Assembly (NCBI RefSeq): GCF_964019925.1
Contig: NZ_OZ026470.1
Span: 434,001 to 498,000 of the forward strand
Length of the DNA: 64,000 nucleotides
Source of the DNA: Spiroplasma endosymbiont of Cantharis nigra
Lineage (GTDB): Bacteria; Bacillota_I; Bacilli_A; Mycoplasmatales; Mycoplasmataceae
Direction of reading: 5' to 3'
A program made the translations under genes and the position numbers. Positions 1-64,000 of the stretch are shown here, piece after piece. The notes beneath the pieces were generated by a model. It was given only the letters and a program-made list of their open reading frames with translations, had not been told where the DNA came from and did no database searches. How positions within the stretch are numbered: the first letter of the stretch is position 1; each line of letters starts with the position of its first letter.

Positions 1-837
1 AAAAATAAAAATATGATTTGAGAAAATATTTTTAAAAAAGAATTTGATGATGATATTGATTTTATTAGTTATTCAAATTTCATTAACTCAAGTTCAAATA
101 ATAATATAGCGAAATTAGAAAAAAAAGAAGAAACAAAAAAAATTGCAGATTCGCTTAAAAATTTAATGAATGGAATAATCTTTTTTACATCACAGATATC
201 ATCGATATTTTGAATTAATGAGTTTACAGATTTCTTATTTAGTAATGAAGCAAATGATGAAATTATAAATAAAATGAAAAATTTTATTGAAGTAGTAGCT
301 AAAAATATTGATTCCAAAATTAAAGGTGTAGAAATAAAGAGAGTAATTCAAAATCAAACTAAAACTTTTGCTTTTGATTTTATTTTAAATGATAATCAAT
401 TAATACCTTATTATGCAATATCAGAAGGTACTTGAAAAATTATTGGAATGTTTGTTAGGTTATATTTATTAAAATTAAATAAGAGAAACTATTGATACTT
501 TTTATTTGATGAAATAGATAATTCTTGACATCCAAATTTAACAAGAATTTTCTTAAGACTAATAAAGTCTAATTTATTTGAAAATACAGTATTTTTATTA
601 ACATTTCATAATCCATATATTGCAGAAGAAATTAGGCAAGATAGTTTATATTTAATTCTTCAAAATCAGGAAGTATCAAATTGAATTGATCAAATAAAAA
701 TTTTTAATGAGGGTAAAAATAATAAAACACTTAGATTATCAACTAATTTTGCAAATAAATATTTGGATGAAGTTATTTGTTCTGGTCCTGAAAACTTTAA
801 AGCTGATACAATTTTTGAATTATTTGATAAGGAATAA
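1..837 (+). CDS. AAA-family ATPase, C-terminal part (5' truncated by window edge)
   Basis: The reading frame is open from base 1 to the TAA at 835-837 with TGA as Trp, so the N-terminus with the Walker A loop lies outside the window. The visible part has a Walker B-like stretch, FLFDEIDNSWHPNL, of the AAA_15/AAA_21 (ABC-like, OLD-type) class. It is followed by LLTFHNP, resembling the switch-histidine region, and by a C-terminal segment predicting a beta-rich end. The next gene starts 8 bases downstream and looks like a TOPRIM/RloB-type partner, so the two are probably one operon. In known two-gene systems (RloA/RloB, PARIS AriA/AriB) such ATPases act with a nuclease-like partner in phage defence. 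That role is inference here; the motif assignment is fairly secure, the exact subfamily is not. Confidence 0.75.
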
Positions 838-845
838 AATTGATT

Positions 846-1409
846 ATGCTTTTAATTATATGCTTTGAATCATATGAACCAGTTACAGAAAAAAATGTTT
901 TTAATAAATTAAGACAAAAAGATGAAATTTTAGAAAAACTTGATTGAAAAGATGTTATTTTTCATTCATTTCAATTAAAAGATTATCAAAATGAAAAGGT
1001 TATTGATAGACTAAAAACTAGTCTTTTCTCAATACCACATTATGCAAAACCTAAAAAATTTAATCGTGTTTTATTATTACTAGACAATGATGTTAAAGAA
1101 ATAATAAATAAATTTTTATTATTGAAGTCAAAAATAATTAAGAGTTTAGAAGAATTATTTATTAAAGCAAAGGGAAATATTCATCATATAAATATACCTG
1201 AAAATCAAAGTTTTGAGTATTTTTTATCACTTTTTTGTCAAGATAAAAAAATAGATTTTTCTAAGAAGGTTTGAGAAACTCATAAATCTAGTTCCTCTAA
1301 TATTCCAGACAAAATATGAACTATGGAAAGATTAGATATTTTTGAAAAGAATTTAAAAAAATATAGTAAGGATACAAATTGAAGATTAATATTTAAAAAT
1401 GAGAAATAA
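846..1409 (+). CDS. RloB/TOPRIM-like protein, partner of the upstream ATPase
   Basis: A 187-aa protein with three TGA Trp codons. An in-frame TTG at 840 is an alternative start. It begins MLLIICFESYEPVTEKNVF, resembling the glutamate-containing first strand of TOPRIM folds (usually EG..TE). It has a D-x-D element in LLLLDND (around residue 80) and a later IPENQSFEYFLSLF stretch similar to the conserved FE-W-L-l-H-F region of RloB-type proteins. It lies 8 bp behind the AAA ATPase and is followed by a strong terminator, so the two form a unit. Known relatives are the effector or nuclease halves of defence modules. The TOPRIM assignment rests on short motifs read by eye and is tentative; the protein could also be a lineage-specific hypothetical. 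Confidence 0.55.
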
Positions 1410-1443
1410 TTTTATCAAATATAATATTTGATAAAATTTTTTT
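1408..1443 (+). terminator. Rho-independent terminator after the AAA/TOPRIM pair
   Basis: A perfect 13-bp stem (1408-1420 with 1426-1438), a 5-base loop and a T run. It overlaps the stop codon of the upstream gene. Confidence 0.85.
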
Positions 1444-1450
1444 ATATTTT

Positions 1451-1459
1451 TGTTATAAT
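1451..1459 (+). promoter_or_regulatory. Extended -10 promoter element of the P-type ATPase gene
   Basis: TGTTATAAT gives a consensus -10 hexamer (1454-1459) with the TGn extension, 37 bp before the ATG at 1496. No good -35 is seen at 17 bp, which is acceptable for an extended -10 promoter. Confidence 0.5.
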
Positions 1460-1495
1460 TTTATATATAAATATAAAAAAGAAGTGGAAACAAAT

Positions 1496-4381
1496 ATGGA
1501 TGAAAATCTCTTAAGTTCTGATAAGGAACTTGAAAAAAAATTAGAAACAAATATCAAAAAGGGTTTAACTACTGAAGAAGTTTTAGAAAAACAACAAAAG
1601 TTTGGGAAAAATGAACTTCCAAAAGGTAAAATTACACCTTGATATTTAATATTTTTAAAAACTCTAGTAGAGCCAATTTTATTAGTATTAATGGGTGCTG
1701 CAGTTATTTCAATTATTGCACCAATAATATCTAATAAGGGTCACATTGAAGCATCTGAATTTATTGATGCAATTGTTATTTTTTCAATTGTTTTAATTGA
1801 TGCTATTTTAGAAACGGTACAAACAATTAAAGCACGAAAGTCAATGGATGCTTTGAAATCACTTTCTAAACCAAAAACCGTTGTTATTAGAAATGATATG
1901 CAACAAGAAATTGATGCATCAGAATTAGTACCAGGTGATATTGTTGTTTTAGAAGCTGGTAAATATGTGCCAGCAGAGTTAAGAATTATTGAAGCAAATG
2001 ACTTATCAATAGATGAATCAATTTTGACAGGTGAGTCAGTACCTGTTCAAAAGACTCATTTAGCTTTAAAAGAATCAACAACAATTTTAGCTGATATGAA
2101 AAATATAGCATTTATGTCAACCTTTACAACATCAGGAAGAGCTATTGGATTAGTTATTAGAACTGGAGTTGAAACTGAAATTGGAAAAATTGCTAAATCA
2201 ATTAATGAAAATGAAGAGGAATCAACACCTTTAGAAAAAAAATTAAATTCTTTTACTTATTGAATAAGTGGTTTGAGTTTTATTTTAGCGATTCTAATTT
2301 TTACAACATTATTTTTCAGTGGTGATCAAAAAGCATGAGCAAATTATTTAATGGTGGCAATTACATTAGCAATTGGAGTTATTCCAGAATGTTTAGCTGC
2401 AGTTGTTTCAATTACTTTAAGTATTAGTACTAAAAAAATGGTTAAGCAAAATGTTATTATTAAGAAACTCCAGGCGGTTGAAACCTTGGGTAATGTTAAT
2501 TTTATTTGTACTGATAAAACGGGAACTTTAACTCAAAATAAAATGACAGTTAAAAAGATGATTATGGATAATAAAGTTATTGCTTCAAAGGAATATGCTA
2601 AAGAGAAAAATGATAAACATATGGACCTCTTTTTAAAAGCATTAGTTTTATGTAATGATTCAGTTACAGAAGGTAATGAAAGAATTGGTGATCCAACAGA
2701 GTTGGCACTTGTCGATTTTGCTGAAACAATAGGCTATGATGAACAAGATTCACGTGATGTTTGACAAAGAATTGATGAAATGCCTTTTGACAGTGAAAGA
2801 AAAATGATGACTACTGTTAATAAAATTAACAAAGTAAATACAACCTTTACAAAAGGTGCAATTGATCAATTATTGCAAAGATGTACCAAAATAATGGTGG
2901 ATAATGTCTTAAGAAATATTACAGAAGAAGATAAAAAAATGTTATTAGAAGCAGCAACAGAGCTTTCAAAAGATGCTTTAAGAGTTTTAGCATTTGCATA
3001 TCATTTAAACTATGATAAATTAAAAGATAAAAATAACTTGGAACAAGATTTAGTATTTTTAGGTGCTGTTGGAATGATAGACCCTGTTAGAGAAACTGCA
3101 GTTAATGCAGTTAGATTAGCTCATGAGGCTGGAATTGAAGTTGTAATGATAACAGGTGATCATGCTGTCACTGCTCTTGCTATTGCAAGAGATTTAGATT
3201 TAGCACATTCAGAATATGAAGTTATGAGTAGTAATACTTTAAATCAATTAGATGACAAACAGTTATTAAGAGTAATTGAACAAATAAAAGTATTTGCTAG
3301 AGTAAATCCTGAACATAAAGTAAGAATTGTGGATGCTTTAAAACAAAAGGGTAATATTGTTTCAATGACAGGTGATGGGGTTAACGATGCACCAAGTTTA
3401 AGTAAAGCTGATATTGGTGTTGCAATGGGAATTACGGGAACTGATGTTGCTAAACAAGCAAGTGATATTATTTTAACTGATGATAACTTTGAAACAATAA
3501 TTAAAGGTGTTAATGAAGGTAGAAACGTTTATCAAAAAATTAAAAGAGCAATTGCTTTTGTTATTGGAGTTAATTTAGCTAATGTTTTAGCAATATTTAT
3601 TCTTTCAGTAATTAATACAGTTTCTCCATTAGAAGCTACAAATATCTTATGAATGAATTTAATTGTTGAATCAATTATTGCTTTATCAATGGGTATGGGT
3701 TCAAATGATCCAACTTTAATGAAAATAAAGCCAGTTAAAGGTAAGAATTCATTATTTAAAGGTTTAGGTTATACCTTATTTAAAATAATCTTATTTACAA
3801 CAATTGCTTCAATTGGAGCATACTATTTTGGAATGATGTTTGTAACAGATGATTATTTAAAAGAAATTTTAGGTGATAATTATAACCTAAGCTGACATCA
3901 AGCGTTAAGAAGTAATGATTTTAGTGTTGAACAAAAAATTAAAATTGGAAATTTTGGAAGAACTGCAATGTTTGTAACAATAACTTGTGCTCCATGTTTC
4001 TATGCAAACTTTATAAAATTATCAAATTGAAAATCTGATAAAAAAGTAAATTTAATAGTTAATAAACCTTTATGAATTGCAAGTATGTCAGCAGTATTAG
4101 TTAATTTAGCTGTAATTATGATTCCTGGATTTAATGAGAAAATATTAAATCTTGCATCAATTAGTAGTTACAATAGCAGCAATTGATACCTAATTTTAGG
4201 AGCACTTGCAATATCACTTATTCCAGTATTGTTTATGTTATTGTTAGATGGAATAACATTTGGAATTTATCATTATAGACCAGATCCTTGAAGAAGAAAT
4301 AGAATTTTAGCTCAAGAATTGGTAGAAATTGATATTCAAAAAGAAAAACAAAAGAGAAGAAGTAAGAAAAAATCAAATTAG
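1496..4381 (+). CDS. P-type cation-transporting ATPase (P2-type, Ca2+-ATPase-like)
   Basis: A 961-aa integral membrane pump that would couple ATP hydrolysis to cation transport, probably Ca2+ export or similar. It has a cytoplasmic N-terminus, then the M1-M2 pair and the actuator domain with LTGES. The phosphorylation motif DKTGTLT has its aspartate at residue 340, and the hinge TGDGVNDAP is followed by the M5-M10 helices. The M6 segment WMNLIVESI keeps the Asn of the SERCA/PMR1 ion site, with Glu in place of the usual Asp. The M4 segment reads IPECLAAVV where relatives have IPEGLPAVV; the ion-binding Glu is kept, while the neighbouring Gly and second Pro are changed. Length is normal for the family. 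A lone gene between two terminators. Substrate is inferred, not proven. Confidence 0.9.
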
Positions 4382-4404
4382 TACTAAAATTATTAAAAAT
4401 TCCT

Positions 4405-4436
4405 AAACTCATTTATTTTAAATGAGTTTTTTTTAT
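4405..4436 (+). terminator. Rho-independent terminator of the P-type ATPase gene
   Basis: Stem AAACTCATTT (4405-4414) pairs with AAATGAGTTT (4420-4429), followed by eight T. Confidence 0.9.
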
Positions 4437-4462
4437 TTGATTGTACAATTAAATAAATTAGA

Positions 4463-4498
4463 AAAAAGTGTTCTATTAAGCAATATTTAACACTTTTT
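4463..4498. repeat. Inverted repeat AAAAAGTGTT / AACACTTTTT
   Basis: 10-bp arms at 4463-4472 and 4489-4498 with a 16-base spacer. The AACACTT core returns in the hairpin at 4643-4684. Confidence 0.6.
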
Positions 4499-4566
4499 AA
4501 TTTTTAAAAAAGTTTTTAAGTTTTCTCAATTTAAGTACAAAAATCAAGAAAAATGAGTTAAAAAGG

Positions 4567-4619
4567 TTAAATTACATAAAAATATTTTATTTTTAATAAA
4601 ATATTTTTATGTAATTTAA
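4567..4619. repeat. Perfect 23-bp inverted repeat with a 7-base loop
   Basis: The left arm 4567-4589 is exactly complementary to the right arm 4597-4619, with loop TTTTTAA. The core is ATTACATAAAAATATTTTA. No T run directly follows, so a simple terminator is less likely than a structured RNA, a cruciform or a mobile-element relic. Confidence 0.8.
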
Positions 4620-4642
4620 TTTTGAATTTATCATAGATTTTT

Positions 4643-4684
4643 AACACTTATATAACCCTTTAAAATGGGACTTTTATAAGTGTT
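4643..4684 (+). terminator. Hairpin AACACTTATA / TATAAGTGTT followed by T-rich DNA
   Basis: Outer 10-bp arms (4643-4652, 4675-4684) enclose an inner CCC/GGG helix (4656-4658, 4667-4669). The run TTATTTTTTATG follows, so it is terminator-like even though no gene ends just upstream. Confidence 0.5.
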
Positions 4685-4916
4685 ATTTTTTATGTTATTT
4701 TTTTAAATAGATAAAATTCAAAAAAGTCAAGTCAAATTATACTCATCAATAAATTGTTATACCTTTTTTAAAGGAGTATATTTTTTGTAAGCCTATTTTT
4801 AAATAGATATTTTTTTTTATTAAAATTAGGTGGAAAAATAATTAGCTTTACTTTATGAGTTATTTTATTTTTTTAAGTTAAAAGGGGATAAGAAATTTAG
4901 AGAAGGGTTTATCAAA

Positions 4917-5846
4917 ATGAAACAGAAATTCAAAAATTTTCTTAATGAGAAATTGAAATTGAAAATAATAATTTCATCATCGATAGTTGGCTTTTTATTT
5001 CTATTTAGTTTTTTGATGGTTGTTCCAGGATTAGGAATTGAATCAAAAAAGTTTATTAATAGCATTGAAAAGCAAATAAAAATCATAATGCCTAAAGGTA
5101 TGTATGTAATTGATGGTCAAGATGTAGTTTATGAACAAGTAATGAATACAGCTATTAAAAGTGCATACACAAGTGATGCACTTTCAACAATCAATTATTA
5201 TGAAGATAGTAATTATGCTGTTAAAAAAGAAGACTACATTAATTTTTCAAATGAATGATTTGAAAAAAGATGAGGTGATGATATTAGAAATCAAAGAGAT
5301 GTTGATTTATACGAATTAGGAATGGACTTAATTAAATTTGATCAAGCAGTTGCTACAAAGTTTTTAAGTTATGGTTATGTTCATCCAGGAATTCAGTGAA
5401 TGTTTAAAAATGGAGGATTAAAGGAAATTTTTTCTTCTCAATTTTATGAACAAGCAAAAAGAGATCAAACAATTATTAATCAAGAAACTTATGATTCTTG
5501 AATGAAATATGAGGGTCCTGGATTAAATGGAATTAAAGTAGAAAAAAGTTTAGGAACAATGATAGTAAATAATAAAGTTTGATTTTTAAATAGACAAATT
5601 GAAAATATAAAATTTGGTTTGAATATTTTAGGACATAGTATTTTTAAAAATAAAGAGTTAAACGAAAATAATATGTCAAAGACAAAAGTCACTTTTGATG
5701 AATTATCTTATCCATTTTTTACAGAGACTTTAAAAGTTCTAAGAACTGGAATTATTATATTTTTTATTTTTTTAGGAATTGTTTTACCAATTTATACAGC
5801 ATTTTTAACTATCTGAATAATCAATTTAAAGAAAGGAAATAAATAA
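4917..5846 (+). CDS. Hypothetical two-TM membrane protein with large extracytoplasmic domain
   Basis: A 309-aa protein of no family I recognise. A basic N-terminus is followed by a hydrophobic segment (about residues 17-38), then about 235 hydrophilic residues that would lie outside the membrane. A second hydrophobic segment (about 277-300) ends in a short positive tail (LKKGNK). AGAAGGG lies ahead of the ATG at a normal distance. The gene ends 2 bp before the next ATG, so it is probably translated together with the two lipoprotein genes that follow. The topology, with both ends inside and a central outer domain, suggests a surface or membrane-complex role; nothing more specific can be said. 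Confidence 0.8.
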
Positions 5847-5848
5847 GT

Positions 5849-6982
5849 ATGAAAAAACTATTAGCAATTCTTTCGTCAGTTAGTTTACTAACAGTTTCTA
5901 CATCAGCAGTAGTATCATGTATACCAACAGCAACTGAAATTAATTTTGATTTCGATAAAAATATTGGAACTCAATTTGATACTAGATTTGCAAAAGATAC
6001 AAGTGACGATAAATCTAACCATAAAGGTTTTTCAAACTTTTTTACACTAGGCGATTCATTGAGTGATCAAGGTGGTTTGCAAACTGTTGGAAAAGATCAA
6101 TTTAATATTGAAATTAAAATGTCAGGACAATATGTTGGAGGATTTAGTAATGGATTAACAACAGCCGCTCTGATAAATGAAGAACTAAACTTTTCAAAAG
6201 AAGAATTTAAATCTTCAAATTTAATTCATAAGCCTGATATTGAATTAAATGGAGAAAAAGTATGAGGAAAAAATTATTCTGTTGGAGGAGCAACAGCATA
6301 TGATTCATCAGGAGCAACAGCTTTATTATTGGGAAATACGGGGATTTATAAGCAAGCACAAGCTCTTGTAGAACAACAAAAAATTCACGAGGATGACTTA
6401 TTTTTAGTGGAAATAGGTGGAAATGATATGTTTGCAATATTAGATAATCTAAATAACTCAAATAAGCGAGAAGAAATTATGCAGAGTGCTTTATTAAATA
6501 TTAAAAATGCTCTTTATACTTTACTAAATAATGGAGCTAAAAAAATGGTTTTTTTATCTCCTCCAGATATGACGTTAATTCCAAGATATTATAAGGCTAA
6601 TCAAACTAATAAAGAAATAATTAAAATGATTGGTGATGATTTTAATTATGAAATTTCAAAAATTATTAAAAAGGCTAATAAAATGTTTAATGATTCAATT
6701 TTGTTTTTTGACCTTTATACAAGATTTGGTGAAATTACACAAGAATTTCAAAACTCAGGACCTAATAAAAATATTACAGAAGAGTTATGTGATTCAACCT
6801 CACCAGATTTAAGTGGAATTGATTTAACTAATTTTGAATTAAAAGCAACTGTAAAACCAGAAAATGTGGGCAAAGAAGAAGACTTTTTCTTCTTAGATTA
6901 TGTTCATCCAACAAAAAATGGACATAAATTTGCTAAAAAAATTATTTTTAATGAAATTGAATCAAAATGAAATGAAGAATAA
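5849..6982 (+). CDS. GDSL-type lipase/esterase lipoprotein
   Basis: A 377-aa predicted surface lipoprotein. The signal starts MKKLLAILSS and the lipobox is AVVSC with Cys24 as the lipid attachment site. The mature part carries the SGNH/GDSL hydrolase blocks in order: block I FTLGDSLSD (nucleophile Ser70), the GGND block (Asn192, giving the oxyanion Asn), and block V FLDYVHPT near the C-terminus (Asp350 and His353). A complete catalytic set is therefore present, supporting an esterase, lipase or phospholipase acting at the outer membrane face. It starts 2 bp after the upstream membrane protein and is followed 24 bp later by another lipoprotein. The natural substrate, possibly host lipids, is not shown by the sequence. 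Confidence 0.88.
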
Positions 6983-7006
6983 AATAGAAAAGAGATGAAT
7001 TTTAAA

Positions 7007-9112
7007 ATGAAAAAATTATTAAGTTTAATAGGAGCCATGACATTAATGGCTTCGCCAATTGGAGCTGTTGTAGCGTGTGGAAATAAAAATGCAAAGGAAG
7101 AAGAAAAACCTGATAAAGTTGAAGACAACTTTGAAACTGCAGAAAGACAAGATACAATCTCAAAATTAATGTCTCAATATGCAAAATCACTTTATTTAAA
7201 TCAAAATGAATTATCTGATGGTGAAACACATTTTAGTTCAAAATATATGATGGAAAATAATGTAAAAAATGAATACTTAAAAACACTTAATCTAACTGAT
7301 TTTAATGAATCAGAAGGTGTAGAAGGTAATGGTAAGTTTTATAAAGTTGCAGATAAGTATTTTAATACAAATGACTTATTAGCATCTGACTTGAAAATAT
7401 CTGATAATGTTTATCAAGATTATGTTCTAGATCCAAGTGCACCTGATGAAGGAATTGTTGATATTGTTAAAAATACATTACCTACAATATTATCACTATT
7501 ATCAGATCCCACAACTTTACAACAATTATTAGGAGTAGTTGCAAGTAATCCTTCAATGATAGGGTCAATTATTTCTCCTGATTTACTTAAAACTTTAGGA
7601 AAAGTTTTAAATCAAGATAATTTAAAACTTTTGGAAAATGCTTTTAGTAATAAAATATATGCAAATATGAGTTATCAAACAGCATTAGATTCAAGTATGA
7701 TAGGATTATCAAATGCAGTTAATAAATTATTAAATGGTAGTGAAACAAAATTGTCTTATGAAACTCAAGCAGATGTAGAACAAAATATTGATAGTGCAAC
7801 AACTAATTTAGCAGACAATATCTCAAATTTAATGAGTGGTACAGCTGAGTTAAAAATAGATTTCATTAGCAATATTGACTCTATTGCTGAAGTTATTCGT
7901 TTTATAAGAACATTAGTAGTTTATATGGAACAATTTAGTTATGAGGAAATGACTTCTTCAGTATTAACTTTAGAAAAGATTGAAGAAAAAAGAAATCAGA
8001 TTTTTAATTCTAATTCAATTGATATTAAACAATTATTTAAAAAGATAAATTACATGGTAAATGATGATCTATCAGGAGTTGTATTTAAGAATTATATTGG
8101 AATTTTATTTGCAACAAATTCTAAAAACTTTTCAATTGGTAAACAATTTACAGAAAATGTAAATGATGGATTAATGGGTTTACTTTCAAAAATTGGAGTT
8201 AAAGCTATGAAAGAAGAATCTATTAATATAATCATTTCAAAAGTATATGTAAATTCAATGATAAGGTCTATTATAAATGGTGGTTTAAATTCAAGTTATG
8301 GAGGAAGTTTATTTTCTACTGTAATTGGAGCTCTTGTAACAATGCCAGGTATTCTTCCTAGTCCTGTTAAAGAATTAATGCAAAAAATTACTAGTGTTTC
8401 AGGAGAAGGGAAAAAGTTTAAATCAGATTGAATGGGTTATTTATGAAATAACACTAATGAAAATTTTAATTTCTCTATCAGAGATTTAATGTCAAAACCT
8501 ATGAATGAAATTAGTTTATCAGGATTATTAGGCGAAGAAAAAACTTCACAACCAGAAGATGAACAAAATCCAATTGAACCGGCAAAAAGATTTAATGAAG
8601 CTAAAGAAAGTTCAATGAATTTTTTAACAAATAAATCTATTAAAGAACTTGTGAATGAATTCAATATAGAATTTAGTTCAACTACAAAATCAACAATTAA
8701 CTTTTCTGATTTTGGTGAATTAATGGCTCGTTTTGCAAAAGATTCAACACTTGAAAAAGCTTTAAATGACATTGATAATATGTTTGAAATATTAGGTTAT
8801 AATAGTGATGGATCACTTAAGGAAGGCTCAGTTTTTGAGCAATTATTTAAAATTCTAAATGATGAAGATGAATTGATTGCTAAAATGAGTAATATTCTAT
8901 CAAAATGAATAAAAGAAAGTAATCAAGAAGTAACTGATTTAAAAAATCAAGCCGAAGAATTATTTAAAAAATTAACAGTTAAAACTGAAATTAAATCTGT
9001 AAATAATTTTAGATATACTGTAAATGACGGAACAAATGAATTAGTATTTGATATTGCCATGAAATATAAAAATAAAAAATTAGTAGTTTCAGAAATTAAA
9101 TTAATGGCATAA
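7007..9112 (+). CDS. Large hypothetical lipoprotein
   Basis: A 701-aa predicted lipoprotein with signal MKKLLSLIGAMTLMA and lipobox AVVAC, Cys24 as acylation site. An in-frame ATG at 6995 would add MNFK. The start at 7007 is preferred because it gives the same signal length as the other lipoproteins of the window and better spacing to the GAGA upstream. The mature protein is mostly helical-looking, polar, with many Asn and Ser, and has no enzymatic motif that I recognise. It is the last gene of a three-gene unit (two-TM protein, GDSL lipoprotein, this one) closed by a terminator. A surface antigen or partner of the neighbouring exporter-like proteins is possible, by inference only. Confidence 0.82.
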
Positions 9113-9124
9113 TAAAAAAGTAGT

Positions 9125-9163
9125 AAAACAATTATGAATATTTATTTATAATTGTTTTTTTTA
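9125..9163 (+). terminator. Rho-independent terminator of the lipoprotein operon
   Basis: Arms AAAACAATTAT (9125-9135) and ATAATTGTTTT (9148-9158) with an AT-rich loop and a T tail. Confidence 0.85.
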
Positions 9164-9238
9164 TTTTTTATTAATTATAAAAGTTATTTTTCTATTAAAA
9201 TATAACTATAAACAATATAAAAAAATGGAGAGTTTTGT

Positions 9239-9937
9239 ATGCGTAACTATAAAAAAAATAATGTCAAAAAATTATACATGCTATTGGTTTTAACACATCT
9301 GATTATTATTTTTTTTCAGCTTTTTTTAAAAATTCAAAAAATGGTTTTTTATATAGCTATTCAATTTACATTAATAATAAATACAATAATAATTACATCA
9401 GTATGCTTTTGAATTGTAATTGAATCAATAGTTATTTTTAATAAAATTAAAAAAAATTTTATTAATTTTAGAACCTTTAACTATATTAAAAGATTTAATT
9501 ATTTAAATGATTTTTTTAAATTAATATTAATTACTGTTCCTATTTTTATTTCTAGTGAATACAAAGCAATAGAATACTTTTTAAACTCAAATCAAATTGT
9601 AAAAAGTTGAGAATTTTTCTTAATAATTGGTTTTTCAATAATAATTTCTGCTACTTGTTTATTTGTTTCTTATTTTTTCATATTTGAAAAAATAAGAAAA
9701 AAAATAAAATTTGAAATAACTGAAAAATTATTTTTTGTGATCTCAAAAATAATGCAACCAAACTTAGTGTCTTTAGAATATATTAATTTTACAAAGGAAT
9801 TACTGCGAAAATTTGAACTATACTTTATAACTTTTTTAGAAAAAAATAATTTTGTAGAGCAGATTATTAATTGGAAAAAAAGTTTTCATCTTAAAATATT
9901 TAAAAAAGGAGTAACTCCTCCATCACTTATTTTTTAA
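9239..9937 (+). CDS. Hypothetical four-TM membrane protein
   Basis: A 232-aa protein with four strongly hydrophobic segments (about 13-31, 36-68, 93-107, 125-148) and a polar C-terminal tail of about 80 residues. TGA codes for two of its Trp. A GGAGAG lies 9 bp ahead of the ATG. It is followed after 41 bp by the giant FtsX-type permease and is probably co-transcribed with it. I recognise no family. It could be an accessory subunit of the permease; this is inference from position only. Confidence 0.75.
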
Positions 9938-9978
9938 TGTACATATAAAGGTTATTAAAAAATAGGAGGAAACTAAAT

Positions 9979-12900
9979 ATGAAAGGAATTAGGCTTTTAC
10001 TAAAGAATTCTTTTAAGTCCGCTAAAAAAAATAAGTCACAAATTATTGGTTTATCACTTTTAGTTATGCTAGTATCTTTAGTTATATCTGTATTAGGAGC
10101 AACTTCAACAAGAGTTTCAGGAGCTTATAATCAGTTAAGGTCACAATCAAATTTAAGAGATTATATTGTAGATATCAATATAAACGATAAAATATTAAAC
10201 CCAGATGAAAATGCTAAAGATATTAAACAATGGCAAACTCATGAGCAACTTGTTAAAGATGATATACTTTATCAACAATATATTATGAATCAAATAGCAC
10301 TTAAATATAATTTAGATGTATCATTTACTGAATCTAGGTTAATATCGGGTTTATATGGCAAAAAGGGTGATATTAGAGTTAAAGTTATCTCAAAAATAAA
10401 TTCTGATATAAATAATGGTGTTGATAAACTTGTAGTTTCTAAGGGTCGAAAATTCAATGAAGGTAAAAAAGAAGTTGTTATTGGTGAATCTTATGCTAAG
10501 AAAAATGGAATTAAAGTTGGCGATATTATTAGAATAAATCCAGATAAATATGGAATGGATTTATTAATTAAAAATACTACGGGTAATTCATTAGAGATAA
10601 AACAACTTAATAAAGATTTAGAAAATATGACGGATGCTCAAACATTTTTAAATAGTAATAATTATCAAAATCAATTATGATTTGAAGTTGTTGGTATTGG
10701 AACTTCAGTAGATTTTACAACGCCAATTATGGATCAAACAACAATAATTCCAAATATGAATAACGAAGTTTTAATATATATGGATCCATCATGAATGGGA
10801 TATAAAAGTTATTCATACACTTTTACAGAAATTGATTATAGTCAGTTAATGCAAAAAAATCAGGTACAAAAAAATATGGCACCATATATTGCTTCAAATG
10901 CAAAAGTAGTTGTAACTTCTGAAAATGATAGAGAGGCATATATTTCTATTAAATCATCAATTCAAAGAGATAATGATTTTTTAAATATTTTAGAAGAAGA
11001 ATATAAAACTTGAACCAATATAAAAATAAAGGATAAATATATATATGATTCCAATGATTCCCTATATAAATTTTCTTCAAGAATCACAACTTTTAATTCT
11101 ATTATGGCTGGATATAATGGAATAGCAACTGCTTTAATAATAATTATTGTCACTATTGCTGGATTTACAACAATTTTAACTACTAAAAAGCAAGTTGAAT
11201 TACAAAGTAGACAAATTGGTTGTTTAAAATCATTAGGTTATAAAAAACGTCAAATTGTTAATAATTTTATTGCAATTCCATTAATTGTTTCAATTCTTGG
11301 TGCTTTAATGGGTTATATTATTTCTATTTTTATTGAAAGTTTAATAATAAATATTTTTTCAAACTACTTTAATATAGCATTTTTAAAATTTCAATTTAAT
11401 ATATTTTCTTTTGCAACTAGTATTATAGCTTTATGAATTGGACTTACATTATTGTCATTTATAATTGGTTATTGAACTATTAGATTACCTGCATTAATTC
11501 TTTTAAATGGGGGAAATGATAAAATAATTAATAAATTTTCAATGAGTATGAAATCACTATTTTCAAAAAGAAAGTTTAATCCAAGATTAAGAGCGGCTTT
11601 ACTTACAACTTCTTTAGGAAAATTAATAGGAGTTAGTGCTACAATGCTTTTATCAGCAACTTTGCTTACAACAACTATTGTGGCACCAAAAGTTATGAGA
11701 GATAATATGACAGCTACTTTTAATGGAATGAATTATGAAAATATGGTTGAATATAGTCAACCCATTGCAAATAACCCCTGATCTTTTCAAAGGACATATA
11801 ATCCAAATTGAGATAGTGAAAAAGAGGGTTGAGGTCAATATAAAGATGAATTATTAATAAGAAATGGTGGAGTTGGAAGTGGAGTTGGAGGATTTAATAA
11901 ACCTAAAGGATTTACAAAAGGTTGAACAGCATATCCAACTGTGGATGGTTATGACCCTATTGCAAATAAAAATACCAAAATAATAAATTGACAAAAAGTT
12001 TATTCAGATCTTCTAGAAGGTAAAATAAGTCCTTATTACTATACATATGATATAGCTAAGGATAATAAATTCTTTTGAACTGAGTTATCATATTCAAATT
12101 GAAAAAATATGTCAACAAAATTACTTCAAAACTTAGATAAAGCAAATGTATCCGGTCCACTTGGAGATCTTGCTCTATCACAATTGCATGCTCAATGACC
12201 AGACTATACAAAGTTAATTGGTGATATAAAAAATTTAAGTGAGCCATCATCAGCAGAAGATTTGCAAAATTATTCAATATTAATGCTACAAATTTATAGT
12301 AAGTATATTAATGGATTAAAACTTACTTATAATGAAGGAATGATTGATAGAAATCAACCTAATGAATTCTTTATAAATTCAACAAAAGCAGAAAAAAAAT
12401 TAAATTTTGCTTTTAAAAGTAAGAAAATAAAAAAATATTGAAACTCAAATAAAGAGATAAAAAATATTATGAAAATTGATGAACAGTATACTGCTGACTT
12501 TACAATTAATTGAAATGATAAGTTTATAACTCCATTAGAAATTAATGAGAATGAGATTCGTTCAACAACAGATGAAGAACAACTAAAAGAATTAAATAAG
12601 GCCTTGACGCTATGATTTGGTTCTAGTATGGATGGAAGAATGGGATTAGCTATTTTACAAACTGGTTATACAAGGTCACCATATTTTGTTCAAGAATATA
12701 TTAAAACAGCAATTGAAAGTAATCAAAATTATAATATTACTTTTAATTTAGTTCCTTATGATAATAACAAAGATGAAATTGGAACTATGCTTAATACAAA
12801 TTTTTTATCTAAGAATGGTAAGTTAGAAAAAGCAAAAATTTTTGGTATTGAATCGGATACAAATCTCGTTTCATTAAAAAATAAGAGAGGTAAAGATTTA

Positions 12901-14352
12901 ACTAATACATTATTTAATAATGATAATAATTTAGTTCCTTTAAGTATTAATGAAAGCTTTTATAAGAAAACAAATAAAAAAATAGGAGATACTATCTCCT
13001 TAGAAGTATTGAAAGATTTACTTTCATTAGAGGGCAATGATAAAGAATTAACTTTAAAGAATGATATAAATTATGGACATAATTTATTAGAAAATAATAA
13101 ATTGGACTTTTCTAAGGAATTTAGAACACAATCAACGTATGGTTATTATACCAATGGAGGTATATATGCAAATAATTTATCAAATTTAGCTAGTGATGGT
13201 GGGGTTAATTCATCAACAATTGGGGATATAAAAATAGCTGCTCCTTATGCTGATAAAGCTACAAATCCAATTGAAGTTTATGAAAAATATAAAGATGGAA
13301 CTCTTAAAATAAATTCAAAATATTATGATACTCAATTTATAATTACAGGTGTTCAAAATGGATATGGTCAGCCACAAGGTTGAATTTCAAATGAAAATGC
13401 TAATAAAATAATGCAATATGATCAAGTTAAAAAATATAACTTTGAAAATTGATTTGCAAGAGAATATCCTAAAGGAAACCCTTTATATCAATTAGAAGAA
13501 TTTTCAAAGAAAAATGAAAAAAATATTGATGGAGCAATATTGGAGGAATTTATTCAGGAAGTGTATCAACATAATAAAACATATGAAGATTTTATAAATA
13601 ATGTACAAAGTAGTGAAATTGGTTCAAGTTGAAGAAATATGAATCAACTTTATGAAAATTTATATCCTATTTTTAACTATAAATATAGTTATGATAATAA
13701 TATTGTTGATTTAACTCAAGGATTTTCAGTATCTTCAAAAATTGGAGATTTTAGTTCAGTTGGGCTAAGCGGTAGCTTTGAAACCATTAATGTTCCTTGT
13801 TTAGGAGAAGATTTACCTTTTAATTATCAAAATGAGTGCACAATAGTTAATCCAGAAAAATTTAATCAAGGTTATGGAATAGGGACATTATCAACAATGT
13901 TACCAAAGGAGCAAACTAGACAAATATTAAGTCAAGTTACTGATCTTATAAACTTAGTTATGATATTCTTTATAATAATTGCTATAATTGTTTCTACAAC
14001 AATTATTCTTTTAACAACAAGTCTAATTATTTTTGAAAATAAACAATTTATTGCAACAATGAAAACCTTGGGATATTCAAATTCTTATGTTGTGAGACAA
14101 ATTTTAGGAATGTATATTGCACCAATTTTAATTATGTATGTTATTGGTTTTATAACAGGATGGTATATCTTTGTAATAATATCTGATTTCTTAGCTTTAA
14201 ATACAGCATGGGTTTTACCAGTCAATTTCTCACTGTGATTACCATTTAGTGTATTTGCTGTTATTGCAACAATTTATATAGTAACTTTTGCAATTGGATG
14301 AATAAATATACAAAAGATAAATCCATTAGAAGCTTTAAAAGATAAAAACTAA
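9979..14352 (+). CDS. Giant ABC-type permease with two FtsX/MacB-like modules
   Basis: A 1457-aa membrane protein, continuous when TGA is read as Trp. Module 1 has an N-terminal helix (about 22-42), an outer domain of about 330 residues, and a three-helix FtsX core (about 376-500) containing GCLKSLGYKKRQI, the typical cytoplasmic coupling loop. A second N-terminal-type helix (about 536-560) opens module 2, whose outer domain is over 700 residues long. The second FtsX core (about 1322-1442) has MKTLGYSNSYVVRQI and ends NPLEALKDKN, the usual family C-terminus. The fold is that of LolE/MacB-like mechanotransmitting permeases. No LolD/MacB-type ATPase partner is adjacent, since the ATPase 1.5 kb downstream carries its own permease. 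RBS AGGAGG at 9963. Confidence 0.87.
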
Positions 14353-14365
14353 ATATTTATTTTAA

Positions 14366-14404
14366 AAATACAAGACTTTTTACTAGAAAATCTTGTATTT
14401 TTTT
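14366..14404 (+). terminator. Rho-independent terminator after the giant permease
   Basis: Stem AAATACAAGA (14366-14375) / TCTTGTATTT (14391-14400) followed by further T. Confidence 0.88.
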
Positions 14405-14555
14405 AGTTTCTTTTAATAAATAATAATTAAATCCTTTTTATCTTTTAAAAGGAATAATAATTAATAGTTTTTACTTCAATTTTTATAGAAAATATTTTAA
14501 TTTATCTAAATCAATAGTTTATAATTATAAAAGATACCAATAAATAGGAGACAAA

Positions 14556-14903
14556 ATGGAAAATAGAATCAAAAATATTAAACAGGGTGTCTATAAAGTT
14601 GCATTATGCTCAGCTATTATTTTTTTAGTTTCTTTAGTACTAACATCAGTTTTTATAACTTTATTAGTAATTACTTTAATGCAAAAAGTATCTTGACTAT
14701 GACTAAGTCTAGCAATAGTAACTTCTTTGATTGCTGGATTTACATTAATTGCAACTATTTGTGGATTAACTTTTCTTAAATCAAATAAAAATTGAGTAGA
14801 AATAGAGAAGGTAACAAAAAAATCTTTTTTGGATTGAGGTTTATTCTACTTTGTCTATTCTAATAAAATAGATAAATTTTCTGAAAAAAAAGAAGAAAAT
14901 TAA
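14556..14903 (+). CDS. Small hypothetical membrane protein (two TM)
   Basis: A 115-aa protein: basic N-terminus, two hydrophobic segments (about 17-43 and 47-71), and a charged C-terminus ending KKEEN. It is interrupted by TGA Trp codons, which makes it easy to miss under the standard code. AGGAGA precedes the ATG by 5 bp. It stands alone between the giant permease and another small membrane protein; function unknown. Confidence 0.72.
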
Positions 14904-15121
14904 TAAAAACATTCTAGTAGTTATGCTTTTAATTAAGTATTTTTTTGAAAAATATAAGTTTATATAGGATTTAATTTATTGAAAGTTATATATTTTTTTT
15001 AAAATTTAATGACTTATTTTTCTTAATAAATAGTTAAAATAAATTATTAAATTTTAAAATTTTTTATAATAAAATACACCCATAAATGTGATATAGTTAA
15101 TTTTAAAAGAAGGCGAATGTA

Positions 15122-15769
15122 TTGAAAATTTTAAGAAGCTATTTAAGATTGAACTCATTTTTAATTTTATTATTAACTTTTTTTTGTTTTGCTTTTATTT
15201 ATTTGAATGATGAAATAATAAAATTAGTTTTAAGTATTTTTATAGTAATTTTAGCTTCATATATTTTCTTGAATTTTCAAGTTAGATTATGAGTTATTAA
15301 CAGAAGTAATTATAATGCTCTATTAAATGACCAAGTAAATTATGATAGCATTAAAGTCACTATAAAAGAGTTAACTTTAATTCTTATTAATGTCTATTTT
15401 TTAATAAACATTGTTTCAAATATTTGTGTTTCAAATATTGAACTTAATTTTAGAAATATACTTTTACCAATAATAATTTCTTTTTCTTTATTTTTATATA
15501 TTTTTATTAAAATAGAAATGTTTAAATTTTATATTATAAAAGAAAAGGTTTTTAGCATTAATATAAAAATCTTTAAGTTTATCATGAAAATTTTGGTAAG
15601 TATTATAAGTTTTGCAAGAAAAGTATTTTTAGCGATCAAAAAACTATATTTTAAGATAAAAAACTTGTTTATTTTGAAGTTAAAAATAAAAATAGGGTGA
15701 GAAAATTACCACAAACATTGAAATGAGAAATTAGCTATGATTAAAATTGCTTATGAGGACAGTTATTAG
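15122..15769 (+). CDS. Hypothetical membrane protein, TTG start
   Basis: A 215-aa protein starting at TTG 15122. The nearby ATG at 15118 is in another frame and stops at once. AGAAGGCG lies 5 to 8 bases ahead of the TTG. Four hydrophobic segments occupy roughly residues 8-60 and 85-135, followed by a very Lys-rich tail. It ends 56 bp before the fused ABC transporter gene and may be in the same transcript. No family recognised. Confidence 0.68.
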
Positions 15770-15825
15770 TCATTTTAATTTTTAAAATTAAGTTAAGTAA
15801 AAAATATAAAAAGAGGAGGACTTTT

Positions 15826-17610
15826 ATGTCTAATAATGCAATTATTGTAAAAGATTTAAATAAAAAATTTAAATCAGGTTATGGAATTTTCGATATTAAT
15901 TTTAGTGTAGAGTATGGTAAAGTTTTTGGTTATTTAGGGCCAAATGGTGCTGGAAAATCAACAACTATTAGAAGTTTAATGGGGTTTATCAGATCTGATT
16001 CAGGAACTTCAAATGTTTATTTAGAAAATCATGCTAATTTTAAAGATGATCAAACTTTAGTTCAAGATTTAGTTCAATATGATTCATGAACTGATGCTAA
16101 TAAAATTCAAAGAAATTTAGGATATGTTCCAGGAGAAATAGCTTTTCCAATTCAAATGACAGGAATTGATCTTTTAAAACAAGTTTTTAAATTAAGAAAT
16201 ATGACTAACTGAGATGACGTTAGAAAATATATTGATTATTGAGAATTTAATCCAAATATGAAAATAAAAAAAATGTCTAAAGGGATGAAACAAAAGGTTG
16301 CTTTAGTAATTGCTTGAATGCACAATCCAGATATTATTGTACTAGATGAGCCAACAAGTGGATTAGATCCTTTAATGCAAGAAAAATTTGTTAAACTAGT
16401 TCAAAAATCAAAAGAAGAAGGTAAAGCGATTATTTTATCTTCACACATCTTTTCAGAAATTGAAAGAACTTGTGATTATGTTTCAATTATTAAACGTGGA
16501 AAAATTATTTCAACTATTAATATTAAAGACATTCAATATAATGATGAAAAAACTTATGAAATTAAATTTAAAGATAAAGTAATTAAAAGTGATGTAGAAT
16601 CATCAAAATGAACTATTAAAAGTTTCAAGGATAATACTTTGTTTGCAGTTGTTGATAACAAAAATATCAATGACTTTATTATCAAAATGGGAAAAAATAA
16701 AATTGAGTTTATTAAAGAGCATCCATTAAATTTGGAACAATATTTTATGAAATATTATCAAAATGAAATTGAAACTGATGTAGCAGATTCATTAGATAAT
16801 ATAATATTGAAATCTTCAACAAAAGAAAGAGCGATTTCTTTTGAACTAATTAAAGATACTATGAGAAAGACTCTTGGATTATGATTATTTTCAACTCTAA
16901 TACCAGTTATTTTAATTATTGTAGCGTTTTCTATAATGATTAATGACAGTTCAATTAAGGAAATGATTGCTCAAGGAAATGGTACTTGAAATACCATATT
17001 AAAAGAGGCTACAGTAGGATTAGTTGTCAGTTCAACAGGAATTACATACTCATTAATGTTAGTTTATTTATTAACAAGTGGTAATTCCATTGTTGCTGGA
17101 GAAGTCGATAAAGGAACGATGGTTAATTTATTAACAACTAATCAATCAAGAAAAAGTGTAATTTTAACAAAAGGTGGGACTTTCATTTTCTCATTATTTA
17201 TAAGTATCTTTATTCAATTTTTAACAACTATTATAACAATTTCAGCTTTGGGAAAAGGTGGAGAAATTAATTTTGGATTATTTGCAATGTACTTTTTTGG
17301 TTTATTTTTAATGTTATATGTAATTAGTTCAATTGCATTTATTTCAAGTTGTTATTTCAACAAATCTGTAGCTTCATTGTCTGTGGCTGGAGGAATTAGT
17401 ATTATCTTTTATGTACTTTATTTTGCAAGTCAAATTCCTTCAGTAGAATTTCTAAAATACTTTTCATTGAATAGTTTATTTACAATTGATTTTACTAGCG
17501 TAAGTGAGGTTTCAAAGTATTTAGGTGAATATATTGCTTTAGCAGTTATTGGAACTGGATTATATGTTGCTTCATATTTAATTTTTACAAAAAAAGATTT
17601 ACCATTATAA
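15826..17610 (+). CDS. ABC transporter with ATPase and permease fused in one chain
   Basis: A 594-aa half-transporter in reversed order, ATPase first. The nucleotide-binding domain has Walker A GPNGAGKST (about 38-46), signature KMSKGMKQK, Walker B IIVLDEP (Asp about 174) and switch SSHIFSE. It is followed by a linker (about 255-345) and six hydrophobic segments (from about 353 to the C-terminus) resembling ABC2-type permeases of the multidrug/antibiotic class. These two parts are normally separate genes; here one uninterrupted frame joins them. A strong RBS (GAGGAGG) precedes the ATG, and a terminator follows. The substrate is unknown. The lipoprotein and permease genes upstream suggest cell-surface work. 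Confidence 0.88.
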
Positions 17611-17614
17611 AATT

Positions 17615-17646
17615 AAATCATTATTTTAAAAATAATGATTTTTTTA
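17615..17646 (+). terminator. Rho-independent terminator after the fused ABC transporter
   Basis: AAATCATTATTTT (17615-17627) pairs with AAAATAATGATTT (17629-17641), then a T run. Confidence 0.85.
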
Positions 17647-17729
17647 TAAAACAAATTCTAATAAAAAACTTGCTTTTTATAAAGTAATTGCTAGACTTAA
17701 TATAATAATAAGTAAGGAGATCAAATAAT

Positions 17730-18221
17730 ATGAAAACAATATACTTAGCAGGGGGATGCTTTTGAGGAGTTCAAGCTTATTTTGATTTAATTAAGGGTGT
17801 AACAAAAACAAAAGTAGGTTATTGTCAAGGAGAAATTCAAAATCCAACTTATGAACAAGTTTGTTCAGGAAAAACAAATCATGCAGAAGCAATTTTATTG
17901 GAATATGATAAAAATCAAGTAACTTTGGAAAAGATACTTGAAAAGTATTTTAAAATAATTAATCCATATTCTTTAAATAAGCAAGGAAATGATGTAGGGA
18001 CTCAATATAGAGTTGGAATTTATTGAGATAATGAAGAAGATTTTAAAATAATTCAGCAATTTTTAGAAAAAAAACAAAGCGAAAGTGAAAAAAAAATAGT
18101 TGTTGAGAATGAAAAAGTAAAAAACTTTTTTGATGCAGAAGCATATCATCAAAATTATCTAGAAAAAAATCCCTTTGGTTATTGTCATATTGATCTTTCA
18201 TTAGCTTATGAAGATGATTAA
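17730..18221 (+). CDS. msrA: Peptide methionine-(S)-S-oxide reductase
   Basis: A 163-aa cytosolic enzyme that reduces methionine S-sulfoxide in proteins, repairing oxidative damage. It begins MKTIYLAGGCFWG with the catalytic Cys10 in the MsrA hallmark GCFWG. Further family blocks are VGYCQG, NPTYEQVCSG, THAEAI-like NHAEAI, and the NDVGTQYR block followed by an intact FFDAEAYHQNYL motif. The length is normal for the short bacterial form without a fused MsrB. AAGGAG stands at a good distance before the ATG. A single-gene unit. Confidence 0.95.
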
Positions 18222-18357
18222 ACTGCTAAAAAATTCATTATAAAGTTCACTGTGTATAATTAAATTTTATGATAATATTTAATTAATAATTAAGGACCAC
18301 ATTTTTTTTATTTAATTCATATCACAAGAATGGAATAAAAAATTGGCTTTTTTAGTG

Positions 18358-18363
18358 TATAAT
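18358..18363 (+). promoter_or_regulatory. Candidate -10 element of the 267-aa hypothetical gene
   Basis: TATAAT lies 45 bp before the ATG at 18409. A clear -35 at the right distance is missing, so the call rests on the -10 and its position. Confidence 0.35.
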
Positions 18364-18408
18364 ATTATTATTAAAAGTAATAAGATTGAATAATTTGGAG
18401 GAATAATT

Positions 18409-19212
18409 ATGTACTACATATTAGTAAAAGATGGAATATTTTTTGTTGTTAGTCCTGATATGACAGAAGTTAATCGTTTTTATAATTATGATGAAGCTCA
18501 GGATTTTTGTAATAATTTAAATTTAATGAATAATCGTTCTAATAATATTTCTAATCCAAATTTTGGTATTAGAAATAACGGTACAACAGAATTTGGAACT
18601 TCTGAATTTGTACCATTTTCAGGAATGAATAAAATAAAACCTAATAACACTCCATTAGTAAATTATGGTGAAATAGTTTTTAATTATGGAGAAGATATGA
18701 CACAAGATCATAATAATTTAATGCATAACAATATTCATCAAAATCCAACTGATTTTATAGTAAATAAACCAAATAATTATAATTGCAATCATCATGGAAA
18801 TAATCAAAGTTTAGGATGTGAAAATTGTGCAAATCCTAGTAGTATAGATTATAATAATTCATTAAATATGAATATGGATTACGAAACAAAAAATATTGAA
18901 GAACCAAAAAGATTAAGTTTTGAAGAGCAGAAACTTAAAGAATTAGAGATAAGAGAAAAATTGGAGAGATTAAAGGCTCTAGAAAAACAACAAAAAAACA
19001 AAAAACAAAAAGTTATAATTCAACAGGTACAAGCTCCAGCTCCAGCACCAATTCCTGCTCCAGTGCAAGAAACTGCTGAACCAAAAAAAGTCTTAAAAGA
19101 AGAGAAGAAAAACAAAAAGAAAAAAATAAAGGAAAATAGAAATGTTTCTGATAGTGATGAGTTTTTAACAACTGATGATATAAGAAACTTTATAACAAAA
19201 TTGAAAAAGTAG
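18409..19212 (+). CDS. Hypothetical cytosolic protein with coiled coil and Pro-Ala hinge
   Basis: A 267-aa protein with no signal or TM. The N-terminal 45 residues look folded (MYYILVKDGIFFVVSPDM). They are followed by a long Asn/His-rich low-complexity region with a CNHH...CENC cluster that might bind metal, a charged helical stretch (about 165-205), an alternating Pro-Ala hinge (APAPAPIPAPVQ) and a Lys-rich tail. GGAGGA precedes the ATG. The layout suggests a scaffold or cytoskeletal/attachment-type protein as seen in Mollicutes, but I recognise no family. Confidence 0.75.
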   Translation: MYYILVKDGIFFVVSPDMTEVNRFYNYDEAQDFCNNLNLMNNRSNNISNPNFGIRNNGTTEFGTSEFVPFSGMNKIKPNNTPLVNYGEIVFNYGEDMTQDHNNLMHNNIHQNPTDFIVNKPNNYNCNHHGNNQSLGCENCANPSSIDYNNSLNMNMDYETKNIEEPKRLSFEEQKLKELEIREKLERLKALEKQQKNKKQKVIIQQVQAPAPAPIPAPVQETAEPKKVLKEEKKNKKKKIKENRNVSDSDEFLTTDDIRNFITKLKK

Positions 19213-19401
19213 TAAATATAATTTTATTAAACATCTAAATTAAAAATAACAGTCATGAGTTAATCTTGATATTGTTAGTATTTATTTATAGGTGTTTTTT
19301 TATTTTTTTATTTAAATATTAGATCTATAAATAAATATAAAATAGTGAATTATTTTATAAAATAGTCTATAATTTCTTTATATGTTGAAAAGAGTGAAAA
19401 A

Positions 19402-20277
19402 ATGTTTATTACTAAAAAAAATTTAAAGGACTGAAAAATCTGATATAAATTAGCAATTGCTTTATTAATAATTGGTTTTATTTTACAAGGATTAATTCGA
19501 GGAATTATTAATATTGGTGATTCAGTCTATAAAATAGATGGTCAAGAATTTAAAAAGTGAGCTGTTTATATAGGAGATAAAGATTCAAATGACCCAGCAA
19601 AATTTGTTGGTTATGATTATCAAGGATATATTATTAACTATTTTAGTTTTTTTACAATTCAATCAAATATACTTGTAGCAATTTGATTTATGATATCATT
19701 TTTTAATCATAATAAAGAAAGTGAAACTAAATTTTTATCAAGATCTATTTCTTTATGTGTTGTAACTTATATTACAATTACAGGTTTAATTTTTAATGGA
19801 ATGCTTCTTCCACAGGTATTATTGACTGGAAATGATTTAATTTTAACTCCATTTTGATGAGTTGAGCAGATGGTATTACACACAATTGTGCCAATAGCTA
19901 CAATTGTTTATTACTTATTATTAATGAAACAAGAATTAAATTTTAACTTCAAAGAATTTGTCAAAAAAGATTTCACAGTAATGTGTATTTATCCAATTAT
20001 CTATTTAATTTGTTCTTTAGTTAGAGGAGAATTAATTTATAGAAGTGTAGGTTCAGATGCTATATTAGCAAGTAAAAAGGGAGCATATCCATACTTTTTC
20101 TTAGAAATTCATAATAAACAAGTTTCTGGACTAAGTGGAATTGCTTGAATGTTTATAGCTATAATAGCTATTCTTACAATAATAATTGGTTTAGGTAGTC
20201 TTTATCTATTTGTTGCTTTAAAAATTAATAATTATAAAGGGGAAATTAATAATGAGGAATCAAAAAAACAGTCTTAA
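19402..20277 (+). CDS. Pr6Pr/FAR-17a-like multi-spanning membrane protein
   Basis: A 291-aa protein with about six TM segments. Conserved-looking blocks are FFTIQSNILVAIWFMI, HTIVPIATIVYYLL, and YPIIYLICSLVRGE followed by YPYFFLEIHN. Order and spacing match bacterial proteins annotated as Pr6Pr family, related to the FAR-17a/AIG1 hydrolase-like fold. Biochemical role unknown. The C-terminus overlaps the next gene by 26 bp in another frame, so the two are translationally linked. Confidence 0.65.
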
Positions 20278-21127
20278 TTTACTTAAAAAACATAATAAAA
20301 TAATTAGAAGTTTTTTTAAAACAAATTTAATGAGCTTATTTGCTTTTATTTTTGATCAAGTTATTTTTTCAATAACTTTGATTTTATTTATTACAAATTT
20401 ATTTATAAAAGAGCAAGTGGATGCTTTGTCATATTCAATTGTTGGGGGAAGTATTTACTTACTGTTAAAATTTACTTATATCAATTGATTTTCAAAATCT
20501 AAATTTTTTCAATTAATTTGCTTATTTGATTATAATCTGAAGTTAGAAAATCATAAATTCAAGGCTCAAAGAAGTATTGAATTTACACCAATTTGATTTT
20601 GAATTTATATAATCTTTTCTAATTTTATAACAGTAATATTTATAAATTATGAATTGAGCTCTATTTTGAGTGATAAAAAGCTTTTAACAGCTATATTAGA
20701 ATCAATGCTAAATGTAATGTTGCTTCCTTCATTTTTAAACTCATTTCAAAAATTAACTCAATCTAATAATAATGTTGATGCAAAATATAAAAATTTAATC
20801 AAAACCCAGTATTTTTCAAATGAATCTCTATTCAAAGATGCAAAATTTTCTGAAAACTATTTAAATGTGATTTTCAAAAAAAATGAGTTAACTTCTAAAA
20901 ATGGTTTATTCATTTTTAGTAATAAAAAAGATTTAAGCAATAATGAAATTTTGGAAATTAAGAAAATAAATGACAAAATTCTAGAAAATTACACAACAAT
21001 TTGAAGTAATTATTATGAATTACTTGAAGAAAGTTCAATGCTTGAGTTTTCAAGAAAAAAGGCAAAAAACTTATTTTGAATTGAAAGAGTCTATGATCAT
21101 ATATTCTTAGATTTCTTAGATATTTAA
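20252..21127 (+). CDS. Hypothetical membrane protein
   Basis: A 291-aa protein starting inside the end of the preceding gene with GGGG 11 to 14 bases ahead. A basic N-terminus is followed by hydrophobic segments at about 27-50, 58-78 and 112-132, then a mostly polar C-terminal half ending with the charged stretch RKKAKNLFWIERVYD. Six TGA Trp codons. No known family. Its overlap with the Pr6Pr-like gene suggests a shared function. Confidence 0.72.
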
Positions 21128-21260
21128 GAAATCTAAATATTTTCTTTTGATATTTTAAATAAAAACAGTTTTATTTTTTCATAAAATTAAAATAATTTAA
21201 AAATAAATGTTTGATTTATTAATTAAAAAGTCCTATAATATTTAAAAGGAGAGTAAGTTA

Positions 21261-22082
21261 ATGAAAATAAAGAGTATTTATAAAAAAATTGATTGAAATA
21301 ATATAATAGTATATTCAGCAATAATATCTCTTTTTGCAGTTTTTTTATTTATTCCTTCTGTTGATAATTTAAGATTTAATTATGTTAATTCAACAATTTT
21401 AATTATGCTTAAGTTATTCTTAGGAACAATTTCAATTGTTTCAATATTATGAAAATTTTTTAATGATTATGATGAATTTATGTCAACAATTGATTTTAAA
21501 AAGATGTCAGCTATATCATTTAAAAAAATCTTAATTAAAAAAAATTTCTTTGCTTTTTTAAAAATATTTATCTTAGTTTCACCGTTAATACTTTTTACAA
21601 TTATTCAAGGAATGAATTTAGAAACAAATATTAATAATATTAATAATTTACCAGTTAGTATATTTGATGAAATGGGACCATTATTTACTATTCCAAAAAG
21701 CGTATTGTATTCATCAATTGAAAAAATTATCAAAATTAATAAAGAAATATCATTTGTATTATCTCTAATTTTTATAGGATCAATTTTTTCACTATTTGCT
21801 CTAACATTTGTTTATATTGCTTATTGAATTTCAATGAATAAGATATTAAAAAGCATTAATAGTACTTTTACTAAAATTCTTAAAACTTTAAAACATGAAG
21901 AAATTGAAAATTCAAATGAAAATTTAGCAAAAATAATTATGGAATTAGAGCTAAAAGAAAAAGCAATTCAATATGAAAGAATTTTGAATTTATATAATTT
22001 ATTAGAGCATAAAGAATCTAAATTATTAAAAACAATTAAGAAGTCCATTAATGAGCCAGAATTCTTAACTTTAACTTTTTAA
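21261..22082 (+). CDS. Hypothetical membrane protein, possible frameshifted C-terminus
   Basis: A 273-aa protein. It has TM segments at about 16-35, 43-65, 100-120 and 170-192, then a coiled-coil-like C-terminal region (about 200-262). AAGGAGAG precedes the ATG. The frame stops directly after a T5 run (22076-22080). Adding one base there would extend it by about 25 sense codons, through YMKQKNMNEII, to a TAA near 22152. Either the gene is really this length or the tail has been lost by slippage. No family recognised. Confidence 0.72.
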
Positions 22083-22192
22083 AATATTTAGTTAAAACAA
22101 GTGAAGATATTCAATACTATATGAAGCAAAAAAATATGAATGAAATAATTTAAATAATAAATCACAATTAGTGTCGGAGTTTTTTGTGATTG

Positions 22193-22218
22193 AATAGCAT
22201 TTTTATGCTATTTTTTTT
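22193..22218 (+). terminator. Rho-independent terminator upstream of valS
   Basis: AATAGCAT (22193-22200), TTTT loop, ATGCTATT (22205-22212), T8. A second weaker stem (ATCACAA/TTGTGAT) lies just upstream. Confidence 0.85.
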
Positions 22219-22229
22219 ATTTGCTTTGA

Positions 22230-22235
22230 TATAAT
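22230..22235 (+). promoter_or_regulatory. -10 element of the valS leader
   Basis: TATAAT lies 11 bp before the first paired base of the T-box stem I, giving a start of transcription at about 22241. Confidence 0.5.
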
Positions 22236-22240
22236 AAAAA

Positions 22241-22457
22241 GGTAAGAACTTATAAGGAGTAAATAAAAAGTAATTTTCAGAGATCTAGTGTATGGTGCGA
22301 ACTAGAATTTACTATTATTGAAGGTTGTATAAGTTATAAAATTAGATATAAGAGTGGGTTGCTTTAGAACAATCAATTAGGATGGTACCGCGTGTTATTT
22401 TAAATAGCTCGTTCCTATTTTTTAGTAATTATTAATTACTAAAAAATAGGTTTTTTT
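22241..22457 (+). promoter_or_regulatory. T-box riboswitch of valS (valine specifier)
   Basis: A tRNA-sensing leader that lets transcription proceed when tRNA-Val is uncharged. The base of stem I is AACTTATA (22247-22254) with TATAAGTT (22328-22335). The apical part has GGTGCGAAC, and the specifier codon is most likely GTT (22324-22326), just before the closing helix. The T-box proper, AGGATGGTACCGCG, is at 22379-22392, and its 5' end can pair with TTCCT (22412-22416) as antiterminator. The competing terminator is a hairpin of 17 or more bp from 22414 to 22450 with a T7 tail. An in-register GTA follows GTT, also valine, so the amino acid assignment is robust. Confidence 0.93.
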
Positions 22458-22474
22458 AATTAAAAGGAGAAAAT

Positions 22475-25132
22475 ATGAAAGAATTAGATAAAAAATATAA
22501 TCATAAAGAAGTTGAAAAAGATAAATATAGTAAATGACTTGAAGAAAAATTATTTAAACCAAAAATTAAGTCTAAAAAACCAGCTTATTCAATTGTGATA
22601 CCTCCACCAAATGTAACTGGAAAGTTGCACTTAGGTCACGCTTGAGATGGCTCATTACAAGATTTATTAATAAGATTCAAAAAATTAAATGGTTTTGATA
22701 CTGTTTGAATACCTGGAATGGATCATGCTGGAATAGCTACTCAAGCAAAAGTTGAAGAACGATTGAGAGAACAAGGAATTTTAAGAAATGATTTAGGTAG
22801 AGATAAATTTATTGACAGGGTTTGAGAATGAAAAGAAGAGTATGCTTTAACTATTAGAGAGCAATGAGCAAAATTAGGATTAAGTTTAGATTATTCTAAA
22901 GAAAAATTTACATATTCAGAAGAATTAAATCAAATTGTAAACTATGTTTTTGTAAAAATGTATGAAGATAAATTAATTTATAAAGGGAAAAGAATTATAA
23001 ATTGAGATCCTAAACAAAAAACAGCACTTTCTAATATTGAAGTTATCTATAAAGAAACTAAAGGAGCAATGTATTATTTTAAATATTTTTTAAGTGATAA
23101 TAAGAAAGACTTCTTAGAAGTAGCTACAACACGCCCAGAAACAATGTTTGGAGATGTTTGTTTAATTGTAAATCCAAATGATGAAAGATATAGCAAATAT
23201 ATTGGAAAAACAGTTATAAACCCCTCAAATAGGGCTTTAATACCTATTATAAGCGACAAATATGTAGAAATTGAGTTTGGAACAGGGGTAATGAAATGTA
23301 CGCCAGCACATGACCCTAATGACTTTGAATTAGGTCTAAAACATAATTTAAAGCAAATAGTTGTTATGAACGAAGATGCAACTATGAATGAATTAGCAAA
23401 TGAGTTTAAAGGGATGGATCGTTTTGAAGCAAGAAAGCAATTAGTTGAAAAATTAGCAAAAGAAGGGACTTTCTTTAAAAAAGAAGATATTGTTCATCAA
23501 GTTGGTTATTCAGAAAGAAGTAATGCAATTGTTGAACCTTTCATCTCTGATCAATGATTTGTAAAAATGAAACCCTTAGCAAAACAAGTTTTAGATTTAC
23601 AAAATTCAAAAGAAGCAATTAATTTTTATCCAAATCGTTTTAATGAAACATTAAATAAATGAATGGAAAATACTTATGATTGAACTATTTCACGTCAATT
23701 ATGATGAGGTCATCAAATTCCAGCTTGATATCATAAAAAAACAAAAGAAGTATTCGTGGGTATAAATGCTCCAGAGGATATAGAAAATTGAGAACGTGAT
23801 CCAGATGTTTTGGATACATGATTCTCGAGTGCATTTTGACCATTTGCAACAATGAATTGAAATCAAAAAAAACAATCAGAAATGATGAAAAGATATTTTC
23901 CAGTATCAACAATGGTAACAGGTTATGATATTATTTTCTTTTGAGTAGCAAGAATGATTTTTCAAAGTTTAGAGTTTACGAAGTCAAAACCTTTTAAAGA
24001 TGTTTTAATTCATGGTTTAATTCGTGATGAGCAGGGAAGAAAAATGTCTAAATCTTTAGGCAATGGTGTTGATCCAATGGAAGTTATTGAAAAATATGGA
24101 GCTGATTCATTAAGATATTTCTTATTAACTAATTCAAGTCCTGGTCAAGATTTAAGATATAGTGAAGAAAAATTAACTAGTACTTGAAATTTCATTAATA
24201 AAATTTGAAATGCTTCAAGATATGTAATGTTAAATCTTAAAAAAATCCCTACTAATCAACAATTTAAGAATTTATTACTAAAATCTAACAAAAGTAATAA
24301 TGAAATTGATTTTTGAATTTTAAATCGATTGAGTGAAACAAAAAAAATGGTTAAAGAAGCAATTGATAAATATGAGTTTACAATTGCAGGAAAGCTTCTT
24401 TATAATTTTATTTGAGATGATTATTGTTCATGATATATTGAACTTTCAAAAGCTCAAATTAGTGAAAATAATCTATTAAATAAGCAAGAAAAGGAATTTA
24501 GTCAATCAACATTAGGGTATGTTTTAAAAAATATTTTAATTATGTTACATCCATTTATGCCTTTTGTTAGCGAAGAAATATATCAGTCATTTGAGTTAAA
24601 ATCTTCAATTTTAAGAGAAAGGTGATTAGAAGAAAATTATCAATTTGAGATTTCAAATACTAATCATATTTTTGAAATAGTAACTAATTTAAGAGAATTT
24701 AGAGCTATTCAAAATATTAAAAATTCTATTTCTCTAAATATTCATTTAAATTTGAAGAAGTCAAACTTTAAATTACAAATGGAAAAAGAAATTAATTATA
24801 TTAATCTCTTTGTTGAAAAATTAGTTAATTGTAAATTAAATATTAATAATATTCAAAAAAAAGATTTAACTTCAATTGCTATTAAAGACTATTTTTTAGA
24901 TATTGCAAATGAAGATTTTTTTGATAGAGATAAAGCAATTCAAGAAACTGAGGATAAAATTTCTGAACTTTTACAAGAAATTGAAAGAAGTGAGAAAATG
25001 TTAGCAAATGAAAACTTTTTAAAAAGAGCTGCAGCAGATAAAGTTTTAGTTGAAAAAGAAAAGTATTCTAATTATAAAAAACAACATAAATTATTAATTG
25101 AAAAATTAGGGGAATTAAAAATTAAAAATTAA
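22475..25132 (+). CDS. valS: Valyl-tRNA synthetase
   Basis: An 885-aa class I aminoacyl-tRNA synthetase charging tRNA-Val. [13 protein letters not shown] holds the HIGH signature (HLGH, residues 52-55). The editing (CP1) domain follows, with [11 protein letters not shown] and [16 protein letters not shown]. The KMSKS loop is exact (523-527, [11 protein letters not shown]), followed by the anticodon-binding domain and the C-terminal coiled-coil arm (about 800-880). Length is normal. AAGGAG lies ahead of the ATG. It is controlled by the T-box leader directly upstream and ends in a terminator. Confidence 0.98.
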
Positions 25133-25160
25133 AAAAATGAAGAATATTCTTCATTTTTTT
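25133..25160. terminator. Bidirectional terminator between valS and a convergent gene
   Basis: A near-perfect palindrome (AAAAATGAAGA ... TCTTCATTTTT) flanked by A and T runs. It serves valS (+), and the stop codon of the minus-strand gene sits at its edge. Confidence 0.85.
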
Positions 25161-25797
25161 AATCGCTTACTGCATTTGATAACTTAAAGATTCATAATAT
25201 AGTTAAGATAATATCTGGTTCTGATTTTGATAAAAAATTTAAAACTTCCATTGTATGATTAATTTTTTCATGATTTGTTATTTCTTCTATAAAAACCTGA
25301 AATATATTATTATATATTTTATTATAGTTATTAAAAATCTCACTTATTTTTTTATCTTTAAAGTTAGATAAAAAGTCCATCTCAGTATCCGGAATTTTAT
25401 TTAAGCTAATTTGTTTTTTAAACTTAGTTGTCTTTAAGGGACTAGAATTAGTTTTAAGATTTTTTAAATGAGTTTTTATATGTTTTTTGTATCTATTATA
25501 AATAGACTTAATAAGTTTTTTATTTTCAATTAAAAAACTTAGAAAATATAAAATTTTATTTAAATCATTTTCTATTAAGTCGATATCATTAGAATTTTTT
25601 TCACTATTATTTAAATAGTTATTCATTTCTTTTAAAAGATTTTTATTAAAAGTGAAAAAGTACTTTTCCTTAAATTCTCTATAAAAATCTTTATAATCAT
25701 CTTTCCTATAAATTCATATTGATATAAAAGTTGCCAATATTAAACTAATTATTCCAGTAATTAATGCGATAATATCAACTAAAGTAAATTGAAACAT
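25159..25797 (-). CDS. Hypothetical protein with one N-terminal TM and helical cytosolic domain
   Basis: A 212-aa protein on the minus strand. The start at 25797 is chosen because a strong GGGGGA lies 9 bases upstream and it adds an N-terminal membrane helix (FTLVDIIALITGIISLIL). TGA Trp codons interrupt the frame near both ends. The remainder is charged and helical (KDFYREFKEKYFF...). No family recognised. Convergent to valS, divergent from the comEC operon. Confidence 0.7.
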
Positions 25798-25929
25798 TTG
25801 TTATTTTCCCCCATAATCAATAAAATTTTATCATTTATAAAGTTATTTTTAACAATAATAAAAGTGTGTTTGTTATTGTATCTTTACATTTTTTTCATTT
25901 TATAATCGATATACATATTTGAGGTGTCT

Positions 25930-26466
25930 ATGAAAAAAATAAGATTTATTTTGTTACTTTTACTTTCACTAATGGTTGGTATTAGTACTTTATTAATAAC
26001 TAATCTAGAACAGTCAGTAAAAATTGAAATTATTGAAAAAAATGAAAGTTATATATATTTAAAAGTTAAATATGATATTACTCTAGAAGACGAAAATATA
26101 TTGCCTGTTAAAATAAAAAATGATTTAAATATAAATGAATCTAAAGAATTTTTGGAAATAAGTAATTTAGATTATTTGAGTAATATATTTGAAATTGATG
26201 TTAATAATAACTTACAAAAAAATAACACAATTATGTTTTATCCAAAAGATTATATTAAAGTTATTAAAACTAGTAGATTTGAAGTGGATAGTGATTTTTT
26301 TTATACAAGAGGTGTTAGTGAAAATGTTTCTAAAAAGAGTAGCAAAATTCTTTTAGATATAGATAATTCCTATGATGATTGTATGAAACAGCTGAAAAAA
26401 ATATATGTAGGAAGTAATTTTAATACACAGTTTTATGCTAAAGCAATTCCAAAATTGATCTATTAG
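25930..26466 (+). CDS. Hypothetical membrane-anchored protein upstream of comEC
   Basis: A 178-aa protein. The N-terminal signal/TM anchor (MKKIRFILLLLLSLMVGIS) is followed by a polar outer domain. GAGGTG precedes the ATG at 25930; a GTG at 25924 is less likely. No helix-hairpin-helix typical of ComEA is visible. Because comEC begins at or just after its stop codon, the two are expected to be co-translated. This protein may replace ComEA in DNA uptake; that is an inference from position. Confidence 0.7.
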   Translation: MKKIRFILLLLLSLMVGISTLLITNLEQSVKIEIIEKNESYIYLKVKYDITLEDENILPVKIKNDLNINESKEFLEISNLDYLSNIFEIDVNNNLQKNNTIMFYPKDYIKVIKTSRFEVDSDFFYTRGVSENVSKKSSKILLDIDNSYDDCMKQLKKIYVGSNFNTQFYAKAIPKLIY

Positions 26467-26476
26467 AAGGAACTAT

Positions 26477-28501
26477 TTATTTCAGGTTTTTTTAGTTATA
26501 GTTTTAATATGTTTAAGTAGGGATATAGAAAATATTTATATATGTATTAGTATCTATACAATTTCTTGTCTTTCTTTTATTTGAAAATTAAATAAATCTT
26601 ATCCTTATTTCATTATTGTTAGTCTTTTTTTAATGTTTTTTCTATTATTCTATAAGTTGGACATCAATCAAAAACTAAATTTTAAGATTTATAAAGTAGT
26701 AGAGGTAAAAGAAGGATATATTTTATTAAAACAGTTAACAACTCTTTATTATATTCCAGTAGGGGAAGAGGAGTTATTAGTAGGGGAGTTTATTAGGCTT
26801 AATGGAGTTAGTGAAAAAGTCAGTGTTTATGGGAACTTTTGAGAGTTTGACTTTAGTTCGTATTTACTTAATAAAAATGTTAAATTTCGAATACTAGAAC
26901 CAAAGATAGAGAAAACAAATTATCATTTTGTGCAATTTTATTTATATAAATTCATTAATTCTTCTAACAAATTAACTAAACTATTCTTATTTCAGCAAAA
27001 AGCGAATGATCCAATTTATACTACTTTAACTTCATATTCCTTAAGTTTTTTAATTAATTTAAGTGGTTTTAATATCTATATTATCAGTTGTTTTTTTAGT
27101 AAAAAATTGTTTAAGAATTCAAAAAAATATAAAAAATATAAAATTATTGTTTTAATTCTAGTTTTATATTATTGTGCACTATTAAGTTTTCCCTTATTTT
27201 TTTTAAAAACTTGCATGTTTTTGATAATAAGATGAATAGAAGAAAATTGAAAATTCAGATTTTCAAAAATAACCAAATTTTCAATCATTTGAATTATTTG
27301 TTTATTTGTTAATCCATTATTTGTATTTAATATAGGTTTTATTTTTACAATTATTGTTTTTTTATTTATAAAAAAATATGAGGATAAAAAGCCAATTACT
27401 AATATATTTTATAATTTTTTAATTGTGAATGCAGTATTCATTCCAGTTCAAATATATTTTGATTATAAAATATATTGATTAAGTTCATTTTTTGAAATAC
27501 TTTTAATTCCATTAATTAGTTTTTCATTCATTTTATCTATATTTTTTTGAATTCCATTTTCTAGTTATTTACTAAATTTTAATTATCAAATTCTTTATTC
27601 ATATTCTAAAAGTTTTCAATATATTAATATCTTTACAATATGTGGTCACTTTAGTATATTTTTTTTAATAACTTATTTTTTAATGTTTAAACTTATAACT
27701 ACGTATAAGTTTAATAAAAGAAAAATTCAAAGAATATTAATTATGTTATTTACTTTAAATGGTTTTTATTTTTTTCAATCAAATCAATTCACTAAAATAA
27801 GTCCCTCAGTGACAATGTTGAATGTTGGGAATGGAAATAGTTTCTTATTACAATATAAAGGTAAAAATATTTTATTTGATGCTGGAAAGGGAAGCGGTTT
27901 TAGTAAAAAAAGTTTACAGCAATATTTAGTATATGATGGAGTTAGAAAAATTGATGCTATTTTTATAAGTCATAACCATAAGGATCACTATGATCAAATT
28001 GATGATTTAAAGACTATCTACAATATTCAAAATATTTTTTACAATTATGATTATCAATTCAATTTTAAATTTAAGGGCTTAAAAATTAGTAATTTTATTG
28101 AGACTCAAAATAAGGATGAAAATGATAATTCTCAAGTTTCAGTAGTAGAAGTAAAAGATAAGAAAATATTATTTACAGGAGATATTTCCAAAAAGAGAGA
28201 ATCTAGATTATTGCAAAATAAAGAGTTTCTAGAAATAATTAAAGGGGGAGTTGATTTACTTCAAGTTGCTCATCATGGTAGTAAAACTAGTAGTTCTGAA
28301 TTATTTATTCAGACAATAAAACCTCAAACATGTTTTATCTCTGGGCATAAGTCAAAAATGTATGACTTTCCAAGTAAAGAGACAATAGCAACATTAAAAA
28401 AATATCAATGTAAAACTTATATTACAAATTCTAGAGATAGTTATAAATATAAAGTTAAAAGTAATAAAGTGATTAAAGTACAAAAAAAACTTCTTTTATA
28501 A
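26477..28501 (+). CDS. comEC: ComEC/Rec2-type DNA uptake channel with metallo-beta-lactamase domain
   Basis: About 674 aa. The N-terminal half is hydrophobic with about eight TM helices and contains a competence-domain-like stretch (LTSYSLSFLINLSGFNIYII). The C-terminal domain (from about 440) is a metallo-beta-lactamase fold with HNHKDH (about 499-504) and HHGSKTS, as in ComEC/Rec2 proteins that pull single-stranded DNA across the membrane. The start is uncertain: between the upstream stop (26464) and the first in-frame ATG (26633) there is no ATG, GTG or TTG in frame. An AGAAGGA at 26465-26471 points to a TTA at 26477, a permitted but rare table 4 start. Starting at 26633 would remove two N-terminal hydrophobic segments. 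Confidence 0.88.
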
Positions 28502-28509
28502 GAAGTTTT
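28486..28509. terminator. Bidirectional terminator between comEC and rpsT
   Basis: AAAACTTCTT / AAGAAGTTTT with loop TTAT. It overlaps the end of comEC and lies 8 bp past the rpsT stop. Confidence 0.85.
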
Positions 28510-28516
28510 AAATTAA

Positions 28517-28759
28517 TTATTTCATTAATCTTGATTTTTCTCTTGCAGCTTTATTAGCTTTAAAAATTCCTTTTGTTACTGATTTATCTAATAAACTAAT
28601 TGCTTCATTTATTAAAGTTTCTTTTTCTTTAGAATCTTCTTGTTTTGCAACTAAAGCCTTTTTGATTGCAGTTTTAACTGAACTTCTAAATGCTTTATTA
28701 GCTAAACGTGATTTTTCATTAGTTAAAATACGTTTTTCTTGTGATTTAATATTTGCCAT
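28517..28759 (-). CDS. rpsT: 30S ribosomal protein S20
   Basis: An 80-aa basic protein, MANIKSQEKRILTNEKSRLA at the N-terminus and ANKAAREKSRLMK at the C-terminus. This is the typical S20 layout of a helical bundle binding 16S rRNA in the small subunit. A strong GAGGGGTGA lies ahead of the ATG. It is divergent from holA, an arrangement known from many Firmicutes. Confidence 0.97.
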   Translation of the reverse strand: MANIKSQEKRILTNEKSRLANKAFRSSVKTAIKKALVAKQEDSKEKETLINEAISLLDKSVTKGIFKANKAAREKSRLMK

Positions 28760-28847
28760 GTTTGTAATTCACCCCTCTAAACAAGATATTTATATACAAA
28801 TAGAGTATATAGTAAAAAAATATCTAATTCAAAATAAATTATATTTT

Positions 28848-28875
28848 TTGTTAATTTTTAGTGGTAAATTATACT
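28848..28875 (+). promoter_or_regulatory. Promoter of holA
   Basis: TTGTTA (28848-28853), a 16-bp spacer, and TATACT (28870-28875). The leader would be very short, with AGGTGA as ribosome site 5 bp before the ATG at 28891. Confidence 0.55.
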
Positions 28876-28890
28876 TAATAGGTGATAAAT

Positions 28891-29844
28891 ATGTTCTTTG
28901 TATATTCTAATGATAATTTTTTAATTAAAAAGCAAATTGACAAATTATGTCAAAAAGCAAATATAGATAATGAATATGATATTTTTGAATATTCATTAAT
29001 TGATGATTCAATTATAAAAATTATTGAAGAAATTACTACATATTCAATTTTTTCAAGTAAGAAAATTATTGTTATAAATGATTGTTGATTTGTTAATGAA
29101 TCAAAAATTAAGCTTCATAAGGATTATGATTCTAAATATGTAGAGCAAATTTTAAGAAATAATAGTAGTGAAGTTGAAATAATAATGACTTTAAATTCTG
29201 AGAAGTTTTCAAAGAAATTAAAAATAGCAAAATTAACAGAAGAAAAGTGCAAGATGTTAAAATTAGAGGAACCTAATTTAATACAAAAAAAAGAAATAGT
29301 AACCAAAAGATTAGAAAATGAGAAAATAGAATTTGATATAGATTCAATTGAAATATTTTTAGATAAATTACCAAATGACATGCAAGTATTTACAAATGAA
29401 ATTAATAAAATAATTAGTTTACGAAAAAAAGTAACAAAGAGCTTAATAAATGAAATAACATCAAAGTATAATAACTTTGATAGTTTTCAAATTGCTAATT
29501 GTTTTATTTCAAATGATATAAAAACTTTTTTAAAACAATGATCAAATTATATGGAAATAAATAATGATATTTTCTCATTTCTTGGATTATTAGCAAGTAA
29601 TTTGATTACATTAAGAAATATTATTTTATTAAAAGAAGAAAGAATGAGTAATTCAGAAATTGCTTCAATTTTGGGAGCAAATCCATATCGTATTTCAAAA
29701 CTATTAGAGCAAAATAAACTAAATATTAAACAAATAAATGATAAAATTAAATTGTTATATTTACTTGAAAAAAATATAAAAAGTGGGGTTTTTGATAATA
29801 AAATTATTCCAGAGATTGAGTTGCTAAAAATGTTTGATGTTTAA
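28891..29844 (+). CDS. holA: DNA polymerase III delta subunit
   Basis: A 317-aa clamp-loader subunit that opens the beta sliding clamp. The N-terminus MFFVYSNDNFLIKKQIDKL matches the HolA start (usually ..y.G.d.fli...i..i). A middle AAA-like part without P-loop is followed by the C-terminal collar domain (SFLGLLASNLITLRNIILLK; ASILGANPYRISKLLEQ). The ATG at 28891 is preferred over GTG 28882 because AGGTGA is then correctly spaced. Length is slightly below the usual 330-340. The rpsT neighbourhood supports the call. Confidence 0.9.
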
Positions 29845-29863
29845 TAAGAATAGAGGTTAAAAA

Positions 29864-31327
29864 ATGGAAGCTAACAAGATATATCAAAGTTCGATATTTT
29901 TATTAGCAAATTTAATAAAAAATGAAAAACTAAGAGTTGAATTACTAAATAACTTAGATTATAAGAATCAAGTAATAGAATTAGTTAATGACTTATTAAT
30001 TTTAGAAATAGATGAAAGTTGTAGTTTTAAAGATAAAAAATGAGGACCAATTTTTGGAAAGTCTTTAGTAAATATTACGAAGGAAAAAATAAAATTTGTA
30101 AAACCAGATAATAAAAGTATTGATGAAATATTAAGTGATATTACTTATTTGCAAACATATTGTTTTAATAATTTGCAAATATCAAGAGATTCTTTAACAG
30201 ATGAAAATTTTGAATTAACAGAAGAGTTTATTAAAGAAAACTCAAAAATATCAGCAGAGTTAAAAGAAAAATATTTAAAAACAAGTGAAAAAAGTAATGT
30301 TGAACCAGAAATTGTTGATAAACAAAAAGAAAAACCAAATACAGAAACACCTGATTATTCAAAAATAGCAGGGGCACAAAGTGCACAAGGAAATCCTTTT
30401 ATGGGAAGTGTTCCTTTACATCCTGCACAAGATCCAAGGTTTTATCCATATAGTAGTAAACCAAAATATATAAAATGATTGAAATTGTCATTGGCAATTT
30501 CAATTGGGGTTTTTACACTATTGTTTGTGGCATTATCTATTTTTGTTCAAGTTGCAAAACCTTTTCTAATCGATAATAACTTAAATGAAATTGATGGCTT
30601 TACTTCAGCATTTCATCAACAATGAAAAGAGTTTTTAGCAGAAAAATTAAAAGCAGATAATGCTGCTTGACTTTTTGCAAATTCATTGGGAATGCAATCG
30701 GGGTCTATGGGAATTACATATATGATCATTATGACACTAGTAATCACATGAACTATTTATACAATTCTTCAACCTCCAAAAACTTATAGACAAAAATTTC
30801 TTATTCCTGGAATGAATTTAATTATTCCTTCAATGTTTCTGATTATGATGTCATTTAGTTTTATTAAAGGATTTTCATTGATTTTTGGTTCAAACGTACC
30901 ATTATCACAATTAACTAGTTCATTTTTTAATGTTGCAAAACAACAAGGAGAAAAAGCTAATTTTGATGAATGATATAAATTAAATCAAGATGGACTTAAA
31001 AATTTAATTAATGTTATAAATGATTCGTTTAATATGACAGCGGCTAAAGTATTATTTTGATTATTCTTTGTTTCACTTTTAATGACAGCGGCTTCAATTA
31101 TTGTAATTCTTTGTTTAAATCCTAAATTAGATAGAGAAAAAATTGCAAAAGCTAATAATGAATATCAAACAATGATTGCAGAAGCAATGCAAGGTAGAAA
31201 ATATGAAATAGATCAAAGTATTTATGAAGATCAAAAAGATATTGATGACTTTTTAAGTGAACTTCAAAATAGAAAAAATAAGCATAATAATAAAAGTAAA
31301 GACAATGAAAAGGATAAAGATATTTAG
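29864..31327 (+). CDS. Hypothetical membrane protein with long cytosolic N-domain
   Basis: A 487-aa protein starting 20 bp after holA and probably co-transcribed. The N-terminal 140 residues are helical and acidic, then comes a Pro/Gln-rich linker (QNPFMGSVPLHPAQ-like region, about 170-200). TM segments follow at about 207-232, 288-308, 320-345 and 395-420, and a charged Lys/Asp-rich tail. It resembles no family I know. The many TGA Trp codons are typical of the genome. Confidence 0.75.
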
Positions 31328-31375
31328 AAATTTCATTTGAAATAAAAATATAATTAACTTTTAAAATATATTGAT

Positions 31376-31403
31376 AAACTCAACTGATGTTGAGTTTTTT
31401 AAA
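31376..31403 (+). terminator. Rho-independent terminator before ogt
   Basis: AAACTCAAC (31376-31384), TGAT, GTTGAGTTT (31389-31397), T tail. Confidence 0.88.
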
Positions 31404-31426
31404 TATAATTTAGATGGGTGATATTG

Positions 31427-31921
31427 ATGGAAGAAAAAGTTCTTAAAATCTTTAAAATAAAAATGTTTGAAAAGGAAGTTGTTAAAATAGGGATTATTAA
31501 TAATAAGTTGAGTTATATTGGTTTTGAACGCGACAATATTCATGATTTTTACAAAAATTATAAAATAAGAAATGTTTTAAAAAATGATGAATTTATTAAA
31601 TATATTGAATATCTAAAAAAGTTTGAGAATAGAGAAGATTTCGAATTAAATTTTGATGAGTTATCTTTACCAAATTTGACAGATAAACAAATAGATATTT
31701 TAAAAGAACTTTGTAAATTAAAATATGGGGAATATAAAACATATTCAGAATTTGCAAAAGATATTAATAAGAGTGATTACACGCGTTTTATTGCTTCTTG
31801 TATGAGTAAGAATCCAATTTTATTGCTAATTCCATGTCATAGATTAATTAGTAAAAATTTGGATATTAAATATAGATCTGGAAGAGAAATAAAGAGTTTT
31901 TTATTAAAAAATAATTTTTAA
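31427..31921 (+). CDS. ogt: Methylated-DNA--[protein]-cysteine S-methyltransferase
   Basis: A 164-aa suicide enzyme that transfers methyl groups from O6-methylguanine to its own cysteine. The active-site motif LLIPCHRLI has Cys137. The preceding winged-helix part has YGEYKTYSEFAKDI and the arginine-finger region TRFIASCMSKNP, where the family usually has R-AVG.A...NP. GGTGA before the ATG sets the start at 31427; an in-frame GTG at 31418 overlaps that site. Single gene between terminator and the PTS promoter. Confidence 0.92.
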   Translation: MEEKVLKIFKIKMFEKEVVKIGIINNKLSYIGFERDNIHDFYKNYKIRNVLKNDEFIKYIEYLKKFENREDFELNFDELSLPNLTDKQIDILKELCKLKYGEYKTYSEFAKDINKSDYTRFIASCMSKNPILLLIPCHRLISKNLDIKYRSGREIKSFLLKNNF

Positions 31922-32022
31922 TACTTATTATCTTTTTTCTCATAAATGAGAATGGAATTACTTCATTATATAAAACTTACAATATTTTTTTCTAAATATT
32001 TATATTTATTTGGAAAAAAATA

Positions 32023-32048
32023 TTGGTTTTTTTTTTTTTTTTTATAAC
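32023..32048 (+). promoter_or_regulatory. Putative fructose-PTS promoter with a run of 17 T
   Basis: TTGGTT (32023-32028) and TATAAC (32043-32048) would be -35 and -10, but the spacer is only 14 bp and consists wholly of T (the run is 32027-32043). Three more T would give the ideal 17-bp spacer. The run is also inside a frame open from TTG 32010 into fruA, but that N-terminal extension is unlike EIIA proteins. Confidence 0.45.
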
Positions 32049-32093
32049 ATATTAGTGGTTATAAAAATTTATAATCATAGAAAGAAAAAAAAG

Positions 32094-34145
32094 ATGGAAA
32101 AAAATATTTTTAGTAAAAATCAAATATTTTTGGATATAAAATTAAATACACAAAAAGAAGTTTTTGAATTTATTTCTGCTAAAGCTTTTGAATTAGGTAT
32201 TGTTTCAAATCAAGAAGCATTAGTTACTGGTTTCAAAAATCGTGAAACTGAAGGTACAACTGGATTTGAAGATGGATTTGCGATACCTCATGCTAGAATA
32301 AAAGAAATAAATAAATCAGCTTGTATATTTGTAAAATTAGAAAAAGAAATTGAATGAGATTCTCTAGATGGAAAACCAATAAAATATATATTTGCATTAA
32401 TAGTTTTAGAAAATGAAAATGATAAGTATTTATCAATATTAAGTGAATTCTCAACAAAGCTTTTAAATGAGGAATTTAAATTAGGGATTAAAAACTCAAA
32501 ATCAAAGACAGATATTTTAGATACTTTTGAATTAAAAAGTCAAAAAGTTAAAAATGAAAATTTAACTAAAAATAAAATTAGAGTTGTTGGTATATCAGCT
32601 TGTCCGACTGGTGTTGCACATACATACATGGCAAGAGAGGCATTATTAAAAGCGGGGCAAAATCTTGGATGAGATATAAAAATGGAAACCCAAGGTCAAA
32701 AAGGTCAAGAATTTAAATTAACAGAAGAAGATATTAAACAAGCTGATATCGTTTTTTTAGCTGTTGATATTTCTGTTGATAAAAGTCGATTTAATGGTAA
32801 AAAAATTTATCATGTAAGTACAAAAAAGGCTTTAAGAAATGCTGAACAGGAGTTACAAAATTCAATTAAAGAGGGTTTTATTTTTACAAATGATAGTAAA
32901 AATAAAACATTTGATGTAAAAAATAAAAATAAACAAAGTATAGTCCAACATTTGATGGCAGGTATTTCTTATATGATACCTTTCATTGTTTTTGCAGGTC
33001 TAACCTCTGCAATAGTTGCAGGAATTGCTAATGCAGCAAAAGTAACATTAACTGCGGATTCAACAGGGTGAATTAAATTTATGTGACATTTAAACGAATT
33101 TTCTAATATTGGATTTTCTGTTATGATGGCAATTGCAGGAGCATATATTGCTAATTCTATTGCAGGACGAGCTGCAATAGCTCCTGCATTTATATTAACT
33201 ATGATCGGTAATAATCCTGGACTTGTATGGCAAGGATATTTCCAAAATATCCTTGTAGAAGGACAAAATGGTAGCATGGTTTCAATAAATTCTGTAATGC
33301 AACCATTAAATATTTTTGGAGCAATTATTTTTGGTTTGAGTGTGGGTTATACTGTTCAATGGATTAATACAAAATGAAAAATTCATCAATATATACAACC
33401 AATTATGCCTATAATAATAATTCCAGTTTTTTTAACATTATTCTTTGCAATTATTTGAATGTTTACATTTGGACCATTAATTGGAATTGCAATAGGTTAT
33501 TTGTATACAGGTATTTTATCATTAGAAAATGCAGGCGTGGGAATGATACTAGTAGGTTTAGTACTTGGACTTTTATCTGGAGTAGATATGGGTGGTCCCA
33601 TAAATAAAATTGCTTCATTTGGAGCTACAGCGATGATACCAGTCGATGGGGGACTTGCAATGGGTTGTGCTGCCGCTGCTTTTGCTGTGGCACCACTTGG
33701 GGCTGGGATTTCAACTATGCTTTTTAGAACAACTTTTAAAGAAGATAAAGAACTAGGAATAAATGCAACAGTTTTAGGAGTTATGGGTGTAAGCGAAAGT
33801 GCCATTCCATTTGCAATTAAATATAAATGAGCTGCAATAATTCCAAATATTATTTGTTCTGGTATTGCAGGTATGATAGCTGGTGCATTTATGGTTCAAG
33901 GTCATGTTGGTGCTTGAGGTGGACCAATTATTGCAATTTTTGCTGGAGTTACAGATAAAAGTGGTAATTTTATTGGTATTCTATGATATTTAATTGCCAT
34001 TAGTATTGGGGTTATCTGTCATATAATTTTATTTAGAATTTTGGTGGAAATTCAATCTAAAGGTAAAATATCAAAAGATAGTTTTAAATCAATTTTTAAG
34101 GAAAATAAAAAATTAAATACTAATAAAAAAAATAGTAAAGCTTAA
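32094..34145 (+). CDS. fruA: PTS fructose-type EIIABC permease
   Basis: A 683-aa phosphotransferase transporter that imports and phosphorylates a fructose-like sugar. The EIIA domain (1-150) has phosphorylation His66 in GFAIPHAR. The EIIB domain (about 160-260) has Cys170 in SACPTGVAHTYMA. The EIIC membrane domain (about 290-650) has conserved stretches MIPFIVFAGL and GVMGVSESAIPFA. The start at 32094 is chosen for the normal EIIA length. The gene stands alone, without the 1-phosphofructokinase or DeoR-type regulator usually beside it. The upstream T17 run is likely important for its expression. Confidence 0.94.
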
Positions 34146-34166
34146 TAAATGTTATTTAAAAGATAC

Positions 34167-34203
34167 AATCTTCATATGAGTGTTATATGAAGATTTTTTT
34201 ATT
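34167..34203 (+). terminator. Rho-independent terminator of the fructose-PTS gene
   Basis: AATCTTCATAT (34167-34177) / ATATGAAGATT (34185-34195), then T7. Confidence 0.9.
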
Positions 34204-34257
34204 TTTACTTTAATGTAATATAAAAAAACTTTATAATCATAAAGGTGAGGTACGTTA

Positions 34258-34536
34258 ATGAGTTATTATTATAAGCATAAATATGGATTTTCAACTCATT
34301 CAATCCAAAGAATAAGAGAAAGACTTAGACTTAAAGATGAAGAGGAATTCAAATTAAAAGAAAAAATACTAAAAATGATTGCAAAATCAACTTATAGTTT
34401 TGAAACAAATAAATTTATCTATATAAAAACATTAAAAAATGAAGTGTACTTTGTTATTGATAAAATTCAAATGACAATTATAACTGCAACACCAATTTCA
34501 TCAACAAAACAATTATGATTAATAGAAAATGAATAA
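34258..34536 (+). CDS. Small hypothetical protein (DUF4258-like pattern)
   Basis: A 92-aa protein with one TGA Trp. The N-terminal FSTHSIQRIRERLRLKDE, followed by beta-strand-like YIKTLKNEVYFVIDK and MTIITATPI, resembles small RNase/toxin-like folds of the DUF4258/BrnT kind (H..R..eR, then VV...iiT). This is a pattern impression only. GAGGTAC lies ahead of the ATG. The next gene begins 13 bp after its stop, so they form a pair. Confidence 0.6.
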
Positions 34537-34549
34537 GACAGGTGCTAAT

Positions 34550-35590
34550 ATGAAAAAAATAAAAAGAAATTTGATATTACCAAGTGAATTTTTAAATAAT
34601 TGACAAACCCAAAATGAAGATGGAACTTTTTGTTTTAAATATATTGATTTTGTAAGTGATAAAATTGAAGAAATTAGAATTGATAATGTACCTTTTATAG
34701 AAGTTTTATTTAGTGATTATGAAAATTATGATCTTAAAAAAATTATAAAACAATTTAATCAAATATCAAAAGTAGCAAAAGCTATTATTGATAAGAGAAT
34801 TAAAAAAAATAAAGATAATATTGAAGTTACTGGTAAAGAAGTTCTTTTCTTAAAATATTTTTATTTTCTAATAACAATAATAAATGGTGAGTACAAATAT
34901 TCATTTTCAAATTCTAATAAAAAATATAGAATATTTGATGTTTTGAATAAAGAAGTTCAAGAGGACTATAGACTAATAATTTTAGATATAGTTAGTTATG
35001 TTCTTTTTGAAATGTATGATTATATTTTTAGTAAAAGAACTTTTGAAAGTTTATATGAATATGTTGAAGATTCTTCAATAAACTTTGATTTACAAGAATA
35101 TCAAAAAAGAATAATTATTCCTTATGACATTTTGGTGACTCAAAATTACAAATTTTTAGATGTATATTTTCACAATATTGTAAATAATACTTTCTTTAAA
35201 TTTTTTAGAATATCTGACTTAGATAGAGAAACATTTTTATTAACAAATAAAACAGTTGCTAATTTTATTGATGATAGAACCAAAATTAATATTTTAAGTA
35301 TTTTTGTAATAGATCCAAAAATGGCAATTGGACTAGTAAATTTAGGACCAGGAAGAGGCGAGTATCGACCATTGTTTAAATACTTTAATGAAAGTGTTAT
35401 AAATAAGGAAATTATGCCTTATTGTTTATCACCAGAACATAAAATAGAGCAAGATGGAATTTATCTTTCTGGAGATCAAAGGTTTAAATTTTCAATTTTT
35501 GAATTAATTGAAAATCAAGTTAAGTTAATTAATGATTGTCTTACATACAGAGATTTAAAATCTGATTTTGAACAATTTATTAAATATTAA
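34550..35590 (+). CDS. Hypothetical 346-aa protein, possibly DUF4238-like
   Basis: Cytosolic, no TM or signal. It is highly charged in the first half, with a C-terminal block ILSIFVIDPKMAIGLVNL followed by a PYCLSPEH segment. That order resembles the end of DUF4238 proteins (..SDnPv ... pLsP), but the N-terminal family features are not clear. AGGTG lies 7 to 11 bases ahead of the ATG. Paired with the 92-aa protein upstream and closed by its own terminator. Function unknown. Confidence 0.65.
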
Positions 35591-35597
35591 AATAAAA

Positions 35598-35626
35598 AAA
35601 TTCTATTATGAAATAGAATTTTTTTA
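35598..35626 (+). terminator. Rho-independent terminator
   Basis: AAATTCTATT (35598-35607) / AATAGAATTT (35612-35621) plus T run, 8 bp after the stop codon. Confidence 0.88.
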
Positions 35627-35697
35627 TATAAAAATCATTATTTAAAAAAGTAGAAAAAATATTATATAATTATTATAGTTTATGGGGATGTTATATC

Positions 35698-37521
35698 ATG
35701 GGAAAAGTTAAAATTTTAAAAAATAATAAAAAATCGCAATTTATGATAATTGCTTTAATGATTTTTTCTTCTATTATATTAATATATTCAACATTGCTAG
35801 CTATTTCACCAATAATAAATAAAAATAATATTGAAACAATTAATAATGCTATTTTAGAAGAAAATTATCAAAAAATATTGTCAATTTTTTTATACAATGG
35901 TAAATCATGAATAGTGGGGCCAAGCAAAACATTAATTTCTTTTTTGCCAATGATTTTAAGTTTAATAATAATTATATTTTTAAGTAGTAGAATAATAATT
36001 CATAGTGTAGGTTATAGAACTAAAACTGCAATGGGAATTTCTAGAATTATTAGACCAATCAAAAGTTATCAATTTACAATGATTTTTGTTTGAATTTTTT
36101 TAGTATTATTGATGATAACAATGACTTTATCTTTAATATCTGCATCACCATTTTTTATGGGAATAGCATTTCAATTCAGTGCTTCAAATTTTATAACAAT
36201 TGAAGAAACAATTACAGTTAAAATTGTTCAACAATTAGATGGTCAATTTGGACAAATTTATTGATTATCTTATGGAGCATTTTCAAAATTACAAGGTGTT
36301 AATAATCCTTCACAAGTTTATAAAATGATTGATAAAGCTATGTGATTTATAATGCCAATTATTATTCAATTTCTAGCTTTAATTTTAGGATTTGTTGGAG
36401 CTATATTTGGTGAATGTAGTTGATGATCAATTAATATGCTTGTTTTAAAAACATTTGATTTTCAAGCAGGTACAACATTAGTAGATGAATATGTTAAAGT
36501 TAAAAAACCTAAAATTAAAGAAAAAAAATGAAGCAAAAAGTCAAAAAAGGCAAAAGCTTTAAAAGCCAAAAAAGCAAATTTATCTACAAATCTTAATAAT
36601 GATGAAATTAAAACAATTGAAATAATTGAGCCAAAAAATTATGAAGAATTACAAGAAATGATGTTAGAAGAAAATAATGAAATAATTAAACCAATTGAAG
36701 TTGTTGAAACTATTAATAATAACGTTGAAGTAAAACAAGAACTTGAAGAAGTAAAAAATGATGATAATCTTGAAGAAAATATGGAAAACAAGAAAATTGA
36801 AGAAAATCAAAGAAATAGTGAAAACAGTCAACATAATCGTATTGAATCTTTACAAACAACTGAGTTTGGAAATATAACAGAAATTGAAGATATTTATAAT
36901 GAAAAAATATTAGAAGATAAAACTTTTGATCCATTAATTGAAACTAAGTGTGTTCTATTTTACAAAAAAATAATTAAATTATTAGAGCAATCAGATAATA
37001 CAGATACTTCATTGTATTGAAATACAATTAAAAAGTCAAAAGAAATAAGGGATTCAAAAAATAATGATTGACTAAATATTTCAAATGAAATAGAAAAAGA
37101 AATAAAATCATTTTCTACAGTTGATATTGAATTTGTAAATTTAATTGAAAAACTAATCTTTGATTCAAAAAATAATTTTTTTGGTAGATACAAAAGTGAT
37201 TTAGAAGAGTTAATTGAAGATTATCATTTTGCATTAAAAACATGAGATTTATTGGCAGCTGAAATAAAACTTGAACAAATTTTGGCAATTACTTTTAGAA
37301 AAAAAGAATTATTACCAAAAGTAGGTTTTTGTTTGAAAAATAAGGTTTTAAACAATTATAAAAACATTGACCAAAAAACAAATGTCATTAATCGATTAGA
37401 AACTGCAAAAAATAATAGAGATTTTAAAGGTTATAGAGATATCTGTGTAGAAATAATAAAAAACGTTTCACCAATAAAACCAATAATTAGTAATTATGTT
37501 AACAAAATAATTTATAATTAA
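35698..37521 (+). CDS. Hypothetical membrane protein with long acidic cytosolic region
   Basis: A 607-aa protein. Four TM segments (about 15-38, 75-100, 125-155, 220-245) are followed by a Lys-rich linker (WSKKSKKAKALKAKKA). A long Glu/Asn-rich disordered region (about 300-400) leads to a helical C-terminal domain. GGGGATG precedes the ATG. It ends 23 bp before coaE, so the two may share a transcript. No family recognised; the combination of membrane anchor and acidic tail is seen in many Mollicute-specific proteins. Confidence 0.76.
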
Positions 37522-37544
37522 CATAATTAAAAGAGGTGTTTTTA

Positions 37545-38135
37545 TTGAAAATAATAGGAGTTAGTGGTTTTATTGGAACTGGTAAAACAACTTTGTTAGA
37601 TCATTTAAGCAAAAACCCTAAAATAAAAGTAATTCAAGCTGATAAAGTTTCTAAAGATATTCTTTATGATAAGAAAATATTAGATTTTATTAGAAAATTT
37701 ATGCCAGAAATTATGAATGAAAATAAAATTGAAAGATCAATTTTGAGAAAGTTTTTATTTAACAATCATAAACTTAATGAAAAATTTACTAAAATTGCTT
37801 GACCATTAATTTCAAATGAAATTAAAAAAATTATTGAAATTGAAAAAGGTGCAGAATTAATTTTTATTGAAGCTGCAGTTATAAGCGGAATTAAACTAAA
37901 GTTTGATAAGAAAATATTATTAACAATGGATAATGAAAAAAGATTAGAAATTGTCAAACAAAGAGATAATAGGGAACTAGAGGAAATAGAGTCCATTACA
38001 AAATTTCAAATGAAAAAACTTAAAAATACTAAATTTGATTATGTTTTAAATAATAATAAAAATAAAAAGGAATTTTTAAAAGAGATTGATAATTTAATTG
38101 AACTAATAAAAAGGGATAGTTCTTGTAATTTATAA
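37545..38135 (+). CDS. coaE: Dephospho-CoA kinase (TTG start)
   Basis: A 196-aa kinase for the last step of coenzyme A synthesis. The P-loop GFIGTGKT is at residues 8-15, where the family usually has GGIGSGKS. The IQADKVSKDILY block carries the conserved Asp. A lid region (EIKKIIEIE...) and the C-terminal FDYVLNNN are as in CoaE. TTG 37545 is chosen since AGAGGTG lies 7 bp ahead and the chain then starts two residues before the first strand. Gly and Ser replacements in the loop are mild. Confidence 0.88.
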
Positions 38136-38154
38136 AAAAACTGACATTTTAAAT

Positions 38155-38182
38155 AAAAATCAAGATTTAACTCTTGATTTTT
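38155..38182. terminator. Bidirectional terminator after coaE
   Basis: AAAAATCAAGA (38155-38165) / TCTTGATTTTT (38172-38182), flanked by A and T runs. It also ends the convergent gene on the minus strand. Confidence 0.88.
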
Positions 38183-38933
38183 ATTTTTTATTTATAGGTT
38201 TTTTTGCAATTGGTCTTTTAATACTGTTACTTTTCCTATCATCATTAATCAAACCAACTTGCTTTAATGCCTCTTTAACAGCTTGTTGAATTAATTCTTG
38301 GGTTTCTTCTTGAGTAAACATTTTTTCATTAATTTTTTCCTTTTTTACTGGTTTTATTGCTTTGGACTTAAGTTCTTGAATTTTATTAGATTCATTAGTA
38401 GTTAAATTGCCTTTTTTAGAGACAATAGAAGGTCTTTTTGTTCTTGGTAGTAGTATTTCACTAGAATCACTTTTATTTACTCTTTTAGGGGCCTTATATT
38501 GAGTTTCTGGATGTTCTTTTTTATAAGATTGAGCATTTTCAACATTTTTTTGTAGATCACTTGAAGTATTTGAACGTGAAGAGGGTGTTTTAGACTTATT
38601 CATTTTTGCTTTTAAAATTGCAATCCTGTCATTAATTTCTTCACTAGTAACTACATTTGTTTCTGGTTCATCTAATGTACGTTTAGCTATTTTTTCTTTT
38701 TCTTTTTTAATTCTAACTTTTGCTTTTGCTAAAATGTCACCAATACTACCTGGAGCATCTTTTTGTTTTGATTGACTTTGGCTAATTTCTTCTTCTGTTT
38801 GAATACCATGCATTCTTCTAATTTTTGCATTAAGGTCTTCTTGAATCACTTTATTTTTATTAAAGACATTTTGCAACTCACAAGTATGAATTTTTAGATG
38901 AGTAGGGCAAAACTTTGGTACAATTCCTGACAT
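38181..38933 (-). CDS. Hypothetical charged protein
   Basis: A 250-aa very basic cytosolic protein. The start MSGIVPKFCPTHLKIH at 38933 is preferred because GGAGG lies 7 bases ahead; an ATG at 38972 is open but has no such site. The first 50 residues look folded, with Cys and His. The rest is low-complexity Lys/Glu/Ser with a C-terminal helix (EETQELIQQAVKEALKQ). No family recognised; it could be a nucleic-acid or cytoskeleton-associated protein. Confidence 0.68.
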   Translation of the reverse strand: MSGIVPKFCPTHLKIHTCELQNVFNKNKVIQEDLNAKIRRMHGIQTEEEISQSQSKQKDAPGSIGDILAKAKVRIKKEKEKIAKRTLDEPETNVVTSEEINDRIAILKAKMNKSKTPSSRSNTSSDLQKNVENAQSYKKEHPETQYKAPKRVNKSDSSEILLPRTKRPSIVSKKGNLTTNESNKIQELKSKAIKPVKKEKINEKMFTQEETQELIQQAVKEALKQVGLINDDRKSNSIKRPIAKKPINKK

Positions 38934-39025
38934 AAAAACCTCCATAGAATTTATTTTAAAGTAGTTATTCAATACGATTTTAACATTATTAAGTGTTTAA
39001 TAAAGGCCAAAAATCTTGTTTTTAC

Positions 39026-39057
39026 AAAAAAAGTGCATATTGTAATATGCACTTTTT
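39026..39057 (-). terminator. Terminator of the sprT-like gene
   Basis: AAAAAGTGCATATT (39028-39041) / AATATGCACTTTTT (39044-39057). On the minus strand it ends in a T run, and it overlaps the stop codon at 39056. Confidence 0.8.
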
Positions 39058-39670
39058 ATAATATTTCAAACATTATATTGCAGTCCATACACTTAATATT
39101 TAACGTTGCTTCTCTTGAATTGTTTATAATAGTATCACAGCCTTTACAAAGATACTTATTACTCTTATTATAACCCTTTGGTTGATAATTAATAGCATCT
39201 TTGTGCATTAGAGACTTAAATAGGTCTTTATTAAAATCTAACTGATTTTCAATATAATTTATAAGATCTAGTGTAGGGGAAGTGGATGAGAAACCACGTC
39301 TAGAGTTTTTAGCAACAGTTAACATAGCAACCTCTTCACAAGTTTTTTTAAAATGTTTATTATGTCTTTGATTGTTTTCAACATCTTTAATATTTCTTTC
39401 AAAATTGTATTGGTGTACCATTTCATGAACAAGTACCCCTATTATGTTTAAATAATCTCCATTTAAAGCTAAAGTTCATATAGTTATCTGATTTAACTCA
39501 TCTGATCAATCTTTTGCTGTATCAAAATGGCCTAATGTTAACCTACTTTTTCGCTTACTAGTTTCAATATTTATTTTAATTTGTGAAAGGGTATTAGAAA
39601 ATAAGAATTTATTTAATTGATTATGTATTGAATGTAGTTCTAAAATTAAATCATCAATTCGATATTTCAT
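39056..39670 (-). CDS. SprT-like zinc metalloprotein
   Basis: A 204-aa protein with the metallopeptidase motif HEMVH (residues 82-86) inside GVLVHEMVHQYNFERN. A third ligand candidate is His in RHNKHFKK, and a C-terminal zinc ribbon has C-x2-C (CKGC) and C-x2-C (CMDC). This is the SprT-like/SPRTN layout, a family linked to DNA-protein crosslink handling. Two TGA Trp codons just before the HExxH region split it under the standard code. The start at 39670 has GGGGGTC upstream. It lies behind dinB, which would fit a DNA-damage role. Confidence 0.85.
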
Positions 39671-39692
39671 ATAAGACCCCCTATTTATTTTT

Positions 39693-40994
39693 TCATTTAT
39701 TAATAATTTGTTCGTTAGAAATATGAACATCATCATTTTTTAAAAATTTAGATTGAACCATATTTTTATCCATATACTTTAATAGCTTCTCTCCAGTAAA
39801 AATTTTATCTTTTCCAAATTTTAAATTTAAGTTATAAATAACTTTTTCAACCTCATTATAGTCTATTCCTTCTAATAAATCTATTTCATCAATTGATAAT
39901 TGTTTTGTTTGTTCAATTTGATTAGATAAATTACTTATTCGAACTCCCAATAATAATATTGGCTGACCAGTTCATAATTCATAAAAACATTGTTTTGCAA
40001 TTGAATAAATTATTTCTGGATTATTTGTAGGTTCTTGAACAGACTCTTGTTTTGTAATGTGTCTTTTTCTTAACTTATCATTATAAAATTCAGTAATATT
40101 ATCATCTAAATATTTAACAACTATTGTGATAGTTTTTCCTTGTAAAAATCTCTTTTTTGCTCTGTCAGCAATTTTTAAACTTAACTCATAAATTATTTCT
40201 TCAATTTCTTCATGATTAGTTGTTGTAAAGTTTAAAGTTAATTCGTTACCAATTGATTTAAATTCACTAGCTTCTCTTGAAACTTCATCGTTGCCTTTAC
40301 CATTAGCTCAATATCAAAGTGTCATTCCCCTTTTACCTAGAATTTCAATTAAAAAATTTAAATCCATTAAAGCTAAATCTCTGATAGTTAAAATATTATT
40401 TAAATTTAAAATTTTTTGAGTTGCTGCTCCTATCATAAACATTTTTTCAACATTCATTGGTCAAAGTTTTTCTTGTATTTCTTCTTCTAATAAAAATGAA
40501 ATACCTTTTGGTTTATTAAAGTCTACACAAGTTTTTGCTAAAAATTTATTTGTACTAATTCCAATTGAACAAGTCAGACCAGTTTCTTTGTAAATCATAT
40601 CTATAATTGCTTGAGCGGCTTTTTTAACAGAACCATATTTTTTTCAACTTTTTGTCATATCAATATAGCACTCATCAATTGAAGCTACTTCAAAATTTTT
40701 TGTAAAATTATTATAAATGATATCAAAAACTTTTTCTGAATAATCAATATACAAACTAAAATCAGAATTAGCAATGTAAAGATCCTTACACATTTCCATT
40801 GCTTTAAAAACTGGTGTTCCTGCTTTTATTCCAAATTTTCTTGCATTATAACTTGCTGTAGTAACAATAGCTCTTCTATTTGGCGAAGCAACAACAACAT
40901 TTTTATTTCTAATACTTGGATCTTTTGCCATATGACAACTTGCAAAAAAAGCATCCATGTCTAACAAGAAAATTACTTTTTTATTATTCTCCAT
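39693..40994 (-). CDS. dinB: DNA polymerase IV (Y family)
   Basis: A 433-aa translesion polymerase. The catalytic carboxylates are in LLDMDAFFAS and in ASIDECYIDMT. The thumb region holds GIGA-like MIGAATQKIL, and the little-finger domain (about 240-350) is typical. The extra C-terminal part (about 350-433) is polar. The ATG at 40994 gives a normal N-terminus (MENNKKVIFLLDMD). TTG 41003 has better spacing to GGGAG, and ATG 41021 is also open. The start overlaps the end of tlyA, so the genes are coupled. Confidence 0.92.
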
Positions 40995-41802
40995 TATTTT
41001 CAAAAAACTCCCAACATTCATTTACAAGATTTAAAATTAAATTTACATTAAAAATATTTTCTACATTATTTGTTTTTTTAATATAGCATAAATACTCAAT
41101 ATTTTTTTTCTTACTACCAAGAATTGGAGATCAATTAATATCAATTATTGAAAAATTATTTTGATTACAATAATTAATAACTCTTTTTATCGCTTTTATA
41201 TGTCCTTCTTTTGAATTTATTTTACCATTTTTTACATCTTCACGATCTGATTCAAATTGAGGTTTTATTAAAATAACTCCACTAGTATTTTCCTCAACAA
41301 TATCTTTTAATGGTAATAATATTTTTTCTACTGAAATGAAGCTTACATCACAACAAAAAAAATTAATTTCACTTTCAAAAAAAGTTTTATTTACAATTCT
41401 AAAATTAGTTTTTTCTAAAGATTTAACTTTTGGATTACTTCTTAATTTTCAATCTAATTGATTTGTCCCAACGTCAATTGCATAAACATAATCTGCATTA
41501 TTTTGTAAACAACAATCTGTAAATCCTCCAGTTGAAGAACCTATATCTAAACAAACTTTATTTTCAATATTAATATTTCAATATTGAATTGCTTTTTGCA
41601 ATTTATTTCCAGCTCTACTTACAAATTCATTTTCTTGTTTAATTAATTTTATTATTATTTTTTCTTGATCAAATAATGTACCAGGTTTAGTTATTTTTTC
41701 TTCATTAACTAAAACTTTTCCATCAATTATAAACCCTCTTGCTTTATTTCTGTTTTCAGTTAATTCTAAATCCAATAAAATTTGATCAAGTCTTTTTTTC
41801 AT
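40984..41802 (-). CDS. tlyA: TlyA-type rRNA (cytidine-2'-O)-methyltransferase
   Basis: A 272-aa protein: N-terminal S4 RNA-binding domain (MKKRLDQILLDLELTENRNK), then an RrmJ-like methyltransferase domain with SAM motif VCLDIGSSTGGFTD. CCDVSFIS and LIKPQFES follow, all typical of TlyA/HlyA-type rRNA methylases. The usual KDxK-type catalytic set is partly visible. The TAA at 40984 lies inside the start region of dinB; this overlap suggests translational coupling. Confidence 0.92.
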
Positions 41803-41824
41803 ATAAAATTATCTCCTGGAATTT

Positions 41825-42697
41825 TTATTTTTTAAATTTTCTTTTCTTCGTTAGATTTATTCTTCGTTCTTTTAAATTACTTATTTTTTTATTATTTTCA
41901 ATATTTTCATAAAGTTGATTTTCTTTATGAACTCATTTACTTAATTTTTTAAATAATTCACTACCATATGTATCTTCGAAACCTTTTTTTATTGTTTCTA
42001 GTTTTTTCATATATTTGGTTGTTGATAATGAAAACGGTTTTGTTAAGTTCAATTTCTTGTAGTTACCTTCGTTTAAAGAATCTTTAATATCTAAAAGCAT
42101 TTTATCTTTTTCTTCATTAGAATCGACATAAATTTCTTCACTATTTTTAAGAACTTCAGATTGAAAATCATCTTCTTTTAAAAGATTTTCTAAAAAATTA
42201 TCTTGATTAGATTCTTTTGAAATTGATTCTCGAAAGTCTTGAATTGTTTTTTCAACTAATGGATCCATTTCTTTTGTATAAAGAATATCATCATCTAGTT
42301 CCATTGAAGAATGTTCTTTAAATGGCTCTGAAAGATTTAAAATATTTTTTTGATAAGCTTTTTTTAAGTTGGTACCAGTATTATCTACATTATATTTTTG
42401 ATTTTCAAAATCTAAAATATAATGTTCTGGTAAGTTATCATATAATTCCTTATTAAATTGATTTAACTCTCTTATCAAAGTATCTTCTGAACCTGTGGGA
42501 ATAATAATTAATTTATCATACTCTAATAAAATTTTTTTATCAGTTTTTGTTTTTAAATGTAATATTCTTCTTAGTTCTTTTAAGTTATCAAAAAATTCAA
42601 TGTTTTCCTTACTAGTTTGCTTATGAAGTAAGTCAACAATTTCCTTATCTTTTGAAATTTTTTCTAAAAAATAATTTTTATCAATAATATCTTTCAT
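41825..42697 (-). CDS. Hypothetical cytosolic protein
   Basis: A 290-aa acidic protein with no TM or signal. The start MKDIIDKNYFLEKI at 42697 is chosen for its GAGGA 8 bases ahead, which itself overlaps the end of dxs. Residues 30-100 have strand-like LEYDKLIIIPTG; the rest is polar and helical with a basic end (NLTKKRKFKK). One TGA Trp near the C-terminus. No family recognised. It lies in the dxs-tlyA-dinB series with gaps of only a few bases. Confidence 0.72.
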
Positions 42698-42701
42698 TTT
42701 T

Positions 42702-44336
42702 TTATTCCTCAAATATTTTCTTTATGACTGTTTCAACGTCCATGTCTAAATCTTTTAATAATAATTCTTTTTCACCATGCTTTATATTAATTTTATCAAA
42801 TGAGAAGCTATATATATTAAGATTATTATATCTATTTTTAATATTTGCAAATAAATTATTTTTATTAATTACTTGTTCATAGACAAAAATTTTATTATCT
42901 TTATGTTTTTCAAGTAATTTAATATCTATTGGATTAATGTATCTTGCATTTATTAAGTTAATTTTCAAATTATTTGTTTCTATATAATTTTTAAATTCAC
43001 TTAGTATATTTCCATAGCTAATTAAAGTAATATTGTTATTTTTGTTAAAAATTAATTCTTGTCACTCACCAATTTTAAATTCTGAATTTGTTTTATCTTC
43101 AATAGCTTGCATATTTTCATATCTTAAAAAGAATTGTTTATCATTTGTTAAATATGACTGTTTAATCATAATTTTTAAGTCATTAATACTATATGGTTGG
43201 CAAATTATAGCTTGATTAAAGTTATTTATCATGAATAAATCATATATTCCATGATGACTAACTCCCCCACTGTAACTTAAACCTCCCCTATCTATTAAAA
43301 AGCTCATAGCAAAATTATTTCTAAAGACATCATGAATTAATTGATCAAAAATTCTTTGAAAAAACGTTGAATAAATTGAAATAAAAGTCTTTTTATTTGT
43401 ATTTGCTATTGCACAAGCTGCTAGTACACCAAATTCTTCATTTATACCAACATCAATTACATTATTTTTAAATTTAGTTTTTAAGTTAGTAAAATTTGAA
43501 GAATTTAGCATTGCAGGACAAACTAAATAATCATTTTTTGTAAAATACTTTTCTAATTCAATAGCTATTAACTTAGAATAGTTATTTACAATATTAGGTT
43601 CCAGAGAATGTTTTTCAAATAGATTTTCTTCTCCACTATAGCCTAGTGCTTTTTTAGTAAAACAATGAATTACAACATGTTTTTCTTCTTCATTGGCTTG
43701 ATCTAGCGCTTTAAAAACTTGATCAAAATTATTACCATCTTCACATTTAATATATTTTAAGCCTAAAGATTCAACATACATTTTCATATCTTTTATCTTT
43801 ATTGAATTTTCTCCAATCGCTTGATTGTTATCATTTAAGATTGTAATAGTTTTTTTATCTGCATTTTGTAAATTAAGCAAACCTGCTAATGTGTATGAAC
43901 CTAAAAAGGCAGCATCTCCTATGATAGAAATAATATTTTTTTTATTGCTTGCAATTGCATAACCAAATTGATATGCAATTGAAGTTGAACTATGTCCAGT
44001 ACTAATTCAATCATGCTTAGACTCTCCTATTTCTTGAAAGTTACTTAAGCCATTAAATTTTTTTAATGTTTTAAATTTTTTTAAACCATGAACTAAAAGT
44101 TTATAAATATGTGATTGGTGACCTGTATCAAATAAAACTATTGATTCATCTAAATTATAATAAACTAAAATAGATAATGTCAATTCTACAACTCCAAGAT
44201 TACTTCCAATATGACCCTTATTTATTTTTACAAAGTCATTTAAAAAAATTCTTATTTCTTGTGCTAATTGTATTAAACTTTGACTATCTTTCATTTTGTA
44301 TAAGGTTTTATAATTTTTTAAATCTACTAATTTCAT
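42702..44336 (-). CDS. dxs: 1-deoxy-D-xylulose-5-phosphate synthase
   Basis: A 544-aa thiamine-diphosphate enzyme condensing pyruvate and glyceraldehyde-3-phosphate, the first step of the MEP isoprenoid route. Motifs in order: KGHIGSNLGVVELT, DTGHQSH (70-76), GESKHDW-STGHSSTS, the ThDP site GDAAFLGS...NDNNQAIGEN, then the pyrimidine domain with DVGINEEFGV and C-terminal INARYINPID. The ThDP motif has GDA instead of GDG. The chain is shorter than the usual 620 residues. AGGTG precedes the ATG. It is divergent from the NagB-like gene, with a 14-bp palindrome between. Confidence 0.9.
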
Positions 44337-44402
44337 TTGTTTTCACCTATCTTATTTTACAATATTGAGTCTATAAAAAAACAAAATGTTTATGTTTTTT
44401 TT

Positions 44403-44435
44403 GTTATTTACTTTCCAAAGAGGAAAGTAAATAAC
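44403..44435. promoter_or_regulatory. Perfect 14-bp inverted repeat between divergent genes
   Basis: GTTATTTACTTTCC (44403-44416), loop AAAGA, GGAAAGTAAATAAC (44422-44435). It lies in the 143-bp space between dxs (-) and the NagB-like gene (+), without a T run after it, so an operator is more likely than a terminator. Confidence 0.6.
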
Positions 44436-44479
44436 AAGGATCTTATTTTAAAATTGGATTAGAAGAAAGGAATTGAAAT

Positions 44480-45196
44480 ATGAATGTTATAAAAACTAAA
44501 AATTATGATGAAATGAGTGATATGACTCTAGATTTATTTATAGATATTATTAATAAAAATAATAAAGAAAGAATTAATATTGCATTAACTGGAGGTAAAA
44601 CTCCGTTACTATTTTATAAAAAGTTAATTGCTAATTTAGCTAGAATTAAAGATATAAATAAAATACACTTCTACAATTTTGATGAAATTCCTTATAAAAA
44701 AGATCTTTCAAAGGGAATGACTATTGCAGATTTAGAAAAAATATTTTATTTACCAGCTAAAATAAATGAAAAAAATATTAAGAGAATGAATATCTTAAAT
44801 TGAAAAGAATATGTTAGTCAATTAGAAAAAGATGGAGGTTTGGATTTAGTTTTATTAGGTATTGGTACTGATGGTCACTTTTGTGGAAACCTATCAGGAG
44901 TTACAAAATTTGGTGACACAACAAGATTAATTAATAATAAGGATTTAGAAAAAAATCCTAGTGTACCTAAGTTAGATGCTAACTTGTTTCACAGTCATTA
45001 TGTTACTTTGGGACCTAGAGAAATAATGGCAAGCAAAAATATTATTATGATTGCTAATGGAGAAAACAAAGCAGACATAATTAATAAAATAATAAATGGT
45101 CCAATTATAGAAGAAGTTCCATCTTCTATATTAACATTACATCCAAATTTTAATTTAATTATTGATGAAGATGCAAATAAAATAGTAAAAGTATAA
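44480..45196 (+). CDS. NagB-like sugar-phosphate isomerase/deaminase
   Basis: A 238-aa protein of the NagB/RpiA/6-phosphogluconolactonase fold. IALTGGKTPLLFY stands for the phosphate loop (NagB: GLaTGsTP), FYNFDEI for the catalytic region, and LGIGTDGHFCGN for GIGxDGHIAFN. The length matches glucosamine-6-phosphate deaminase, although the replacement of IAFN by FCGN leaves 6-phosphogluconolactonase or another sugar phosphate possible. AGAAAGGAA precedes the ATG. A single gene with a terminator behind it. Confidence 0.8.
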
Positions 45197-45200
45197 AATA

Positions 45201-45225
45201 AAATCTGGTTTTTAACCAGATTTTT
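45201..45225. terminator. Bidirectional terminator between the NagB-like gene and xseB
   Basis: AAATCTGGTT / AACCAGATTT hairpin with flanking A and T runs. Confidence 0.88.
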
Positions 45226-45427
45226 AAAAATTTGTTACATCATTATTATCTAAAACTTTTTTAACTTCACCCTCAAGAAAAGTTAATTGTTCTTTAGCTT
45301 CTTTTATCATATCAGTCCCTTTTTTAAATAACTCAATAGAATTTTCCATTGAAGTATTCGAATCATTTAATTTATCTGATATATTTTTTATTTCATCTAA
45401 TAACTCATTAAAATTTTTTTTATTCAT
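45224..45427 (-). CDS. xseB: Exodeoxyribonuclease VII small subunit
   Basis: A 67-aa helical protein (MNKKNFNELLDEIKNISDKL; ENSIELFKKGTDMIKEAKEQL). It matches XseB, which wraps around the long helix of XseA. The ATG at 45427 is preferred over GTG 45436 because AAGGAAG is better spaced. It starts next to the xseA stop codon, as is common for this pair. Confidence 0.93.
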   Translation of the reverse strand: MNKKNFNELLDEIKNISDKLNDSNTSMENSIELFKKGTDMIKEAKEQLTFLEGEVKKVLDNNDVTNF

Positions 45428-45428
45428 A

Positions 45429-46697
45429 TTATTCACTTCCTTCTTCTAATTTAAACTTAACAGTACCATCTTTTAAGACTGCATTTATAATTTTATTTTT
45501 TGATACTTCCTTAATTGATCTAATAACTTTATTATCTTGTTTTAAAATTGAATAACCTTTTGATAAAGGTAAGTAAGGACTTTGTAATTCAATTTTTTCT
45601 TCATAAGTTTTTAGTTCTATAATATTTTTTTCTAATTTATTAATTAAACTTCTTTTTCAAGTTGAAATATTATTTTCAAAAGTTGTATTTATAAATTTTA
45701 ATTTGTTAATAATAATTGAATTAAAATTTATAGAAGTATTTTTAAAATTATTAATCATTTGATTAAATTTATTTTTAATACTTAAATTTAATTTTGAAGA
45801 TAAATTATTAACCTCTATAATTACTTTTTCAATTTTAGTTTTTAATATTTTACCAAATTCATTTGTTTTTGTAGATAAAGCTTGTAATACACTATCCTTA
45901 TCAGGAGTTGCTTTTTCTCCAGCTGCAGTTGGTGTTGAAGCTCTAAAGTCAGAAACATAATCTGTTAAAGTTATATCAGGTTCATGTCCAACACCACTAA
46001 TTATTGGTATTTGACTTTCTCTAATTGCTTCAAGAACTTCCATTTCATTAAAAGATCAAAGGTCTTCATAACTTCCTCCACCTCTTCCAACTATTAAAGT
46101 ATCAATTTTTATTTCAAATTTATTTGCTTGTCTTATTTTTTTAGCAATATCTTTTGCTGCTCCATCACCTTGAACTAAAGATGGAAATAAAAATATATTT
46201 ACTGGTGGATATCTTCTTTTAATAGTAGTAATTAAATCTTTAACTGCATCACCTGTTGCAGCAGTTATTATACCAATATTCTTTGGGAATTTAATAATTG
46301 GCTTTTTAAATTCATCAAGAAATCAACCCTGCTCTTTTAGTTCTTTATATCTTTTGTCGTATTGAAGAGCAAGTTCTCCAATTCCATCTACTCGAACATC
46401 ATAAACAACAAAAGTTATTTTTCCTGTTGGTTTATAATATGATAAAGAACCTCTTGCAATAATTTCAGTTCCCTCTCTAATATTTAAATTTGTAAAGATA
46501 CTTGCATTAGTCTTTCAAATTGCACAATCAATTTTTGATTGACTATCTTTAAGCGAAAAATAAATATGCCCAGTCTTATTAAGAGTTAAATTAGCAACTT
46601 CACCTTTTACATTTACATTTTTAAAAGTATTTGAATCTTCAAGATATTCCTTTAACATATCTGTGAAGTCAGTAATTTTAAATATCATTTCTGTCAT
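45429..46697 (-). CDS. xseA: Exodeoxyribonuclease VII large subunit
   Basis: A 422-aa nuclease subunit degrading single-stranded DNA from both ends. The N-terminal OB fold is [24 protein letters not shown]. The catalytic core has [46 protein letters not shown] and ASTPTAA. A long coiled-coil (about 270-370) is followed by the C-terminal beta segment. The length is typical. AGAGGTG precedes the ATG. Confidence 0.96.
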
Positions 46698-46735
46698 TTT
46701 AGCACCTCTTAAATATTATATGCTTCTTTATTTTT

Positions 46736-48217
46736 TTAATTCATTTCTTCAAGACATTTTTTTGTTTTTAAATATAAAATTTCATAATTTACTAAATCTT
46801 GTTTTAATATTTTTTTATTTTTTAAATAAAAAACTAAATCCTCATATTTATTGTCAATAAAATTTGATAAGTCTCATATATTTTTTTTATTAACCGATTC
46901 TTTAAAACTTAGATATTTATCTTGATCATAATTATCAGTTAATAATTCTATCTCATCTTTACTTTCCTCATATAATTTTATAAAATTTTTAAATCTAAGT
47001 ATTTTTTCATTTGAAATAGTTTGCTCTACTTTCTTATTAATTTCTTCTTTGTTTTCTATTTGATTTAAGATATCATCTTGTGGTTCAAAAATATTATCAT
47101 TTGATAAATCTGTTAAATTTTCATGATCATTAAAAGTAACTGTTTTTTCTAAGTCTTGTTCTTCTTCTGACTCTAAAGAAGTATTTACTTTGTCTAACTC
47201 CAACTTTTCTTCTTTTTTATCATTATTTTCTAAAATTTTATTTCAATATCAATTTAAAGTATCTGATGTTTTAGAATTATCTGTTGTTAATTCTATTTCT
47301 GGTTTTCTTTTTTGATTTTTAGATAAATATTTTATAAGCTCATTAAAATTTTTAAAGTTTCTTAAAGATAATGGTTTTAATAAACTAAAGAAATTATTTT
47401 TATCCACTGTGAAAATAGGTCCATCATCTTTAATAAATTTTGCAAAAAACTTTAAATCATTTACTAAAGTGGTTTTATAGTTTTCTTTTACTTCAACATT
47501 GTTAAAAAAAACATAAATTGTATCTTCTGTTATTACTTCAGATAACTTTTCCATTTTATTTTCATATCTTAATTCATCATAATTAAACGGTGTATAAAGA
47601 AATTTATCTAAACTATTTACAATATTTTTTGCTAAAAATTGATTTCACTCATTCTTATAACTTATTTTAGTTCCACTAAAAATTTTATTAGAAACAACAT
47701 TAAATAATTCTTTGTCATAAACTTTTAGTAATTTGATTAATTGATCTTGATAATGAGAAATTTTTCTATCAAACTTTGCATACTTTAGGAAGTGCTGATT
47801 ATTATATCAGTCCAAATTTCTAATTGTTACATTTACATTTAAATCATCTGTAAGTTTGTGAATTAAATTTTGAATTTCTAAATCTTTTTTTGATACTTTA
47901 GATGCAGTTATGAAAACAACATTTTCAAAATGTTGTTTTGAAAATTTTCTCTTTGATTTTTTTAAATAATCTTTTATTAATAAATAATCTTTTGAATTAA
48001 AAATTTTAGATTCAAAACTTTGTAAATAAGAATAAGTTGAAAGTTCACAAAAAGCTTTTGTTAAAAAATTTTCTTTAACTTCATCATAAGAACTTATTTT
48101 TTGTTTAAAAATATAATTTTTAAACTCCTTATAAATTAAAAGTTTGATTTCTTTTGCCATCAAAAATAGATGATCATTTAAATCATTTTTAAAATTTGTG
48201 AAATTTGTAATACTCAT
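46736..48217 (-). CDS. Hypothetical 493-aa cytosolic protein
   Basis: Continuous only with TGA as Trp. No TM or signal. The N-terminal 130 residues are helical with a strand-like VVFITASKVSK. The middle has many Phe/Asn/Lys, and a Glu/Asp-rich disordered stretch (about 345-405) precedes a helical C-terminus ending KTKKCLEEMN. It sits between nusB and xseA in a continuous minus-strand series. I recognise no family; position suggests a link to transcription or DNA metabolism, but nothing in the chain proves it. Confidence 0.72.
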
Positions 48218-48229
48218 ATCTTTACCCTC

Positions 48230-48631
48230 TTATTTTATATTATCTAAAAGACCATTTACAAATGCTGTTTCAAAGCTCGGTAAATACTGTCTTGTTAATT
48301 CGATACTTTCATTTATTATTATTGCCTTTGGAGTTATTTCTTTTTTTATTTCATAAACTGCATTAACTAAAATTGCTTGAATAATTTTAGGCAATCTAGT
48401 TCAGTTTCATAATTCAGGCAATAATGATGAAATTATTTTTTTGTATTCAAGTGTGTTTTCTAATATATCAAAGATATAATTATTTAATTCTTCATCCAAA
48501 CTATCTAATTGAAAACCGTCTAAAACTTCTTGTTTTATTTTATTTATATCTTCTTCTAATAAAAAAAGTCTATATAAAATTTGAATTGTATTTTTTCTTC
48601 TTTTTTTTAATATGGTAATTGTTTTTTCCAT
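48230..48631 (-). CDS. nusB: Transcription antitermination factor NusB
   Basis: A 133-aa all-helical RNA-binding protein that acts with NusE (S10) at boxA in rRNA antitermination. N-terminal TILKKRRKNTIQILYRLFLLEED. C-terminal IIQAILVNAVYEI, TPKAIIINESIELTRQY and FVNGLLDNI are typical NusB blocks. The TGA Trp codons at mid-length split it in the standard code. Confidence 0.93.
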
Positions 48632-48654
48632 TTTCTTTTTTTATCTTTCTTTTT

Positions 48655-49674
48655 TTATTCTTTTAAAACAAAAGTTTTATTGTTTAATCCTAATCAATTA
48701 TCAGATTCTTTTGTAGTGTTTCATTCTTTACCAGATTTAAATTTATTTATGAGTTCTATAAAGCCATTTAATAAATTAGGATTTTTAGGTTCTTTTTTAT
48801 TTTCACTAGTTTCTTTAATTGCTATTAAATCTTTATATAATTTTTCTTCAGGTGATAGAACTTTTCATTCCTTATTTTCTTTGCTAGGATAATGTGGATT
48901 CTCAACATTAATTCATTCTAAACTATTTGATAGATCAAATTTATTTTCAGAAGCTTCTTTAATTGCTTTTAAAATACCTTTTATAAATTTTATTGTAATA
49001 TTTTTATTTTCCTTAAAAAAAGTCAATTCAAGTTCAGGTTTATTTTTATCAATTAAATTAGACAAATCATTAAAAAAGTATTTTTCAATTTTAATTATAT
49101 TTTCAATATCTCCAAAAATACCATTTGAATCCTCAGCTTTATAAACTCCATCAGTCATTTCTGGAATATTTGTAAATTTTAATTCTAAGTATTTTTTATT
49201 AAATTCTGTTTCGGTTCCATCAGACTTTATTTCCCTATATGTAAAATAAACAGGAATTGTCTTATGTTTATTATTATCATTAAAATTTTTCTCTAAATAA
49301 GTAATAAGATCTTCTGATTCATTCTCTTCACCTATTGGAAATCCTGTATTACTTTTATAAAACTTAAATTCAATGTTATCTTCTTCAATGTTATTATCAC
49401 CAATACCAAATTTTTCATTGAATTCTTTTTGATTAGTAAAGTTATTTGCAATTATTTGTTTTATTTCAGTATTAATATTTTCTTTAGTAGTATCTTCTGC
49501 TTCAGTAGTATCTTTATTAAAAACAATTGTATTATGAGTTTTTGTTCCTCAAAATTTTTCAATATCTTTGAAACTTTTAAAAGTATTATCACTTGTTATT
49601 TTACAACTAACTATTTGAGTTGCTGGAGTAACAATTATTGATAAGCCAGTTAAAATTGTAAGTAATTTTTTCAT
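48655..49674 (-). CDS. Hypothetical lipoprotein
   Basis: A 339-aa predicted lipoprotein with signal MKKLLTILTGLSIIVTPATQ and lipobox QIVSC (Cys24). The mature part is acidic and Asn/Lys-rich, with the repeated word ENK and EWxx-type ends (KEWKVLSPEEK, KEWNTTKES). These recall the short motif repeats of Mollicute surface lipoproteins. No enzymatic motif. It shares a divergent promoter space with the 49740 gene. Confidence 0.8.
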
Positions 49675-49739
49675 TTTTTTCACCTTAATTCCCTATTATT
49701 TTACATTAATATATTATTAAATAAAGAAGAAATTTAGTG

Positions 49740-50164
49740 ATGAGTGATGATTTTTTAGACTATAATGTCAAAATGAATACTTTATTTCATTTATTAGGCA
49801 ATAATCAACAATTAGAATTAACAAATAGACAAATTAATGAATTATATATAAAAGTATTAACAAATTTTAAAGAAATTTATGTAGATTTAAAGATAGTTAT
49901 CTTATTTGATAAAGAATGCTTAAAAGATATAATTTTAACCTTAATAGATTATTTAATGATTGTCACATTGATCTAGATGAAATGCAACAATATAGTAAAA
50001 ATCAATATATTAGAGTGGAATTTTTAACGCTATTTTCAATGTTAATGCCACTAGAAAATGGTTATTTACAAGCAAATTTTTATAATCAAATTAAAGAAAT
50101 TAATCAAAATATTGTAGTTCTTGATAAAACCTTATGACTAAGATTAAATTTATTTCATAAATAA
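49740..50164 (+). pseudogene. Probable frameshifted hypothetical gene (two overlapping frames)
   Basis: Frame 1 runs from ATG 49740 to 49976 (MSDDFLDYNVKMNTLFHLLG...). Frame 2 is open from 49913 (ATG 49916) to TAA 50164 (...RLFNDCHIDLDEMQQYSKNQ...) with one TGA Trp. Joined between 49913 and 49976 they would give one cytosolic protein of about 140 aa. Frame 2 has no good ribosome site, which argues for a broken single gene rather than two overlapping genes. No family recognised. Confidence 0.45.
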
Positions 50165-50166
50165 TA

Positions 50167-50190
50167 AAAAACTGCTTTAAAAGCAGTTTT
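50167..50190. terminator. Bidirectional terminator before nfo
   Basis: AAAACTGCTTT / AAAGCAGTTTT hairpin flanked by A and T runs, directly before the nfo stop codon. Confidence 0.85.
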
Positions 50191-51096
50191 TTACTTCATT
50201 TCCTTATCTTTAAATGGATTTGTAAATTTATTATTTTTAATCATTTCAATTTCAACCTTATATGGACTGATTTTTCCATCAATTCAAGGTGTTTCTAAAA
50301 CAATCGGTATTTCTTTAAATAATGGATTATGAACAATATTTGCAAGTGAATTAAAACCAATATAACCATATCCAATATTTTCATGACGATCTTTATGATT
50401 TGAAATAGGATTTTTACTATCGTTTAAATGAATGGCCATTAGCTTATCTAAACCAACTTTTTCATCGAATTCTTTAACAACTTCATCAAAGTTATTTTTA
50501 ACATCATAACCTGCATCATGCATATGACATGTATCAAAGCATACTCCAACTTTATCTTTTTGTTCGACTAAATCAAGTACTGTTTTAATTTCTTCAAATG
50601 TAATGCAAACTTCTGTCCCTTTTCCTGACATAGTTTCTAAAGCAACTTTTACTGGAGTATTTGGTAGAGCTTTATATACCATATTTAGCCCTTTTGCAAC
50701 ATTAGCTAATGCAAGTTCTCTTGGAGCTCCAACAGCTGCACCTGGATGCAATACAACAGTATGTACACCAATTTCTTCTAATCTCATTAATTCTTCTTTT
50801 AACAATCTAACTCCCAATTCAAAAGTTTCAGGTTTTACTGTATTTGCTAAATTTATTGTATATGGTCCATGACAAATAACCTTATTGATATCGATGTTAT
50901 TATCAATTAGCATTTTTTTAAATTCAACAATATTAAGTTTACTTGTTTCAGTTCTTCTAGTATTTTGTGGAGCTCCTGTAAAAAACATTAAAGTATTTGC
51001 TCCATTTTCAATTGATTCTTTTGCACTACCAATTAAATAGTTATTGGGTGCATTCATTCCAACATGACTTCCTAAATAAAATTTTTCTTTTTCCAT
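50191..51096 (-). CDS. nfo: Deoxyribonuclease IV (AP endonuclease)
   Basis: A 301-aa base-excision-repair enzyme cutting DNA at abasic sites with three zinc ions. MEKEKFYLGSHVGMNAP, FTGAPQNTRR, CHGPYTINLA, VVLHPGAAVG, ALETMSGKG, VGVCFDTCHMHDAGYD, AIHLNDSKNP, RHENIGYG and IVLETPW are all the family's metal-ligand blocks. Full length with intact residues. Confidence 0.97.
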
Positions 51097-51189
51097 AGTT
51101 TATATTGCTCGTTTCTTTCATAATTATTTTAACATAATTAAATTAAAGTAAATATCTCACATAATAGTTTAGTCTTTTATTACTTTAAA

Positions 51190-51229
51190 AAAAATATCAG
51201 CTTTTAAAATTTAAAAAACTGATATTTTT
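51190..51229 (-). terminator. Terminator after ribF
   Basis: AAAAATATCAG (51190-51200) / CTGATATTTTT (51219-51229), 5 bp past the ribF stop on the minus strand. Confidence 0.75.
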
Positions 51230-51233
51230 AATG

Positions 51234-52130
51234 CTATTTTATATATTTTTTGAATTTAAGTGTATTTTCAACATCTTTTTTTAGTAAATCTTTTAATTCT
51301 TCAAAACCACTTACTTTAATATTTTCTCTTAATTTTTCAAGTAAAGTAACTTCAACTTTTCAGCCATAAATTTCTTTATCAAAATCTATTAGAAATATTT
51401 CAAAAACATCTTGATTCATTTCATTTTTTCAATAACATCCAGAACCTAAAAAGTGTTTTTCCAAACTTTCAACGTAAACATCACAAGCGTATACTCCATA
51501 ACTTAAAGCTATAAATTCTTCTGTTATTAAATTTATTGTAGGAAAACCAATTGTTCTTCCCCTCTTTTTACCTTCGCTTACTCTTCCAGTAAATTGATAA
51601 TTTAGATTATTTATTTTTTCAAATTCTTTAAACTTACTTTCCTTTAATAGGTTTAAATTAATTTCAAGATCTTTTGTTTCTTTAGAATCAATTATTATTG
51701 CATCCTTTTCTCAACATTTTTCAATGAAATTTGTAGAAAATTTATTTGCTTCTGGTAGATTAAAGTTTTTAGCTACTATCATTTTTTTTATATTTAAAAA
51801 TCCATTAATATTTTTATAAAGATCAATATCATTCATAGAATTAATCATTGGATTTAATTGATAAAAAACTACATAATCAATTTTATTTTCTTCAGCCTTT
51901 TTAATTATATTTTTAGAATTTCAAAGACCATAATTCATTTCTCGAGTGCTTAAAACAAAAAGAGTTGTCTTTATTTTTTCTTTTAATGCTATTTTTTTTA
52001 GTAATTCTATTTGTTGATCTTCTTTTTTACTTCAATTTTCAAAGTCTGCTAATAATCCAACTGATTTATCAAGGTGTAACATAATCATTGTCATATTATT
52101 ATAAAAAAATGTAATAGTATTAGATTTCAT
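51234..52130 (-). CDS. ribF: Bifunctional riboflavin kinase / FAD synthetase
   Basis: A 298-aa enzyme making FMN and FAD. The C-terminal kinase domain has FTGRVSEGKKRGRTIGFPT, where the family has G-V-G-rGR-iGFPTAN, and then GVYACDVYVE. The N-terminal nucleotidyltransferase-like domain is divergent: a strand-rich start (HLDKSVGLLADFEN), YQLNPMINSM, and no clear HxGH. FAD synthetase activity is therefore less certain than the kinase. GGTGA precedes the ATG. The start overlaps the preceding small gene by 11 bp. Confidence 0.88.
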
Positions 52131-52392
52131 TTTTATCACCACTTCTTAATAATTTATAGTTATTTTCTGCTTGTTCAAAATCAAAATTTGTTAAAATTCT
52201 TTTTTTAAACTTAAATGCCTGTTTCATACTTGTAAATGTAAAAATAGTAAAGCATTTTGTACATTTAAAATAACTATCTCTCTTGTCTTCAGCAATATTA
52301 TCATGAAGACAATCGCTTATTCCTTGATTAAAATATACATAATCAAGATCAAATTCCAATTCCTCATTTAAGTCAAATATTTTTTTATTCAT
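52120..52392 (-). CDS. Small hypothetical protein with CxxC
   Basis: A 90-aa acidic protein with no TM. Cys/His residues (DCLHDN, then FKCTKCFTIF) could form a zinc knuckle. It overlaps the ribF start by 11 bp, so translation is coupled. No family recognised. Confidence 0.68.
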   Translation of the reverse strand: MNKKIFDLNEELEFDLDYVYFNQGISDCLHDNIAEDKRDSYFKCTKCFTIFTFTSMKQAFKFKKRILTNFDFEQAENNYKLLRSGDKNEI

Positions 52393-52615
52393 AAGTTATC
52401 ACCAAAGTATATTTTAACATATATGGATTTATTTTAAAATTACTTTTTCTTAATTTATTATACAAAAATAAACTTTTAATTTACTTTATACAATAAATTA
52501 TTTTTAGATTTATGTGAAATATTAAAAATTATTTTACAATTACTTTTAAAATAATGAATAAAAAAAATAAGATATATAATACTTTTGAGTAAAGAGAAAT
52601 AAGAACAAAGAGAAT

Positions 52616-53377
52616 ATGAATGAACTACTATATAAAAAAATTGAAAAAATAAGTAAAAATTATATTAATGATACATTTAAAATTATTAGTCAACAAATTT
52701 TAAAAGATTTCTGAAATAATAATTTTAGAAAACAAAAGCAATTAGCAAAAATGTGTAATGTAAGTGAAGCTACAATTACAAATTTTTCAAAATCAATTTC
52801 ACTTTCTGGTTATCGTGAGCTAATTATAATTTTAAAGATGGAATATAAAAATAATTTTATTGATATTAAAACTAATAAAGTAAATAAGATTTCAGAAATA
52901 TTTACTAATTTTACAAGTTTTACAAAAGATACTGATTTTAAAATAAATTTATTTAAAAAAATTATTTTGGAAAATAATAAAGAAATTATTATAATGTCTT
53001 CTTACGAAACATTTTTCTCATCAATTTTTTTATCTGATTTATTAAATCAAAAAAATTATAAAGCTACTGTTTTTGATTTATCAAAAAGTGTAAATAATTT
53101 AAATCAATCACATTATTTTGAATATTCTTATATTTTTATTTTTACTGGTGATGAAGCCCATAGTCTTTATAACGCCTATGACTTTTTAAAAAATAAAATA
53201 GATAAAAATAATATTTTTATCTTATATACATATTTGTGAGAAAAAAACTTTGATCTTATTGATAACAAATTATTTTTAGATCAAAATTATTATGAAACAA
53301 ATATTACAGGATTAAATTTTTTTCTTATTAATTTTTTTAAATATTTTTCTACTTTAATTGATTATAAAGTTGATTAA
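52616..53377 (+). CDS. RpiR-type transcriptional regulator
   Basis: A 253-aa protein with an N-terminal helix-turn-helix like HTH_6 (KQLAKMCNVSEATITNFSKSISLSGYREL). The degenerate SIS-like C-terminal domain includes NNKEIIIMSSYE and YIFIFTGDEAHSLYN, the usual sugar-phosphate-binding region. It is similar in layout to the regulator at 60509. AGAGAAT precedes the ATG at 52616, and a -10 TATAAT is at 52575-52580. No sugar operon is directly adjacent; its target is unknown. Confidence 0.85.
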
Positions 53378-53384
53378 TAATTTA

Positions 53385-56030
53385 TTAAATTAATCTTGCT
53401 TTAACTTCAATTTTAACAACTTCTCTTGCATTATCAGCATTAACTTTAATAATTGCATCTCCTATTAGTAGAGCCTTAATTGAAATAGTATCTCCTTTAA
53501 CAGTAACTGTTATTAAACCTGAAGAACTATCTTCAACTGTGGGATTTTCTAAATCATCATAATTTAAAATTTTAACTTTTGTCATAGCACTACCTACTCT
53601 AATTTTAACTTTTGTTTTATTTACTTTTATATCTATTAATTTTTTTGTAATGTTAATATTAACTTCTATTGGATTTTTTGCATTATCAGCATTAACAATT
53701 ATTTTTGCTTCGCCTTCTGCAAGACCATCAATTAGAATATTATTATTTTCATGAGTTACTCTAATGATATTTGGATTATTACTTGTAACTGTAACATTAA
53801 TTAAACTTTCAAAATTTTCTATTTTTATTAAAACTTCATTCTCTGCTTCAATACTAATATTTGTATTATCTAATTCAATATCTATTAATTTTTTTGTAAC
53901 TATAACATTTATTTCTACAGAAGCTTTTGCATTATCAGCATTAACAATTATTTTTGTTTCACCTTCACTAACACCTGTTATTTTAATAGTTTCATTTTCA
54001 ATTATTACTTCAGCAGTTTTTAAATCCTTAGACTGAACACTTACATTATTTAGACTTTCAAAATTTTTGATTTTTATTGAAGAATTTGTTTCTCCTGACT
54101 CTAAAGTAGTATCATTATTTGATAACTCAATGTTAAATAATTTTTTTGTAACTATAACATTTATTTCAATTGGCATTATTGCATTGTCAGCATTAACAAT
54201 TATTTTTGTTTCACCTTCACTAACACCTGTTACTTTAATAATATTTTTTTCTATGATTAACAAAACAATATTTGAATTATTTGCTTCAGCATTAACATTA
54301 TTTAAATCGCTATAATTTTCTATTGTTATTAAATCACTGTCATCAACTTCCATGCTAGTAGTATTATTTGATAACTCAATGTTAAATAATTTTTTTGTAA
54401 CTATAACATTTATTTCAATTGGCATTATTGCATTGTCAGCATTAACAATTATTTTTGTTTCACCTTCTACAAGACCTGTTATTTTAATAGTTTCATTTTC
54501 AATTATTACATTAATAATTTTTTCATTATTTGCTTTAACAGAAACGTTATTTAAACTTTGATAATTTTTTATTATTATACTTGAATCAGTTTCTTGAGCT
54601 TCAACACTAACTTTATTATTTGATAGATCAATATCAAATAATTTTTTATTTACTATTACATTTATTTCAACAGCATTTTTTGCATTGTCAGCATTAACAA
54701 TTATTTTTGTTTCACCTTCACTAATACCTATTATTTTAATAGTTTCATTTTCAATTAGTACTTCAGCAACACTTGTATTTTTAGATTGAACACTAACATT
54801 ATTTAAACTTTGATAATTTTTTATTTTTATTGAAGAGTTTGTTTCTTCTGCTTCAAGACTAACTTTATTATTTGATAAATCAATATCCAATAATTGTTTA
54901 TTAACAGTTACACTTATTTCCATTGCTTCTTTTGCATTGTCAGCATTAACAATTATTTTTGTTTCACCTTCACTAATACCTATTATTTTAATAGTTTCAT
55001 TTTCAATTAGTACTTCAGCAACACTTGTATTTTTAGATTGAACACTAACATTATTTAAACCTTGATAATTTTTTATTTTTATTGAAGAGTTTGTTTCTTC
55101 TGCTTCAAGACTAACTTTATTATTTGATAAATCAATATCCAATAATTGTTTATTAACAGTTACACTTATTTCCATTGCTTCTTTTGCATTATCAGCATTA
55201 ACAATTATTTTTGTTTCACCTTCACTAACACCTGTTATTTTAATAGTTTCATTTTCAATTATTACTTCAGCAACACTTGTATTTTTAGATTGAACACTAA
55301 CATTATTTAAACTTTGATAATTTTTTATTTCTATTGAAGAGTTTGTTTCTTCTGCTTCAAGGCTAACTTTATTATCTGATAGATCAATATCCAATAATTG
55401 TTTATTAACAGTTACACTTATTTCCATTGGATTAACTACATTGTCGGCATTAACAATTATTTTTGTTTCGCCTTCTTCAATAGCAGTTATATGAATTGTT
55501 TCATTATCATTAAATACTGTTGCAATATTTTTATCTGTTGATTCTACATAAACATTATTTAATGCTAAGTAGTTTTCAATTTTTAATGAAGAATTAGTTT
55601 GCCCTACTTCAATAATTGCTTTATTATCTGATAATTCAATATTAGTTTTTTCTGGCTCTTCTGATTCATTAACTATTGCTTTAAAAGTTCATTTTTTCTC
55701 TAAGTTTGAATTTTTAGTTGACCCAACTAAAGTTAAAAAAGTTTCACCAATGCTATTTGCATTTAATTCAAATTTACCATCATCATGTATAACTTTTTCA
55801 GTAACATGTGCAATTTCCATATTACTTGAATACATTTCAAAATTTTTATGATCCTTATTGTATTCTTCTCAATCTTGAATTCAATGTCAATCCTTGTTAC
55901 CATGATTCATAATAAAATTTTGCTCTTGTACTTTTTTTTCTTTTGTACTTGGCACTGTATACATAATAATTAATAAAATAAGCCCAATGATTAGTAAAAT
56001 AATTACTAATGGTTTAAAGATTTTTCCCAT
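53385..56030 (-). CDS. Membrane-anchored surface protein with about nine Ig-like tandem repeats
   Basis: An 881-aa protein. After a basic N-terminus a single TM (about 6-25) anchors it, followed by about 110 residues with many Trp/His/Lys and then about nine repeats of 83-84 residues. Each repeat has a LxIDLSxNKVSLE strand, an IKNYQSLNNVSVQS segment and EGETKIIVNADNA, a pattern like bacterial Ig-like domain group 2 (Big_2). Three repeats (about 54720-55475) are nearly identical at DNA level. The gene probably makes a long stalk-like adhesin or spacer outside the cell. GAGGTATAAT precedes the ATG. It is convergent with the RpiR-type gene. Confidence 0.88.
53466..55475 (-). repeat. Array of eight 249-252-bp coding repeats inside the Ig-like protein
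   Basis: Eight units start with the codons for EGETKIIVNADNA (slightly changed in the two C-terminal ones). The first three (55475 down to 54720) differ from each other by few bases and look like recent tandem duplications. Identity falls toward the C-terminus. Confidence 0.85.
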
Positions 56031-56076
56031 ATTATACCTCTAAATTTTTCTATTTATATTATAATATTTAGAAAAG

Positions 56077-56109
56077 TTAAAGTACTTTAATAAAGTTAAA
56101 GTACTTTAA
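56077..56109. promoter_or_regulatory. Two 14-bp palindromes in direct repeat, upstream of the Ig-repeat gene
   Basis: TTAAAGTACTTTAA at 56077-56090 and again at 56096-56109, inside two exact copies of a 19-bp unit (56073-56091 and 56092-56110). A TATAAT for the Ig-repeat gene lies between the palindromes and its ATG. Two equally spaced dyads suggest binding sites for a dimeric regulator, possibly cooperative. Confidence 0.65.
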
Positions 56110-56151
56110 TAATTGACTAATAAAATAATTAATAGATTTTTTTAGAGTGAT

Positions 56152-56457
56152 TTAAATATTTAAATTATTTATTTTTTTAAAATTAAAACTAATTCATAAT
56201 AAAAAATAAATTATATCTACAATTATAAAACCAAAATTGATTCCGATATTAACTCCTCACGAAGAAGTTCATATTAAAAAAGTAAAAACATAGAGAAGAA
56301 TAATTCATATAATATTTAATAATGCCATATTAATATATATAATTTTAAATATTTTCTTTGTGTCTTTTTTAAAGTAATTTCCAACTGAAAAATATATAAA
56401 AAAAATGGAAATAAAGTTTAGAGTAATAAATTGAATAATTTCAAAAGTTGATCACAT
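56152..56457 (-). CDS. Small hypothetical membrane protein coupled to the deacetylase
   Basis: A 101-aa protein with three hydrophobic segments (about 6-25, 42-62, 68-93) and five TGA Trp codons, so it is invisible to a standard-code search. Its ATG (56457-56455) overlaps the deacetylase stop codon as TAATG, indicating coupled translation. A GGAGG sits 11 bases ahead inside the deacetylase gene. No family recognised; it may anchor or assist the deacetylase. Confidence 0.72.
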
Positions 56458-57206
56458 TAGAAAATTAAACCTCCATAATTCTTATAGTAATGTTCCCCAC
56501 TACTAAAATTAGCTGTTTTATAATTATTTTCAGCTAAATATAATAATAAATCTGGAAGCCATTCTTTTGCATAATCTCTTGTATGACAAACTAATATTTG
56601 TCCAGGTTTGATATTTTTTTTATATTGCTTTAGAATTTTATTTTTTCCACAAATACTTTCATTGTAATCACATCCTAAATAACCTCTAACAAAGTAGTCA
56701 ATTTTCATTTTGCTTTTAATATAATCCATACCTCTATAATATTGAAGATATGGCATTCTTACTGGAATGTCACTAATATTTTTTTCTATATTATTCTCTT
56801 GATAAATTTTAGCTATCATTTCACTAGTTTGATAAAATTCATTAAAACCCTCTTTTGTTTTAAATTGATAATTATTATGATTATAGGAATGATTTCCTAA
56901 TGAATGACCCTCATTAATAATTCTTTTGACAATCATTTCAATTTTTTTATCTGTTCAATACTTTTCATAATTTATTCCTGTTCCAAAAAAAGTTGCCTTG
57001 GCATCATTTTCTTTTAAAATATCTAATATTGTTTCATCTTCAAAACCAGGGCCATCATCAAAAGTTAACATAACAATTTTTTCTTTTGTATTTATTCTAT
57101 TTACTTCATAATTAACTTTTGGAGTTGAAAAATTAAAAATAATAGAAAAAAGTAAAATTAATAATAGAAAAATATGCAATATGTTTTTAAATTTAATTTT
57201 TTTCAT
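56457..57206 (-). CDS. Polysaccharide deacetylase (NodB domain), membrane-anchored
   Basis: A 249-aa protein with an N-terminal anchor (about 9-27) and an outer NodB/carbohydrate esterase 4 domain. The motifs are complete: TFDDGP (Asp50, Asp51), the metal motif HSYNH in GHSLGNHSYNHN, VRMPY (R-x-P-[FY]), GYLGCDYN, and a late ILVCHTRD block. It would remove N-acetyl groups from an amino-sugar polymer. Mollicutes have no peptidoglycan, so the substrate must be another glycan (own capsule or host). It follows the PTS operon after a terminator and is coupled to the 101-aa protein. Confidence 0.9.
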
Positions 57207-57243
57207 ATATTTTCTCCTAGTAAAAATATTTTAAATTAAATTA

Positions 57244-57278
57244 AAAAAATGTTCCACATTTAATAGGACATTTTTTTA
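57244..57278 (-). terminator. Terminator between the PTS operon and the deacetylase gene
   Basis: A hairpin of AAATGT-(T)-CC with GGACATTT, flanked by A and T runs. On the minus strand it follows the PTS stop at 57303. Confidence 0.65.
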
Positions 57279-57302
57279 ATTTATATTACTAATAAGTTAC
57301 TA

Positions 57303-59021
57303 TTATAATTTATTAGTAACTCCATTATTTCTTTTTTCTAATAAAATTCGTTGTTTTAAAGTTTTTTTAGATTCCCTTTCTTTTTTGATTATTTCTTTAA
57401 ATTCTGTCTTAGATATTAATTTTAATTCATTTAAATCTTCATTATATTCTTCTAATAGAAGATCACGAGTTCTCTCTTGAAAGAATTTAATTTTTCCTAA
57501 TAATAAAGTCATTATAAAAGTTACAGTACAACTAATTGTAATTGAAATTCCACCTCAAAGAAATCCACCTCCCATTCAAGTAGTAACGCCAGTTGCACTT
57601 GGTGCTTTATGTTGGAACATTAAGAAACCAAATATTGAACTTGCTCCTTGTAAGGCAAAAGTATTAGAAGCAACAAGAATTAAACTTCCGCAAAATACTC
57701 CGATTGAACATGCAATTAAAGGATATAAATGTTTCAAATTTACTGTAAATAAAGATGGTTCTGTAATTCCCCCAACAATAGCAGAAACTCCATTTGAGAC
57801 ACCCAATTCTTTTAATTGTCTTACTCTTTTATTTAATATTACAAAAGCTATTGTAGCTACACCTTGGGATACATTTGATAATGTACATAAACCCTGAATA
57901 ATAGTTGCTCCATAAGCTGATTGACCTTGTAATATAATTGGAGTTAAAGAATGATGTAAACCTGTTATTACAAGAGGACCATATAGTGCTCCCAAAAGTG
58001 GTAAAGCAATATATTTTGCAATTCCATTTGTACTTAATCAATTAACTGAAATTGATAAATAATTTGTAAATAATAATCCAATTGGAGCCACAATAAATAT
58101 TGCAAATATAAATGTTACACCTATTATAAGAATTGGACTTAAAATATTTTTAGTAGTAGTGTTAGATATTTTAGAAGTTCATCTTTCCATATAAGCTCCA
58201 AAAATAGCTACACCAATCATTGGTACCATTAATCCATTGAAGTTTATTTTTCATGGATATACTATTCCTTTACCAAATAATGTTCATCCAGGATATTGTG
58301 ACAAAATAGTTTGTCCTTCTTGAACTTCAACAACTCCCATTGTTACTAATCCTGGAGCTGTCAATACAACTCCAATAAGTATTCCATAAATTGAACTACA
58401 TCTCATTGCTTTAAAAACAGTGTAACTAACTGCTATTGTAATAAATAGTGAAAAAGTACTAGTTAAAATATCAAGAATACTTGCAAATTGACCAAAGAAA
58501 TGAACACTATTGGCTAATGAAGTTCCATCTCCATTTCATTCAACGGTCATTAGTGATCAAATTGTTAATAATAGCCCATAACCAATTAAGGGATATACTA
58601 TTGGTGAAAATACCTTACTAATAAAAGAAAGACATTTATTGGTAAACCCTTTAACTCTAAATTTACCTTTAATTTGTTTTATCTCTTCAAGTTGTTTTGT
58701 TTTAAAATCAGTATCCTTTGAATTAGTTGATTTTAATAATAAAGTTCTACCATCAAGGTCATAACCATTTATTTCACAAAATGTTTCATAAAATTCAGCA
58801 ACGTCCATACCAATTATAATTTGGTATTCATCACCACCTTCATTTTTTTTGATTCCTGTTACAGCTTCACTGGATTTTAATTTTTCTTCATCAATTACTT
58901 TCCAATCTTTTAAATGAAATCTCATTCTTGTCATACAGTGAGTAAAGTAATTTATATTTCCATAGCCACCTAAGTATTGAAAAATATCTTGAACTGATTG
59001 AATATATTTCTTCTTAATCAT
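57303..59021 (-). CDS. PTS EIIBC permease, glucose-glucoside (beta-glucoside/trehalose-like) family
   Basis: A 572-aa sugar transporter. The EIIB domain has the phosphorylated Cys29 in HCMTRMRF, typical of the glucoside family. The EIIC membrane domain (about 115-480) has ALYGPLVITGLHHSLTPI and GGITEPSLFTVNL. No EIIA domain is fused; the C-terminal tail is charged and helical instead. It starts 5 bp after the GH1 gene, so the pair imports and cleaves a phosphorylated glucoside. AAGGATAATTAAG precedes the ATG. Confidence 0.92.
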
Positions 59022-59026
59022 CTTAA

Positions 59027-60388
59027 TTATCCTTCCTTATTTTCAATTAATTTTTTATATCAAAAAGCTGATTTTTTAAATTTTCTGCTTTGATCTTTTA
59101 AATTAACTTCAATTAAGCCATATCTATTTTTAAAAGCATTTCTAAAACTTCAGCAATCCAAGGCAGCTCAAATATGATAGCCAAAACAATTTGAACCATT
59201 ATCAATTGCTCTTTTGATTTGAATAAGATGATCTTCTAAAAATTCAATTCGATAATCATCATTTATTATTCCTTGTTCATCTCTAAATCTATCTTCATTT
59301 TCAACACCCATTCCATTTTCTGCAATATATCAAGCAATATTGTTATATTTTTCTTTAATCTCCATCCCAATTTCATAAAGAGCTTCAGGATATATTTCTC
59401 ATCCTCTATAAGGATTTATTTTAGCTTCCTTTGGAATATCAATAATAAAATTATCCATAATTCATCTTTCCTTGTGATTACTTTGAACTTTTACTCTACA
59501 AGGGAAATAATAATTTATTCCTAGAAAATCTATTTTAGTTTGTTTAATTATTGCTAATTCCTCATGACTATAACTAGGTAAAATTGAATATTGCTTCAAA
59601 GTTTTTACTAAAATGGGGTCAATTACACCATTAAACATAATATTTAAAGGTCCCCTATTAACATATGCATCATAAATTTTTGCCCCTTCTTGATCTTCAT
59701 CAGAATTAGAAAAAGCATAGGTATAATTTCAATTAAAAACTAATCCAATTTGAGCTTTTAAACTATATTTTCTAAAAACTAATAGTACTTTGGAATGAGC
59801 TAAAAATATTCCATATGCTTGCTGTACAGCTTGTTTAGGGTCATCCAAAGCAGGATAATGTTTATCATTTAAATAACCTTCATATACAGGAACTAAAGGC
59901 TCATTAAATGTCACATAAGAGTCAACACTATCTTGATACTCTTGAAAAATAAATTCACAATATTGAACAAAAGATTCAATTACTTCTCTTGAAGCTCACC
60001 CTCCTTTTTGATGGGCTCAAAGTGGCATATCAAAGTGAAATAAAGTCATAATTATTTTGATGTTATTTTTTTTATATTCATTAATATAATCGTGATAAAA
60101 CTTCACTGCTTGTGAATCAAGTGTTTTACCATCTGGAAATAATCTTGCTCAAGAAAATCCCGTTCTTAATGAATCAAAACCAATCTCTTTAAACATTTTG
60201 ATATCTTCTTTATAATGTCTTGTAATATCACATGTTACATTAGGTCCAACATTATTATGAAATAACTCAGGGCTTTCTTGATAATATTTATCAAAAGCTA
60301 AATCACCAATCTTTGTGATACCCTTTCCTTCAGTTTGCAGTGCACTCATGGATGCTCCTATTTCAAATTTTTTTGAAAACTTAATCAT
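59027..60388 (-). CDS. GH1 6-phospho-beta-glucosidase
   Basis: A 453-aa glycoside hydrolase family 1 enzyme cleaving phosphorylated beta-glucosides delivered by the PTS gene next to it. The acid/base Glu163 is in TFNEP and the nucleophile in YIAENGMG. The phosphate-side region near WAALDCWSFRNAFKNRYGLI ends with SAFWYKKLI. The N-terminal FEIGASMSALQTEG replaces the usual F.WG.a.Aa.QiEG. A normal length. AGGTAAG precedes the ATG. Confidence 0.93.
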
Positions 60389-60408
60389 TTTTACTTACCT
60401 CCAAATTA

Positions 60409-60425
60409 ATTCTATTAAATAGAAT
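60409..60425. promoter_or_regulatory. 17-bp inverted repeat, candidate operator of the PTS/GH1 operon
   Basis: ATTCTATT-A-AATAGAAT in the 120-bp divergent space between the GH1 gene (-) and the RpiR-type regulator (+). Confidence 0.5.
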
Positions 60426-60508
60426 ATTTTTTTACAATAAATTATATTAATGGAGAATTTTTTTGGAAAATCAAAAAAACTTTGTTAATATATATCTAGG
60501 AGATAAAT

Positions 60509-61261
60509 ATGTTCAAAAGCATTAAAGAAAAATTGATATTAATAAAAGCCAACCTTGAAAATCAAACCCATGTTTCAATTGCTAATTATTTACTTGACTG
60601 TATTGAAAATAAAAAAACGCCTAAAATTAATGAATGTTCAAAACAAAGTTTTTGTTCTGAATCTGTCATTACAGCGTTTGCAAAAAAATATGGTTATGAT
60701 GGTTTTAAGGAACTGGCAATAAGAATTAAAGTTGAAACTGAATATTATAACTGAACAACTTTAACAATTAATAATGAAAATAATAACAATTCCTATAGAA
60801 ATTTAATCAATAAATCCATTGATTTAATCGATTCACAAGAAAACAAAATAATAGATCTTGTTAACTCTATTAAAAAAACAAAAAATACTTATGCTATAAG
60901 TTGTTACCAACAATTATTTAATACAGAATTGTTTATAAGTGAATTAAATCTATTAGGTTATAATGCTCATTTTAATTATCAAAGAAAATTAAATGAAACT
61001 TGAGTTAATAGAGTAACATCTGAAGATACTTTCATAATAGTTGCTTTTGGTTTGGATAATCAATATGTAATTAATTTTTATAATTTACTTAAAAACAAGA
61101 CTGACAATATTTTTATTATATGTTCACCATCACAAGAACATAAATTTGACAAGTATAGTCAAATAATAATTATTGACTATTATGAACGCACTACATTTTT
61201 GGAATCAACAAGAAGTTCCTTAATTATGTATCTTATGAGTTTTATAGTCTATAAACTATAA
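60509..61261 (+). CDS. RpiR-type transcriptional regulator of the glucoside operon
   Basis: A 250-aa protein: N-terminal HTH_6-type domain (SIANYLLDCIENKK; CSKQSFCSESVITAFAKKYGYDGFKEL) and a SIS-like C-terminal domain (TFIIVAFGLDNQYVINFYN). Divergent from the GH1/PTS operon, with a 17-bp dyad between, so most likely its sugar-phosphate-responsive regulator. AGGAGA precedes the ATG. Confidence 0.88.
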
Positions 61262-61266
61262 AAAAA

Positions 61267-61578
61267 TTATTTTGAACTAGTTTCATTTAACTTTTCAATT
61301 TTGGATTTAATAAATTGAATTTCTAATTCAATATAAATTAACTCCTTTTTTTTATCTTTAATAATATAATAGTTTTTGTCATTTTCTTTTCTTCTTTTAA
61401 GATGAATTTGATAAAAAAGAAAACCTAATAAAGGAAAGAAAAATCAAAATCACAAATTTTTTCTAACTTTTTTATCAATTTGCTTTTCTTGTTTTAGTAA
61501 GTCTTTATAATCTTTTTCAATAATAATAAGCTTTTCTTCCAACTCTTTTTGATTCATTTTGTCATATTTATTAAACAT
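61267..61578 (-). CDS. Hypothetical one-TM coiled-coil protein
   Basis: A 103-aa protein: N-terminal helical/coiled-coil part (MNQKELEEKLIIIEKDYKDL), a TM (about 40-57) rich in TGA Trp and Phe, and a second charged helix (ELIYIELEIQFIKSKIEKL). AAAGGA precedes the ATG. It lies 5 bp beyond the convergent regulator's stop and 11 bp after the next gene upstream on the same strand. No family recognised. Confidence 0.7.
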
Positions 61579-61589
61579 ATTTTTTTCCT

Positions 61590-62273
61590 TTAAACAGCAA
61601 TAATTTGCTTTAATATTTCATTTACTAAATGATTTAATGATTGAAATATTATTTTTACTTCATTTGTATGAGCTAAAAACTGTTGTTTTTCACTTTCTAA
61701 ACCAACTACTTCTAAACTAGAATAAATATTTTTTGTATCTTGTAAGAATAAAACTAATTTTTCGCAATTTTGTAATTTTTCTTGAAAATTATTTGAATTA
61801 TTAATGTTTTTAATTAACAAACAAATATCTTGTGAAAATTTTTTATTTCAGTTATCAATATTAAACTCTTCAATAATTTCTTGATAACTTTTATTATAAA
61901 GATCTATTTGATCATTAAAAAATTTACTAATATAAGTTAAAAAAAATTCACCAGGATCTTTTTCTTCAATTTTTTCAAAATTATTACAATAGCTTCTTCA
62001 CTCTAATTCAGTTTTATAAAAGTAGTGATATCTTTGCAAAATTAAAGTTAGCATCAAACTTAGTTCGATTGGTTCATTATTAATGTTTTTTTCAAAAAAA
62101 TTATTAATTCCTTCAAATAAAGTTTTACATTCATCTGTTTGACCTAAAAAAATTAGTTCATTTTTTTGTTCTTTATTTAAATTAAATTCTTTCTTATTTA
62201 AAAGACCATATAAATCCTTTTTATATAAACTAAAAATAATACTTTTTAAATTTATCTTTTCACTTAATTTCAT
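61590..62273 (-). CDS. Hypothetical cytosolic protein
   Basis: A 227-aa, all-helical-looking, acidic protein with no TM or known motif. GGAGGG lies ahead of the start. It is followed after 11 bp by the coiled-coil one-TM gene, so the two are a unit, divergent from plsY. Function unknown. Confidence 0.7.
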
Positions 62274-62346
62274 TCTTAATAAACCCTCCTATTTTAGGAA
62301 ATAATTTGTAGGACTATTTTATTATTCTAAACTATTTTATTGCATA

Positions 62347-62366
62347 TTACTATAAGTTTATAGTAA
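62347..62366. promoter_or_regulatory. 9-bp inverted repeat upstream of plsY
   Basis: TTACTATAA-GT-TTATAGTAA, 43 bp before the plsY ATG in the divergent space. It could be an operator for either gene. Confidence 0.4.
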
Positions 62367-62408
62367 GATAACTTATGATTATTAGATATTTTACAAGGAG
62401 CGTAGAAC

Positions 62409-63284
62409 ATGACTTTAGGAATTATTTTAGGAACTTTTATAACTTCTATTCTCGCATATCTCTTAGGAAGTTTTTCTTTTTCAATTGCTATTGTAAAATG
62501 AAAAACCAATAAGGATGTTAGAGAGCAAGGAAGTAAAAATGCTGGTGCAACTAACGCAAGTCGTATGATTGGTAAAAAATGAGGAGTTGTAATTATGTTA
62601 TTAGACTCCTTTAAAATATTTTTAGCGGTACTTCTTGCATTTTTAATTAGTTTAATACCAACTGGCTCAACTGAAATTTTTAAAAATACAATTTTAATTA
62701 TTCCAGGTTTCTTTGCTTTAGTTGGTCATTGTTGACCAGTTTACTACAAATTCAAAGGTGGTAAAGCTGTAAGTTGTTTTTTAGGTTTAATGTTAGTTGC
62801 TAACTTTCTTGTAGGTTTAATATTCTTTACAATATGATTAATTTTAGTATTAGTTTCAAAAAAAGTAAGTATTGGTTCTATTTTTGCAACAATTTTAGCT
62901 GCAGCATTAATGTGAATTCCTCAACTTTCTGGATTAAGTAATTTTTCAATTAATGGTAATGACTTTGAAAATGCCTTCCCATTTGTTTGATATAATAAAT
63001 TTCACTTAGTTAATGGTTCACCAATGGATAGTTTTTTAGTAATAAACTTAGTTGTAACTTTTGCAGCACTTATTTTATTGGCAAGACATTATCAAAATAT
63101 TATTAGACTAATTAAAGGTACTGAACCTGCATTTTTGGGAAAAGGGAAAATTAAGTCAAATGAAGATGATATTGAAGTAAATGAATTGGATAAAAAGAAT
63201 AAAAATGCAAAAAAAATTATTATAAATGAATCTAATTCAAAGGAAAAAAACGGCTTAAAAATAAAAAATAAAAAAAGTACTTAA
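62409..63284 (+). CDS. plsY: Glycerol-3-phosphate acyltransferase PlsY
   Basis: A 291-aa membrane enzyme making lysophosphatidic acid from acyl-phosphate. The motif blocks are AYLLGSFSFSIAIVK, EQGSKNAGATNASR, GHCWPVYYKFKGGKAVS and ARHYQNIIRLIKGTEP, as expected for PlsY, with about six TM segments. The C-terminal tail (about 245-291) is a Lys/Asn-rich extension not usual in the family. AAGGAG lies 8 bases ahead of the ATG. Confidence 0.95.
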
Positions 63285-63327
63285 TTATAATTATGAATAT
63301 ACTTTGTCAAGTATACAAAATGTTTTT

Positions 63328-64000
63328 TTATAAAGTAATTGCATTTAATGCAATTACTTTTATTTTGTTTCAATTATTAAAGTATTCATAAGATGGAGGG
63401 TTAGAAGTTTTAACTCGTATTCTTTCATAATTATAGAAGTGAATATATTTACTAATAGAGCTTTCCAATTTTTCAAAAGAGTTTACTTTTAACTCTTTTT
63501 TTCATTCCTCTTTTAATGAAGAAAAAAATGTTTCACACATTGCATTATCTATTGAATTTCCAGGTCTTGATAAAGAAATAATTATATTATTCTTTTTTGA
63601 ATAGTTTTTTGCAAAAAATGATGTATATTGAGAACCATTATCAGAGTGAATTATAAGCGATTTACTTATGTCATTTCTATATTTTGTTGAATTAATAAGA
63701 GTATCTCTATAAATTTTTATATCATTTATTTTAGACAATTTATAACCAACTATAAATCCTGTCTTAACATCCTTTAAAATACTAAGATAAGCAAATTTAT
63801 TATTTAATGGTAAATAAGTAATGTCAGTCACTCAGCATTCATTCTTCTCATAAATTTCTCATTTTCTATTAACAATATTGGGTCCATGAGTAATACTTTT
63901 CTTTTCCTTAGGTTTTCTAATCATCTTTTTAACTCTAATTACTGAATACATCTTATATATTCTCATTATTCTTGCTACTTTATTTTGACTAATCTTTATT
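63328..64000 (-). CDS. IS3-family transposase OrfB (DDE integrase core), 5' truncated by window edge
   Basis: At least 223 aa are visible. The catalytic triad is in order: Asp in WVTDITYLPL, Asp in HSDNGSQYTS, Glu in MCETFFSSLKEEW. The family block SLSRPGNSIDNA stands between the second and third. It resembles IS150/IS1138-type OrfB. The chain ends at the TAA 63328, inside a hairpin. Two-frame arrangement with an upstream OrfA is expected outside the window. Confidence 0.93.
63332..63364 (+). terminator. Hairpin within the transposase 3' end, terminator-like on the plus strand
   Basis: AAAGTAATTGCAT (63332-63344) / ATGCAATTACTTT (63348-63360), TTTTATTTTG after it. It would end plsY transcription entering the IS and overlaps the transposase C-terminus. 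Confidence 0.7.

What the first reader, a model, noticed from the sequence alone, without database searches (positions are those of the whole stretch)
53385..56110. Ig-repeat surface protein with nearly identical tandem repeats behind a double palindrome
Three 252-bp units (54720-55475) are almost the same at DNA level, while C-terminal units have diverged, a sign of ongoing duplication. Such arrays change copy number by recombination, giving length-variable surface proteins. The promoter region carries two 14-bp dyads (TTAAAGTACTTTAA) in 19-bp direct repeat, so expression may be regulated as well. Together this could be a size-variable, switchable host-contact system.
Basis: partly seen in the sequence, partly recalled or inferred. 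Interest (0 to 1): 0.68.

Follow-up and report, generated by a model that had tools for sequence, protein, structure and literature searches.

The report
Fixed-length Ig-repeat surface rod, Spiroplasma
A wall-less insect-associated bacterium (Spiroplasma) makes a membrane-anchored surface rod of nine immunoglobulin-like domains whose middle domains are kept alike by DNA exchange while the number of domains stays at nine in four species, and whose promoter carries a lineage-specific paired palindrome shared, as a single copy, with one other exported-protein gene; so it looks regulated, but not size-variable as first proposed.

Summary
Window 53385-56030 (minus, genetic code 4) encodes an 881-aa protein: N-terminal membrane anchor, one N-terminal domain, nine 84-aa Big_2 Ig domains (U1-U9). 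U2-U4 are 92-96% identical in DNA; the promoter has two perfect 14-bp palindromes 19 bp apart. Size variation is not supported. U2-U4 evolve in concert: nine fixed differences between sister species are shared by all three units and no variant is kept across species. That suggests intragenic gene conversion at constant copy number. Constraint is strongest at the N-terminal domain and distal unit U9, weak in the stalk. The paired dyad is perfectly conserved in three species and absent from 295 other genomes of the order; a single dyad is conserved before a second exported-protein gene in the same three species. This points to a small surface-protein regulon; a neighbouring RpiR-type gene is a plausible, unproven regulator. 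Ordinary kind (BIg_2 stalk); the fixed length with homogenised core and the dyad regulon are the new parts. Within-species copy number could not be tested.

The parts
53385..56030 (-). CDS of the 881-aa Big_2 repeat protein (code 4; four TGA=Trp)
   Evidence: Pfam PF02368 91 bits vs cut-off 22.8
55956..56009 (-). approximate N-terminal transmembrane anchor (aa ~8-25), no cysteine anywhere in the protein
   Evidence: hydropathy; sequence
55644..55916 (-). N-terminal (membrane-proximal) domain, aa 39-129, strongly conserved (dN/dS 0.07-0.20), weak resemblance to a tenth Ig unit
55389..55640 (-). Ig repeat U1 (keeps its orthology to U1 of the relatives)
55137..55388 (-). Ig repeat U2, member of the homogenised trio
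54885..55136 (-). Ig repeat U3, member of the homogenised trio; AlphaFold model pLDDT 95
54633..54884 (-). Ig repeat U4; first ~200 nt copy of U3, last ~50 nt of another type (mosaic)
54381..54632 (-). Ig repeat U5
54132..54380 (-). Ig repeat U6
53880..54131 (-). Ig repeat U7
53631..53879 (-). Ig repeat U8
53388..53630 (-). Ig repeat U9, distal tip; most divergent in sequence from the other units but most conserved between species (dN/dS 0.07-0.34)
56077..56090 (.). gene-proximal 14-bp dyad, 13 bp upstream of the -10, over the -35 position
56096..56109 (.). gene-distal 14-bp dyad, 19 bp further upstream
56058..56063 (-). putative -10 TATAAT, nearly invariant in three species; no good -35 hexamer
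   Evidence: sequence; alignment
56036..56041 (-). putative ribosome-binding site AGAGGT
   Evidence: sequence
52616..53377 (+). RpiR-type regulator (HTH_6), convergent neighbour, close orthologues only in the three species that have the dyads; candidate regulator
56152..56457 (-). 101-aa membrane protein next upstream, fast-evolving, no family
56457..57206 (-). polysaccharide deacetylase, overlaps the 101-aa gene; widespread in the genus, not tied to the Big_2 gene
57303..60388 (-). PTS IIBC and GH1 glucosidase genes of the same syntenic block

Best explanation
The gene encodes a single-chain surface rod held by an N-terminal membrane helix (type II-like, C-terminus outside), with about ten Ig-like domains in a row and the conserved U9 at the tip. 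Rod length is held constant by selection; the middle units U2-U4 exchange sequence by gene conversion (or balanced unequal exchange), which keeps them alike within a species and lets the stalk drift as a block between species. Most likely role: display or spacing of the tip for contact with host tissue or other cells. Transcription is set by a dimeric DNA-binding protein that occupies two adjacent palindromes over the -35 region; the same protein controls at least one other exported protein. The convergent RpiR-type gene 52616-53377 is the leading but unproven candidate. Shown: gene anatomy, predicted fold of the unit, constant number in four species, concerted evolution, conservation of the dyads. 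Inferred: outward topology, rod shape, gene conversion as the mechanism, adhesion or display, operator function, regulator.
For: Nine units in own, G009, G001 and G019 by profile search; CDS 2646 bp in three. U2-U4: within-species identity 92-98%, between species 90-92%; other units show the reverse; nine fixed differences shared by all three units, no trans-species unit variants, species-wise clustering in the tree apart from own U4; mosaic U4, 200/201 then 40/51 matches to U3. dN/dS low at N-domain and U9, 0.3-0.98 in U1-U8. Dyad pair invariant while its 5-bp spacer and the upstream sequence vary; 3/298 genomes; second gene with conserved dyad in all three. RpiR orthologue (80-93% identity) only in the same three, next best 36%. 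Fold: SbsC, Big_2-CBM56 and LigB12 Ig domains.
Against: Only one genome per species was available, so within-species variation is untested. Own and G009 have exact repeats of 131-141 bp, so a short-read assembly could have lost a copy; G001 (longest 57 bp) is safe. Constant number could be inertia rather than selection, at least over the short own-G009 split. No ligand, tip function, expression or binding data. The RpiR link rests only on position and co-occurrence; own has 11 RpiR-type matches. No dyad-like site with 2 or fewer mismatches precedes the RpiR gene itself.
Confidence: 0.6

Rival explanations
1. Size-variable, switchable contact protein: repeats expand and contract by recombination within populations.
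For: Near-identical neighbouring units of 252 bp are the substrate for such changes; a Big_2 lipoprotein in S. monobiae has four 258-bp repeats, three of them 98% identical, so arrays do expand in the genus; the Periscope class is defined on such proteins (PMC9704523).
Against: Nine units in all four homologues including one at 40% identity; unit register (U1, U5, U8, U9) preserved since the split from S. cantharicola.
Confidence: 0.12
2. Unequal crossing-over with selection for nine units: the trio was duplicated and deleted repeatedly and only nine-unit alleles survive, instead of gene conversion.
For: Also yields within-species identity at constant number; the three homogenised units are adjacent.
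Against: Requires balanced gains and losses in two sister species with identical outcome; own U4 is a mosaic with an abrupt boundary near its 3' end, simpler by conversion.
Confidence: 0.25
3. Not a host adhesin but a structural or spacing element of the cell surface (S-layer-like, cell-cell or envelope scaffold).
For: Best PDB matches of the unit are S-layer Ig domains (SbsC); fixed length and a conserved base fit a spacer; no recognisable binding domain.
Against: No close homologue in most of the genus, so dispensable; elevated dN/dS in the stalk suits an exposed surface.
Confidence: 0.3
4. The dyads are not operators but a recombination or template-switching hotspot, or part of an RNA structure.
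For: The 5-bp spacer reads CTTTA in own and TAAAG in G009, exact reverse complements; paired palindromes can extrude.
Against: They lie upstream of the -10, so are not in the main transcript; a single dyad is conserved at a second promoter without a partner.
Confidence: 0.08

Closest known systems
Periscope Proteins (PMC9704523)
   Same: Single chain, tandem domains over 50 aa with highly similar DNA, stalk plus putative tip.
   Different: Copy number constant in four species; anchored by an N-terminal membrane helix in a wall-less cell, tip at the C-terminus; no cell-wall sorting signal.
Leptospira LigA/LigB (PMC7821625)
   Same: Tandem ~90-aa Big_2 domains on the surface; gene conversion is inferred there between ligA and ligB; unit fold matches LigB12 (PDB 2mog).
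   Different: Exchange here is inside one gene; no cysteine, so not a lipoprotein; nine domains.
ScARP/SARP1 adhesins of Spiroplasma citri (PMC3485318)
   Same: Repeat-bearing surface proteins of the same genus; the repeat domain of ScARP3d mediates entry into vector cells.
   Different: Those repeats are 38-42 aa, with N-terminal signal peptide and C-terminal membrane segment; here 84-aa Ig units and N-terminal anchor.
Phytoplasma variable membrane proteins VmpA/Vmp1 (PMC4392738)
   Same: Mollicute surface proteins with tandem repeats.
   Different: Signal sequence and C-terminal membrane segment; described as variable.
SbsC S-layer protein Ig domains
   Same: Closest solved fold of one unit (TM about 0.75, 23% identity).
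   Different: SbsC belongs to a wall-associated S-layer; this protein has a membrane anchor instead.

Membership tests
Bacterial Ig-like group 2 (Pfam PF02368) | Match above gathering score and Ig-like beta-sandwich | tested here: met
   91.2 bits vs 22.8; model pLDDT 95, seven strands, bacterial Ig matches
Periscope Proteins | Tandem domains over 50 aa with highly identical coding sequence | tested here: met
   U2-U4 92-96% DNA identity; the other units are only 50-84%
Periscope Proteins | Repeat number varies between closely related strains | tested here: inconclusive
   No variation across three close species and one distant homologue; strains of one species not available
Periscope Proteins | Rod-like monomer in solution | not testable with these tools
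   Three-unit model had low confidence (pLDDT 51)
Leptospiral Lig proteins | Lipoprotein anchor | tested here: not met
   No cysteine in the protein; only the S. floricola homologue has one, at residue 24
Spiroplasma ScARP/sarpin adhesins | 38-42-aa sarpin repeats and C-terminal membrane segment | tested here: not met
   84-aa Big_2 units, hydrophobic segment only at the N-terminus
Phase-variable mycoplasma surface proteins | Simple-repeat tract or invertible promoter controlling on/off state | tested here: not met
   No such tract in the promoter; no promoter-bearing inverted segment; only a 5-bp spacer differs in direction
RpiR-controlled regulon | RpiR protein binds the palindrome | not testable with these tools
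   Only position and co-occurrence

The most novel reading that the evidence does not exclude
A length-locked surface rod: selection fixes the number of Ig units while gene conversion in the mid-stalk lets three exposed domains change together between species, under a dedicated two-dyad operator and a lineage-specific regulator that also drives a second exported protein.
Probability: 0.3. Interest if true: 0.55.

Novelty: new member of a known kind. Interest (0 to 1): 0.4.

Why it matters
Highly alike tandem repeats in surface proteins are usually read as a sign of size variation. Here they coexist with a constant count across species, so repeat identity alone does not predict size variation; comparing orthologues separates the two. 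The dyad gives a concrete, testable cis-element for a small surface-protein regulon in Spiroplasma, where S. citri surface-protein genes are known to respond to the host environment (PMC4804543).

Tried and rejected
Named relatives through genome contigs: two scans found no Spiroplasma; names were inferred from published genome sizes instead. Rfam and tRNA scans of the window: nothing. A third exact dyad in S. cantharicola, downstream of frr, was rejected as a shared site because the relatives lack it. Most one-mismatch sites lie inside ORFs or are not shared. A functional tie to the polysaccharide deacetylase was rejected: it is genus-wide and unlinked in S. floricola. Three-unit structure model: too weak to use for inter-domain angles, so its fold matches are not used. 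Literature for the exact dyad: 32 papers hold one of three dyad strings; the 20 listed hold only the shorter 11-mers, none the 14-mer, and none looked relevant by title. Paper searches for Spiroplasma with Ig-like domains: nothing relevant.

Full report
What is there. The window comes from a 1,237,520-bp single-contig genome that reads TGA as tryptophan. By sequence it is a Spiroplasma close to S. cantharicola: relative G001 has the published genome size of S. cantharicola (1,179,577 bp), G019 that of S. floricola (1,284,130) and G008 that of S. monobiae (891,575) (PMC4616193, PMC5908944, PMC5940939). These names are inferred from exact size. The species of the window and of its sister G009 are not named.

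The gene 53385-56030 (minus) encodes 881 aa without cysteine: a hydrophobic helix at the N-terminus, a conserved N-terminal domain, and nine Ig-like units of 81-84 aa up to the last residue. Pfam gives Big_2 at 3.9e-26. One unit modelled from the window's own nine repeats reaches pLDDT 95 with seven strands and matches S-layer protein SbsC Ig domains, a Big_2-CBM56 protein and LigB12. A three-unit model was poor (pLDDT 51), so no claim is made on the rod's shape beyond analogy.

Repeats. Within the gene U2-U4 are 92-96% identical, other pairs 50-84%. Orthologues in G009 (88% aa) and S. cantharicola (70%) sit in the same gene order and are 2646 bp each; the S. floricola homologue (40%) lies elsewhere, has a cysteine at residue 24 that looks like a lipoprotein site, and again has nine units.

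Concerted evolution. For U1 and U5-U9, own and G009 orthologues are the closest pairs (92-95%; paralogues at most 84%). For U2-U4 the order is reversed: paralogues within a species are 92-98%, same-position orthologues 90-91%. Nine sites are fixed for different bases in all three units of the two species, and no unit-specific variant is shared across species. Without exchange this would need some 27 parallel changes. Own U4 copies U3 over its first ~200 nt (200/201), then changes type (40/51), while G009 U4 does not. This is what conversion tracts look like; balanced unequal exchange cannot be excluded. In S. floricola units U1-U8 group with each other rather than with their counterparts (U9 was left out of that tree), so either old homogenisation or separate amplification to the same number.

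Constraint. dN/dS is 0.07-0.20 in the N-terminal domain and 0.07-0.34 in U9, but 0.32-0.98 in U1-U8. A conserved base, a conserved tip and a fast-changing stalk is the reading offered; that U9 is the functional end is inference.

Promoter. The gene strand reads dyad - 5 bp - dyad - 13 bp - TATAAT. Both dyads and the TATAAT are invariant in three species while the spacer and the sequence further upstream vary. The exact pair occurs in 3 of 298 genomes of the order, always here; the single 14-mer occurs 0-4 times per Spiroplasma genome. A second gene, encoding a 524-aa exported protein without a known domain, has the dyad about 113-128 bp before its start in all three species (13 of 14 bases in G009) amid poorly conserved sequence. 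Two promoters of surface or exported proteins sharing a conserved palindrome is good evidence for a regulatory site. The proximal dyad covers the place of a -35 hexamer, which fits either repression or activation from an overlapping site.

Regulator. The RpiR-type gene, whose stop lies 7 bp from the stop of the repeat gene, is convergent and has close orthologues only in the three species with the dyads (80-93%; next 36%). That is suggestive only; own has eleven RpiR-type matches.

Neighbourhood. The block from the RpiR gene to a second RpiR gene (52616-61261: RpiR, Big_2, 101-aa membrane protein, deacetylase, PTS, GH1, RpiR) is syntenic in three species and missing from S. monobiae, where the flanking genes adjoin. 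The deacetylase is found in many Spiroplasma and is not linked to the Big_2 gene in S. floricola.

Known kinds. It is a BIg_2 surface stalk. It meets the repeat-identity criterion of Periscope Proteins (PMC9704523) but shows no length variation at the level that could be tested. It fails the anchor criteria of Lig proteins and ScARPs. Gene conversion is already proposed between ligA and ligB (PMC7821625), so the process is not new; the combination with an invariant count is the point of interest.

Limits. One genome per species; possible collapse of repeats in own and G009, where exact repeats run to 131-141 bp; no expression, binding or localisation data.

Noticed in passing
window 56091-56095: The 5-bp spacer between the dyads reads CTTTA on the gene strand in own, TAAAG in G009 (exact reverse complement) and GTAAG in S. 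cantharicola; since each arm is a palindrome, the 33-bp element looks flipped between sister species.
   Followed up: partly
L034:6466-8163: S. monobiae has a different Big_2 lipoprotein with four 258-bp repeats, three of them 98% identical: a better candidate for current copy-number change.
   Followed up: partly
window 52616-61261: Seven-gene block between two RpiR-type genes is absent from S. monobiae with the flanking genes adjoining; gain or loss not resolved.
   Followed up: partly
L035:12815-14389: Second dyad gene: 524-aa exported protein with a conserved G-rich leader before its start in three species; homologue at 35% in G006 and a partial one in S. monobiae.
   Followed up: partly
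L035:4685-7480: Lipoprotein with a C-terminal GH18 chitinase-like domain about 5 kb from the second dyad gene.
   Followed up: no
window 48655-49683: Lipoprotein-like gene, 92% identical to G009 but 55% to S. cantharicola, diverging faster than its neighbours.
   Followed up: no
window 63328-63966: Integrase-core transposase-like gene at the window end, next to the syntenic block.
   Followed up: no
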